In this document: piece by piece, positions 1 to 64,000 of the stretch | Layout of the letters: each line of letters starts with the position of its first letter | Numbering within the stretch: position 1 is the first letter of the stretch | Source: Diphasiastrum complanatum | Taxonomy: Eukaryota; Streptophyta; Lycopodiopsida; Lycopodiales; Lycopodiaceae | Direction of reading: 5' to 3' | Assembly: GCA_029204225.1 (NCBI GenBank) | Contig: CM055107.1 | Location: forward strand, 8,735,472 to 8,799,471 | Length of the DNA stretch: 64,000 nucleotides | Notes under the pieces: generated by a model | What the model was told of the DNA's origin: nothing | The model's input: the letters and a program-made list of their open reading frames with translations, nothing else | The model's database searches: none | Made by a program: the position numbers and the translations under genes

Positions 1-331
1 AAATATATTTTCCTCTTGATGTTCATAGTTAACTCCAACAAGGCTTGGTGGAGAGCTTGTTGTGTGTGGTGGAGGTCTTCAAGTTTGTGCTAGCCTTTAT
101 CTTGGGGCCGGCCTAGGAAAGCAATTTTTTGGGATTTCTCGGATTGCATGGTGGAGTGAAAGTGTAAATGGGAAATGAGATTTTGTTCAATGGAGTTTAG
201 TGGAATTGGTTGGGTAATTCAGGTAGTCAGTGCTCTTTCTGTGGAAGTGAGAGTGTGATGGTGGATAAAAAATCAAAAGAAATAAAATGATAAAAATATA
301 GAGAGAAAAAGATATAGAGATAGATAGATGG

Positions 332-421
332 GTGTGTGTGTGTGTGTGTGCGCACTAGTGAAGTGTGCCTATCGATGACGGACGGCCGATGGTGTATGTG
401 TGTGGGCGCGCGGGGGCGTGC

Positions 422-460
<39 letters not shown>
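332..460. repeat. GT and GA microsatellites
   Basis: A (GT) run lies at 332-350 and a (GA) run at 424-460. The peptides rich in LSLS or HTHT that read through these runs are translations of the repeats, not genes. Confidence 0.95.
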
Positions 461-465
<5 letters not shown>

Positions 466-469
466 CAGC

Positions 470-490
470 CACGTGTTTTGTAGACACGTG
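470..490. promoter_or_regulatory. Paired G-box (CACGTG) motifs
   Basis: Two CACGTG palindromes sit at 470-475 and 485-490, just downstream of the GA microsatellite. G-boxes are bound by plant bZIP and bHLH factors. No gene is convincingly attached: the ORF that follows at 513-842 runs into a GT repeat and has no recognisable domain. Confidence 0.3.
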
Positions 491-794
491 TGGCCTATCT
501 AGTAGCTGAAATTTGATATTAAAATGGACGCTTGTCGAAAATCCGACGGCAGTTGGTCAAATTTGGGGCTGGCCTCCTCGGCCCTCGTCTGCCTGGTGGT
601 GGGGGCTCATTCACGAACTAACCCTTTTCGGATGGTTCATCATTACCGGCCCCATACCCATATGCATGCCATGCCCATCCATGTCCATGTATTTAGTTTT
701 TGGCTTTTTACCTGTGTGTGTGTGTGACGTTTTATGCCGGCAAAGCATGACATTTTTTACTGCTCTCTATAATAGTACTATATATATACATACA

Positions 795-817
795 TGTGTG
801 TGTGTGTGTGTGTGTGT
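795..817. repeat. GT microsatellite
   Basis: A short (TG) run in AT-rich DNA. No gene is seen between 500 and 1970 apart from the duplicated segment annotated separately. Confidence 0.9.
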
Positions 818-838
818 TATAAATAAACTACATCAACA

Positions 839-1620
839 ATAGGGAATCATTTATTAATTAGTCAAGGTAAAATCAAAAACCCAAAATATTCACTTTTGGA
901 AGAAAAAAAAATTAAGCATATAACAGTAAAATCAGCATTTTAATTTCGAGAACATATAATCATTGCAAGACTAGACCCATGATTTCTAGAAACCCAACCA
1001 TAAAAATGGCTCGACCTCACCCTCATTTATTGCAAAATGACCAAATGAAAAGATTGGTGAAAACTGTCATTCTCTTATGTGAAGGATGGCAAATGCTATC
1101 CAATATGGCATGTATGGTCAAACTTTATGAAACTTCCTAGAAAAGCCAAAGCAATATGGAATCTTTTGTGAAAGTCTATACAAGTTTTTACGCAAGTCAA
1201 AGTGCCATAAAACTTTATGGTATAGGTGTTTTTATAAGCTCATTGGCTTTTACAAATTTTAAGTCTCTTCATAAATACACTATATCAACAACATAGAAGA
1301 CTTTGATGATTAATTAGGATATAATTACCTACCTTGAACACTTGTATATAAAAACAAAAGCTAAGTAGCCAACAATCAAAAGAACATCCGATGATTTCTA
1401 GGAACTAGAAACTTCCTTGGGAATCAAATGCACTTGATGATAAAATATATGATATTCATATCAATGATAGGGAATCCTTCAGTAATTAATTAAGGTAAAA
1501 ATATCCACATTGAGATAGTAGCCAACAATGAAAACATCAAATAAATCCAAGAGGAAAAATACATTCCAAAACTACATCAATGATTCCTAGAAATTCAGAA
1601 ACTTCATGGGAATTCTGAGA
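839..1620. repeat. Diverged local duplication
   Basis: The segment at about 839-1010 recurs in degenerate form at about 1467-1620. Both contain the phrase ATAGGGAATC, then AATTA..AAGGTAAAA, and later a GATT(T/C)CTAG(A/G)AA block. The copies lie about 630 bp apart in direct orientation. No coding potential is visible. Confidence 0.5.
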
Positions 1621-1974
1621 AGCTTGAAATACAAAAAAGATTCGGCAATGTATTTGTATCTATGTATGTAAAGCCATAGATTTTTATATAAATATGTAAT
1701 CTATAAGGCCATATGGCATAGAAGCTGAACGAAAGCAACAATCATACTTGTGTGTGCTCAAAGACTACTACTACTATAGTTTGCACTTCAGTTATTTGTA
1801 ATCCATAGAACGATTTGTGTGTGATGTGAGCTACTATAGTACCCACTTGAAGTACATCATCATCGCCAATACTAGAAACCTCACTCTTGCAACCATTTTT
1901 ACATGATTTGATTGAAGATATTCAGAAGTGACAATCATCACTAGAATTGAATTATCATTTGGAAATATACTATC

Positions 1975-3706
1975 ATGGACTTGTCAATGAAGGAAATATA
2001 TCAACTTTCAAAAATATCTCTACTTTTGATATTAACCGCCTGTACTGCAGGTATGTTGAATGTAGATCATGTACTGTTGATTTTATCTATTGTTGTAGAT
2101 GTACTTGTTGATTTTATCTATTGTTGTAGATGTACTTAGGTATGTAGAATGTAGATCATGTACTGTTGATTTTAACAATTGTTGTAGATGTACTTGTTGA
2201 TTTTATCTATTGTTGTAGATGTACTTGTTGATTTTATTAGAAGTTATATGTTGATGTGTCAACTAGCCTTGTGACATTGATCAACTTGAACTGTCAACTA
2301 CTTTGTTTAACCATTATGTACTTCCACTTTCAGAAATGGTGCATGGTGAGCAACTATTGCCATTGTTTGCTTTTGGAGACTCGCATTTGGATACTGGAAA
2401 TGCTAATAGCTCCATAATTTCACAAAAATTTGCATACGGTATTTCATGGCCTGGTTTTGCAACTGGACGCTTCTCAGATAGTTACACCCTCACTAATTTG
2501 ATTGGTATGCCTTCTCTTTTTAATCTTCTAGTTATGGCAATTCTCAATCTTTGAGACATTGTATGTTCTCACATAGATGTTATTTCTCCACAGTTAAGAG
2601 AATATTCTCTTCTGCTATTTCACACAAATACTTGGATGATTCTCGCAAGAATGCCATTAAAAGAGTGAACTTTGTTGTTGGTGGCAATGGAGTACTGAGC
2701 AATTTGGAGACGAGTTTTAGTATGCAAGTCGACCAACTCCAAAGCATTATACCACCCTACAAAGTTGCCCAAGCGAAGATTCCAGTAATTGTGTCTTTTG
2801 GAGCAGATAATTATATAAACCACCTTCAAAACAATGGCTCAATATCGGTACAAATTTCTATGTTCACGCTTTCCATTTTCCATATAGATACTCAACAGTT
2901 ACATATACACGTAAATGCAAGCATTTGAATCCGCCTTTATTTCATTGATTCTCCAGCAAAGAGGAGTTGATTGTTGATTATATATGTATCAGGGATTGTC
3001 ACCTTTGGTCGTTGAAGTAGTTGATGAGATCATCAGTAACTTGCAACGACTTTACAACATGGGACTGAGAAGATTTGTGGTATCGAATCTCGGGCGCCTC
3101 GATTGCTTACCTATTGAGACGGCTTCTCTATCCTATAGCCAGTGCAGAACATAAATACAACCTTTGATAGCATTTCACAACCACTTATTGGTGCAACGTA
3201 TTAACACAATGCTGGTGAATCTATCAGACGCAGAATTTGTCATCTTAGATCAAAACAAGGCATTCTCTTTTGTCATGGACAACGCGAGTCTACTGGGTAA
3301 TTTGAGACCTCCATCAACACCTTCACATCTACCTACCTTGATAATGTGTTAGCAAAATTTAGTCAATCCATACCATGCAATTTCTTTATATGCAAGTGTG
3401 ATATACAGTATTGTGAAAAATGCTAGGCAAAATATCATTCTAGCTTAATACTTGTATGGGGAGAACTTTTCATGTATAAAATGCTTCTAACACATTCTGA
3501 TCCATAGGCTTCACATATGCTCTTGTGTAGGTATCAAGGAGGTTTTCAAGCCTTGTTGTATGGCAAAGACAGAGCAAGCTAAGTGTGGAGAGATAGGTAA
3601 GCAAGGAGAGCCTCTATACAATCTTTGTTCCAATCCACAAAACTATCTATTTTGGGATGACAAACATCTCACTCAAGCTGGATGGCAAGCAATCACCTCT
3701 GTTTAG
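1975..3706 (+). pseudogene. GDSL esterase/lipase, five exons, one in-frame stop
   Basis: The exons are 1975-2050, 2334-2504, 2594-2847, 2993-3296 and 3531-3706, all with GT-AG junctions and phases that join without a frameshift (326 codons). Exon 1 encodes a signal-peptide-like segment (hydrophobic SLLLILTACTA). Exon 2 has block I, FAFGDSHLDTGN, with nucleophile Ser42, and the conserved TGRFSDS. Exon 3 has NFVVGGNGVL. Exon 5 has CCMAKTEQAKCG and the block V pair in FWDDKH. GDSL enzymes are usually secreted serine hydrolases of about 350 residues, so the length fits the plant subgroup with a five-exon layout. Codon 221 (3152-3154) is TAA, yet the frame stays open and family-like on both sides. 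Block III reads GADNY where plant members usually have GxNDY, so the oxyanion Asn is displaced. This is probably a young pseudogene, possibly a stop allele. Confidence 0.85.
2052..2240. repeat. Minisatellite in intron 1 of the GDSL gene
   Basis: Units of about 30 bp built on TACTTGTTGATTTTATCTA alternate with TTGTTGTAGATG. They are nested in an 89-bp higher-order unit that starts at 2052 and again at 2141. The second unit copies the splice-donor context (AGGTATGT at 2139-2146). Confidence 0.8.
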
Positions 3707-4734
3707 ATTAAATAACAAGTAATTTGAGCTTATTTCCTAAATGTGTATTGTAGCACTTTCAAAAGTGCCTACTATGTATTATCATTGGTAATTTAATGCT
3801 GAAATTAGTCTATTTTCATTTATTTTGTTGTGTTTAGAATAATGATAATTCTCAAATCAACAGATTTTGTGTGCACATTGTTTTTTCAAATTTGAATCAC
3901 CTTTATAATAGACTTAACATTCATAGTATTACTACTATGTTTGCAATTAGCTTATACTTTTTGTATCATACGTTTAGTACTCAACATTCTACTCGACCAA
4001 AGTTGTCATACACAAAGTCCATTGCTCTTGATAGTCCCATATTGTTAAGACAAGTTTAGAACATGTCTTCAGAACATTCTACGAAATGTATGAATCTCAG
4101 ATTAGTTTGTCACCTACAGTCAAGCTTTTTATCTTACTAATACTATGATTTATGATCCTATTTGTTACATACTTTTTTGAGATCACAACCTCATACATTA
4201 GTGTAGTTGTTGTTCTTGATACATAATAACTCACAATAATGATGGTAAAGTCACCAATATAAAAATGTGAACCTACTCATTATTATCTAATCTACGAATC
4301 CTATCATATCTCTTACCAAAAAAAAATTGCAAAAGTTTTTGAGTAAACAATTTGCAATTTATTAAATTTGCTTATTTAGACAAAATAGGTACTTGTACAA
4401 TGAAGCTTGCAAATGAGATTTAAAATTCAAATTTTTAAATGAATTAACAAAAAATTGTAAATTCCATAGTAGATAAATGATAAAAGAAAGTGCATAGACA
4501 TGGACTCAAGTATTTAATCTTTGGAGACTATATCTATTAAGACATAAAAGAGATATTGTAATATATATTTATTTTATTGTTTAATCGTTTATATTATGAT
4601 TTTTACATTGTGTCATTATATTCAGTTTATTTTTTGATATAATCGCTTGTGCAAATGGAGAGCTGTTTATTGATTTTATTGATGTGAAAAATGCACTCAA
4701 AAAATGCAAATTTCAACTAGAACTCTGGTGACAA
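3707..4734. other. AT-rich intergenic DNA
   Basis: No gene, repeat family or RNA was recognised here. Short ORFs are low-complexity and lack domains. Confidence 0.6.
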
Positions 4735-5745
4735 ACTGATAAAAATCTCGAACGATTTGCGAACAGTTTCACGAAACTCAAATTATTTCTGTTCGAGAAT
4801 AATGCATGTTTGATCAATCAAGCTCTGTAACACAACAAAACAAAACGAGACAAAATCTAGACGAAAATGAAATGAAACAAAGCGAAGCGAAGCGAAACTT
4901 AAACGAGCTTTGACATTGATTTATGCTGGAAGCATAGAGATTGTGAAATGACACGAAACGAAACGAAGTGCATGCATTCGCGAAAAAATCAATCAGGCTC
5001 TGTAACGAGACAACACGAGATGAAATGAAATAGGACGAAACGAAATGAAACTTAAGTGAGCTCTGAAATTAATTTACGCTTATAACCAAGTGATCGCGAA
5101 GCGAAACGAAGTGAAACACAAAGCAAAAGCATTTGCGAACAAAATCAGTTCGTCGAGAATTCAGATATGATCAGTGGTCACTACCGACTATATCATTCTT
5201 ACAATCCTTCAGAGTGTAGACAGACACTGCTGATCTACGTTAACAAGTTAATATAGCATTCAACGAAATCAAACCAATGTGTGGAATGGAATAAACAAGC
5301 GAATCAGATACACGAATAGTAGCAGACAAAAATACATTCGAGATCATACAATCATACAGATTAATATTCGCATAACAGCTACAATATTATCTATTGATCT
5401 TCTGATTTCTCGAGCACTGTGCGACAGAACACACAGTGCATTGGCGTGAGAGAAATACAATTCTCTCATGAATAATGTCTTGCTTACTAGCAGACTTCTG
5501 GATCTACAGATTCTCTACAAAATTGTCTCGCTCACAGGCGGACTTGTATTTTGTATTTTTTGTCTTCTGATTTCTTGTCTTGCTTACAGTATTATGCATC
5601 AAACAGAAAGTATATAGTTCGCGAACTTTTTCGTGTCGCATCACGTAACTTCCAGATTAGAAGAAGTAAACATCTATAACTAATCACGAATTACAAGAGT
5701 GGCAGATTAGCCACAATCTAGAGTACTTCTGCTGATGTCATGATG
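4735..5745 (-). repeat. Copia A terminal region (LTR-like)
   Basis: This stretch is closely matched by 14795-15705 over its whole length. Shared blocks include CTCGAACGATTTGC near the start, a zone of repeated GAAACGAAAC, and AGTACTTCTRCTGATGTCATG at the end. It lies downstream of the minus-strand RT reading frame of copia A, where a 3' LTR is expected. Exact TG..CA ends could not be fixed. Confidence 0.6.
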
Positions 5746-5986
5746 TCTAATCAAATATTTGTACCCCATGGTACTTGGCTAATCTTTTTGGTCGTTTGTG
5801 GAGCAATAAGGATTTTGTGTCATGAAACAATTTTGTGTTGTGTGCCACGAAATTGTTCTCGAACAGTTTCATTTCTTGTGTCTTTTTTTGTCAAAATCAG
5901 AGTAGAGAGCTAGCAAGGCTTTGGCACTAGAAATATTTTGTTTCTTCAGCTCCCTCTCAAAGCATGATAGCTTGATGACTCCAAGA

Positions 5987-6900
5987 CTAGTCTGGATTCG
6001 TGCAGAATTGGCTCATCCTGAACACGACATAAGCAATGTCAAGACGTGTGTTATCTGCAAGGTACATCAATAATCTTATCAGTTTTCTGTATGGTGTGAG
6101 CTGCATCAATTCTCTCTCTTCTTTAGTCCTTGAACAATTTTCGTTCGTCAGTACTGTTCCTACAAGCATTGGAGTATTCGCTTCTTTGCAATTCAGCATC
6201 CCGAAATCTTCTAGGATTTTTTGGGTATATCTGGACTGATGAAGGTACAATTCAACTCCCTCATAGTCCATGTCAATCTGTAAGCCAAGAAAACACCTGG
6301 CTTCTCCCAGGTCTACAATCTCAAAATGTTTTGAGATATCATCCTTCACTTCAGCAGTAAGCTTCTCACTCTTGCAAAGTATCAGAGTGTCATCCACATA
6401 CACAGCCACAATGATGATCTTCTCATCTATAATTCTTATATAGACATTGTAATCAGCCATTAGTGGCTTAAATCCCAAGGATTTCAGGGCCTAATCTTTC
6501 TTTTTGTACCATTGTCGAGCTAACTGCTTCAAACCATAGATACTCCTATGCATTCTGCATGCATAATTAGGAAGTAAATTCGAGACATATCCTGGGAGTT
6601 AATTCATGTAGACTTCTTCGTCTAGCTCACCATGCAAGAAGGTTGTCTTCTCGTCCACAATGTGAATCCTGAGGTCATAAGTAGCTGCATATGCAAATAG
6701 TAAACATAGGGATGAATGTTTCACAACAAGAGAGAAGGTCTCAGAATAATCAATACCATATCTCTGAGAGAATCCCTTCGCTACAAGTCTTGTCTTATAC
6801 TTTGAGACATCTCCATCTGGTCCATACTTTAGCTTGTATACCCATTTGTATTTTACAACCTTTCGCTTATCTGGTAATGGCTGCAACGTCCATACCTAGT
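5987..6900 (-). pseudogene. Copia A reverse transcriptase (decayed)
   Basis: The minus strand reads YKWVYKLKYGPDGDVSKYKT, LVAKGFSQRYGIDYSETFS, SIYGLKQ, catalytic YVDDTLIL, and FLGLQIDMDYEG, the standard Ty1/copia RT order. Stops interrupt it between 6480 and 6600. After FRMSQFCTNPD the frame ends and most of RNase H is missing before the LTR-like region. RT copies the element RNA into DNA in cytoplasmic particles; this copy cannot do so. The same family occurs at 15706-16916. Confidence 0.9.
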
Positions 6901-7197
6901 TCTTCTTCATGGATTCCATCTCCTCATTCATGGCTTGGATCCATTTGTCCTTCTCTGGACATTCAATTGCCTCATCGAATGTCTGTGGTTCGGCACTGAA
7001 TCCACGGAACTCTTTTGACGTAGAAGCAAAGTTGCTTGGCACATATCTTACTGGCACTTTTCGTTGTCTTGTCGACCTTCTAGGAGATCCTCTTGGAACT
7101 GCAATGCCTTTGTCTTTGTCTGCTCTGTTAGGTCCAGAACCTTCTCAGTTTACAAGAACTGTAGCAGAAGGCTGCCTCTCGAATCTTTCGTCTTAAA

Positions 7198-7605
7198 TCA
7201 CAAAAAATTGAATATCTCAAATTCTATATGCAATTTTTAAAAACTTGATATATCTTTTTGTAGCCTCCAGTGAGACCTTCCTAATGCGCCAAAAATCATC
7301 TAATTCTAGTAAACCAAGTGTGAAAATAGAACTGATCAAGTACATAATCCTATATTGAGTTTTGACCTACAAAAGGGCAATTCTACACATGCAAAAATGC
7401 TGATTTTTGAGTAGAAATCAATCTAGCATGCTCTAGCATTGGTAACTCCTCCAAATCCTTGCTAAAGATGGCTGATCCTTTAATAACTTGAAACAAAAGA
7501 GCTTTGATACCATGTAAAGAATTTTAGATCATTCAAGATCCAATCCATGTCCCTAATCTTTGGTTACAAAAGGAACAAACCAGCAATCCTGCCAATGTAG
7601 AAAAA
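7198..7605 (-). mobile_element. Fragment of another copia inserted in copia A
   Basis: Copia B is continuous across this point, whereas copia A carries about 400 extra bases. Read on the minus strand they hold a primer-binding site (TGGTATCAAAGC at about 7503-7514). A leader follows that shares the phrase GAGCATGCTAGA with the copia C leader at 39890. Bases from 7515 to about 7605 would be LTR sequence. It is a leader plus LTR scrap of a C-like family. Confidence 0.6.
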
Positions 7606-8690
7606 ACTTCACAGTTGATAGGATCATCGTCGGCCATCATTCTGCTCTCATCAAACTTGACATATCTGACTGTCTTCATAGTGTTTGTCTTTGGCATGTA
7701 GACTATGTAGTATGACGAATTGTTGTCATATTCTACAAGATATCTATGTTCAGCTTTCTCATCGAGCTTCTTTCGAAGCTTATCAGGAATATGTTTATAA
7801 TCTGCACAGCCAGAGATTCTGATGTAAGTTAGATTGGGTTTTCTACCCCACCATAATTCATGTGGTGTCATGTGAGGGACACCAGATTTTCCTATCATGT
7901 TCTGAATGTACGCAGTTGTAGCTACTACTTCAGCCCACAGTACTCTTGGAGCTTTTGAATAGGCCATCATGCATCTGGCAGCTTCCATTAGAGTCCTATT
8001 CTTTCTTTCTACAACACCATTGTGCTACGGTGTGTAAGATGCAATCCTTCTGTGAATGATACCACGATCATTGTAGAAGTTAGTGAAGCAATAAGAGATG
8101 TATTCTCCACCTCGATCTGTTTTGATCTGCTTCACTTTATTACCAGTGCATCTCTCTATCCAATTCACATACTCTATGAATTTTTCAAATGCTTCTTACT
8201 ATAGTCATCAATAAAGATAATGTAATATTTTGAGCCTCCTACTGAGATCACATTGAAAGGCCCACAGATGTCAGAATACACTAACTCTAGAATCTTGATT
8301 GTTCTGTAGGAGTCCTTGACAAATGGAGTGCGTGACATCTTACCCTTCAGACAAGCATCACAGGTGATCGAACTAGTTGCATTCAAGATGCTCACCCCTG
8401 TGATTGCTCCATGATGACTTGTTTGGTATAGTGCATCGAATTCATATGGCATAGTCTCATGTGGCATAAACTGTCTGACGAATCATCATGAGTCTGATGC
8501 ACTTGATCTGCAGACAGGCATACCTTTAGGTAATACAGATTGTCTTCTCTTCTAGCTTGAGTGATTAGGGTACTAGTACTTGCATCAACAATGTTGCATA
8601 CTTCGTTTGAGAATGTCACACGCATCCCTGCATCAGCTATTCTTGCTACAGATAGCAAGTCCTGCTGTAGTGTAGACATGAACAGAACAT
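7533..8690 (-). pseudogene. Copia A GAG-pre-integrase and integrase
   Basis: The minus strand reads the pre-integrase zinc region (LCHMRLCHMNSMHY, then ITCDACLKGKMSRTPF), the integrase core start (VYSDICGPFNV, IIFIDDYSKK), and the distal core and C-terminal region (TTAYIQNMIGKSGVPHMTPH, SGCADYKHIPDK). Several stops and frameshifts split it, for example around 8170 and 8020. Integrase inserts element cDNA into the host chromosome; this copy is dead. Confidence 0.85.
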
Positions 8691-8789
8691 CTTCGAGTCA
8701 TCTGTCTCTGCCATTCGTATTGAGCCACAGTGAACCAATACCATTCACTTGGTGTTTGGATTCATCTCCAAGAACAATGAATCTTGACG

Positions 8790-9115
8790 GATCTGCACTT
8801 CAAAAATTAGACATGATTTGTCTTTATGTTACGAAGTGTGAGGTAGCTCTTGAGTCTAGAATTAACACATGTGTATCAAGTGTTGATGCTGCACACATGT
8901 TTTCACATATGTAGGCGGTCGAATTATTTATGTTCGATCTTTCTTCACTCATTTTCGAGCTCTCTGGCTCCTCGACAGAGGACAAACTATTATTCTTCTT
9001 CTGTCTGCTTTGTGCTGATTTGTTTATTGGGTTCAGGCGGTAGTCCATGCCTGCGTGACCCTTCTTGTGGCACTGGATACACTCAATTTTCGGATTGAGC
9101 CAACACGAATTGATA
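8790..9115 (-). pseudogene. Copia A nucleocapsid and protease remnant
   Basis: The minus strand has a zinc knuckle, CIQCHKKGHAGMDYR, in which the last Cys of CX2CX4HX4C is Arg. It also has a protease site, LDSRATSH, in which the DSG active-site motif reads DSR. The gag capsid part expected further right is absent: sequence changes to AT-rich DNA at about 9118. Both replaced residues would inactivate the proteins. Confidence 0.8.
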
Positions 9116-9117
9116 GT

Positions 9118-9937
9118 AACATGATGACAAAAAAAAAAAAAATGACTTGAAGACCTATTTTTTTTAAATTTATTAAATTTTTTCAAAAAGTATCCAAATT
9201 TAAAATGCTTCAAAAAAATATATTGTAATGGTAAACAAATGTTGTATTTTGCAAGAAAATAATTTAAACTACAAAAATTTGGTCAATAGATTTTTATAAA
9301 TAACTTAAAATTAGATTATATTAAATAATAATACTATTTAAAATAAAATCATTAGATACACAACCACTAAAATACCAAAAAAAAAATTTGCTTACTAAAA
9401 ACAAAAGTTATAGTTTTTTTTTTTTGAAATTTTAAAAGTTTTCTAAATTACAATTCTTGTATCAAAAAAAATATTTTTAAAATTATGTTAAAAATTTGAA
9501 TCAATATTTTTTAAAATTTTAGATTTTCGAAAATCTTTACATACACCCAAGTAAGTTTATTAAAAATTTGAACATTAAATAAACGCAAAGAAAATTACTT
9601 TACAATAATCGAGATTAAATTATTTGTGATAATATTTAAATCACCCTGAAAAAAATATAATTTTTTTTTTCATTTTCTATAATTTTTAACAATATTTTTT
9701 TTACAAAAAATATCATAATAAAACATCTAAAATTAAAATATTGTAAACTTGACAAATCATTACAATTTTAATTTTTGGTTTTAATTATCAATGTTAAGAT
9801 TTTTAAAATATTTCAAATTTTAAATTTTAAATCGTTAAAAAATAAATTTAAAAAGATTAAATCAATAAAAAAAAATTCAAAACACAATACATCAAAAAAT
9901 ATAAACACAATTATTCTTTAAAACAAAAGAGAATTTT
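9118..9937. other. Extremely AT-rich spacer
   Basis: There are long A and T runs with no open frame of note. It separates the truncated gag of copia A from the 3' end of the leftward methyltransferase-like gene and may hold that gene's 3' UTR. Confidence 0.6.
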
Positions 9938-10647
9938 TTATTTCCAAAAATCATCGATGTCATTTACATCTTTTTCTTTTGCTTTTTCTTGAGTAGCCAC
10001 TATATTATCAAGCGGCACCTCTTCTACAATTTCCTCGACTACAGTTACTACATTGTAATCTTGAACCAAGACATCAGTAAATTCTCCTGTGTCGTTTACT
10101 TTTTCGCTAGCAGAAGGCTGAGGTTCCTTGGACAAGGGAATTATTATATACTCGTTGTCCAAACTCTTTCCCACTTTAGATAATTCATCTGGCAAAATTG
10201 AAAGAGATTTCATTCTCATTTTTATAAAATCAACTAAATTAGTATTTAAATCTACTGCAGCAACATGTCTGCCTTTCTGAACAGCACATGCGCTCGTAGT
10301 GCCGCTACCGTTAAATAAATATAAAACCTAATCAGCTGGGTGAGAAAAAATATCAATTAAATGATTAATTAATTGTTGTGGCTTTTGGTAGGGACAAGTC
10401 GGCGATGAAGAGTATATAAGATCTTTTTCTTAAAAATTTTAAAATTTTTCTACAATCACCCTCCTCAACAGAGTAAAAGCACGGTTGATCATCGACACTT
10501 TTGGGAAGGTAGGTCTCTAATGGATCTTCTTCCGCAATGGTCTCACCCCATGTCAATCTCTCCTTGTCCCTTTTTTTCTGCTTTTGCCTTCAGAATATGT
10601 TTCTTGAATTGCTTTGGAAGGGCTTTGTTTTTTTTGTCTTCGGGAGA
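9938..10647 (-). pseudogene. N4/N6 DNA methyltransferase-like coding region
   Basis: Exon 2 starts at 10647 after a strong acceptor (polypyrimidine then CAG, 10650-10648). It reads a Lys-rich linker, EDKKNKALPKQFKKHILKA. At an A7 run (10577-10571) the frame shifts into RLTWGETIAEEDPLETYLPK, then YSVEEGDCRKILKFL, which resembles the EGDCxxxL segment preceding the catalytic motif of beta-class N4/N6 methyltransferases. Later come QKPQQLINHLIDIFSHPAD, a TAG (10330-10328), VLYLFNGSGTTSACAVQKGR and VAAVDLNTN. QKP, the LFxGSGTT SAM-binding motif I and the following acidic position are the hallmark order of pfam N6_N4_Mtase. The DPPY region reads ADLSLP or, in another frame, CPY and abuts QKP, so the target-recognition part seems deleted. 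An acidic tail ends in DIDDFWK. Such enzymes methylate adenine N6 or cytosine N4; this copy is inactive. Confidence 0.75.
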
Positions 10648-10828
10648 CTGAAAAGGAAAAAAGCTATGCTTAGCATGGGAGACAAAAGATATAAAATAAA
10701 ATAGGAGACTTAACTTATCAAAAAAATTAAATTAAATAAAGAAAAAGCTATGCTTAGCATAGGAGACATAGAATATAGAAAAGAAACAATTAATAAGCAC
10801 CTATGCTAAGCATGGGTGAAATAAATAC
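10648..10828 (-). other. Putative intron with three palindromes
   Basis: A 181-nt GT-AG interval joins the H3-like exon (ending ATG, donor GTATTT) to the methyltransferase-like exon in phase 0. It contains ATGCT(T/A)AGCAT at 10666-10676, 10750-10760 and 10803-10813, each in the context AGC/CTATGCT..AGCATRGG. The intron model is inferred from the splice signals and frame continuity. Confidence 0.5.
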
Positions 10829-11140
10829 CATGTCTCTAAACAAAATAAAAAAATCAAAGAATTTGACTTGGAGGTCCTCATAGGCAATATGGAGGGCTTT
10901 CAGGGTTGTTATGTTCCAGCGAACATCATGTGAGAGGGACCTTGTTACCAGTCTCACAGACCTGTAGAAAGGAGCACCATGAATCTAAAAATTCGTGGTC
11001 CTCTGAAGTCTCCTGATATCCCTTAACCATGGTCTTCTGGGCCGACCTACTCTCCTACCAGTGCCCACTGCCCATTGTAGAGGAGGGCGAGGAGGCGGGG
11101 CAAATGTGGTAAGGCGGGCTGTCTGCTTGGTACGGGCCAT
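10829..11140 (-). pseudogene. Histone H3-like exon with canonical tail tip
   Basis: From ATG at 11140 the minus strand reads MARTKQTAR, the exact N-terminus of histone H3 including Lys4. A divergent Pro/Arg-rich linker follows (residues 10-36). The core then aligns to H3: WLRDIRRLQRTT (alpha-N), PFYRSVRLVTRSL (alpha-1, cf. PFxRLVREI), DVRWNITTLKALHIAYEDL (alpha-2, cf. DxRFxxxAxxALQEAAExxL) and KFFDF. DVRW and the shape of alpha-2 are closer to CENH3-type than canonical H3. Codon 52 (10987-10985) is TAG; the frame is otherwise open to the donor at 10828. The loop 2/alpha-3 part is not clearly conserved, although SPED at the start of the next exon may match the MPKD of H3. It could be a histone mimic fused to the methyltransferase, or a separate H3-derived gene. 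Confidence 0.75.
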
Positions 11141-11985
11141 TGCAAGGTAGGGTATCAATATGACGCGCCAACGAGCAGAAAAAGCAGATATTCGACAGGG
11201 GAGACGCGTGATGGCGATATGAGCGATGGCGTATCAATATGATGCGTGGGCGGGCCAGCTGTATTGGTATGTGGGTCCTTTGGCGCGTGATAGCGATATG
11301 CGTCTAACGGGGAGCGGAAGTGAATAAAGGAAACTAAGGAGAGCCAGAGAACGAAGAATTAAGAAACTGAAATAAGACCCGAAAATGTCCTTTTATACTT
11401 GCAGAACGTCCCATCATATTCGCATGTTCGATGTGACACCTCCACTCCCCGCACATGTGGTCACACATGTGGTCACACGCACCCGTCACGTGTCAGGATA
11501 TCAGCGGTTCGTACGATCAGACGGCTGACATGCACGTGCGAGGACATGTGGCGACATCAAGACCACACACGTGTCAGAAGACAACTGGGGCGTACGATAG
11601 TACAGTTGGCATTCACGTGCGAGGACGTGTGTCAGGATCTGAAGTGTACACGTGTCATTCATAATGATTTTGCCGTCGTTTCCACACGTGTGGCAATTTT
11701 GACCGCACGTTACAAGACACGTGTACGGTTCAGATGCTCTGTATTAGACTATATATATGAGTGTCATTTCTGTAATTCAGTTTCGCATATTGAGTCCATT
11801 TAACCGACCCGCTCCAAATTTGTTTGTACAATATCGCTACCACGCACCAAGCAAAGACATCCATAGTTGCACTGATTCCCTAGCGCGTGGTTCCGATATT
11901 CGAATTCGCGTACAATGCATATCGCCATCACGCACCCACGCTTACCTCATTTATGTCCCCTTGCTAACTGGCGCGTCATATCGAT
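11141..11985. promoter_or_regulatory. Divergent promoter with mirrored motif arms
   Basis: The leftward gene has TATAAAAGG (plus 11389-11397, read on minus) about 250 nt upstream of its ATG. The rightward gene has TATATATA (11750-11757) about 230 nt upstream of its ATG. Between each TATA box and its ATG lie copies of a shared motif, (A/G)CGCGTGATRGCGATATG and relatives. On the left they are at about 11153-11170, 11203-11221, 11235-11250 and 11280-11302. On the right they run in inverse orientation at about 11831-11849, 11883-11900, 11918-11941 and 11970-11989. The copy nearest each ATG is TATYRATATGACGCGCCA. The arrangement is symmetrical about the centre, as expected for a shared bidirectional promoter. 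Confidence 0.65.
11488..11665. repeat. 81-bp tandem repeat with ACGTG elements
   Basis: Units start with ACGTGTCA at 11488, 11569 and 11650, exactly 81 bp apart; the third is partial. Each full unit has an internal CACGTGCGAGGAC (11533 and 11614) and a CGTACGAT. The array lies between the two opposed TATA boxes and resembles an enhancer or upstream activating region. Confidence 0.85.
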
Positions 11986-13125
11986 ATGGCCTCCTCGTCT
12001 GCTAGTTTGACCTATGATAAAACTCTTAGTTCTTTCCTAGCTGATGCTGAGGTTAGCGATAGATAGGCCCATTTTTTGTCCTATTTCGATTTTCAGTTTG
12101 ACATAGAGAGATTTGTTATTGAGCATAGGGAAATTTTTCCTAAACTGTACAAGGATTTTTATGAGTGCTTGCAACAGGGTACCCTTCTGATGGATGGCCT
12201 GAGATTTGTGCATTTCACAGATTTGGCTCATGCTCAGCCAAGTGCCAAGCAAAGGCATGATCGTAAGTTTATCAAACTTATCGATCTGTTTAAACGTGTC
12301 ATACCCTTTGAGGAACACAATCGAGTATGTCGCTTCGTTCAGGAGGATATGGCCTTCGTGTTTTTCTTATCTGCTCTTATCTCTGATGAGGTTGAATCTT
12401 CTAGGTTGTCCATGATTGGTTTGCCTGCCCCTACCACTCGTGTGGATTCAAAGGTTTTCATTACTGATGAGATTTTAGGAGATGTAGAGGAGGCCAGGCA
12501 AGCAGAACAATATGATCCTGCCAAGGCTTGTTCTTTGTCTATCTCTCCGTTATCTACCGCGAGCAAGATTGACCAGAGCAGAACCCTGATGGAACTTCAT
12601 GTGTACCATATGGACGATGTTGCATTCTTATCCATTAGCGACATCGGAGACGTAATGGATCTCGGAGAAGATGAGATATTATCTCTTATGTCAAGGATGA
12701 TTTCTGAATTTAAAGATTTTATTGACTTTGATGATGACGACCTCATAGATGGCATCGACTATGAGGACCAGGTAGAATGGGCAAGTGGCACAGATGCCCT
12801 TCAAAGGATGCTATCTAAGAGCAGGGCATATGAGGCTAATATGCCCAGTGAAGAGGAGTTTTTGGCTTTTCAGAAAAAGTATCCGCCACCTTACACATAT
12901 ACTATTCCAGTTGACCAGCAATCCACCATTATTGCTGGTCACAATTTAGATGCTGCTGATATGATCCAAGCTGACGAGGAGGATTTGGTAAGTACACATT
13001 CTCACGAAAATCATTTATTATTTAACGTGTAATTGATGATTGATCTATTAGTTTGACTAACACTTGATTATGTGTTGTAGGATATCATTGAAGTTGATGC
13101 CTTTGCTAGCAGACATGGAGGATAG
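11986..13125 (+). pseudogene. Acidic protein of unknown function, divergent partner
   Basis: ATG at 11986 begins MASSSASLTYDKTLSSFLAD. TAG at 12064-12066 (codon 27) interrupts, and the same frame then runs open to 12987. There GTAAGT starts an intron ending in TTGTAG at 13080, and exon 2 adds DIIEVDAFASRHGG and a stop at 13125. Without the TAG the product is about 348 residues. The first part is probably helical (FVIEHREIFPKLYKDFYECL). The middle is very acidic (DFIDFDDDDLIDGIDYEDQ), and the end has FQKKYPPPYTY. No membrane segment, zinc finger or known enzyme motif is visible. Both genes of the pair begin ATGGCC next to the shared promoter motif, which suggests linked regulation. I do not recognise the family. 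Confidence 0.6.
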
Positions 13126-14794
13126 AGAGAGAGAGAGAGACAAGGCAGGAGACAGAAGGATGCCTCGTTGGCTCATTATTTGAAACATATTTTAAATAAC
13201 AAAATTTGTGTTCTTCATGAAAGGTTTTTTGTGAATGCGAGAACTTTAATCATGGCCATCAAGGCCCTATCTTATTTTTCCCAAGGGCATAAATACCCAA
13301 ACAAAATACATATAGAATCATTTTTGTCAAAAGAGATGTTGCTCTTAAAGTGTCTATTACGTGCCAGAAAATGTTCCTATGAGATTCTCTACTCTGGCAA
13401 TTCTATTTGGATATATAGATTTGAGCAAAAGGTGATCCACTCGATTTTTGAATCCATATGATAGGAAAAAGTTCCTTCATGACCACACAACAAAAACGGT
13501 CCTTAGAGACAATGAAAAAAAATGATTGTACTCTTTTTCATTTAATGTATGTGAAATTTGAGAATTTTTTATCACACGTGTTTGATCTTTATTGAATGTC
13601 ATCAATCTAATTTTGGCTTATAAATTTACATGCTTTTTTGAATCTTTGATATTCAGTTGATCATGTTGTATATCGAACTTGAGCTCGTCTGTAAGACCAT
13701 TGGAATAGCTGAATGATGTAACTATTTTTTGAGGATGCATTTCTTTACAGTCTCCTGACTGTTTTGAGCACATTCATTATCATAAACACTTGGTTCACTT
13801 GCTTCAAGGCTGTACAAATTTCGACGAAGTACAGAATATCCATCAATAGTCACAAGTTTAAAACACTCATACTTACACTTAACACCTTAACCCATCCCTC
13901 TATACATATCCTTTCTCAGAACCATAGCAATATTGTGAGCTCAAAATCCTCTATCAGAAAATAACTTGGAACTTCAAAAAATAAATCATAACTCAACAAC
14001 TCAGGTCAGCAACATCATGTTCTTACTTACTTCCCTTAGTCCTCTCTCTAATAGACTCTTCTACATAAGCATATTAAGGTACTCAGAGACTCTCTTAGTT
14101 ATCGTTCACATAACATCACAAGCTGAAACAACTCAGGTCCATCAGCAATTGAGTTAGATGCAGGCTCAGCATCATAACCCATCACCACAGCAAAGTAGCA
14201 GAATATCAGAGCTAATTCTCCATAACATAAGCTCAAAATTCAAGATGATAGCAGCATAGTAGTAAATTAGCAACTCAGCAAAACCACCTATGAGTAGCAC
14301 TCTTCACTCTTCTAAGTTTTTTCTTTTTGTTCAACGTTTTGGGCCTTCTTATAGATGGTGGTGGTGGAAGACCACCCTTCACCTTGCCATGTTTTCACTT
14401 TTCAGGTATTTTTCTCCTTTTCAACATGTGGAAAATTTGGTGGAGCCCATCACATCAGCCACTTGCAAGAATATTTTTCTAGAACTTTCTCATTCCAAGA
14501 TGATATAGACACTTTGCTTCTCCTTTTGACATGTGGCAAGGGTGAGATGTCACTCAATGTGATGTCACTAAAAAAAAACTTTTAACATATTAAGCTTTAA
14601 CCTTAACATTTACAAGGGCCAATAACTTTTCGTTAAATGGTTTAGCCCGGTCGGCCTCTTTGATATTTGTCTTGTCGACTTTTCCCTGCAACTACAGTTT
14701 CAATACCGTAAATTGTTATTTTTCTCTTAGTGTATTTAAGTACATGTTTTTCACTTGTTGATGGAAAATCTAAATGTGCAAAATTGAACAATTC
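13126..14794. other. Intergenic DNA without recognised gene
   Basis: A short GA run (13125-13140) is followed by AT-rich sequence. An ORF at 13168-13461 has no start-context support or known domain. Nothing else was recognised before the copia B terminal region. Confidence 0.5.
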
Positions 14795-15705
14795 AAAAAT
14801 TCCAGTAAAATTCTGATAATGAACTGATAAAATCTCTCGAACGATTTGCAAACAATTTTGCGAAACTGTTCTGATCACGAATAATTTCTGCTCGAGAAGA
14901 ATTCACGATCCAATCAAGCTCTGCAATGAAACGAAACGAAACTAAACAAAACGAAACTAGATGAAGAGAAGAATTCACGAAAAGATCAATCAAGCTCTGT
15001 AACGAGACGAAACAAAACAAAACAAAACTATACGAAACGAAATGAAATTTAAGTGAGCTCTGAAATTAATTTACGCTTATAACCAAGTGATCGTGAATCA
15101 AAACACGAAGCAAAAATATTTGCGAATAAAAAACAGTTCGTGTAAAATTCAGATATGATTGCTGGTCACTGCCGACTATATCATTCCTACAATCCTCTAG
15201 AATGTAGACAGACACTGTTGATCTACGATATAAATTATTATAGCATTCAACAAAATCAAAACAATGTGGGAAATTGAATAAACAAGTGAATCGGATACAC
15301 AAATAGTAACAGACAAATATTCATTTGAGATCATACAATCATTCAGAATAATATACGCATAACAGCTACAATACTATCTATTGATCTTTTGATTTCAAGC
15401 ACTATGCAACAGATTCACACAATGCATTGGCATGAGAGAAATACAATTCTCTCACGAATAATGTCTCACTTACTAGCGGACTTATGGATCTGCTGATCCT
15501 CTTAAAAAATTGTCTCGCTCACAAGCGGACATGTATTCAGTATATTTTGTCTTACAATATTATGCATCAAGCAGAAAGTATACAGTTCGTGAACTTTTTT
15601 GTGTCGCATCATGTAACTTCAAGATCAGAAAGATGAAACATCTACAACTAATCATGAATTACAAGAGTGGCAGATTAGCCACGATCTAGAGTACTTCTAC
15701 TGATG
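14795..15705 (-). repeat. Copia B terminal region (LTR-like)
   Basis: It matches 4735-5745 throughout, in the same orientation, with small indels. It joins directly to RT sequence at 15706; relative to copia A about 490 bp (5746-6234, distal RT) is missing. Confidence 0.6.
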
Positions 15706-16916
15706 TCATGATATCGACTGATGAAGGTACAATTTACCTCCCTCATAGTCTCTGTCAATCTGTAAGCCAAAGTAACACCTGGCTTTTCCCATATCTATAA
15801 TCTCGAAATGTTTCGAAATATCATTCTTCACTTCAACAATAAGCTTCTCACTCTTGCAGAGTATCAAAGTTTCGTCCACATACACAACTACAATGATGAT
15901 CTTCCCATCTGTAATTCTTACATAGACATTGGAATCAGCCATTAGTGGCTTGAATCCTAAGGATTTCAAAGCTTGATCTTTCTTCTTGTACCATTGTTGC
16001 GCTGACTGCTTCAGACCATAGATACTCCTATGCATTCTGCATGCATAAGTAGGAAGTGAATTCAAGACATAGCCTGGGGGTTGATCTATGTAGACTTCTT
16101 CATCTAGCTCACCATGCAAGAAGACTGTCTTCTCATCCACAATGTGAATCCTAAGATCATAAGCAGCTGCATATGCAAATAGTAAACGTAGGGACGAATG
16201 TTTCATGACAAGAGAGAAGGTCTCAGAATAATCAATACCATATCTCTGAGAAAATCCCTTCGCTACAAGTCTTGTCTTATACTTTGAGACATCTCCATCT
16301 GGTCCATATTTTAGCTTGTATACCCATTTGCATTTTACAGCCTTTCGCTTTGCTGCAACGTCCATGCCTAGTTCTTTCTCATGGATTCCATTTTCTCACT
16401 CATGTCTTGGATCCATTTGTCCTTCTCTGGACATTCAATTGCTTCCTCGAATGTCTGTGGTTCGTCACTTAATCCACAGAACTCTTCTGATGTAGAAGCT
16501 GAGCTGTCTGGCACATATCTTGTTGGCGCTTTTCATTGTCTTGTCGACCTTCTAGGAGATCCTCCTAGAACTGCAATGCCTTTGTCTTTATCTGCTCTTC
16601 TAGATCCGGAACCATTTTGGTTTACAAGTACTGTAGCAGTAGGTTGACTCTCAAAGCTTTCTTCATCTGATTCGTCACTCGAATGTGAAACGACTCGAAC
16701 ATCTTTGTCTGAGTGTTCATCCTCTGTTCCCTCTGTCACAGTTAGCAAATCATAGTACTATCTTTCAAGAACTTCAAAACTGATAGGATCATCGTTGCCC
16801 ATCGTTCTTCTCTCATCAAATTTGACATCTCTGACTATCTTCACAATGTTTGTCTCTGGCATATAGACTCTGTACTATGATGAATTGTTGTCATATCCTA
16901 CAAGATATCCCTATTC
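15706..16916 (-). pseudogene. Copia B reverse transcriptase fragment
   Basis: The minus strand is open for 219 codons with YKTRLVAKGFSQRYGIDYSE, QPPGYVLNSLPTYACRMHR, SIYGLKQSAQQWYKKKDQAL and GLQIDRDYEGGKLYLHQS. The catalytic box reads YVDE where copia A has YVDD, so an essential metal-binding Asp is replaced. Upstream (16748-16533) is the Ser/Asp/Glu-rich linker between integrase and RT. The fragment stops abruptly at about 16916, where plus-strand gypsy sequence starts. Confidence 0.9.
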
Positions 16917-18060
16917 AGGGTATCACCCATTGTGGTTGTACCCAAGAAAAATGACAAGCTTCGTATCGGTATTGACCTCAAGAACCTTAATGCGGTTACG
17001 AAGAAAGACCATTTTCCCTTGCCCCTAACAACCCAAATATTAGAGGAAATGGCAGGAGCTGAAGCTTTCAGCTTCTTGGATGGTTCAGCGGCTATTTCCT
17101 TGTTCAAATAGCCCTTGAAGATAAACATAAAACGACTTTTGCCACAGAGAGCGGCGTTTACGCTTATTACGTTATGCCTTTTGGCTTATGTAACTCCCCC
17201 TCAACATTCCAATGGGTCATGCAACTGGCTTTTCAAGATCTGTTACATCGGGTCGTGGAGATTTATCTCGACGATCTAGGTGTACATTCTTCCGCTGCTA
17301 CACACCTAGACGCCTTGGAGAAAATCTTCATTTGTTGTCATAGGTTCGGCATCTCACTAAACCCTGATAAATGCCAAATATGGGTCACCCATGGGGTTGT
17401 ACTCGGGCATATAATATCAAAGGATGGAATTTCTACCGACCCATCAAAAATCAGGGTTATCATGGAAATGCCCCTACCTGCAATAGTGAAGGAAGTATAT
17501 GTCTTCCTCGGTCATACCAACTACTATCACATCTTTATAATTGACTATGCCAGCAAGGCACGTCTCGTTTATTTAGTTGTGGCAGATCCTCGCTGGACCG
17601 AAGAACGAATTAAGGCCTTTGAGGAGTTGAAGACAACACTCACAACGGCTCCCATACTCCGCTCACCAGATTACATGACATACTTCCATGTGCATACTGA
17701 TGCAAGTAAATATGCCATTGGGGGTCTTCTTGCACAACCAGGCGAGTATGGCAAGGACTTTCCCATACGTTTCTTAAGCAGGCAACTGGTGCCTGCTGAA
17801 GTAAACTATACCACTACCGAGAGAGAAGCATTGGCAATGGTCTATGCGGTACAACAACTATGACATTATTTATTAGGCTAGACCTTTGCTTTCTACACAG
17901 ACCATCAAGAACTCATATATATCGTTAATAAGTCCTGTAAGACGGGATGAATAGCTCGATGGCTACTAATTTTGGAAGAATTTAATTTCTGTATAGTCGT
18001 TCGAAAAGGGTCCCAACATTTCATGGCGGATCACCTTTCCAGACTACCAAGTGCTGAAAA
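16917..18060 (+). pseudogene. Gypsy reverse transcriptase and RNase H
   Basis: The reading frame has VVVPKKNDKLRIGIDLKNLN, YYVMPFGLCNSPSTFQWVMQ, the catalytic YLDD in VEIYLDDLGVHS, GISLNPDKC and VLGHIISKDGI. RNase H follows with HTDASKYAIGGLLAQ, TTEREALAMVYAV and MADHLSRL. Stops occur at 17108-17110 and several times between 17860 and 17950. The integrase that follows resembles the Athila/Tat side of gypsy and shows no chromodomain. Gag and protease are missing because the element is cut at 16917. Confidence 0.9.
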
Positions 18061-18299
18061 AGCAACTGCACCAGTCAACGATGATCTTCCTGATGCATGC
18101 CTTTTTCAAATCAATGCCACATCCCTATGGGCTGAGGAAATCACTCAGTTTCTCACAACAGGCCGACTAAAAGAAGGCTTGTGTACAACGAAAAAAAGAA
18201 ATTTTTTAATAAAAGCAGTGCCCTTTCAGTTAATTGCGGGAAAACTTTACAAAAGGGGCGTTGACGGCATTATTCGACGATGTGCCTATGAATCTAAGA

Positions 18300-19420
18300 T
18301 ACGACTGATAATATCCTAGGCTCATGAGGGCATCGGAGGTGGCCACTTGTCTGTTGAAACCACAACGAGGATTATCCTTCGAGCAAGATTGTGGTGGCCA
18401 TCTTTGTTTAAAGACACGTTTGCTGTCATTAAAGCATGTGATGTCTGTCAAAGAGCAAAGCAAAATACCAAAGCAGACTTCACACCATTGACTCCCATTA
18501 TAGAAGGTGAAGCCTTCCATAAGTGCGGGATTGACTTTGTTGGACCCATTAGTTCAGCAGCCAAACATACCCAAAGCTCGATATATCCTCATAGCCATAG
18601 ATTACGCCACTAAGTGGGTAGAGGCCCGAGCAACGAAAGATGCCAACGCAAAAACAATTGCACGTTTTCTTTACGAAAACATTATTACCCATAATGGTTG
18701 TCCCATGGAACTTGTTAGTGATCGTGGCACGCATTTTTTAAATGTTGTCGTTGATAATCTCCTACGCCATTACCTTGTCATTCATAGAAAAAGTACACCG
18801 TACTATCCTAGGTGTAATGGCCAGGCTGAATCAACTAACAAGACGATCTGTAAGATTCTAACCAAGATAGTTGAAACCAGTCGCTCTGATTGGGAAACAA
18901 AACTTTTCTCAGCTATCTGGGCTTATCGCACCACCCTGAAGAAAGCCACTGGGTGGGTAACCCCTTTCCACTTAGAATACGGTCAAGAAGCGGTAATGCC
19001 CGTAAAATTTTTAGTACCTTCGCTACGAGTTACGGAGGCTTTTTCAATAGATCTCTGTGAAAAAGCTTCCATTGAACAACAAGTCAAAACCAGGCTATTT
19101 ATGTCAGCCCAGTTATGTGAGACAAGACTAATATCTTATCGCGCACAACTAGTTAACAAATGATGCCAAAAAGCCTGGCATGACTGTCACCTGCGCAATA
19201 AAGATCTACATTTAGGTGACCAGGTACTTCTTTATACATCAAAGAAGCACCCCAGCAAGTTGAAGTTCAGAAGTGAAGGGCCATACGTTATTAACAAAAT
19301 ATTTTCTAATGGTACAGTCCAGTTACAAACACTTGACGGGACACTCCTAGACGCTGTCGTGAACGGTGATCGTCTACGGCGGTACTACGAAGAGTTGTTC
19401 TTTGTTGACCCAATTTAGGA
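18300..19420 (+). pseudogene. Gypsy integrase
   Basis: The HHCC zinc region is HEGIGGGHLS..ACDVCQRAK. The core has GIDFVGPI and, after a one-base frameshift near 18560, YILIAIDYATKWVEA, ELVSDRGTHF and CNGQAESTNK, giving the D,D,E catalytic triad. The distal part (VPSLRVTEAF, HLGDQVLL, SKLKFRSEGPYVI) follows after a stop at 19161-19163. It is continuous with the RT region upstream. Confidence 0.88.
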
Positions 19421-19429
19421 TCTTTTCCT

Positions 19430-19988
19430 TTGAAAAAAAAAATTATTTTCTTTCCTTGTACATCTTGCCTATTGTTTCATCTCCCCTTTCTTCATCACCT
19501 CCTAGTCAAATATTGGGCCCATCAAAAGGTCCAGTTGACACCCACAAAGCCCGACGGGACGAAATCCTCCAACAACTCCACTCCCCCAGTGCTACGTATA
19601 ACTTATTATTTCCGCCTCCTCCTAAATCGTTCACCCCCGCACCTCTCTCCCCAGATCACTCCATCCCCAACCTCCCTAGAACTAACACAGACATTGGAGC
19701 TGATGATGACTTCCTGGTTGACTGACCGGAGACAAGAAGATTCTCGCCCAGGCCAGACACGGGTGCAGGTGAGCCGTCAACAAGCAAGCGAGCAAAAGAG
19801 AAAGAAACGGGCACCAAGGCCCTCGATGATTATCTGGAAAGGCCGCCCCAGCCGCATAGGACAATTTCCCCTACCCGGCCTAGAAGTAAACTGGCAGATA
19901 CAAGGGAATTAGAGCGATTTGAAAGAAAATACCCTCCCAATATGAGGGGCGGCAAAGAAGATCCAAGCTTAAGAGAATGCATAGCTTG
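19430..19988 (+). pseudogene. Extra ORF after gypsy integrase
   Basis: Downstream of the integrase end the frame stays coding-like. It is Pro/Ser-rich (LLFPPPPKSFTPAPLSP), then acidic (NTDIGADDDFLVD), a TGA at 19723-19725, then a basic NLS-like KRAKEKE, RPPQPHRTISPTRPRSK and LERFERKYPPNMRGG, ending at TGA 19986. Tat/Athila elements often carry an additional 3' ORF of unclear function, which fits. No enzymatic motif is visible. Confidence 0.5.
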
Positions 19989-21539
19989 AGCAAATTGTTT
20001 CATTTTAGTTTGGGATTAGATAAAGTTTATGTTTAGGTCCACAATTTACATCAGATATGATGCCAATTTGTTGATCTAAACATGGTGAACAATGATGTAG
20101 TAGTAATTTTACTTGAATTGGATGAGGACACATATTTCTTCATATCAAGATAGTTGTTTGATCAAAATCAATAATAAAGATCTCAATCTCCCATAACATT
20201 ATTGGTTTTCCACATGATCATGTCAAATTGTTTGTTCATATGTGCGTACGTTGTTTGCATAGAAGCTAATTTATGAAGGGATCAAAAGGAAGTAACGATG
20301 AGATACAAAAGTGTTTTTGCTCACTATTCAAATGTCAATTTGTACTTCATTACTTTGTATTGCACTTGCTATTTTATGCAGGGTTCTCAAAAAGATCATA
20401 TTAGCCTACTCACTAAAGATAGGCTCATCATTGAGGGTGAGATATTTCAAGCAAAGTTCGATGAAATGCTTCACAATAGGCCCTTGTCGGAAAGTCATGT
20501 TTCTATCCGTGTGTGTGCATGTAGTGGGGCTATTTCCTTCCTAGCCTTAACCCAAGATCCAAGCAAACAAGCATCAAGGAGATGAAGTTAGTCGTAACGC
20601 AGAGGTTCGATCTCGTGGGAGCGATAACATATCTCATATTACAGCATGAATGTAAGATCCACATCTAACTCTAACATCCATTAACCCTAAGCATTAACAC
20701 TACACCATTAACCCTACGATCCACAATGGAGATAGCTTACTCTTTCTCTCTCTCCCTTTCTCTCTCACAAAAAGTATAAGAAATAGCAATTCCCATAATA
20801 TTCGAATCCAACAATTACCAAATATAACACAAGCATGAGAGATAGAGGAAAAGAGTTAGAGAGCAAGGACATTCACAAATCCATTCCATAAGAGAACCAA
20901 TCTGCTTGTATTGAAATGAGGATGCAAACATGATTTTCAAAATCGAATTTGGGACTACTTCTAGTGGAGAGGAGGACCTTGGCCTCAAAATCCTATTGGC
21001 CCATTTCTACCTCCCTAACTATTCAAACTTAAAAAAAGAGTGGGAACCCATTCAAAATTGGAGGGAACCAATTTGAATTTGAATTTGAATCAGTTTTGGT
21101 GGGAGTCCCAACTTTATTCACTAGCTTGACATTTAGGCTTTGCAATATTAAAAGTCCCACAAAAAGGACTAAAGTTCTTTTATTGACTTCCTAATTATCA
21201 AATAACTATGTGATCATCGGGTTGGACTTACACACGCAGGGTGCCAAATCCCTCTCACTTATTAGCTAGGGTTAGGATTGCTTCAAGATCCACAAACCCT
21301 CCAACAGTATCCCTCACCAAAATTGGTGGCGGTCCCACGACACCTGCCTCGAAGCTTGAATGCAAATTTTCAATAATAGCCATATGGGTCCGGTGGCCAT
21401 TCATGATAACCTTTTTCATTGACAAATGGGTAGTTGGCGCCATCCAAAAAAGCATCCCAAGATAATGCTTGTTGATGTTGATCCTTGTAGATAGGTGTGC
21501 CAGCTAGCAATCCAAGGATTCTTTCTCTTCTATTGCACC
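19989..21539. other. Intergenic, with one exon-like segment
   Basis: Mostly AT-rich. A segment at 20382-20510 follows an acceptor-like TTTTATGCAG and reads GSQKDHISLLTKDRL then EGEIFQAKFDEMLHNRP, which looks coding, but no family was recognised and no partner exon was found. Confidence 0.35.
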
Positions 21540-22590
21540 TTATGATGGAGTCAAGAAATCAATATACACTACAAATGACTTTGAATGTCCTATTGAAGGC
21601 ATAGGGAACATTCCCTTGAAGCTTGCATCCTCTAAAGTTCTTTCTCTCTCTAAAGTTCTTTATGTACCTAAGCTTACTAAGAATCTTATTAGTGTTGGCC
21701 AATTGCTTGACAATGGCCTTGATGTAAAATTCAATGTTGATACTTGCACTTTCAAGAAGAATGATGAGATACTTGCATTAGGATCTAGATTTGGAGGCAT
21801 CTATAAACTAGATCCAAATGAGTATGTGAATGCTTGTAATGTTGCTCTTGTGAACAAGCTCTCTATGGAGGAATTATGGCATAGGAGGTTGGGACATCCC
21901 AACTACAAATCCATGCTCTCTATGATCAAAGAAGCCAAAGCTATTGGCTTGCCAAAGTCATTCTCCTAGAAGATCAAGCCTTGTGAGGCTTGTGCTATTG
22001 CTAAATCTCACAAAAAGCCATTTACAAGACCTTCTATCAAAAGCAAGCATCCTTTGGAGTTAATCCACTCGGATGTGCATTTCACATCAACTACAAGCAA
22101 GGGAGGAGCCACTTGTTTTGTTACTTTCATTGATGATTTCACAAGATTCACTTGGATATATCTTCTTGCTTCTAAATCTATGGTGTTTGATCATTTCCTT
22201 ACTTTCAAAGCTTATGTAGAGAAGCAATTTTTATTCAAGATTAAAGCTCTTAGAAGTGATGGAGGTGGTGAATATATCTCCAATAAATTTCAAGATTTTT
22301 GTGAGCTTTAAGGCATCAAAAGAGAGTTCTCTTGTGCCTACTCTCCATCTCAAAATGGAGTGGCCGAGAGAAACAATAGATCTCTATGTGAATGTGCAAA
22401 ATCTATGAGAATTGAGGCATCTTTGCCCAAAGATTTTTGGGGAGAAGCCATTGATTGTGCAAATTATCTTTGCAATAGGCTCCCACATATAGCTCTTGGA
22501 GGAAAGTCACCATATGAAATCTTATATTTGAAGAAGCCTAAGGTTGATCACCTTAGAATTTTTGGATGCATATGATTTGTCCATATTCCC
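21540..22590 (+). pseudogene. Copia D protease end, pre-integrase, integrase
   Basis: The plus strand reads VLYVPKLTKNLISVGQLLDN, the zinc region HRRLGHPNYKS..CEACAIAKSHKKPF, and the core ELIHSDVHF, TFIDDFTRFTWIY, ALRSDGGGEYIS and SQNGVAERNNRSL, so the D,D,E triad is present. Three single stops break it, at 21967-21969, 22309-22311 and 22573-22575. Gag and the protease active site lie outside the preserved part. It is continuous with the open RT frame that follows. Confidence 0.9.
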
Positions 22591-24510
22591 TTGGAAACAA
22601 GGAAGAAGGAAGATGCTAGTGCATGCAAAGAGATCATGGTTGGATACTCATCCACCAAGAAGGCCTATAGAGTCTTTATACTCTCTACTTCTCAAGCTAT
22701 AAAAAGTAGAGATGTTGTCTTTCATGAAGATGAACACTCATCTTTTGAAGAGGCCGAGATCAAGAAGTCTATGGATGCATCACCAATTATTGATTTTGAA
22801 GACAATCATGATGTGATGGGGTCGAGATTTGAAGAAGACTCTCCTCATATTTTCTCACCAAGAAGATCCATGAGAGATAGATCCGAGCCTAAGAGGCTCT
22901 CATATGTTGACAAAGGCAAACAAGTGGATCTTGATTCCACTAATTATGTTTTTTATGTCTCTCATGAAGAGCCAAAGAATGTACAAGAGGCACTCAATAC
23001 CAAGGAGTGGTATGATGCCATGAAGCAAGAGTATGATGCATTGATCACCAACAATACTTGGGAGCTTGTGGATCCTCCATCCAACAAGCATGTGATTGGT
23101 TGCAAGTGGGTATTTCGGATCAAGTTCAATCATGATGGCACCATCAACAAGTATAAAACAAGATTATGTGCCAAAGGATTTGCTCAAATCCATGGCCTTG
23201 ATTATGAGGAGACCTTTGCACCCGTTGCAAAGATGGTGACAATAATAATTCTTATTTCTCTTGCTTGTTTCTTTAAGTGGAAGGTGTTCCAATTAGATGT
23301 ATCCAATGCTTTTCTAAATGGTTATCTTGAGGAGGAGATCTATATGGAACAACCTCAAGGATTCATCAAGGATGAGTCCAAAGTGTGCTTGCTCTTCAAA
23401 AGTCTTTATGGACTCAATCAAGCACCAAGATCATGGTATTCAAGACTTAATTATTTTCTTATCTCACTAGGATTTACTTTTAGTGACTATGATCCTTCCA
23501 TGTATCTAAAGTTTGTTGATAGCAATATTGTCATTCTTCTAATTTATGCTGATGACGTTATTCTTTGTGGAAGTTGTATCAAGCTAGTTGATGAAACTAA
23601 GCTAGCACTTGGATGTGAGTTTAAAATGCAAGATCTAGGAGAGATACATTACATCCTAGGCCTAGAAATTGATTTTTACGAAAATCATGTCTTTATATGC
23701 CAATCTAGATATGCTCACTCTATGTTGAAAAAATTTCATATGGAAAATTCTAAGAGCATAGATACTCCAATGGAGCAAATTGTAAAAGATCCTAATAAAG
23801 GTGATGAAAGATCCTTTGAGGACATCACACTTTTTAGGAGTCTTGTAGGCTCCTTGATTTGGCTTACAATTACTAGGCCCGATCTAAGTTTTTGTGTGCA
23901 CAAATTGAGTCAATTTATGAAAGATCCTAAGATCCATCATTGGAAGATGGCCAAGAGGATTCTAAGATATGTATCTTCATCTTGTGATTATGGTCTACTT
24001 TATAAAAGTGAAGATCTATCCATTGTTGGCTACTCGGATTCGGACTTTGCAGGTGACAAGATGGATCGAAAGTCTATTAGTGGATACACTTTCTTTCTTG
24101 GAGGCAACCTAATATCTTGGCTTTCCAAAAAGCAAGATACTATATCTCTCTCTTCATGTGAGGCTGAGTACAAAGCACTCACTACAACTACCAAAGAGGT
24201 GCTTTGGATCAAGAGGTTATTAATGGAGCTAAAGTGCATCAAGGAAGATGATCTACCAATGATCCAGTGTGATAACATCTCGGCCCAAGCTCTTGCCAAT
24301 AATCCCATATTTCATACAAGAAGCAAGCACATAGAAGTGGCACACCATTTTGTGAGAGAAAAACTTATTGGAGGAGAAATCTATTTGGAGCATGTCAACT
24401 CGTCCTCTTGTATTGCCGATCTACTCACCAAGCCTTTGAGCAAAAGTGCTTTCATCAAGCATAGATCTAATCTTGGAGTTATATCAAGATCAATGCTTAT
24501 ATCTTCATAG
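22591..24510 (+). CDS. Copia D integrase C-end, RT and RNase H, open frame
   Basis: 639 open codons cover the integrase C-terminal part (GYSSTKKAYRVF), an acidic linker, RT (GCKWVFRIKFNHDGTINKYK, AKGFAQIHGLDYEETFAPV, FQLDVSNAFLNGYLEEE, SLYGLNQAPRSWY, the catalytic box YADD, LGLEIDFYENHVF) and RNase H (YSDSDFAGDKMDRKSISGY, SLSSCEAEYKAL, TRSKHIEVAHHFVREK, ADLLTKPLS). Catalytic residues of RT and RNase H look intact. The ATG at 22591 is only the first Met after a stop; in the living element this is the C-terminal part of one gag-pol polyprotein. The upstream stops make the copy non-autonomous. Confidence 0.9.
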   Translation: METRKKEDASACKEIMVGYSSTKKAYRVFILSTSQAIKSRDVVFHEDEHSSFEEAEIKKSMDASPIIDFEDNHDVMGSRFEEDSPHIFSPRRSMRDRSEPKRLSYVDKGKQVDLDSTNYVFYVSHEEPKNVQEALNTKEWYDAMKQEYDALITNNTWELVDPPSNKHVIGCKWVFRIKFNHDGTINKYKTRLCAKGFAQIHGLDYEETFAPVAKMVTIIILISLACFFKWKVFQLDVSNAFLNGYLEEEIYMEQPQGFIKDESKVCLLFKSLYGLNQAPRSWYSRLNYFLISLGFTFSDYDPSMYLKFVDSNIVILLIYADDVILCGSCIKLVDETKLALGCEFKMQDLGEIHYILGLEIDFYENHVFICQSRYAHSMLKKFHMENSKSIDTPMEQIVKDPNKGDERSFEDITLFRSLVGSLIWLTITRPDLSFCVHKLSQFMKDPKIHHWKMAKRILRYVSSSCDYGLLYKSEDLSIVGYSDSDFAGDKMDRKSISGYTFFLGGNLISWLSKKQDTISLSSCEAEYKALTTTTKEVLWIKRLLMELKCIKEDDLPMIQCDNISAQALANNPIFHTRSKHIEVAHHFVREKLIGGEIYLEHVNSSSCIADLLTKPLSKSAFIKHRSNLGVISRSMLISS

Positions 24511-24525
24511 ATAATTTTTTAGGAG

Positions 24526-25207
24526 TGTGAAGAATTTAAAAAGATTATCTATGTTAGATATAGGGGTCTTATGTTTTTTACATCAAGCATCTAGGTGTAG
24601 GATGTTGATAGGAACAAATTTGGCATAGATGGCAAATTATGCATTTCCATTTGTAATGCCACTATTAAGCCGAAATAGAGTAAGAGGCTAAACTCATGCC
24701 AATTAGAGTGCAGACAAGTGTAATGCCTTTGTTTGATGAATTCTAAGAGGTCCAATAGGATTTAGAGGTGGAACCATGTGAGGTCCAATAGGAATTTGAG
24801 GTGTGCTTGAATATAGTCCAATAGAATTAAGAGGTGCATGGATCAATGGTCCAATAGAATTAAGAGGTGACAAAGTGTGGTCCAATCATAGTTAAGCATA
24901 GTGGTAGCTCGTGGATCTACTAGTATCATTGTACTCCTCATTTTGGATCGAATTGATTTGGTGATTGTGTGGATTTTGAGTGTCATTGAATTTCTAGCTT
25001 TCTCTCTCTACCCGAGAGCTCATGATGGTTTTTCTCTCTCTAACCAAAGAGAGCAGCTTGTTTTTACTTAGAATATTTTTTGAATACTTCCCACACGTGT
25101 GAGTGAGAGCTGGAAGTGATTGAATGCATGTAGTAGTGTGTTTTTGCCATAGGATCTAAGATTGATCTTGAATCTCAATCTAGTCTGGATCTTGGTGCAT
25201 CTACACA
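24526..25207 (+). repeat. Copia D 3' LTR
   Basis: TGTGAAGAATTT starts 15 bases after the pol stop, behind a short purine tract (AGGAG). The LTR appears to end in CTACACA at 25207, giving about 682 bp, close to the 650 bp of copia C. No 5' copy was found upstream. Confidence 0.5.
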
Positions 25208-25234
25208 CCTTAGGAGATCACAAGTACATGTTGT

Positions 25235-26574
25235 GGACAATCCACACGTGCAAAATCAACAAGTTTTGCCTTCGATTGCTTTGCAGGGCACCCTATTCAT
25301 CAAGTAGTTTGCACATACAAGAGATTCACCCCAAAAAGATTTGGGAAAACAAGCATCCAATCTTAAAGCCATAGAACATTCACATGATGTTCTATTCCTT
25401 CTTTCAGCAACTCCATTTTGTTGAGGGGTGTAAGGACAAGAAGTTTCTTTATGATTTTCCACAAACAACTTGAACTTTACAAAAGTATCAAATACTTGAG
25501 ACTTGAAGGAAAGTAAGAACACCAACAATATCTTGGTAGTCATCAATGAAGGTTAAAACCATGGATGAGCCTCCATTAGATTTGGTGCTAGCAATATGCA
25601 CATGCGAGTGTACGAGTTCAAGAGGTTGAGGTGACTTTGTGATGTAGTAAGGAAACACCTTCTTCCCAATAGACCTAGGTAGGCCTAAAGCATACTCCTC
25701 CTTGATCATAGCCTCCACGGAACCCGAGTTGACATGTCCAAGTCTTTTGTGCCATAAAGTAAAGGTAGATATCTTGCTCTTCTCAGCCAAAATGACAATA
25801 TTAGCATCCACAAATGCATCCAACTTATAAAGTTTGCCAATTCTAGTGCCCCTAGCAACTATCTTACCCTTATTCTTGATTGAAACATTCATTTGAAGCA
25901 AAATCAACATCGAAACCATTGTCTACCATTCGGCCAACACTTAGCAGATTCTATGTTATTGTAGGAATGTACAAAACACCTTCTATGTTGATCTTTTTGG
26001 AAGATCCTAAGAAAATGGAAATGCTACCAGCTCCTTCAATCTTACAAGCTTTATCATTTGATGTATAGATATATTTTATAGGTCCATCATTAGATAAGAG
26101 AGAAGAGAAAAACTCCCTTTTGCTAGTCATGTGTGAACTAGCATCCGAATCGATCCACCAAGGATCTTCTCCTTTGAATCTTGTTGAAGAAAATATGGAC
26201 ATCATGAGGGAGATCCTTGATAGGATCACCTATGAAGGCTAGCTCTTTGTTCAATTCCTTCACTCTTAAGACAAAAGTATCTGCACTCTCTCCTTTATTT
26301 TGATAGCTTTTATATATTTTATTCTTCAAAGCTAACATCCCTCTCTTAAGAGTTCATTAGCAACATTCATTTTTATACAATGTAGTGCAACATTGCACCT
26401 CTTCTGGTGTTTGGTCTTCTCTTGAGGATGGATAGGTTCATCCTCCTCTCCATTTACAATATCCATTAGATCTTGCATGATCATGATGGATTCCATTCTA
26501 ACTTTCCATATGGAATGGTTAGTTTTGTTAAGCCTCTCATTAGTGTCCAAGAGGAATGCATTTGAAGATGCCAT
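25235..26574 (-). pseudogene. Copia I gag, protease, integrase N-part
   Basis: On the minus strand gag starts at 26574 with MASSNAFLLDTNERLNKTNH, then SIWKVRMESIMIMQDLMDIV. A middle part has SYQNKGESADTFVLRVKELN. The protease region has PWWIDSDASSHMTS (DSG reads DSD). The pre-integrase (LWHKRLGHVNSGS) and integrase core start (TFIDDYQ, QQNGVAERRNRT) follow. Frameshifts and stops are frequent, and the nucleocapsid is missing between gag and protease. The fragment ends tail to tail against the copia D LTR. Confidence 0.85.
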
Positions 26575-27480
26575 CTCTTCTCCTAATCAAGGACTTGACA
26601 AAATAAAGGTTACTTCTATTGATTGAAGATCTACCTTATCCCACTTCTTAGGGACCTGAAAAGATTAGTAATAGAATTCCTATAAAGATCTAATAATGAT
26701 CTTGAACAAAATCAAATCATAGAATACTAGAAACAATGCACTTGCTTGATTGAAGTAGACAAAACTAGTAGAATTGCCCCTCTTTCTATAAAGAGCATAA
26801 AAGCTTCAAATGATCTGATCAAGAGTGAATTTTAACAGCCTAATATCCTTCCAAAATCACTTGCAAAATATCCAAATGGAACTTAATGAGGATGCAACAC
26901 AATCTACTATCCAATCACAAGCAAAAATTGATCAAAATTGATGAAAAATTGATCTAATTTGATGCATAAGTCAAGCAATGATTGGCAAGCAACGGTTGGC
27001 AAGCAATGGTTGGACTAACCAAAATCACTTTAGGAGGTGTCCTCAACACCTTAGAATAGCCTTGAATAGTCCCCAAATCTCTGATCTTCCCTCTCCTTGA
27101 ATGCTAGAAAGCCTCCTCTATGAAATCACCTCCAAAACTCGCTTAGACATCAATGCTTGGAGCAAGCAAAACTTGCTATCTTGGTAATGTGGATTGAATT
27201 CAACTTTGCCTCTGGTTTTAGACAGAACTAACACGTCTCCTGGCTAACGCACCAATGTTGGAAGAAATAAGGACCCGAAAAGCATAGGAATTCCCACAAA
27301 GAAAGCACCTACAAATGAAGTCACACAACACCAATCTATAATGGATTTGACTCACTTTGAGTTCTAGAATCAATACTAGATGCTAAGATCCAATCTACAC
27401 AAGATTTAGATCAAAAATTGTGATCAAATTGATTGAAAAGCAAGGATCTAGCTCATTTTAACATTTAGGATCTGATACCA
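26575..27480 (-). other. Copia I untranslated leader and primer-binding site
   Basis: About 900 nt lie between gag and the LTR. Minus-strand TGGTATCAGATCC at 27480-27468 matches the initiator-tRNA-Met primer site used by plant copia elements and directly abuts the LTR. Confidence 0.65.
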
Positions 27481-28151
27481 TGTGAAAATTATAGCAACTA
27501 CGGATTCTAAAACACTTCAAATGATGAGAAAAATAATAGATTATGATTCCATAATGTTAGCACAAGTTGCACCATCAAAATCCATCAAAAATTTATGTTT
27601 GTACCTCACTAAATGGCCCAAATCCTTGAAGAAGCCTTCACACGCGTGAATGTACGGCCTTCCCACAATCTGAGCACTATACACCAAACCTACATTCAAT
27701 CCTCTAGTGATTACAAATCACAAGAACTCAAAGAATCATGAACATAGAGAGCAATTGCACCAATATGAGAGGAAAATCATGAATTTTCTTGATTGATTTT
27801 GGTGAGAGATCATCACCTATATATACATGATCCATCATGATTTTGGGCAAGTATGAGTAGCCCTAGACCTATCCCTAATGCTAATTTTGGTGGATCTTTC
27901 ATCCCTACCAAGTTAGGATTGGAATCTTGGAGATCCCTCAACAACGTCAAAGTTACCAAAAATAGCTCCTACTTTTTCTCTCTTGTATCTAAGAATGATT
28001 TGGACTCATTCCAAAGGTTCTATCACTTAGGTCAACTTGAAAATGGAGCCCTATGCTATTTTCCACGTGTGACAAGCCACATCATGACCATCTAACTATG
28101 TACAAGTCATATGACCAAAACCAGTCAAGCTAGAATTGTGATTTTTTTACA
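27481..28151 (-). repeat. Copia I 5' LTR
   Basis: It begins TGTGAAAATT immediately after the primer-binding site and probably ends at TTTTACA (28151), about 671 bp. The outer end is estimated from the start of plus-strand copia E coding sequence at 28152. Confidence 0.5.
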
Positions 28152-28688
28152 GTCAACCTATGTATCTACTATGGTGACGTTGATTCATCCGATATCCCTA
28201 CTCTTCATGGATATACAAATGCAAATTGGATAGGCGATGTTGACACCAAAAAATCGACTTCTGGATTTGTCTTCCTACTCAATAATGGTCCGATATCTTG
28301 GAACAGTCGGAAACAAACCTCCATTCAAATGTTATCCACAAAATCTGAATACACTGTAGTCTCTCAAGCTACCAAAGAGACAATATAGTTGAGAAATTTA
28401 TTGTCTGATATTGGTCTCAGACAATCTACTCCAACCATGATACAATCAGATAATCAGAGTGCTATTGCATTATCTATCAATCCTAGATTTCATTCTAGGA
28501 GTAAGCACATCAAAATCAGATATCACTACATCATGAGCATGATACTCAACAAGGAGGTAAGTCTAAAATTTTGCAGAACCATGTACATGACAGCTGACAT
28601 ATTTACAAAGGGATTGAATCAGGAAGCACATAAGAATTTTTGTGCTATCTTGAATTTGCAAATCAAAGCATTCAAGGATCCAGATTAA
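28152..28688 (+). pseudogene. Copia E RNase H C-terminal fragment
   Basis: The plus strand reads GYTNANWIGDVDTKKSTSGF, the SxxSEYxxxxxA region (TKSEYTVVSQATKE), a TAG at 28387, then QSDNQSAIALSINPRFHSRS, KHIKIRYHYI and TADIFTKGLNQEAHKNF. It ends nine bases before a polypurine tract and the LTR at 28696. RT and everything upstream are absent. Confidence 0.85.
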
Positions 28689-28695
28689 GGGGGGG

Positions 28696-29915
<1,220 letters not shown>

Positions 29916-30289
29916 TGTGGTCCCTTCACAAGCTCATCTAGATTTGATCTAGATTGATCTTAATCTGAAGTAGATTGATATATCGAGTAATCTGACAACC
30001 AATCCCTCTTGAGGATCAGATTAGGATCCACTCTTGGTCCTTTTTGTACTTTTTGCACAGAAGCAATATTCAAGGATGCATTACGTATTTCCCAGCCTGT
30101 CAGTGGGTAACTTAAATCCGATACTCAGCTACATGCATGCACTAGCCATGCAACCATCTACAGCTCAAACATATCAGGATTCAGCACAGAGAGCAATCCT
30201 ACTACTAACTACTGAATCAAAGAACAATCAAGAACTAGAATAGCCACTAAAACCAAAACCAGATTCAAAAAACAAGAAACAAGATTCCT

Positions 30290-31780
30290 AACAGCATTTA
30301 ACAATCTAGGAATCAAGAAACATACATTACTTGATGCCTAAGTTATCCAAGAACATCAAGAACTAGAATGTCAAGACTATGCAAGACTTACACCACATTT
30401 CCAGCCTCTATAGTTTACTTGAATGCTGATTTCTACAAGATTCCACAAGCAAGAATTGAAGCTAATCCACAACTAAGCAAGAACAAGAAACAAGAATCTA
30501 GTTAATTCACAAGCAAGAAATCAAGCATGCTCATAGAAATATCACTCAAGATCATTGCCATGAACAAGAAGCTTAGTCATCTTCAAGAACTCATGGAGGA
30601 TCCTCTTTATTAGTTCAAGAGAACTTGAAAATATGATCAAAAGCTCCCTCACAAGAGAGGGGGGCCCTTAAATAAGCAAGAAGGTTGCCCATGTGCCAAT
30701 TCCACTAAATTAGAAATTACATGTGGAATTTGCCCTTCCACTAGAGGTCACCATCAAAAGGTGGCTCACTCTTACTATCTTAATGGAGTCTACATTTATT
30801 ACAACTATTCAAGGAAATGTCACTAGCTTCTACATGGTCATTCCTTCTTTGGGATACACCATGTAGGCTCACATAGTTAATCACTATCTGCTTAGCTAGT
30901 ATTTCCTCCGCTCTCATGCTCGGCTCTCAGATTCTTCGACTCTCTTCCTTCTGAGACCTCCTCGGTCATGGGTGAGAGATAACTTGTGTCTTTAGCTTGG
31001 CTCAATACTAGAGAATCGGCTAACATTATCCACCCCTAATCTGTTGCAGGACCCATTGCAACACCGGTGATCTCTTCCGCTTGGCACTTGAAAAAGTGTG
31101 GATTTTTGTTCGCTTCCGTAAAGCCAGGTGCTTATTATCCGCAAAATTTATTCGCCAAAATTGGAAGTCCCTCAATTGGCCGCTACATACCAACCCTCTT
31201 GAGCACTTCTTGTGAATCATGTTCGCCTCGTCTTCGTGATGTCTGCTTTCGCTTGCTCATCTTTCGGCCCAGGGCTTCAAAAACTTGGAAGCGGAGCTTA
31301 CTTCCAAAATTAAGGGGCCTTAGATATTCTCTTATTTTTTCTATGAAGCCCATTTCCTGCCAGTCTTCCACCATGGTCACATAGTGTGACGACATGAAGG
31401 CCGCTCTGTAGTATAGCCTGGCCATCATCTCATGGTGGTCTTCTAATTGGAGGGCTGTGTTTGGGTTGATCTCAATGGGATCCAAACCTCAATCCAAAAA
31501 CATTCTTGCTGCATCAGAAAGGCCATGGATCTGCAATACTCGGCACTTTCCTACACGCAGATATCGGCACTCGACTTGTATTTGTGTCCGAAGTCTAGTA
31601 GCTGTAGCCTCAGATCATCCGGGGAGGTTCTCTCTGTAATTTCTGGAATGACTGGCCAGTTTACTAACTCTACTTGAGGCTTTTCCACCGGCCATGGGTT
31701 TCTTCGTTTGAGCGGCATGTAAAAAGGATCCACTCGATTCCATGCCGGTGCCCTCAAATATTCCTAGAGTCGCCTGTTAT
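30290..31780 (-). mobile_element. Dispersed element J, copy 1, with gag-like ORF remnants
   Basis: It shares long similarity with 57390-58700, for example GTTGCAGGACCCAYTGCAAC, CCAGGTGCTTATT/CCAAGTGCTTATT and the CACTAGAGGTCACCATCAAA block. Minus-strand frames at 31757-31026 read coherently across stops: PVIPEITERTSPDDLRLQLL, EDHHEMMARLYYRAAFMSS, VTMVEDWQEMGFIEKIREYL, then a basic stretch. I do not recognise the family; a retroelement gag is a guess. Confidence 0.45.
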
Positions 31781-32022
31781 CCTTCAGATATTTGCTCCGC
31801 CATTCTAGCTGCGGTTGTAGTGCGGCAACGATCTCGGCCCTGGTGGAGTATTGGCTTTGATGGTGAATGTTGTCTCTCCCTTTAACTCTTTACAAGTAGT
31901 GCAATGTTTCCATGCAAGAAGGCTCTTACCCCCTTTCTGCCAGAAAGAACTAAGAGAAGGACATTGGCAAATGTTTTGGACCACATGAGAAAAATCTAAA
32001 AAAGAACAAAAACAAGATTATT

Positions 32023-32137
32023 TGCTTAACCACAATGCTTCTTGGTTTCCAAGGGGAGGCTCGAACTTGCGACCAAAGAAACTTCGGATGGCAACCTAAC
32101 CAACAAAGCCAATCCCATTGGGTGCTTAACCACAATG
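32023..32137 (-). mobile_element. tRNA-derived SINE with target-site duplication
   Basis: An 85-bp body (32038-32122) is flanked by perfect 15-bp direct repeats TGCTTAACCACAATG at 32023-32037 and 32123-32137. On the minus strand it has an A-box-like ATTGGCTTTGTTGGTTAGG and a B-box-like CAAGTTCGAGCC, the internal Pol III promoter of tRNA-derived SINEs. It is too diverged to be a tRNA gene. Confidence 0.75.
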
Positions 32138-32867
32138 AAAAAATGTAAAGAAAAAGGGTATCTTGTTTGGCTAGTTCTTACTGGAGAAAGAAAGAAATTG
32201 GTTCAACGTTTCAAAAGGTTAAACAAAGATCCCAAAAGGTAGACATAACAATATGATATTTTTACCAAGAGAACCTAGAGAGATGATATGAGTTTAATTC
32301 TTTTTTCAGTAGTGGCCAAACTAAGGCCATCAAGAAGAGACTCTATAGTAATTGCAAGGAGAAGAGGACTTGATATAGGGTGACCATGTCTAATTCCACA
32401 AGGATTGGGGAAGGATTTGGAAATCATTCCATTGAAGTGGATCTTAGAGAAAGTTGTGAAAGAAAGAAACTTTGTGATGGTAATAAACTAGGCAAGAATA
32501 AGGAGTCAATAACAAGAAGTGAATACGCATTCAAAACTAATTCTTTCAAAGGCCTTCTATAGATCAAGACACGCAATAAGAGCTTTTAGATTTTCATGGA
32601 GTGAGTGCTTAGATATCATGTTTCAAAATCTCTTATAGTCCGTTGAGCTTTATAGAGAGATCCATCTTGAAATGTTGACAAACCTTCAAAGTGGTAAAGC
32701 AAATGCATTAGACCAATATCAAAACAATGACAACACTAACCAATATCGAATGTGTATGTATGCTCATTGGAATAGTGTACTATTACTATGTAATATAAAA
32801 CTATATTTTATACTATCAATCACTAAACTTTTCCAATTGATGCATTTATCATAAATACTTTGCAATA

Positions 32868-32958
32868 CATTCAAATGCTTCTTGGTATCCAATGGAAGGC
32901 TCGAACTTGAGACCAAAGAAACTTTGGATGTCAAGCGTTAACCAATTGAGCCAACTCC
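32868..32958 (-). mobile_element. Second copy of the tRNA-derived SINE
   Basis: It is homologous to the SINE at 32038. The minus strand reads TTGGCTCAATTGGTTAACG (A box) and CAAGTTCGAGCC (B box), about 35 nt apart. A target duplication is not evident. Confidence 0.7.
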
Positions 32959-32999
32959 CTTGCAAAAGCCCATAGTGAGAGCAAAAGCACATAGTGATA

Positions 33000-35612
33000 T
33001 CACATTTGGCAAATGGAGGAAATGGCTTTAGAAAAAAAGTGCTTTAAAAAGAACCAATTTTAAAACAATTTGGGTGGTCATGGCGCCGGCGCCTCGGCCA
33101 CCCAAAGATCTCTGAAAAAAAATCTGCAGATGCCATGCTTGTCTTGCGAGGGCCGTGGCGCCAGTCTTGCGAGGGCCGTGGCTGCAAAAAAATTTGCAGA
33201 CGCATAGACGTTGTCAATGCACATGATAGGGATGATTGTGTGACCATTATGTCATAACTACCGTATTTTTTCCACGCTTTTGCCACATTTTTTTCAGACT
33301 TTCGTTGATTGAATAGGTCTGAACTGTTTTGAGCAATTGCATAGGTCTGATTCATGTGAGCAATTGTGTGTGATCCAATTGTGTCTGATTCGTTTGAGAA
33401 ATTGTGTCTGATTCGTTGATTGAGCAAGTCTAATTTGTTTGATAAGGTACAAATTCTCGTTCCGAGCATTGAGCTTTGGTACATTTCGTTTCGAAAGTAC
33501 GAAACGGAACGCGATCAGTACATATGGAACGAGCTCCTCTCTCATGAAAAGTAATCTGCGAATCCATAATCTTTTCGGGATCTCACCTCTCAGATTTGCT
33601 TCTGAATTTGTGAATCTGTGAAATTCTACTATTGCGATCCCACAATTTTCAGGAATCATTTGCCTCACTGATCTGAGAATCTCTGAGAAGTGAGCATTAC
33701 GAGGATTAAGAAAATCTTTTGGTCGTTCCAGCCGGTGAAGACTGAGATGAATGTAGAGAAGTGAAAGGCCATGTGCTGCAAGCATTGAGTGTTTCTACAT
33801 ACTTTTACCTCAAATCTTTGAAGAATGGAATGACAATGATGCGTCATCAAATAGTGAAACGTGCCAGTCTATGAAGGATTGTCCAGGAAAGACACATTGC
33901 AAATGATATATTCTCTATGGTTACTATTTGAAGAGGATCAAGCACAAAATTTGGGTTAATTGAATTTTAAGAAATAATAAAAATAAATTGTACTTTTGTG
34001 AGCGGTCCTCCTTTATGAGATAGGAATCTTTCTTTTGTTCTTGAATCTTAAGATTTATGTGGACTGGAACGAAAACAAATTGAATTATTTTTGGAGAAAG
34101 TTGATCAAATTGTTGCAATGTGAAAACTTCATAAGGCTATATTTAGATATGAATTAGCACGAAAGGAGGCCTGCCAATGCATGTTCAAAGTTAGGTGGAG
34201 AAGAGAAATGATTGATAGTATAAGCTCCTACAACTTAAAATGTTAAAAAAACACAAACAAATCACTATGATAACTTAGCTAACCCATACTTTCCTATTTA
34301 GCAAAAACTTTAATAAACACATTTGCCTAAACATCAAAGAAAAGAAAGATAATTTTTCTTTTTCAATTGAACAATGTCATCGTTATGGCAAGGCCTTTGT
34401 GGTATGATACCACAATGTTCTTCTTTCAATAATGGATGCTGGGTAAACAAGTCTTTCCAATCTAACCAAATTGCTCTTTATGATCACTTGAACGTGTATG
34501 TCATTGCAGCTATTCCCTTTCTTTTGGATTAGATATTCTTCTTATCATGAAAAATTTTTCTTGTAAACAAATTTTTCTAGATTTATTTTCTTTTTTGGTC
34601 ATAGCTATTACCTTATTGATAAGGTGTAGATTTTAATCTCTCTCTTGAATCTAGAAGATAACAACATGTGAAAAGGCTCTATCATTAAACACTTAACCCT
34701 TTCAAATCAAGTCTTCTTTCAAATCATGAGTTGTCTCGTCATTTTTTTATTCTAAAAATAGTATTGAAAAAGAGCTATAAAGTTAAGGTTGAAAATTCAA
34801 TCTTAAATGGCTCAAAGCATGGGTCACATATTCACCTTTATTTCTAAAATCATGAAAAGAACCTTGCAAGAAGATACTTTTACTCTTGACTATCAATTAA
34901 AAAAATTTCATGGATTTGAGAAAGGCTTACTCCGTCGCACTTTCCCTCTTTGCTCAAAGTTTATAAATTTTTCAAGGTTTCTTCCCCTTTGTTTCAAATT
35001 GAATCTATCTTCTTGGGCCCTCTTTTTATCTCATATTAGCTCTTGCTTCCTTTGAAAAGCTCAACAAGATAAAAAGAACCTTGAGCAACATGTAGCCACC
35101 CTTGATTTTTTTAACTTTTAAGGTTTTTCATATGCTCTAGTTAGTTAGCACAACTTCAGTAAAGAACTTTTTCTAACATATTGTGTAGTCTATTCTTGAA
35201 CCAAAACAAAAGAGAACACATCCCACTAGTATGCATTTAAACCACAATTTATTTTGTTATGTTTCACTCTAATTGCTCAACTATTATCAAGATGCTTTTG
35301 TAATCATATGCTACATATTCAAGAATTCCCATCCTTTTTGGACTCTTTGGTTTCTTTATAAGATTTCACAAATATTATTTCTTTCTTTTATTTCTTGTGT
35401 TTGTGGCTATTTAATGATTCGTATCATTTGTAGTTGTTATCATCCTGAAATCCTTAAACTACATGTTCAAACTATTATTGGTTAGTAAAGATCATTGGTT
35501 TTACATGTTTGCAATGGTCGTTGTTTTTGCACTTTTTACGATAGAATTACTCTATAGTTTTTTGTTATAAAAATCTTTGGAAGTAAATTCATAATACTAT
35601 TGGAGATGGTGG
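33000..35612. other. Intergenic DNA
   Basis: It contains GGCGCCGGCGCC (33081-33092), a short tandem duplication around 33140-33180, and a perfect palindrome TTGTGGTATGATACCACAA at about 34397-34415. ORFs at 33294-33785 (minus) and 34807-35055 (plus) have no recognisable domain and sit in repeat-like sequence. Confidence 0.4.
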
Positions 35613-35901
35613 TGTAAGAACCACCAAGTGAAGATCTACAGGATTCCAATCACATGCAAACCAAAAGGACACCTATGGAGCGTGAACCACCCAACCAATA
35701 TGGAGAGGCTAGTCAATACCCTAACCAATCCACCCCCAAGCCACAATGAAGAACACAAGAGAGGAGAGGAAAAACTGGCTCAAGAATCACAATTCACAAT
35801 AGGAGGATGGGCGAGTTTCCACTAGACTTATTCTCCTCAAGAGAGAGAGAATATTCCCTTTAGGATCCCCATACAACCGAAATTGAGCTATTGATCTCCT
35901 A
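35613..35901 (-). repeat. Gypsy H 3' LTR
   Basis: It starts TGTAAGAACCACCAAGTGAA and is nearly identical to 47256-47544. The orientation of the intervening pol makes this the 3' LTR. The inner end is taken as the end of similarity. Confidence 0.75.
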
Positions 35902-35910
35902 TTTCTATCT

Positions 35911-37250
35911 CTAGAAATGAAAACTAGGGAAATTCTTCTTTATGCTTTCGACCCTTTCCCACGAATCATCATCCTTAGTCCGGCCCTTCCACCTGATCAA
36001 GCACTCAGAGATAGAACGATTTCTCAATTGTTTATCTCTGGTTCTGAGTACCTTTTCAGGTTCCAAAGGAACACTAAGCGATGAGTCCTCCAAATGGGGA
36101 AGATCTTCCTCTGAACCAACTACTTCACCTTCATGCAAACTTAATTTTAATCGGCTTACATGAAACACTGGGTGAGCTGTAGTCTTGTTTGAAGATCTAT
36201 TTTGTAAGCTAAAAAACCAATTTTCTTTATACTCCGAAACGGTCCACAATATCTCGTAGACAATTTATAATGCTTCCCTGTACTCATAGTCTTAGAATCC
36301 TTAGGTACTCTAAGATATACCCAGTCATCAACTTTAAGATCTCTGGGAGACCTCTTAAGATCGGCATAGTGCTTAGCTCTATCCTGAGCACTCCGGATAT
36401 AATCACGGGGCACTTGCAACATTTCACGCATATCATGTAAGAAATCTGCAACTTTCTGGATCTTAACAGACTTTGTCTCCACATTTACCGGAGATCTAGG
36501 TTGAAAACCGTACATTAGCATAAACGGACTATAACCAGTAGCAGAATGTTTCCTACTGTTATAAGCAAACTCAATCAAAGTAATGTAATCTTCCTAATGA
36601 TATTGCTTGTGAGACACATAAGTTCTCAACATATCCTCCATACTCTGATTAGTTCTCTCAATCTGGCCATTTGATTCAGGATGATCAGAAGAACTAAAAC
36701 TAAGCGAGGTTTCAAGCTTATGGAATACAGCTGATCAAAAGTGACCTGTAAACTTAGGATCTCTATCACTAACTAAATCACTTGGCAGTCCATAAAGCCT
36801 AAATAATATTTCCACAAAGATTTGGGCTAAATCTGAAGCCTTAGCAATTGACTTGACTAGTATAGAAGTAGCTAACTTTGTCAACCTGTCCACCACAACC
36901 CAAATAGAATCATTTTGGCGTTGGGTTCTTGGAAGTCCAACCACAAAATCCATAGATATACTTTCCCATCATTCTGAGGGATATCTAGGGGATGTAATAG
37001 CCCTCCAGTCTTTAAGCGTTCAGCTTTGGCTAACTGGCAAGGTCTACACTTAACCACATAAGACTTGACAAATGGCTTGAGTTTCGGCCAACGAAACTCT
37101 CTTCTGACCAAATCCAAAGTCATGTGTATACCCGGATGACCTGCACAGGGAACGTCATGACATTCATAAAGAATCTTTTTCTTTAACTCATCATCCGTCG
37201 GTACACAAATTTTTCCATTCCAAAATAGTAACCCACCTCAGATAGAGAAC
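35911..37250 (-). pseudogene. Gypsy H integrase with chromodomain
   Basis: The minus strand reads the HHCC zinc region (VKCRPCQLAKAE), the core (WVVVDRLTKLA, DLVSDRDPKFTGHF, MIEFAYNSRKHSATGYSPF), the GPY/F module (YCGPFRSIKKIGFLAYKIDL) and HPVFHVSRLK. A C-terminal chromodomain-like segment is VLRTRDKQLRNRSISECLIR followed by WKG, DDDSWE. Chromodomain integrases direct chromoviruses to heterochromatin marks such as H3K9 methylation. Several frameshifts and stops are present, so the copy is inactive. Confidence 0.88.
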
Positions 37251-37432
37251 TATTCCGCTATCTTCTTATCTCTCCTAGGAACCTGAGACCCCTGTGAGTA
37301 AATCTCTATTCCATTCTCATTTTTTCCTGTCTCCACCATCTTCCAGATGGGACCAAAATGGAAATATGATTCACATTTTCCTCTCAGTGAAAGATATAGA
37401 TCAGTGGAAATTTGGGTGAAAGAAAGTTCATT

Positions 37433-38885
37433 TTATTCACCAATCCGACTAAGTGCATCTGCAACTTGGTTAGAGCTGCCCTTGACATATCGGATCTCAT
37501 GGTCAAATTCATGCATAAGCTCAGCCCAGCGAGCTTTACGACCCCTTAGATCGTTCTGATTACAAAAGTACTTCAGAGGTTGGAGATCTGTATACACTAT
37601 AAACTGACTACCATAAAGGTAATGCCTCCAGGTTTTAAGTGCATGTATCACAACAAATAACTCTTTCTCCTGAGTTGTATAACGCAACTGAGGCCCCATG
37701 AGTTTCTTGCTTTCAAACGCTATCGGCCTGTCCTCCTGTAGAAGAACTGCCCCTATCGCCAAATTACTTGCGTCAATTCGCATGACGTAAGGTAAATCAA
37801 GATTCTCCATCTGTAAAATAGGAGCTGAAGCAACCATTTGCTTGAGTTTCTCAAAGCATTGGTTCAATTCATCATTCGACTCAATAGGCTCGCTAGGTTG
37901 ACCTCTCTTTTTCTTTTTATTAACTCTGCCTTTAATCAAGTTATTTAAGGGTGCTGCTACTTTAGCATAATCCTCAATTGACTTACAAAAGAAAACTGTA
38001 AAATCGAGAAAAGATTTAACTTCTCTAACCGTCTTCGGTATTGGCCAATCAAGCACTGTCTTGACCTTACTCTCGTCAATCTCCAACCCACTACGGGTGA
38101 CCTTATGAACGAGGTACAACAACTCATGCTTAAAGAACTCACATTTAGATTCCTTAGCGTAGAGTTTCTCTCATCTGAGAATATCTAAGATAGTCTTAAG
38201 ATGACTCAAATGCTCCTTAAGTGTTCTACTGTAGATGAGAATATCATCTAAGAATACAACCACAAACTTCCCTAGATATGGACAAAAAAAATCATACATC
38301 ATCTGTTGGAATGTAGTTGGTGCATTCGTCAACCCAAAAGGAAGCACGAGAAATTCATAGTGACCGAATCTCGTCCAAAAACCAGTCTTCTACATGTCAT
38401 CCAGATGAATTCTAATATGATGATATCCGATTCTAAGATCTATCTTTGTGAAGTATTTAGCTCCACCTAATCGATCTACCAGATCATCCATACGAGGCAA
38501 AGGATTTTTTTTTTTAATAGTTACTTTATTCAACCCTTTGTAGTCCACACACATCCTGAAGCCTCCATCTTTCTTTGCTTTCAGAAGAACAGGATTACCC
38601 CAAGGCGACTTATTTGGCTGAGTATGACCCTTCTTCAGGTAATTTTCAATTTGCTTAGTAATCTCTACCTCTTCTTTCTGAGAAAACCTATAAGGTTGTC
38701 TAGAGATAGGGTGACTACCTGGAATTAACTCAATCTTATGGTCAAGCAAGGCGGTATTCCATGAGGTAATTCTTCTGGAAATACATCTTTGAATTTAGAC
38801 AGTAACTTATTTTTCTCAATTTGCTCCTGATCTAAGTCTACCGAGTTCAGAATTTTTGACAATTCACAACTACTTAGATGCATTT
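37433..38885 (-). pseudogene. Gypsy H reverse transcriptase and RNase H
   Basis: Minus-strand RT has [40 protein letters not shown], the FLDDILIYS catalytic box (plus about 38240-38270) and [20 protein letters not shown]. RNase H has MRIDASNLAIGAVLLQ, TTQEKELFVVIHAL, IVYTDLQPLKYF and NQVADALSRIG. Stops occur at 38390 and near 38170. The catalytic Asp residues are retained. Protease and nucleocapsid are absent between gag and this part. Confidence 0.9.
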
Positions 38886-39163
38886 CAGATAAATCCAAAA
38901 TTGGCTTGCCACAAACGACTTTCTGAACACCTCCTTAAACTCAAACCATGTGGTAGGTTTAGGTTGTAAGTCACACCACCACGACAAAGCTTTACCAGAG
39001 AAGAACAAAATAACACTCTCAATCTTTTTCCCCTCAGGAATCCCGTGTAATTTAAAATAACCGGTCCACTTGGTTAACCAGTCATTCACAATTTCAGGTT
39101 TTTTCTCCTTTTGCTCTCCCAAAAATGGTTCAAGCTGAAAGCCCAAATTCGAAATAGACAAAG
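38874..39163 (-). pseudogene. Gypsy H gag, distal part
   Basis: The minus strand reads FLGEQKEKKPEIVNDWLTKW, IESVILFFSGKALSWW and WFEFKEVFRKSF, a typical Retrotrans_gag capsid segment. It is interrupted on its right by copia C at 39164 and passes almost directly into pre-RT sequence on its left. Confidence 0.85.
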
Positions 39164-39813
39164 TGTGAAAGATTCAACTAGTTTCATCACATTTTGCAAT
39201 ATTTCCATATTTGGCATATTGGAGCCAAAACTTGTTTTAGACTTAGAGGTTGACTTTTCAAAGTTAATTAGTCTAAATTTCATTTGAATAAACACTTTTT
39301 GAAAGTGTGGGAAAGATAGAATGTGAGTTTGAGTAGATTCAATTCGAATAAGTTGGGTACATTGAATCTAGACCCAAAATTAGTAGGGTTAGCATTTTGG
39401 TGGGAAAGCCAAGTGGCCAAATAGGGTTTGGACCTGCTATAAAAGGATGTAACTCATGGAGAGAGTCATCTTCTCTCTTCTCTATCTCATTTCATGCTTA
39501 TACATGGTTCTCTTGGGTTCTACTATCCATTGGTGCACTATCTTGGTAATTGCTTGCCATTCTATGTGTAGAATGATCTATATTTGTTATTTTTGGATCC
39601 ACACGTGTGAAATACAGTAGCTTGCTGGTTTTGTACGGACAGCAACAGTACATAATCATTTCATTCAAGTTTGATCAAGTTCTATTAGTATTTGCATCTC
39701 AAATTGTGTGTAGATGCTAATTTTTCTACATTGGTGAAATTGGTAGTGTATTTCTCTTTCTAACCAAGGATCATTCAAGTAGATTGGATCTTAAGGATCT
39801 GAAATCTTTCACA
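39164..39813 (+). repeat. Copia C 5' LTR
   Basis: 650 bp, TGTGAAAGATTC..TTTCACA, immediately followed by the primer-binding site TGGTATCAGAGC (39814-39825). The outer flank CAAAG resembles CAAAC after the 3' LTR, a possible 5-bp target duplication with one change. Confidence 0.95.
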
Positions 39814-40414
39814 TGGTATCAGAGCTTGTGTTTCAGGTTATGAAGGAAGAAATCAAATCTATCAATGATTTGGTGAAGATATCAAGTCTAGAGCATGCTA
39901 GAGAGGATTCTACACCAAAATCGGATTTTTTGCTTTTGTAGATTGGATCTTTTGTAGATCAAAACACTAAATAGGTCAATATACTTGTTCAATTCCGTTT
40001 TTTGAATTCACATGCTGGATTTGGCCGATCTTTGGATCATTGGTTCAGCCTAAGTGGGGGCTTATAGATTGCATATCAGATTTTTAGCATTTGCATGTAC
40101 ATTTGGAATAGTCAATTTTTTGTGCTTTTGTCAAAACCCTAATTTTGATTGGATCTCTAGATAGTGAGGTTGCTAGACTTTATTTGAGTGTGTTTCAATC
40201 TTAGGAACTGTCAAAAGTCATTAGATTGAGGATAGATCATAGGTTGATCAAAGATTCCATGATTTTATGTGTTGATTTGCTTGGATAAGTGCTAGAAGAG
40301 AATTTGTGAGATAGTTTCAAATCTTGGTGATTTCTTTTGAAAGCATTTGTTGTTGTTCAAAGGAGTGCTTTGTGCATTGAAGCAGGTTGAAAGAGAAGAT
40401 CAGGTCATTGCTAC
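39814..40414 (+). other. Copia C leader with primer-binding site
   Basis: TGGTATCAGAGC at 39814-39825 pairs with the initiator tRNA-Met 3' end. About 590 nt of untranslated leader precede gag. The leader is related to the fragment inserted in copia A at 7198-7605. Confidence 0.85.
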
Positions 40415-42769
40415 ATGGCAACCTCAATTGGAGTCATGTTGGAAGCCAATGATAGGCTTACCTCAAGTAACTATTCATTATGGAAAGTGAGGATGAAGTC
40501 ACTTCTTGAGATGAATGATGTTTTGGATATTGTTGTAGGTTTGGAGGAGAGACCAGCAACACAACAACATCAATTGAGGTATGACAAGAGGGCCAAGAAG
40601 GCTCTACACATGATAAAGATGAATGTTACCAATGAACTTCTCAAGGAAGTTGGTAAGTGCACATCATCTTTGGAAGCTTGGAATTCATTGAAGAAGCTTT
40701 ATGAATCCAAGTCTACTTCTAGAGTGTTGACTCTAAGAAGGCAAATCTTTTCTTGTTTGCAAAAGAATGAAGAAAGTCCAAGTACTTTTGTTTTGAAAAT
40801 GAAAGCATTGAATGATGAGTTAGCTTCCATAGATGAAAGCATTAAGGAAGGAGAGCTTATTCAAGTGATTCTTAATGGCTTGTTGGATGCTCATGCTAAC
40901 ATTGTTCAAAGTATTGCTATTCAAAAGACTTTGCCAAGTTTGATGGATCTTCAAGAGATCTTGATCAATGAGAAATATAGGCTTCAAGCAAGAGGTGGAT
41001 CTACATCGACACTTCAAGAGGATGATATGTTCACAAAGGGCAAATTCAAGGAAAAAACCAAAAGCAAGTGGTCTAAAGGGCAAGATCAAGTGGATGCTTC
41101 TTTAAGTGGCAAAAAGAAGGATAGATCAAAGCTCAAGTGCTTCTATTGTGACATCAAAGGACACTTTGCAAGTGAGTTCTACAAGAAGAAGAGAGATCAA
41201 GGAGAGAAGCAAGGTAATCTTACTCTTGATGAGGATGGTTTGGATGTGCAAGATGCAAATGATGATGCTTTTGTGATGTCTTTATGTATGCTTGCTAATG
41301 ATGGAGATCTAGATCCTTGGTGGATTGATAGTGGAGCAAGTTCACACATGACCTTTCACAAAGAGTACTTCACTTCTTTGTTGGCATATGGAGATGACAA
41401 GAGGGTGATCTACACGGCCAATGATGGTGAGTGTGCAATCAAAGGGATTGGCACAATTCCAATTTCTCTCTCTACAAATAGGAATGTTTATTTGGAGAAT
41501 GTCTTGTTTATTCCATCTATTACCAAGAATTTGCTTAGTGTGAGTCAAATGCTAAGTAAGGGCCTCAAGGTGGAGTTTGATGAAGATGCTTGTTTGATCA
41601 AAAGGAAGGATGTCTTGATTGGAAAAGGTAAAAGGCAAGGAAAGTTGTTCAAACTTGATGCTTGTGTTATTGCTAACCAAGTTGGATGTGTTGCAAGGGA
41701 GCAAATTTCTATTCAAGAGGTTTGGCACAAAAGGATGGGACACCTCAACTTCAAGTCATTGGAGGTAATGGCAAGGAAGAAGGTTGTGATTGGTCTTCCA
41801 AGTTCCTTAAGTAATGACAAGCATGTTTGTGAGTCTTGTGCTTTGTCTAAGTCACATAGACTACCTTATACTAGATCTATTTCTAGATCTACAAAGCCTT
41901 TTAAACTTGTACATTCGGATATTCATGGATTTACTACAATTAGCAACAGTGGAGCTAAGATGTATGTAGCATTCATTGATGATTTTAGTAGATTTTATTG
42001 GATCTATCTACTAAAGAGCAAGGATGAAGTGTATGATGTCTTTGTCAAGTTCAAGAATTCAAGGGAGAACCAATTTTCCACAAAGATCAAGTGCTTGAGA
42101 GGTGACAATGGTGGTGAGTACATATCTAACAAGTTCAAGGCCTTTTGTAATGAGCATGGGATCAAGAGGGAGTATACAACATCAAGGACCCCACAACAAA
42201 ATGGAGAGGCTGAAAGGAAGAATAGGACTTTATGTGAAAGTGCTAAATCTATGAGGTTAAGTGCTAATCTTGACAAACCATTTTGGGATCAAGCTTTGTT
42301 GTGTGCCAATTTCTTGTGCAATAGGTGGCCGAGTGCTATTTTGGATGGAAGGACACCTTTTGAGATGCTATTCAAGAGGAGGCCGAGTGTCAACTTTCTA
42401 AGAACCTTTGGATGCACATGCTATGTCAACATTACTCTTGATGATAGGACCAAGGAGGATCCATCTTCAAGAAGAGGTATTTTTGTTGGATATAGTGAGG
42501 TGAGTAAAGCCTACAAGGTTTACATTCCTTCTACTAACAAAGTGATTGTTGGTAGAGATGTCATTTTTTATGAGGGAAACATTCCAAAGGTGTCTTCAAG
42601 CATGATTGATGGTAAAGTAGATGGATCTAACATTCTTGATGTTGATGAGAAGGATCCTACTTTGGATGGTGGTGATGATGGACCTTCATCAAGTCAAAAG
42701 CCAAGGAGAACATCAAGAAAAAGACAAGTACCTTCAAGGCTCACATATGATCAAAAGGTAAGCAAGTAG
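40415..42769 (+). CDS. Copia C gag-protease-integrase polyprotein
   Basis: 784 open codons. Gag starts MATSIGVMLEANDRLTSSNY, SLWKVRMKSLLEMNDVLDIV and continues through the capsid. The zinc knuckle CFYCDIKGHFASEF has Phe for the last Cys. The protease site is WWIDSGASSHMT (intact). Integrase has HKRMGHLNF..CESCALSKSH, LVHSDIHGF, CLRGDNGGEYIS and QQNGEAERKNRT, a complete D,D,E set, then the C-terminal region GYSEVSKAYKVYIPS. It ends at TAG 42767 after a one-base deletion near 42755; the next frame continues GKQVVSGNYVAF. Integrase and protease may still be functional, but nucleic-acid binding by gag is doubtful. Confidence 0.93.
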   Translation: MATSIGVMLEANDRLTSSNYSLWKVRMKSLLEMNDVLDIVVGLEERPATQQHQLRYDKRAKKALHMIKMNVTNELLKEVGKCTSSLEAWNSLKKLYESKSTSRVLTLRRQIFSCLQKNEESPSTFVLKMKALNDELASIDESIKEGELIQVILNGLLDAHANIVQSIAIQKTLPSLMDLQEILINEKYRLQARGGSTSTLQEDDMFTKGKFKEKTKSKWSKGQDQVDASLSGKKKDRSKLKCFYCDIKGHFASEFYKKKRDQGEKQGNLTLDEDGLDVQDANDDAFVMSLCMLANDGDLDPWWIDSGASSHMTFHKEYFTSLLAYGDDKRVIYTANDGECAIKGIGTIPISLSTNRNVYLENVLFIPSITKNLLSVSQMLSKGLKVEFDEDACLIKRKDVLIGKGKRQGKLFKLDACVIANQVGCVAREQISIQEVWHKRMGHLNFKSLEVMARKKVVIGLPSSLSNDKHVCESCALSKSHRLPYTRSISRSTKPFKLVHSDIHGFTTISNSGAKMYVAFIDDFSRFYWIYLLKSKDEVYDVFVKFKNSRENQFSTKIKCLRGDNGGEYISNKFKAFCNEHGIKREYTTSRTPQQNGEAERKNRTLCESAKSMRLSANLDKPFWDQALLCANFLCNRWPSAILDGRTPFEMLFKRRPSVNFLRTFGCTCYVNITLDDRTKEDPSSRRGIFVGYSEVSKAYKVYIPSTNKVIVGRDVIFYEGNIPKVSSSMIDGKVDGSNILDVDEKDPTLDGGDDGPSSSQKPRRTSRKRQVPSRLTYDQKVSK

Positions 42770-42890
42770 TTTCTGGAAATTATGTTGCTTTCTTAACCTC
42801 TTTGGATGATCCTACAAGTGTAGATCAAGCAAGGAAAGAAGAGGAGTGGCAAGAAATGGATCTTGAGTATCGATCTCTTATGAAGAATAG

Positions 42891-43977
42891 AATATCTTTT
42901 GGAAGATCTTCTTGTGTACATGGAGCTATGCAAGTGGATTGATGTTATCTTTCTGTAAAATCAAGTAATGGATCTGGAAAACAAATTTTGTTCAATGACT
43001 TTGATGGTCAAGTTGAAGATCAAGAGGTTGATCTCAAAGCACTTCAACTAGTCAAAAGGGAAGTTGGCAATTTGGAGCTAGTGAAGAGCATCAAAGGAGA
43101 GGTAATTGGCAAAGGTGTTATGGATCTGTTTTTGCAGCATATTGAAAACTCAAGTAAGGTCAAAGGAGCAGCAAGGAAGTGTTGTTCAAGTTTACTTTAC
43201 TTGTTCTATCTCATGTTTGAGCAATTTCATGTGGATGTGTGCAAATTGTCAAGATATGGTAAAACTAGCTACATTGGTGAGCATTGTTTTGATGTTGGAT
43301 TTGTACTAGAATTCTTGGCTGATTTTGCTGATGGAAATGAAGCTATTGGAGGTTCATTATGTCACTCATCCATGGCTAAGTTCTCAAGTGTTGAGCTACT
43401 TGGTGTCAATACTTGGAGATTGTCAATTTTTGGTGAATTCATGGTCATTTTCTTGTGTCAAGTAGATCTTGAAGATGGACTAGTGCAAACTACTTGGTTT
43501 ATGGAGTCATGTGGTGCTATATTGGCATCATTAATGTACTCACCTACTCATGGATTTCCAAGGTTTGGTGGTTTCTTGTGGCAAGATGAAGATGGAGGCT
43601 CATTCATGGAGTATCATGGTGGATACAAGGCAACAAAGGACAAAGGAGGAGGAGACATGCAAGCAAAAGTTGATCACTCACATTTATTGTTTGTTTGCTG
43701 TATTTTTCTAGAGAGTTTAGAGTTGGAAGCATGGTGGAATCATTTCATTTACATTCTATTTGATTCTTCATGTTCTAGTCACATTTTTACATGTAAAATT
43801 GATGTAAGAAATAGTGAAGCATCCCAAGTGGACACTATTCTCTATATCAATTATGGTTGTTTCTATTTTGAGCATTACATGATCATTGAAAGGAGATCTA
43901 TTCTTAGGAAGAAGATCATTCTTATGATGGATCAAAGTTCTATTGGCAAAAACTATGCTAGGAGCATTGGAAGCTAG
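42891..43977 (+). other. Unknown 329-codon ORF replacing copia C reverse transcriptase
   Basis: After EEEWQEMDLEYRSLMKN (the segment just before RT) the copia homology stops, and it resumes near 43966 with HWKLGKRVLRYIIG, late in pol. The 1.1 kb between has no RT motifs. It contains one open frame, 42988-43977, in the element orientation, with FNDFDGQVEDQEVDLKALQL, MDLFLQHIENSSKVKGAARK, a hydrophobic and Cys-rich middle, and a second hydrophobic stretch near HLLFVCCIFLESLE. I do not recognise it. It may be a captured sequence or chance open DNA; base composition resembles the host element. Confidence 0.55.
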
Positions 43978-44545
43978 GAAAGCGAGTTTTGAGGTACATC
44001 ATTGGAACTCGAGATTTTGGCATATTGTATGAGGGATCATCACCTAATCTTTTTGGATTTTTAGATTCGGTCTATGCTGGAGATGTTATGGATAGGAAAT
44101 CCATTAGTTCTTATTGTATTTTCATAAGGTGATGGAGCTATATCATGGATGTCAAAGAAACAAGCCACTATCTCATTGTCATCTAGTGAGGCAGAGTACA
44201 AAGCTCTTACACATTGCACAAAGGAGATGGTATGGATCAAAAGGATGATCAAGGATCTTCACTTGCTGGATTTTTCAGAGAGCCCAATCATCTTTTGTGA
44301 CAATCAATCAGCCCAAAGAATGGCATCCAATCCTATCTTTCATGCTAGGAGCAAGCATATTGAGATACAATATCATTTTGTGAGGGAGCGAGTCATTGCA
44401 AAGGAGGTGGAACTTCAACATGTGTCTTCAAGGGAATGTGTAGCTGATATCTTTACCAAAGCATTGGGAAAAGACTTGTTCATGAAGCATAGGACTTCAC
44501 TTGGAGTATTATCAAAGTCTATGCTAAAACTAGTTGAAGAGGGAG
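43978..44545 (+). pseudogene. Copia C RNase H remnant
   Basis: The plus strand reads KRVLRYIIGTRDFGILYEG, GDVMDRKSISSY, then after a frameshift SLSSSEAEYKALTHCTKEMV, IFCDNQSAQRMASNPIFHAR, SKHIEIQYHFVRERV and ADIFTKALG, ending at 44550 inside the start of the LTR. RNase H normally removes the RNA template. Here it survives without the RT it belongs to. Confidence 0.88.
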
Positions 44546-45195
44546 TGTGAAAGATTCAACTAGTTTCATCACATTTTGCAATATTTCCATATTTGGCATA
44601 TTGAGGCCAAAACTAGTTTTAGACTTAGAGGTTGACTTTTCAAAGTTAATTAGTCTAAATTTTATTTGAATAAACACTTTTTGAAAGTGTGGGAAAGATA
44701 GAATGCGAGTTTGAGTAGATTCAATTTGAATAAGTTGGGTACATTGAATCTAGACCCAAAATTGGTAGGGTTAGCATTTTGGTGGGAAAGCCAAGTGGCC
44801 AAATAGGGTTTGGACCTGTTATAAAAGGATGTAACTCATGGAGAGAGTCATCTTCTCTCTTCTCTATCTCATTTCATGCTTATACATGGTTCTCTTGGGT
44901 TCTACTATCCATTGGTGCACTATCTTGGTGATTGCTTGCAATTCTATGTGTAGAATGATCTATATTTGTTATTTTTGGATCCACACGTGTGAAATACAGT
45001 AGCTTGCTGGTTTTGTACGAACAACAATATTACATAATCATTTCATTCAAGTTTGATCAAGTTCTATTAGTGTTTGCATCTCAAATTGTGTGTAGATGCT
45101 GATTTTTCTACATTGGTGAAATTGGTAGTGTATTTCTCTTTCTAACCAAAGATCATTCAAGTAGATTGGATCTTAAGGATCTGAAATCTTTCACA
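44546..45195 (+). repeat. Copia C 3' LTR
   Basis: 650 bp, the same length as the 5' LTR, with roughly 18 substitutions by eye (about 2.8%), mostly transitions. It is preceded by a short purine tract GAAGAGGGAG. Confidence 0.95.
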
Positions 45196-45356
45196 CAAAC
45201 CTCTCACTTTATTTAACAGTACTTCCATTTTTTGATCAGTAAAGTGTTCATATTGTTTATTGCATTAAGCGCTTGGCTTAATGATTGACAAATTTGTAGA
45301 TAGGTAGGCATTGGCACCTGACCATCGAGAGCTGCATTTGCATTATCGTCTGCCAT
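45196..45356 (-). pseudogene. Gypsy H gag N-terminus
   Basis: On the minus strand ATG at 45356 starts MADDNANAALDGQVPMPTYL and QICQSLSQALNAINNM, then runs into stops just before the copia C insertion at 45195. The rest of gag continues at 39163. Confidence 0.75.
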
Positions 45357-47255
45357 ATTGATTTCTTGACATGCAAAATTTGCATAAATTAGTCAAGATC
45401 CAATCATCAACTAATAAGTGAAACGTTCAAAACCTTCATAACTGGCTGATATCATTCAGCAAGGTCTTTTACTTATTTGTGCAAACTTTTGCAAAATCAA
45501 TATCAGAACAATTAAGCAACAACAACTTTTTATGACCAACCACTAGCTTTTACAAAAAATTGAGATTTTCGAAATCCATTCGAAATGGACCAATGTGAAA
45601 ATTGATTAATCAGATCGATTTTGCAAAAACACGGACACAGTCACAAATCAATATCATTTCGAAAGATCCTACATGGAACTTCTTGACCTGCCCTGACTTT
45701 TCCAAAAAAGTAAAAAAATTTCGTAAATAGCCTAGTTGCTAGGAAATTTGATTTTTGATCTAGAATTGCTAAAAATAGTCACATGCAAGAATTCTACTGA
45801 TCAAAATCACTGGTTACGTATGCATCATGCATTTAAGCATGCATGCAGGTCTATCCATACATTTCCATCATCAAAAGGGCACTATACTGCAGTACAAGCA
45901 TGCATGCAAACAGTTGTTCTTCTTGAGAATTTGTCAATAAAAGTAATGAAATACTTTGCATCTAGCAATGAAGGAGTTTGCATAGGTCCACATATATATA
46001 TATGAACAACAGAACAATTCCAAAATTTTGCAAATTTTAGTTCAAACATTGCCAAACTTCAGACGGCCATAACTTTCTCTACATGACACCAAATTGGTTG
46101 TTGTAAAGCACGGTACGGAGGGAGAGTGGGTCTACAAGTCACTTGCCATGTCACCCTACACCTCTAGCTTCACATGTGCAAGCAATAAATGCTGGAAAAA
46201 CAGGTAGGAGGGCGCACTTTTTTGGAGAGGTATCAGCAAAAAACACATCCCAGCCCCAAGAGCCTTGGATCAGAGGTTACAAGCACTCTACTAAGGTCCA
46301 TTAGAGAGGCATAGAAGCTTCTAAAAGGTCCAGCAAGCAATCATAAGCCCAGATCATGCAAAAAATGCATTTTTGGCCTCCTCCAACAAAAAAAACTTCA
46401 ATATGTTGGTGTCTAATGTACATCTATCCAAATTAGATGCATTATGGCTCAAATCAGAGGCAATTCAACATATATTTCAGCTTGTAACAAGAACCAACAG
46501 GTTCAGACCCCCAATTGAGAGGTATTCATGCTCAAAAATCATCAAAAAATACTCTATTTTTGAATGTTTTGAGTCCCCTAATGGTGTCTAATCCCTACCA
46601 GAATTCATGAAAGCTTAGGGAGAGCTTCATTACATCTCTGAAAACGTCCATACCAATTCTTGGCTGAGAATTTTGAGATCTACCCCCAAATTAGTCCAAA
46701 AATCATCAAAAAACCTTGTTTTTGACCAATTTTGACCCAAATTCATGGGGGAAATCCACAAATTCGTGCCTTCAAATCCAAGTCCCTATAACTCCATTGC
46801 ATGCAAGCACTAAAAGTTCTCATTCAAGTCAAACATGGTTTCCATAGCCCATTTAAAACCCAATTTTTGGTCCAAAATCACTATCTAATCAACCTTTTGA
46901 CTTTTCAACCAACATGCAATCATTAAATTCTATAATAATTGACTGTAAAACAGCAAGTACAATCTGGAAAATGTACTACACCAGGTCCTATAATCAATTC
47001 CTTGCAAAAACCATCAATTCTAGGTGAAAAATTCACTAAATTCATCAAAAATCCTATGATTTCCATCAAAATCCATGGAATAAATCCACAATTATGATCT
47101 TTAGGCTGAAAGTACATCAAGGATCTGAGAATCCACCTACTTGAAATTGAATCAACACCTGGAAGAAGAAGCAAAGAGCTACAGCAAAAGAACTGCAAAA
47201 TCCAAGATCCTCAACCTACACCTCCTGGTAGATGTGTTCCAAGCTCTAATACCAT
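45357..47255 (-). other. Gypsy H leader with primer-binding site
   Basis: About 1.9 kb of apparently non-coding DNA lies between gag and the 5' LTR. Minus-strand TGGTATTAGAGCTTGG at 47254-47239 is a primer-binding site like initiator tRNA-Met with one mismatch. No other feature is seen. Confidence 0.65.
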
Positions 47256-47544
47256 TGTAAGAACCACCAAGTGAAGATCTACAGGATTCCAATCACATGC
47301 AAACCAAAAAGACACCTGTGGAGCATGAACCACGCAACCAATATGGAGAGGCTAGTCAATACCCTAACCAATCCACCCCCAAGCCACAGTGAAGAACACA
47401 AGAGAGGAGAGGAAAAACTGGCTCAAGAATTACAATTCACAATAGGAGGATGGGCGAGTTTCCACTAGACTTATTCTCCTCAAGATAGAGAGAATATTCC
47501 CTTTAGGATCCCCATGCAACCTAAATTGAGTTATTGATCTCCTA
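47256..47544 (-). repeat. Gypsy H 5' LTR
   Basis: It starts TGTAAGAACCACC next to the primer-binding site and matches 35613-35901 with few differences. The outer end is approximate. Confidence 0.75.
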
Positions 47545-48199
47545 TTCTTGCATTAAAACAGTCTTCACCATGCATGTGCTCCTATGTCCAATTATAGGTC
47601 TGGGCCCTTATATGATTATTAATTATTTAATACGACCACATCCGGAATGACGTAGCATAACTAATAACCACATACAACTGGAGTGACCGGCTATCCACGT
47701 CAGCAATAATTCTGATTCCCTTGTATAGGACGTGGACATAACAGGTGGTTACTAGTCATCTTGCATCGGTATTCTTGAAAAAAAATTGTGTTCAGAAATG
47801 ACTCAGTGATTTTACAAGTATATGCTCTAGTAATGTTCATTATTTGGACATAAATTACATGGCTTACAAGGTAGACTTGTTGTGTATTGCCATTGTATTG
47901 GAGGAAAATACCTTGAGACTAAGAACTTTGGTGGTCGTGGCGTATTGGATACAACAATCTTGGGAAAACGCATGGATTATCCATGCAACAAAATCGAGTT
48001 ATTTGCAGCAATGACAACTCGTGGTGCTTCAGATGATCTGTTGTCATTGTACCTTGTGCAAAGTTTTGGCTCATTGAGCTATTACATCTTAGGTAGTATA
48101 TTGTCATCTGTGTATGTCGCTAAGACTATTTTATGTCATTCACAAGCCATCAATAATACCAAAGACAAAATTGTTACTGAGTTTTGCAATATTGAAGAT

Positions 48200-48295
<96 letters not shown>

Positions 48296-49039
48296 TGGGT
48301 GTGTGTGTGTGTGAGTGTGTGTGAGTGTGAGATGTCTTCCAAACAATAAATTTCTAGGGTAGTGTGAAGATGTTATTGAATGTTGCTTTGTATTCAAAAT
48401 GTCCACAACGACACCAACATTTGGTGTGGTTCTAGTGAATAGGATGGCATGAATTGGAGATGGCGACTTTAGAAGGTCATGGGCTTGCTCTGACCACGTT
48501 AGATGAGTACATGGTTGGACGACTATGGGAGCACATGTTTATGTATGTAGGTGTTGAATCTCATGGTCAGGAGCAATCATGTCTTTTTCATTGGGGGCAA
48601 AGTCCTCAAATACACACAAGTCAATATGTATTCAAGAAATATTAATATGAAAACAAAGGCATCTGTTGCAAGTGAAAGAATGCATCAACATTAGATGAAG
48701 CTTCATAACATTTCAGGTTTATAAGGGCATGGTGGGCTAGTGGAAAGGTTGCAAATGCCAATCTGCCAGTAATGGATTGTTGGTTGAGTTGCTGGAATGA
48801 ACTGGTGGAATGTGCACTATACACAGTGGAGACATTTGTTGGTTGGGATAAGATTTCTTTTTTATTACTTTGGGCACACCATCTGGACAATTCGTCAAAC
48901 CAAGCCAACGAGTAGTAGGGTCATATGTATGGATTGGCTTGGACCAGGATTGGACAAGTGTAAATTACAAGTCAAGAATAGCTCAAAGGGAATCACTCTT
49001 TTGTGTATGTTAATGCATTGCTACATCAAAAGTTTTGGA
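47545..49039. repeat. Intergenic DNA with long GT microsatellite
   Basis: 48204-48330 is a (TG) run, pure to 48288 and then interrupted. The ORF entering it at 47882 reads 108 codons of ordinary-looking sequence (YCHCIGGKYLETKNFGGRGV) with no known domain. A 63-codon ORF at 48454 is also unidentified. Both may belong to a decayed transposon. Confidence 0.5.
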
Positions 49040-49407
49040 AAAAAAAGTTCCATGCCTCACAAGCTCGCTCACGGTTTTGAAAAAGCTCGCTCGGCCAAGC
49101 TCACTCGAACTTCACACTCAAGAAAAAGTGGAGCCATCAAGGCTCACATATCAAGGCAAAGGGCAACAAGTTGAGGGTATCTCATCCACCTCTTATGCTT
49201 TATCTAGTTTTGAAGAACCATCTAATGTTAAAGAAGCACTCAACTCCAAAGAATGGTATAAAGCTATGTTGGATGAATATGATGCCTTGATTGAGAATGA
49301 AACTTGGTTGCTTGTTGATATAATACCTCAAAGGAATGTAATAGGATGCAAGTGGTTATTCAAGCTTAAGTTTCATGCAAATGGGAGTGTTAACAAACAT
49401 ATAGACT
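49040..49407 (+). pseudogene. Copia RT N-terminal fragment
   Basis: The plus strand reads SSFEEPSNVKEALNSKEWYK, AMLDEYDALIENETWLLVD and GCKWLFKLKFHANGSVNKH, the start of copia RT. Sequence changes to copia G protease-upstream DNA at about 49408, so this is a deletion or insertion junction between two copia families. Confidence 0.75.
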
Positions 49408-51808
49408 TGCAAGAGGATGAATCATGAAATCCAGGACTATCAAATCTTGAAGTTCAACAATGACAAGAAGAAGAAGTAGCCAGATCAACAAGCTCATGCA
49501 GCCGACACCAAGTAGAAAATCAAAGACTCGATGAAGAGCAGGAAGTCTTCATGGTGAGCCATTACCACGTAGAACGATCTGAGGAAGGGTTCTCGATTCT
49601 GGAGCAACACAACATATGACAAGCCATCAATAATGGTTTATCAATTATTCGGCCTACAACACCAAAAAATGTTCACCTTGGAGATAGCAGCTCGCACAAG
49701 ATTAAAGGTGAAGGTATTGATATGAGAATAAATTTTCAGAATGGACTGTCAAAGCTAATACCAAATGTATTGTATGTCCTGAATCTGACAACAAATCTGT
49801 TGTCGATCAATCAAATCACAGATCTAGGACATAAGGTAGAGTTTCAGATAGATTCCTATCAAATTCATGATAAGAGTAGGACTCAGAAAGAGGCAAGGAT
49901 ATCTCTATAAGCTTAGTCATTGTGATTCTGTAATTGATCGTGCTTTAAGCAATTCGGCATCTATTAATAAATTATCAATTTGAAATTATAGACTTGGTCA
50001 CCTTAATCATACATCAATAGGATACATGTCTAGACATTCTTCAATTCTTGATTTAGACTATCGAATTGTTGACCTTGTTGTCTGCCAAAGCTGTATCATA
50101 GGAAAGCAAGCAAGAAGGGCATTTAAGTCAAATCAAGATCATATTTCCAAAGATTTGTTAGACATTGTACATACTGATATATGTGGCCCAATGCAAATAC
50201 CATCACTGCTTGGTGTTAAATTCTTTATTACATTCATAGATGACTACTCTAGAAGGACTGTTGTATATTTTCCAAAGCACAAATCTGAAGCCTTCCAATT
50301 CTTCAAGAAATACAAAGAAAATGCTGAGTTGTAGACAAACAAGAAGATCAAAGCTCTTAGGAATGACAACGGTGGCGAATACATCTCAAATGAGTTCAAG
50401 GATTATTGCTCAGCCAACGACATCGAGCAACAGTTTGTTGCTTTCTATTTTCCACAATCAAATGTACTGGCAGAAAGGAAGAACAGGATCCTGGTTGAGT
50501 CTGCCAAGTGCATGAAAAGTCATGCATCATTGCCCAAGTCATTCTGGCAACATGCTGTATCGACAACAGCTTACGTGCAGAACCAATGTATAACTAAAGG
50601 CTTACCTGACAGCGAAACTCCTCATGAATTTTGGACATGATTCAAACCTTCATTAAAACATTTGAAAGTATTCGGATGCACTGCTTATTCTCATGTCCCA
50701 AAGGACAATAGAAAGAAATTAGATGAGCATTCATTCAAGACAATTTTTGTTGGTTATTGTGCTTATGATGGAATGTACTGACTGTATAACATAGACACCT
50801 ATAAAGTTTTTACTAACAAGGATGTGACTTTCATAGAAGATCGGTTTATTGATTTGAAAGGCCAGGATCAGATGCAGTCTACAATTTATGTCATGACAAT
50901 TGACTCTTCTCGGAAGACATTTTCTATTTCTTCCTATAGTCACCCAATACATTCAGATTCAGAAGAAGAACAAGAAGCTACAACTCAGGAGTAGCCAAAT
51001 CAGCCAAATCAGTCGAATGAGCTGAAGCAACCGAATCAACCAACACAAAGTCGAATTTCACAGCCAGAAACTTTGACCAGAAGATCAACAAGAACTTGAA
51101 TTCAGCCTGCTCGATACACTGATGAGTTCGCTCACTATTCTATTCAAGAGCCATCCACAGTTGAGAAAGCTATGTCACAGGTCGATTCAGATCTCTAGAA
51201 AGAAGCAATGGATAAGGAGTACAATTCACTACTAAGGAACAATACATGGACTGTCACCAAGCTGCCAGCAAATAGAAAGATAATCGACTGCAAATGGATC
51301 TTTAAGATCAAATACAGAGCAGACGACATTATTGACAAAAGAAAAGCTCGACTCGTGGCCAAGGGGTTTTCTCAAATTCCCAATATCGACTACTTCAAAA
51401 CATTCAGCCCAGTCGTCAAGCACACCTCTATTCGACTGCTACTTGCTAATGCTGTTGGAACAGATCTTGAGGTATACCAGATATATGTACAAACGAAATT
51501 CCTCAATGGAGTTATCGAGGAGGACATCTACATGATCCAGCCAGAAGGCTACATCCTCAATGGTTGAGAAGACCAGGTATGCAAACCCCACAAAGTTTTG
51601 AACGGTCTGAAGCAATCATCCAGAGCATGGTTTCATTGTATCAACACGTTCTTGATCGATCATGGATTCCAACCTAGCTTTGCAGACTATAATATATATT
51701 TCAAAGTTGTTGATCAATTCTTTGTCATGATCACACTTTATGTGGATGATACATTGTTGTTTGGAAACAATATTGCTCTAACAAAGGAGATGTTAAGGGT
51801 GATCAGGC
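49408..51808 (+). pseudogene. Copia G protease, integrase and RT
   Basis: The protease site is VLDSGATQHMTSH (49589 onward) followed at once by TAA. Integrase has VVCQSCIIGKQARR, IVHTDICGPMQIPS, ALRNDNGGEYIS and SNVLAERKNRIL. RT has DCKWIFKIKYRADDIIDKRK, AKGFSQIPNIDY, EEDIYMIQPEGYILNG, LNGLKQSSRAW and the catalytic YVDDTLLF. About ten in-frame stops are present (for example 50332, 50638, 50778, 51196, 51565), many of them TAG or TGA. RNase H is missing because the strand orientation flips at about 51808. Confidence 0.9.
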
Positions 51809-52000
51809 AAAAGCCTTGCCATCCCTAAGCTTCCATTTGGAAATGGCTTGCTCATTGACACCAAAAAGTAGTTCGGTTCCAACGACTATTTCCCAAAGCT
51901 CCTTGGCCATCACTACTACCCTCATCTTGAATTTCCATAAGTGGTAGTTCGAACTATCGAGTTTGTTTACCATTAGAGTAGACTGTGGTTGCGAATCCAT
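51809..52000 (-). pseudogene. Copia F gag N-terminus
   Basis: On the minus strand ATG at 52000 starts MDSQPQSTLMVNKLDSSNYH then LWKFKMRVVVMAKELWEIVV, a clear copia gag start, cut at 51809 where it meets plus-strand copia G. Confidence 0.85.
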
Positions 52001-52157
52001 CTAAAATTTCAGGATGAGTGTAATGCAGATAATAGATTAGTATGACTGGAAACGATTATAGAAAATGTCTACACTATATCAAAAAAAATCGTTCTGATAA
52101 TGTAAACTCTAATATCACCTCCAAGAATCAGAGTTATTGATTACAACTCTGATACCA
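52001..52157 (-). other. Copia F leader and primer-binding site
   Basis: Minus-strand TGGTATCAGAGTTG starts at 52157, directly next to the LTR. The leader is about 150 nt. Confidence 0.8.
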
Positions 52158-52565
52158 TGTTGGGATTTGATAGGTGGATCAACCGACAATGCCTGTTGCA
52201 GCAAATGCAGCAACAGAGAATCCTCGGTGCATGAAACTAAGTTTATTGATTTAGAGATCAGATTGACTTTGAAGTCTTGAAGTCGGTTCTACTTGATTGA
52301 TTGTAGCTTTGAAGTTGATGGATTGACTGAGTCGATTCCCTAGCCATGCACATATACCTTGAATACAAATTTTAGCTTTGCGGAAGCATATTAGGTGAGG
52401 CAGTCTAGAGTGATAAAATTGACAACGCTATCAGTCATACAGAACAATATAATCTACTAACAATGAATAACCAGAACATGAATAAAGATCAACATTTAGC
52501 ATACATGACCTAGATTATTGGAACATTGATTGATTAGTCATATAGAAAATACAATCTGAATGCAG

Positions 52566-52613
<48 letters not shown>

Positions 52614-53132
52614 ACAATACAATTGTGCTCTGCATGTTCATGGATCATGAAGCTTAGAGCTTGCTTTGAGCTTCTTGCTTACTTCTCTGCGTGTGTGTTC
52701 ACATACACATGGCTAACTGATTAAAAGATTGAGTAATTTACAAACAGGATTAAGGCACTACATGTTGTTAGCAGTTGCACTCGGACAATATATGATTCAG
52801 TTGGAGATTTTGTCCAGTCGTGACAAAAGTACTGTTGAGCCACCAAATCGACTTTTGAAAAGATGTCGAAGTCGAAGACTTCGATGTAGAGGAAGTCGAT
52901 GACGTGGAAGTCGATCATGTTTTTTACAAGAGCTTTGTTCAGACTTCGGGCAAGGAAATCGGGCTCAAGAAAATGTGACACCTTCGAAAAAATGCGACAC
53001 CTTCGGGTTTTTCACCTTTTTCGCCATGACTTAAAACATATTCTACGACTGTAGGAATATTTACAACAACGTAATGAATGGATCTAGATTAGTAGAGATA
53101 GAGATAGGGATGGAGAGGATAGAAATCCAACA
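52158..53132 (-). repeat. Copia F 5' LTR with CA microsatellite
   Basis: 975 bp, plus strand TGTTGGGATTTG..AAATCCAACA. It is the inverse of the 28696-29915 LTR family. At the position of that copy's (TC) run this one has a (CA) run, 52567-52609. Confidence 0.88.
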
Positions 53133-53295
53133 CCACCAAAAAAAAATTCCTCATCTTCCGATTGACAGTTTGCTCAATATTTGTTTTGATATGAATGCCT
53201 TGGAGGTTGCAACTACCGAGATGAGCGTATTTTGCACCAAGTCAATCATGACATTGTTGCAACAACCACCTAATGATGAGGGTGGGTGATACCAC

Positions 53296-53331
53296 CATCT
53301 TGGAAAGATGGTGTTATATCTTTCCAAGATG
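53296..53331. other. Perfect 14-bp hairpin
   Basis: CATCTTGGAAAGAT (53296-53309) and ATCTTTCCAAGATG (53318-53331) are exact reverse complements separated by 8 nt. Its role is unknown. Confidence 0.8.
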
Positions 53332-53796
53332 CTAGATATTTGGGAGATCTTTGGTAGCCCTTTGGGCACCTCTATGACATTGGTAGCTTAAAATACGGTC
53401 CCCTCACAAATACCAAGCCTGCTTGTGTGGTGGTGGCTACATGCATCTAGGGTGGTTGCATTTGGATTTTGGATGCAATTTCAGATTTTTTGCATTTATA
53501 TTGAGAGTTTTTATTCCATAATTCAGCAGAAGATTTCAGAGTATCAACTAACTCTCCAAGCCAGGAAGAGGATCCATCCATCAGAGGTGAAAATTTTCTC
53601 TCTTATTGCCCTTTAGCCTCTCGCAATCGTTTGCTAGATTAAGTTCTCAGTTCATGAAATTTTCTATTAAAGTTTGAAGGTGATAATTTGATGTGATGTG
53701 TGTCTCTAGGTCGTGAGCCTGCATCTCATATGCAACAGCTAATATAACTGATCAACTTTGCATTGCTCGTGATTTGATGGGTAGAAGCTGTAAGCG

Positions 53797-54192
53797 TTGG
53801 CAAAACATGCAATTGGCCTACTAACTGTGATCCTAGCATTTCTTGTGGTATCGCATCTTTCTGCCTTGGGCGCTGAAGCTGACACAAGCAACATCTGGTG
53901 CAGCCCCATAATACTAAAACCTGGTGATCATCGCGCTCAAAACATTAAGGTGGTTACTATTAAAATCATACATAAGACGTTACCCAAGAAAGGCCCATAC
54001 AAATGTAGCTACGCGGTCAAAGGATCAAGGCGTATTTACGGACGCGGAAACTGCCACACTCTAGATTGTACTTCCTGCCTCAATGATCTATGGAACTTGT
54101 CATTTGCCTCTTGCGGCCACATATACAGAGCTGGGGGCCGAGGGATACTAGATGGCAAGTGCGATATACGTTTTGAGAGTTACAAGTTCTGA
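53797..54192 (+). CDS. Ginkbilobin/DUF26-type secreted protein, start codon altered
   Basis: 131 open codons. A hydrophobic signal peptide (AIGLLTVILAFLVVSHLSAL, cut likely after GAEA) precedes a mature domain of about 105 residues. Its C-terminal half, YGRGNCHTLDCTSCLNDLWN then FASCG, LDGKCDIRFESYKF, matches DUF26 (Gnk2, CRK ectodomains, PDLPs). Those proteins act outside the cell; Gnk2 binds mannose and is antifungal. The usual C-X8-C-X2-C reads C-X4-C-X2-C, and there is an extra Cys in YKCSY. The frame opens with TTG at 53797, two codons after an in-frame TAA (53791); no ATG is in frame before the signal peptide. Either the ATG mutated to TTG or an upstream exon supplies the start. Confidence 0.7.
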   Translation: MAKHAIGLLTVILAFLVVSHLSALGAEADTSNIWCSPIILKPGDHRAQNIKVVTIKIIHKTLPKKGPYKCSYAVKGSRRIYGRGNCHTLDCTSCLNDLWNLSFASCGHIYRAGGRGILDGKCDIRFESYKF

Positions 54193-54599
54193 GCAAAGAC
54201 TCAAGAGTGATCAACGCCTGAAAGTTGTGCTCAGCTGGATACAAATTGAGTAAATTGCCGTAGCAATAGCTTCCTGAGTTCACATTAAACGAATGCTGCG
54301 GTAGTCATACTTTCCTGGAAGACAAATTTTGATTTACAGTAGGCTTTTATTATGCGCTATCGCTCAAGAGTCAATGTATTAGCTAATTAATCTGTAATTG
54401 TAGGCTGGGTTGCCTTCAACTTCTATATATGGAACTTAGAATCAACTATAGTGAAACACATTAATGTTAAGAACGAAGGAGCATCGTTTTGAGATAGAAT
54501 GTGCTTTGAACAAAATTCTATGAAAGATGTCAAAAATTTTGAGTAAAATATACATGTGAAATAAGCTTAACAAAGTTGGAAAGGATACATTATATTCAA

Positions 54600-55265
54600 C
54601 ACAAAAAGTACAAAAGCAATCACAAGCAATAATTTTTCATCTAAAATTACTAAAGTATTATTCAATAGCAATAAACAAAACATCTCTTTATGTGTTAAAA
54701 AATCACAAATTTTGTAACAATAATTTAGAGATGGTGCTTACTTTTTATTCACAAGTTGAACACATGGAGATGATGATGCAATGTATATATCACAAAAAGT
54801 ACAAAAGTAATCACAAGTCTTAAGTGTTCATAAAAAAATAATAAAATATAATTCAAGGTCAATAAACAAAACATTTTTCTTATGTGATAAAAAATCACAA
54901 ATTTGTAAGAATGATTCGAAGATGGCGCTTGTCTATTTATTCGAATGTTAAACAAATGGAGATGATGCAATCTATTCATCACCAAAAGTATAGAACCAAT
55001 CACAAGCTCATAATGTTCATAAAAAAAAAATTATTTGAAAGCAATAAAAAAAACATCTATTCAAGTGATATTAAAAAATGACACATATTTGATTCCAATG
55101 TTGAGATCGATGGTGCTCATACTTGATTCCAAGGTCAAAATTGGACTCATATCTAGAATTGGAAGGAATGTACCAAGTTATTTTTTAATTCAAAATCACA
55201 TTCACAAATTTTGTAAAATTGATTCAAAGATGGCGCTTATCTTTAAATTCGAAATTTAAGATGGC
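54600..55265. repeat. Satellite-like tandem repeat, period about 190 bp
   Basis: The landmark CACAAAAAGTACAAAAG recurs at about 54600, 54791 and 54980, and AAAATCACAAATTT..GATGGYGCTT at about 54700, 54890 and 55200. About 3.5 diverged copies, AT-rich. Confidence 0.7.
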
Positions 55266-55307
55266 ACTCATATCATTATAGATGTAATCACAACTACATA
55301 CAGTGGC

Positions 55308-55636
55308 ATTTTGCCACACGAACCCGGGAATTAGCAGCCGAAATTTTGCCATTTTTTCACGTGACTCATCCACGCGTGGTACATCCACACCAAAAACTTT
55401 CAGGCAACCCTGCCGATAAAAAATGAGTTGATCGTGGGTGCGGCACGATCAATTCATTTTTTGGGTGTGGCACAACCACACGTGGTTGTGCCACGCGTGG
55501 CTCTGCCACGCCAAAATTATTTAAAATTCTATTTCGTTTTATATCGGGTTTTATAAATTGGCGTGGTACAACCACGCAAAGTGATTAAATAACAACCTTT
55601 TCATGTAATCTAGAAGTTTGCCACGCGCGGCAAAAT
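55308..55636. mobile_element. Foldback element with palindromes
   Basis: The ends are ATTTTGCCACACG and, inverted, ATTTTGCCGCGCG. Inside are 19-bp arms 55418-55436 and 55444-55462 (one mismatch, 7-nt loop), CACAACCAC-AC-GTGGTTGTG (55471-55490) and CCACGCGTGG twice (55370-55379, 55491-55500). No ORF of note; MITE or foldback transposon is the likely class. Confidence 0.55.
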
Positions 55637-57389
55637 TATAGATAACAAAGATTGTCGAGCATCTCAAGAATGAACTTTTATTTATCTATCTATCTCCAAA
55701 TTACTTTGTAGAGAATTTAGGATATTTGTGCATATCCAAGTTTCTGAGAGATCCATGTCATTTCAAAGTTGATTCATGTATATAATTGAGATATTGGTCT
55801 TCGAGTCAACCACAAAGAAATTGTAGAAATTTGGTCCAACGTGCTTCGACCAATTGTTCCAACTGAGCGCTCCACCAAATGTTCTACCTGAGTGTCATGA
55901 CAAAGTGCTCTCACAGAGTGCTATCATCACATCGATTTCAGTCGAATCTCTTGATCGAGTTTCAACGAAATCTTTCAACCAAGGGATTCTAGCCGAAGCA
56001 ATTACCCAAAGACACAACCGACGACGTTAATTTGAAAATAAAGTGAACTTAATTACCTACTGGGCTTTGCGAGCCAATGCTAGACCTTTCTTGCGATCTA
56101 GGAGAGGTGCCACCGGTGGCCAATGTGGTCGATCATCTAACGAAACCATTTCTACATCCATAGTAAAAAATACATAACAAACGACGTCAAACAACAACCA
56201 CAAAATTTATAAGTTGCAAGAAGTAAAGTTAACAAAAATATGTTTGTTTAAGTAGAAGATTCATAGCATGGTTAATTTTGGTAGTGAAAAACAATCTATT
56301 TTGACGAAGAATATGCACTCCCAAAATTTGAACCTAAATTATCAAGCAATGGTATCAAGGGATTATATTTTTTTCAATAGAAAGGACTCTAAGCTTCCAG
56401 AAAGAACTCTAAGCTTCCAGAACAAAATGCTAGAGATAAAACAAAGCTAAAACATGGATCACTAGAAGCACAAATGCATTGCACATTCTTTGAGGACTCG
56501 TTACATAGTGTACATAAAAGATCATCTGTCCTATAATCTAAGTAGAAAGCTAGGATAAGATTGAGCAAATAATGAGTGTCAACCTCATCATGAGTACGGT
56601 CTTTTATACTTTTGATGGGCTCAAGCATGTATAGTTATTAGGTTTTCACCTAAATTATTGATAACGTCACTATATATCAACATACATTTTATCTCACATC
56701 ATCCAGATACGAAGACGATCATCATCACATCATCATCAGCTTCCAATTCTCCAACTTTATTTTAATATTTTGTGTCTAAACTTCAAAAACCTGGACATTC
56801 TTACTGAGATCAGCTGTATTTTATTTTTGCAGGTGGCCCGTGTTTGACAACCAATGTCAAAGAGATTGATCAAAGAGATCTTTGGATATCATGACAGAGA
56901 AAATGCCATAGAATAAGTAACAAATCATGATGGAGCATATACACAAAAAAAATCCGAACATTGAATATTTTCTAAGCCATGAATGTTGGCCAATCATTTC
57001 TTGAGCACAACAAATTTTCAATCTTGTTCACAGATCCTCTGCTCCAGAGGACCTGTTTACTATGGTTTCTTTTCTTGCTACTTCTTCAGAATCGTTTCTG
57101 CCTGTTATCATGCTTCATGGCATTCATTAGATGGTTTCTTGATTTTACGATGCCAACCCAAGCAGAAGGGACAGAGTTTTTGTTATAGTATAATTCTTTT
57201 GTCCTGCCTGTCAAAGGACTACTCAGGTACGTCACTCTTGAATGCACTTACATTCTACATAGAGATGCAAGCCAAGAACGCTCATTCACAGATCAACATG
57301 CAAACCAATAAACGTTCTACATATTCTACAGCTACCTACTCTTAAAATGAACTGAAACAGAGCCTGCATTTTACTAACACTAGGCTACA
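55637..57389. other. Intergenic DNA
   Basis: No gene was recognised. ORFs at 56983-57345 are not supported by any domain. Confidence 0.5.
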
Positions 57390-59394
57390 CTTGCATAAAT
57401 TGACAAAACAAGAAACAAGAACTAATCTATAGCATTTCAAGAATCAAGAAACCAACCAGCCTTTTGATTCTTGGACACCCCAAGAACATCAAGAATTGGA
57501 ATGTTAGAGAATATGCAAGATTTACACCACAGATCCAGCATATTTAGTTTACCTGAATGTTGGTTCCTACATTAATCCACAAACAAGAAAAGAAACTAAT
57601 CCACTCTAAGAAAGCAGCAAATCTAATCCACTCTACAATCCACAACCACACACAAAAAGGAGGAAAGGGCAAGATCATAAATGCATCAGTCAAGAAACAA
57701 GCATGATCAAGGAGCTCAATGGTTGCACCAAACTCGTGAAGGCTCTTCTCATTTCAGCATGGAGTTGATACAATTCACAAAAAGCTCCTCTTCACAAAGA
57801 GGGAGTCTCTTAAATAAGCAAGAGAGCTCCTTAGGTGGCATCCTAGTGGAATTTCCACATTTCACAAATTACAAGTGGAATAATGCTCTCCACTAGAGGT
57901 CACCATCAAAAGGTGGCTCACTCTACTTTCTTTAAGAGGGGTCTACTTGCATTTATTACATTTGCCTAGAAGTACTAGTTCCTACATTAGAGGAGTTTTG
58001 AGCTCCAAAAAGACCCTTTAAGAATTCGTGCAAGATGTAGTTTATATTATTAAAATATTATAACACTAATACTTTTGACTTGCCATAACTTTTTAATCGT
58101 AGCTCAAAAGTATTCATGTAGCATATCATTGGAAAGCCCTTGTTGAGCGCTTTCCAATGCACGAAACTTCGCTAAATTCGGACTTACCACTAAAAAGTTA
58201 TGCCATTTTTAGTGTGGACTTAAAAAGTTACGTTACGTAGATTTCAAATTTGAGTATTTTGATTGGTCCATGTGTAAGAAAAACTTGAGAAAAAATATAA
58301 AAAGAATCTTTACAAAGGGTCTTTTTTGAATTTAGAACTCCTCTAATGCATGGTCATTCCATCTTCTGAGATTCACCATGAGGCTTACACGGTTCTTTCT
58401 TGTCTTTCCTAGCTAGTATTTCTCGGCTCTCAGTCTTCATTAGTCTCGTATTAGTCTCGGTCTAAGGTGAGAGGTGCTCTTGAGTTGTTTTGTTCGAGTG
58501 TCTTGGGGATTCATCAAAATCAGCCAACATCATGTGTTGCAGGACCCACTGCAACTCACATTGGATGATGTCGATCCGCTTTTGCATTGGCGTCTTCGAT
58601 TGGTACTTGGAAAAGCGTAGATCTTCATTTGCTTACATAAAACCAAGTGCTTATTGTCGTCGGTCTTTATCAAAACTGTTTTCGCAAATTGCCACAATTT
58701 AACCAGAATGTCTTATTGCTTCAATTGGTTGACATTCTTAAAATTGGAGAGCTCTCAGCAACTTCACAACTTGTATGCTCGAGTGCTTTCCATGTATCTC
58801 TTTGTTTTGTCACTTGTATCTGTCATTGATGGTTTCATCTTTGGTTTCTTGGTAGGTACTGACTTCTGGGAGGTCTGTATCCTTCGTGTGCTTCTGGGTG
58901 TTTCCGTGGTTCTTCTCTCAGTTGAAGTTCCAGTCTTGTCGATGCTCTTTTCTGATAGATAGCACAAATCTTGGCTATCAGTCTCAATGGGATGGACTCA
59001 TCAACAAGAAATTGGTGGTAGGAACAGATTTGGATGGACAGTTTGATAACGCTAAGGAAACATGATGAAGGCTTGGTGACAAGATGAAGGAACTGCTAGT
59101 TCTACAGTTGCAACCTTGGATCCTTGCAATGTCGAGCTTTGATCACCACTTGCCAAGTGAGGGGTTCACTTTATTTGCAGGTTCACAATGTCTTCATGTT
59201 TCTTTTTTTGCGGCTCTTTCTTTTGATCCATTACTTTTGGATCTCTTTGGGCTTCATAAGAGGGGATTCAACTATCATTGCTCTAGAGAGTTTCTTTTGA
59301 TCAAGGTTGTTCTGACTCATCTGTTGCTTAAGTTTTGTCCTTTCCTCCTCAGCTTCTTGGATCTTTCTCTTTATTTGTTCTGGCTGCTTCGCCT
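57390..59394 (-). mobile_element. Dispersed element J, copy 2
   Basis: It is homologous to 30290-31160 in the same orientation and is interrupted by a MITE at 57985-58348. The gag-like minus-strand frames of copy 1 are more decayed here. A minus ORF at 59443-59231 has a coiled-coil-like stretch (EQIKRKIQEAEEERTKLKQQ) but partly overlaps the next MITE. Confidence 0.5.
57985..58348. mobile_element. MITE copy 1
   Basis: 364 bp with inverted ends CATTAGAGGAGTTTTGAG / CATTAGAGGAGTTCTAAA extending about 32 bp. The homologous site in element J copy 1 (CTTCTA|CATGGTCATT at 30832/30833) lacks it, which defines the insertion exactly. Confidence 0.85.
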
Positions 59395-59772
59395 CATTAG
59401 AGGAGTTTTGAGTTCCAAAAAAACCCTTTAAGAATTCGTGCAAGATGTCTTTTTTATTATTAAAATATTATAACACTAATACTTTTGACTTGCCGTAAGT
59501 TTTTAATCGTAGCTCAAAAGTATGTCATGTAACATATCATTGGAAAGCCTTTGTCGAGCGCTTTCCAATGCACCAAACTCCGCTAAATTCAAACTTACCA
59601 CTAAAAGTTATGCCATTTTTAGTATGGAATCAAAATGTGGACTCAAAAAGTTAAAGTTACGTAGATTTCAAATTTGAGTGTTTTGATTGGTCCATGTGTA
59701 AGAAAAATTTGAGAAAAAATAAAAAAAGAATCTTTACAAAGGGTCTTTTTTGGATTTAGAACTCTTCTAATG
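59395..59772. mobile_element. MITE copy 2
   Basis: 378 bp, the same family as 57985-58348 and the same orientation, with both inverted ends (CATTAGAGGAG..CTTCTAATG). The internal sequence is clearly collinear with copy 1. A target duplication is not obvious. Confidence 0.85.
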
Positions 59773-60212
59773 GCTTCTACATCTTCGTTTGGCTGATCAT
59801 CCATTGTAGGTGGCAGTTGGTCTCCACAGGACATTTGCAATGATCTATCAGCTGCTTCGGTAAGACTATCAAAACTGGAAATTTCTCAGAAGAACAGTAA
59901 ATTGATGATAAACAAACAGATGGGAGGAAGGGTGGTGGTGGTGACATTGGTAGATGGTGTGGATGATAGGCGTGAGGATGGGTGTAGAAGTATGACAAGA
60001 AGTTGATTGAAAAGGAAGACTAATTTCCAAAGTTTGTGTTTCTCTTTTCTGAAGGATCTTTGTCGAGGCTGGAATACTTCTTTTGATTGAGTCATTTTGG
60101 ATTGCCCATTTGTCTTCTTAGCCTTGTCGTTTTCATATTTGACTTGTGTCCTTGGCTATTGATCTTGCTGGTGTTGTTGTTGGCAGCAGCTGCTCCAATG
60201 GATCTAAGCAGA

Positions 60213-60416
<204 letters not shown>

Positions 60417-61389
60417 TCTGTTGGTGTGGATGTTGGCACTTGTAACCGTTCATGCTCAGGATTGGCTCGGCGTGTGGATCACGTACTTAAAACATGTTGA
60501 ACATGTAACTGGACTAAAGATTGAACAAATTTTAACTAAATTTGTTTCGATCTTGCTGTAGTTGACTCGAAGATGCAAATGACAATGAGACGCATGAATC
60601 ATCTCAAACTTGACATAGATGTCTGATATGTCTCAAAAATTTGAAACTGCTATACAAGGTTATCTGAAGATGGATAGATGAATGAAAATGTGTTCTTGAG
60701 ATGCTCTACGGAAGACTTTCGTGCAGTTGCTATTCCTCATGCAAAAATCGATCACACAAAATAGGTGAAGAGAAACAAGGGAATAAACAAACATTATAGA
60801 GAGTGAGTATTGCATAGTACTTGTTGAACAAAACTCGCATACATCGACATTGATAAGTCACCTTGATAGTTGGGATAGTTTATTTGTTTTGTAGAGTAAT
60901 GATATGTACTCTGATATGCCCTTGTCAAAACAAGACAGGGTTGATGACACAAAAATCTACCATTAGTGATAGCGGATGTTGTAAAATATAGCTTGAGATG
61001 CAGGTATGGGTGAGGTACTATGTCCTGAGGACCTCACTGAACAAGAGATTCAGAACCGAATATCTAAGTGGATTTCTGAATCGTAGATTTGTTGTGTATT
61101 GGCACATTGGAAATCTTATCTGCATGTGAAAAGACAAATAGATTTGAATTTGTAGAAGGGGAGAAAAACCGTCAATTCCATGTGGAGGTTGCTCTTGGTT
61201 GGACATTGTAGCAGATGATGGAATATCGGTTTCACTTTCTTTCGACAAGGGCTTATCTCGTATTGTCTTTTTGCATTATGGCGCTGGCGTATTGGACGGT
61301 GATGTAGAAGTTTACAAGAAACTTCTCGATTGAGCAGCAGGTTTAATTGTTGGGTGTTATGGTGCTCGTGTTGTGTTGTCGTGAGGATC
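60417..61389. other. Intergenic or retroelement DNA downstream of gag
   Basis: No further pol domain of the minus-strand gypsy K was recognised here, so the element appears truncated after gag. Short ORFs only. Confidence 0.4.
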
Positions 61390-62520
61390 CTATTGTAATT
61401 CATAATTGACGTGATGGGTAGGTGGGATCTTAGCGTGTTGCTTTGTACAGTCTTTGAAACTGTGTTTTCTTATACAGTCGGGACACTCAGGATGGTACTT
61501 GGTCTTGACTAGACAATCAACCATGAAGTGGCCAGTTTCACCACAAATGAAACATTTGGTGTGCAATGGCCCTTGTATAACAGCATAGCCATCTTGTATG
61601 GCTAGTGGTTCTGGACTTGTTGGTGGATATTCATGATAAGGCAAGGCATGTCTTGACTGTGACGGTTGTTCTTCATATTGTTGGACTGTATGTGCTTGAA
61701 TATGTCGATATGAAGGACAAGCATCAGGAGGATGCATAGCCCGGCAGTGTGGGCACCATATTGTTGTTCGTCTATAAGGTACCTATGCAGGGTTTGGCTG
61801 ACCAGGCATATTGTTTTGGATAGACTTTAGGGTAGCTTGAAACTCATTGGTGAGTTTCTCCAGTTGTAGTTGGTGTTGCTTATTAAGCAACTCCAACTGG
61901 GATTTCCAAAGCTGATATCGGGTGTCCTCAATCGGCTTTGACTCATGGACAAGAGCACGTGGTGCTCGCCTTTCCCTGGATTCGTCAACATCTGACCCTT
62001 TGTCTTCTTCCTTGATGGCATCAGACATAGCTAACTTGAGGCTCGTATATTCGTCATCAGATTTAAGCTTCCATCTAATCCATCTAGGAAGGCCAACTAA
62101 GAACCAGATGATGAGCATCTGTTCGGAGGGCTGTTCTTGTACTTGACTTTTGAGGCATTTGAAATGCTTGATATAGTCTCGTACACGTTCATATTTTGTC
62201 ATTTTGATGTTACTCAATTTCACAAAAGGGCTCTCGATCAAGCGAAAGGGCTTAAAACGCTTGACAAAGGACTCTTTCAAAACTGACCAATCTGTCTTTT
62301 TGTCACGATCAAGTTTGGAAAACCAATCACGTGCTTTAGCGATCATGGTCATCGAAAACAGTTGGACCATAGCATCGGGAGATGTTTCGCCATACACATC
62401 ACATGCATTCTCAAATATTTGCAAAAATCTTTGAGGGTCCGAACTACCGTCAAACTTTGGTAGATCTAGTTTTGGTGTACGTCTTTCAAGATGAGCTCCG
62501 TGGGTAGCAGGGACTCCATT
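61390..62520 (-). pseudogene. Gypsy K gag with zinc knuckles
   Basis: The minus strand reads FLQIFENACDVYGETSPDAM, AKARDWFSKLDRDKKTDWSV, FVKRFKPFRLIESPFVKLSN and YIKHFKCLKSQV, a Retrotrans_gag capsid. After a stop at 61783 and a short gap come an intact CX2CX4HX4C knuckle, CFICGETGHFMVDC, and a second Cys/His cluster, CPDCIRKHSFKDC. Capsid homology extends right to about 62520 in another frame (LDLPKFDGSSDPQRF). Gag packages element RNA. No protease or RT follows. Confidence 0.82.
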
Positions 62521-62839
62521 AAGGTTGGTTCTGACCGTGAGGGCTCAGCACCAGAAAAATGGGGTCGTGCGCATGAGGACTCGGCTCTATCAGGTTCTTG
62601 TCCATCGAACAGGTTTGTGGATGGCTCTTGGAGTTCAGCTCTCATTCGGCAGAACCTATGACGTCTGATTTGTTCAGCTTCAGGGGACTTGATAATCGTC
62701 TGGGACTTTAGGATTGTTTTGTTGGTCCATTGGGTACTGGTGAGTTTTTTATTGTTGTTTGGATTTTTTGAGTTTTTTGTGTTTTTGGAAGTTTTTTTTT
62801 TTTTTTTGGGTTTTTGCGGTCCCCTACAGTTTATGGTTA

Positions 62840-63850
62840 CGGTGGGGTTGCGGTCATTTGCGATTATAGCGGTTGAAGGTGGTCGTAGGTAGTCATAGGG
62901 CCGTAGGATTGCGGTCTGTTGCGACCTAATGTGGTGCAGCGGGCTGATTGCGGTGTCAGCGACTTATTGCGGATGTTGTTAGAGGGTTGTCTGTGGGTGG
63001 ATGGAATGGTAATGATTGCGGGTGAAGGGTCTGTGTGCAGGCGTAAGATGGCGTTTGCGGATGAGTTGGAGCGGTTGCGTGCTTCACGGATGCAGGGTGG
63101 AGATTTGTTTGCAATGGAGTGCGGAGGGTGGTGTGGTTGCGGGTGTGTGCAGAGGCAGTGTGAAGGGGAATTGATGTGGAAGGATGCGACGGAAACGGAT
63201 GGAGGTGGAGCGGTGAGGGTTGTCGAGGGCAGTTGTAGGGTCGTAGGATTTCGGTCTTGGGTGGTGATTTGCAGTGGTGGACGGGTTCGACGTGTCGAGA
63301 TGGATGGCAATGGTTTTCGGTGGGCGGCAGTCCCTACGGGTTGCGATGGGTTGCAGTGCTATGCAAGTGTGGGTAGAGGGTGGCCTGTGGCGGTTGAAGG
63401 TGTCCGTGGATAATTGTAGGGCCGTAGGATTGTGGTTATGGGTGTATGACGACAGTCTATAATCGGTGAGTGTGGATTGTTGCGGCTGTTGCGGGGCAAT
63501 GCGGAGGGAGGGTGGTTGTGATAGTTGATGGTTGGGATGGTTGCGGTTAATTGTGAAGGTGAGGAAGGGGGTGTAATGCAATGTAGGCGAGCAGTGGCGG
63601 TGGTACTGTGGTGCGTTGTTGTCAATTGCGATACATTGTGGTGAACGTGGCTGAAGGTTGTCATAGGGTGAATGAGGACGGTCTATAATGGGTGAGTGTG
63701 GTGTTATGTGAATGCTTGCGGTGTTGGCGGTGTTTGCGATGGTATGTTGTTGTAGGGTGAGTGCAAGGGTGCGATAAAATGCGATGGAGTGTGGTCTCAA
63801 CGAGCGAGGGCAGGTGTTGTCGTGTATTGCCGTTGGTTATGTCTGAGGAT
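62840..63850. repeat. G-rich degenerate repeat region
   Basis: The plus strand is strongly G/T-biased with many GCGG and TTGCGGT words. A phrase GTAGGRYCGTAGGATT recurs at about 62884, 63234 and 63415, and GACRGTCTATAATSGGTGAGTG at about 63450 and 63675. ORFs on both strands are low-complexity and probably spurious. Confidence 0.6.
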
Positions 63851-64000
63851 GAATTGGTGGGATGCGTTTACAACGACGGAGTGCGGGTGGATAAGGAGCT
63901 GGTCCGTCGGTTGAGATCTGAGTGACTTCCTTCAGTTGAGATCAAATAGCTCACTCCAGTTGCTATTTTACAGAGAGCTCCGTTTGAGATCTGAGTTGTG
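63851..64000. other. Window edge, short repeated phrase
   Basis: GTTGAGATCTGAGTGA and TTTGAGATCTGAGTTG recur near 63918 and 63982, perhaps the start of another LTR that runs out of the window. Confidence 0.3.

Follow-up and report, generated by a model that had tools for sequence, protein, structure and literature searches.

The H3-like fragment and its neighbours in the window

The window, by which we mean the whole 64-kb stretch of DNA analysed here, contains an H3-like coding fragment at 10854..11140 on the minus strand, delimited by Pfam, by solved structures and by a boundary of family DNA. Its codons 1-96, read from 11140, open with MARTKQTAR, exactly the N-terminus of H3 as the initial annotation had noted, continue with a linker of 28 residues that is indeed wholly unlike H3, and then follow the H3 fold through its helices as far as alpha2. 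The H3 pattern that had been claimed for the fold region is present (LRDIRRLQRTT..APFYRSVR..DVRW..ALHIAYED), and the profile search that had been proposed gives a significant histone-fold match: Pfam Histone scores 33.2 bits (E=7.1e-8, cut-off 26.4). Further, in a sequence search 166 sequences of solved structures match the fragment at E<=1; the best 60 of these 166 are H3 or H3 variants, with a top E of 4e-9 and query residues 1-96 aligned. Given the Pfam score and the structure matches, the resemblance to H3 is far beyond chance. The single-sequence fold prediction of the fragment is poor (pLDDT 54.5) and carries no weight as evidence. A search against 5.8 billion proteins gave six candidates, none significant, which suggests that canonical H3 is thinly represented there. 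Nothing came up when the 64-kb window was scanned for Rfam families and tRNAs.

The copy in the window is dead: it has an in-frame stop and has lost the third helix, alpha3. The stop, read from the translation, is a TAG at codon 52 (10985..10987, minus strand), so the 104 codons that had been taken as one open frame are not one. The last of them are not histone either. Similarity to family DNA begins at 10854 in all 20 fetched loci that reach beyond that edge (19 different copies, L028 and L041 being the same place), while the start at 10871 in L039 simply reflects the end of what was fetched of that locus. Codon 96 ends at 10853, and codons 97-104 (10829-10852) are unrelated flank. Residues 1-96 are 84% identical to residues 1-96 of a 364-aa copy in L041.

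A continuation of the H3 gene on the minus strand into methylase-like frames at 9941-10640 was considered and rejected, as no fetched family locus shares that DNA. The minus-strand frame at 9941-10327 carries FNGSGTTSACAVQKGRHVAAVDLN, a weak N6/N4 DNA methylase motif (Pfam E=0.008, below the cut-off); it is absent from the fetched H3 family loci, and against solved structures no match of it had an E below 0.58.

Upstream of the H3-like gene we find its 5' leader (11153..11299, minus strand) and, read by eye, a TATA-like box TATAAAAG (11390..11397, minus strand). A palindromic, ACACGTGT-rich centre at 11634..11738, seen by sequence comparison, separates the gene from a second one, ORF2, which is transcribed away from it on the plus strand. 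ORF2 has a TATA-like box of its own (11750..11759, by eye) and a 5' leader (11831..11986), and sequence comparison shows the two leaders to be inverted copies of each other, 62% similar over 157 columns. Exon 1 (11986..12987) starts with an ATG at 11986, is interrupted by an in-frame TAG at 12064-12066 and is then open to 12987. The intron that follows (12988..13080) has GTAAGT...TTGTAG borders, read from the sequence, and the remains of exon 2 (13081..13456), broken in frame, consist of pieces 73% and 88% identical to the copy in L042; similarity of exon 2 to another copy starts at 13081, directly after the intron.

The far end of the copy, at 13610..13737 (minus strand; approximate coordinates, inferred from a DNA match), lines up with the place where the transposase gene of the L042 copy has its 3' end: window DNA 12229-13737 matches L042:2240-774, and the transposase match on L042 reaches 901. 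Within the window itself there is no transposase match at the protein level. From 10854 to 13737 the window DNA is mostly 84-95% identical to family copies. The window copy is truncated on both sides and inactivated.

For ORF2 itself we found no Pfam family above the cut-off and no NCBIfam match, and only two matches to solved structures, at E 0.26-0.3. One relative, 88% identical, lies on a 1.3-kb contig of the source 'lgn', taken as Logan, and keeps an identical unspliced reading into the intron.

In general copia- and gypsy-like remains abound in the 64-kb window; by eye, long open Ty1/copia-like frames lie at 40415-42769 and 22591-24510 on the plus strand. A cysteine-bearing frame with a signal-like start at 53797-54192 (plus strand) has a weak match to the plant stress-antifungal (Gnk2-type) family, at E=0.044 and below the cut-off. 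Together with a fern relative of the transposase, these features suggest a plant host.

The dispersed element family

The genome searched has 1.74 Gb in 5,176 contigs. A first look with the H3-like protein gave 4,914 candidates, of which at least 150 were scored as copies; apart from the protein itself these are 72-89% identical to it. The copies among the matches listed lie on all of contigs C1-C23, and many of them carry stops. ORF2 gave 129 matches from 8,597 candidates, and 122 of these were used for a count of co-location, the last seven, partial pieces, being left out. An H3 match among those listed lies within 3 kb of ORF2 in 57 of the 122, and the other ORF2 matches may adjoin H3 copies outside the at least 150 listed. 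All 57 pairs, the one in the window included, are divergent, with a median gap of 933 bases.

Intact paralogues, which the initial annotation had suggested looking for, exist as full-length copies with an H3 fold. Copies of what we call family A are up to 364 aa long: tail and linker are followed by a whole three-helix fold, which ends in KRVTLMPQDMHLVMRLR, and by a C-terminal extension. In family B, where copies are up to 412 aa long, the tail tip is the same, the linker is long and rich in SR and proline, and the fold is C-terminal; one family B copy, L029, matches Pfam Histone at E=6.8e-29 (101 bits). Judged by sequence, the full-length relatives keep the complete three-helix fold with its RVT(I/L)(M/L)P end, while the window copy is without alpha3. 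Sixteen further loci added families D and E, more of family C and one copy of B, L070 being unassigned. Family D reads MARTKQTARLTSF.. and has an L1 loop longer than that of H3; family E, which rests on one copy, reads MARTKQTACPKS...

To map the genes, 18 query pieces were placed on the window, on two stretches of 20 kb and on 28 loci, 31 sequences in all. Five genes are common to families A and B: H3, the two-exon ORF2, ORF3, a small protein likened by eye to BAH, for which no Pfam match supports BAH, and the transposase-like TP. The C locus L033 has four of the five, with no ORF2 seen. The order is BAH+ ORF3+ H3+ ORF2- TP- in family B and BAH+ ORF3+ H3- ORF2+ TP- in family A, the latter inferred from C6, which is rearranged, C14, which was not fetched as far as TP, and L033. 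The order is thus alike in the two families, with H3 and ORF2 individually flipped. In several family B copies a long CT microsatellite stands directly before the BAH-like gene, for instance at 865-1152 of L032. Beside the family A copy in L042, at 3519-5874, there are frames that by eye resemble Helitron Rep and helicase, probably a separate insertion.

Family B has inverted repeats at both ends, as a TIR DNA transposon does. In two copies aligned end to end the repeats TTAGGGCCCTTTTTGGACTCAAAAAGGGCCTCTTC match at 31/32 and 32/32 bases; a third copy also shows both ends, and one copy measures 8,799 bp between them. The repeats start TTAGGG, end CCCTAA and hold an inner palindrome, and the flanks tend to CA and TG (L031, L043/L030, L046/L035). 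We see no target-site duplication in any of the three copies with both ends. Terminal inverted repeats were found for family B only, none being found at the single family A edge examined, in two copies.

The relatives of TP have the RAG1/Transib transposase fold. In the predicted model of TP the aspartate of KLDE is on beta1 and that of WHLxGDLKTLK follows beta4. The model stops short of the candidate glutamate, in GMEKSH, which is encoded by the following exon and may be the counterpart of RAG1's catalytic glutamate. By sequence TP has no matches to solved structures, and five of its relatives scanned against Pfam gave no family above the cut-off. This RAG-fold transposase family is common in environmental contigs (P0002-P0118), and one relative occurs in the fern Ceratopteris richardii. 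Across four family B copies, a small set, the TP exon has a pN/pS of 1.08 and shows no constraint. After insertion the TP of family B copies may degenerate, or it may act in trans.

The element differs in several ways from RAG, ProtoRAG and Transib elements as the consulted part of PMC7204232 describes them. RAG and Transib elements make 5-bp target-site duplications, of which there are none in the three copies here; the repeat starts (CA)TTAGGGCC and not CACT..; and the element encodes H3 itself, while no RAG2-like kelch or PHD was matched among the element frames scanned.

That the family is an endogenous DNA virus and not a transposon we consider improbable. A set of five genes, a leader common to H3 and ORF2, and genes flipped from one subfamily to another do resemble viral gene sets, and viruses are known to carry histones. 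However, a virus is at odds with the TIR ends and the transposase-fold protein; no capsid or polymerase gene was noticed in the frames of the 8.8-kb element (profiles: Pfam); and in IMG/VR the matches to a few peptide patterns (47 for the transposase, 3 for ORF2, 4 for H3) include none that was confirmed.

Selection on the fold and the tail

Histones are among the slowest-evolving proteins. For family A we had 40 reads, 39 fetched and the one in the window, of which 27 were stop-free and colinear and were used in a codon test, while 13 were dropped; 20 of the 40 had been pre-chosen as stop-free in the genome search and some are near-duplicates. Pooled over 351 pairs, which are not independent as the 27 copies include near-duplicates, pN/pS is 0.29 in alpha1-alpha2 and 0.20 in the alpha3 region, against 0.93 and 0.92 in two wrong frames used as control. 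Within family A it is the fold that is conserved best; there the tail alone is weakly constrained (0.77) and the linker unconstrained (1.05). In family B (7 copies) the fold has a pN/pS of 0.40 and the control 1.79. Family C (2 copies) gives 0.30 and 0.67, and in family D (9 copies) the value of 0.38 is not informative, since the control is nearly as low (0.45). The H3 fold is under purifying selection and, as its pN/pS is well below that of the control frames, H3 has functioned as one of the element's genes.

The tail tip looks different within and between subfamilies. Within family A, MARTKQTAR is exact in 6 of 40 reads, and R2 and R8 (H3 numbering) have often given way to C or H; position 4 keeps its lysine in 38 of 39 reads. 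Transitions exceed transversions 1.94-fold in pairwise comparison of the first 405 bases of 36 family A copies. Exact tails are found in 3 of 5 B copies (leaving out L035, a false pattern match, and L034, without a match), in 5 of 9 D copies and not in the one E copy. The codons of the exact tails are GCC CGT ACC AAG CAG ACA GCC CGC in A, GCA CGG ACG AAA CAA ACG GCT AGA in B and GCT CGG ACG AAG CAA ACC GCT AGG in D. Every one of the 8 codons is different between A and B, as are 7 of the 8 between A and D, while the encoded residues stay the same; the nonsynonymous count of 1.0 between A and B comes from mutation-path averaging over one Arg codon, the residues being identical. Residues 1-8 are thus identical across intact-tail copies of A, B and D despite unlike linkers, and they are under purifying selection between subfamilies.

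At position 9, family A has L in 37 of 39 reads and K in none; family B has D, family D has L and the one copy of E has P. K9 is replaced in all four subfamilies in which the tail was read (A, B, D and E), none of which has the canonical ARTKQTARKS. The ARKS context of K27 is absent from the linkers read by eye.

The idea of a divergent H3 with a selectively preserved tip therefore holds, though not as a lone gene: it belongs to a large mobile-element family, and the copy in the window is itself broken. That the fragment is no ordinary H3 pseudogene is borne out, since its close relatives sit in a dispersed mobile family whose fold is under purifying selection. A simple decayed host H3 is ruled out in the same way, the canonical host H3 reading ARTKQTARKSTGG. 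At 371-4362 of L038, one intron-containing host H3 gene with this sequence has a transposase remnant of the element family within about 3 kb.

The preserved tip could also serve as a soluble decoy or docking peptide, which would bind or titrate H3K4 readers, erasers or the element's BAH-like reader without entering nucleosomes. This is rather unlikely, although the identity of residues 1-8 beside unlike linkers is what it would predict and the transposase relatives are RAG-like, RAG2-like PHDs being described as binding the K4-methylated H3 tail in the part of PMC7204232 consulted. A pure tail decoy would not need alpha1-alpha3, and the resemblance to BAH is without Pfam support. The tail mimic of the initial annotation may describe its function, but the full-length relatives keep a complete H3 fold, and for that reason a nucleosomal H3 variant would, judged on the sequences, fit at least as well.

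Fold identity to host H3 is 42% in family A, 53% in B, 54% in C, 48% in D and 52% in E, and identity to Arabidopsis CENH3 is 48-54% across the families; the CENH3 sequences in this comparison and in the tree are reference sequences and not the host's own. The L1 loop has H3 length in A, B and E, one residue more in C, and is clearly longer in D (L068-L080 except L070, L072 and L074), where it reads MTTHLPY; a lengthened loop is a trait common to CENH3. In the fold tree A, D and E group together (98/96) and B falls on the side of host H3 and CENH3, with weak support overall. The data do not reject a common clade for all H3s of the element (p-AU 0.417). The capture of H3 may have been single or repeated. 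The tree contains no supported grouping of element H3s with CENH3. Host CENH3 was not among the best 150 matches listed, which look like canonical and element H3.

Plant CENH3 shares with the element H3 a fast-evolving fold and an unlike tail and linker, whereas the element H3 is multi-copy and mobile, with a tip that is exactly ARTKQTAR. A CENH3-like variant that steers the element, or a host chromosome region, to centromeres would account for TTNLLIP..APF and the VRW residues, which resemble plant CENH3, for the longer L1 loop of family D, and for family A being closer to CENH3 (48%) than to host H3. It is nevertheless quite improbable: family B is closer to host H3 (53 vs 48%), family C is equal (54%), the loops of A, B and E are no longer than in H3, the tail has the canonical Q5-T6, and copies are spread over all of C1-C23.

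An H3 gene on a transposon is already known from fungal hAT elements. In Pyrenophora tritici-repentis a hAT transposon carries an H3-like gene, with 26 near-identical H3L genes that match neither H3 nor CenH3 and have insertions in the tail (Manning 2013, PMC3538342), and in Pseudocercospora fijiensis a hAT element has spread H3 to hundreds of RIP-inactivated copies (Dhillon 2019, PMC6710886). To judge from the parts of these two papers used here, the Dothideomycete elements are alike in being TIR-bounded DNA transposons with an H3-like gene and another ORF, multiplied through the genome. They seem to differ in the transposase, which is hAT there and has relatives of RAG/Transib fold here; the host here is a plant, and there are thousands of candidates, several divergent subfamilies, and selection on fold and tip. 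With these precedents in the cited parts, and with many copies here carrying stops, the element H3 might be a passenger, a host H3 captured and copied by a transposon without any role, as may hold for the fungal elements. This reading is already disfavoured and we consider it very improbable, given the low pN/pS of the family A fold against its control frames, the presence of H3 in several divergent subfamilies and tail changes that are synonymous only.

A possible role in chromatin

The combination of a kept tip and a lost K9 suggests that the element family keeps its own H3 to alter chromatin and avoid silencing. The protein would pair with host H4 and be built into chromatin, perhaps on the element itself. 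There K4 methylases and readers would still find K4 and a free N-terminus, but the protein could carry neither H3K9 methylation nor K27 methylation in the usual ARKS context. Nucleosomes without K9 might then weaken silencing of the element, mark its DNA for its own transposase complex, or both. Such an H3 would be useful to an element silenced through H3K9me2 and DNA methylation. It is suggestive that a RAG-like transposase accompanies it, since the K4-methylated H3 tail is bound by PHD fingers of RAG2 type. That the H3 of this multi-gene DNA element enters chromatin and acts in one or both of these ways seems to us about evenly balanced between right and wrong.

A bolder version is that RAG-type transposons of an ancient lineage in plants encode and maintain a nucleosomal H3 of their own, selected for K4 kept and K9 lost, as a 'K4-able, K9-proof' self-chromatin that both evades silencing by H3K9 and DNA methylation and provides a landing mark for the RAG-like transposase. 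We hold this to be doubtful. If true, it would be a self-contained counterpart of the link between RAG2 and H3K4me in vertebrate immunity.

A plant transposon that encodes a protein against host silencing, as proposed here, has a parallel in the VANDAL transposons of Arabidopsis, whose VANC is, in the part of PMC10398659 consulted, a sequence-specific anti-silencing protein; VANC is, however, not a histone.

A selfish H3 with its linker rewritten, residues 1-8 kept and K9 discarded is a natural experiment on which tail residues are needed, and whether transposons defeat H3K9-based silencing by supplying their own histone can now be tested. Further, a transposase of RAG1/Transib fold beside an H3 gene touches an old question, the reason for the tie between RAG-type recombinases and the H3K4 tail. 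Our literature search found no H3-bearing transposon in plants or with a RAG/Transib-fold transposase; nor did it find one whose H3 forms several subfamilies, or has lost K9 while its fold and tail are under selection. As far as that search reaches, what is new here is a RAG-type element in a plant with a selected, K9-less H3.
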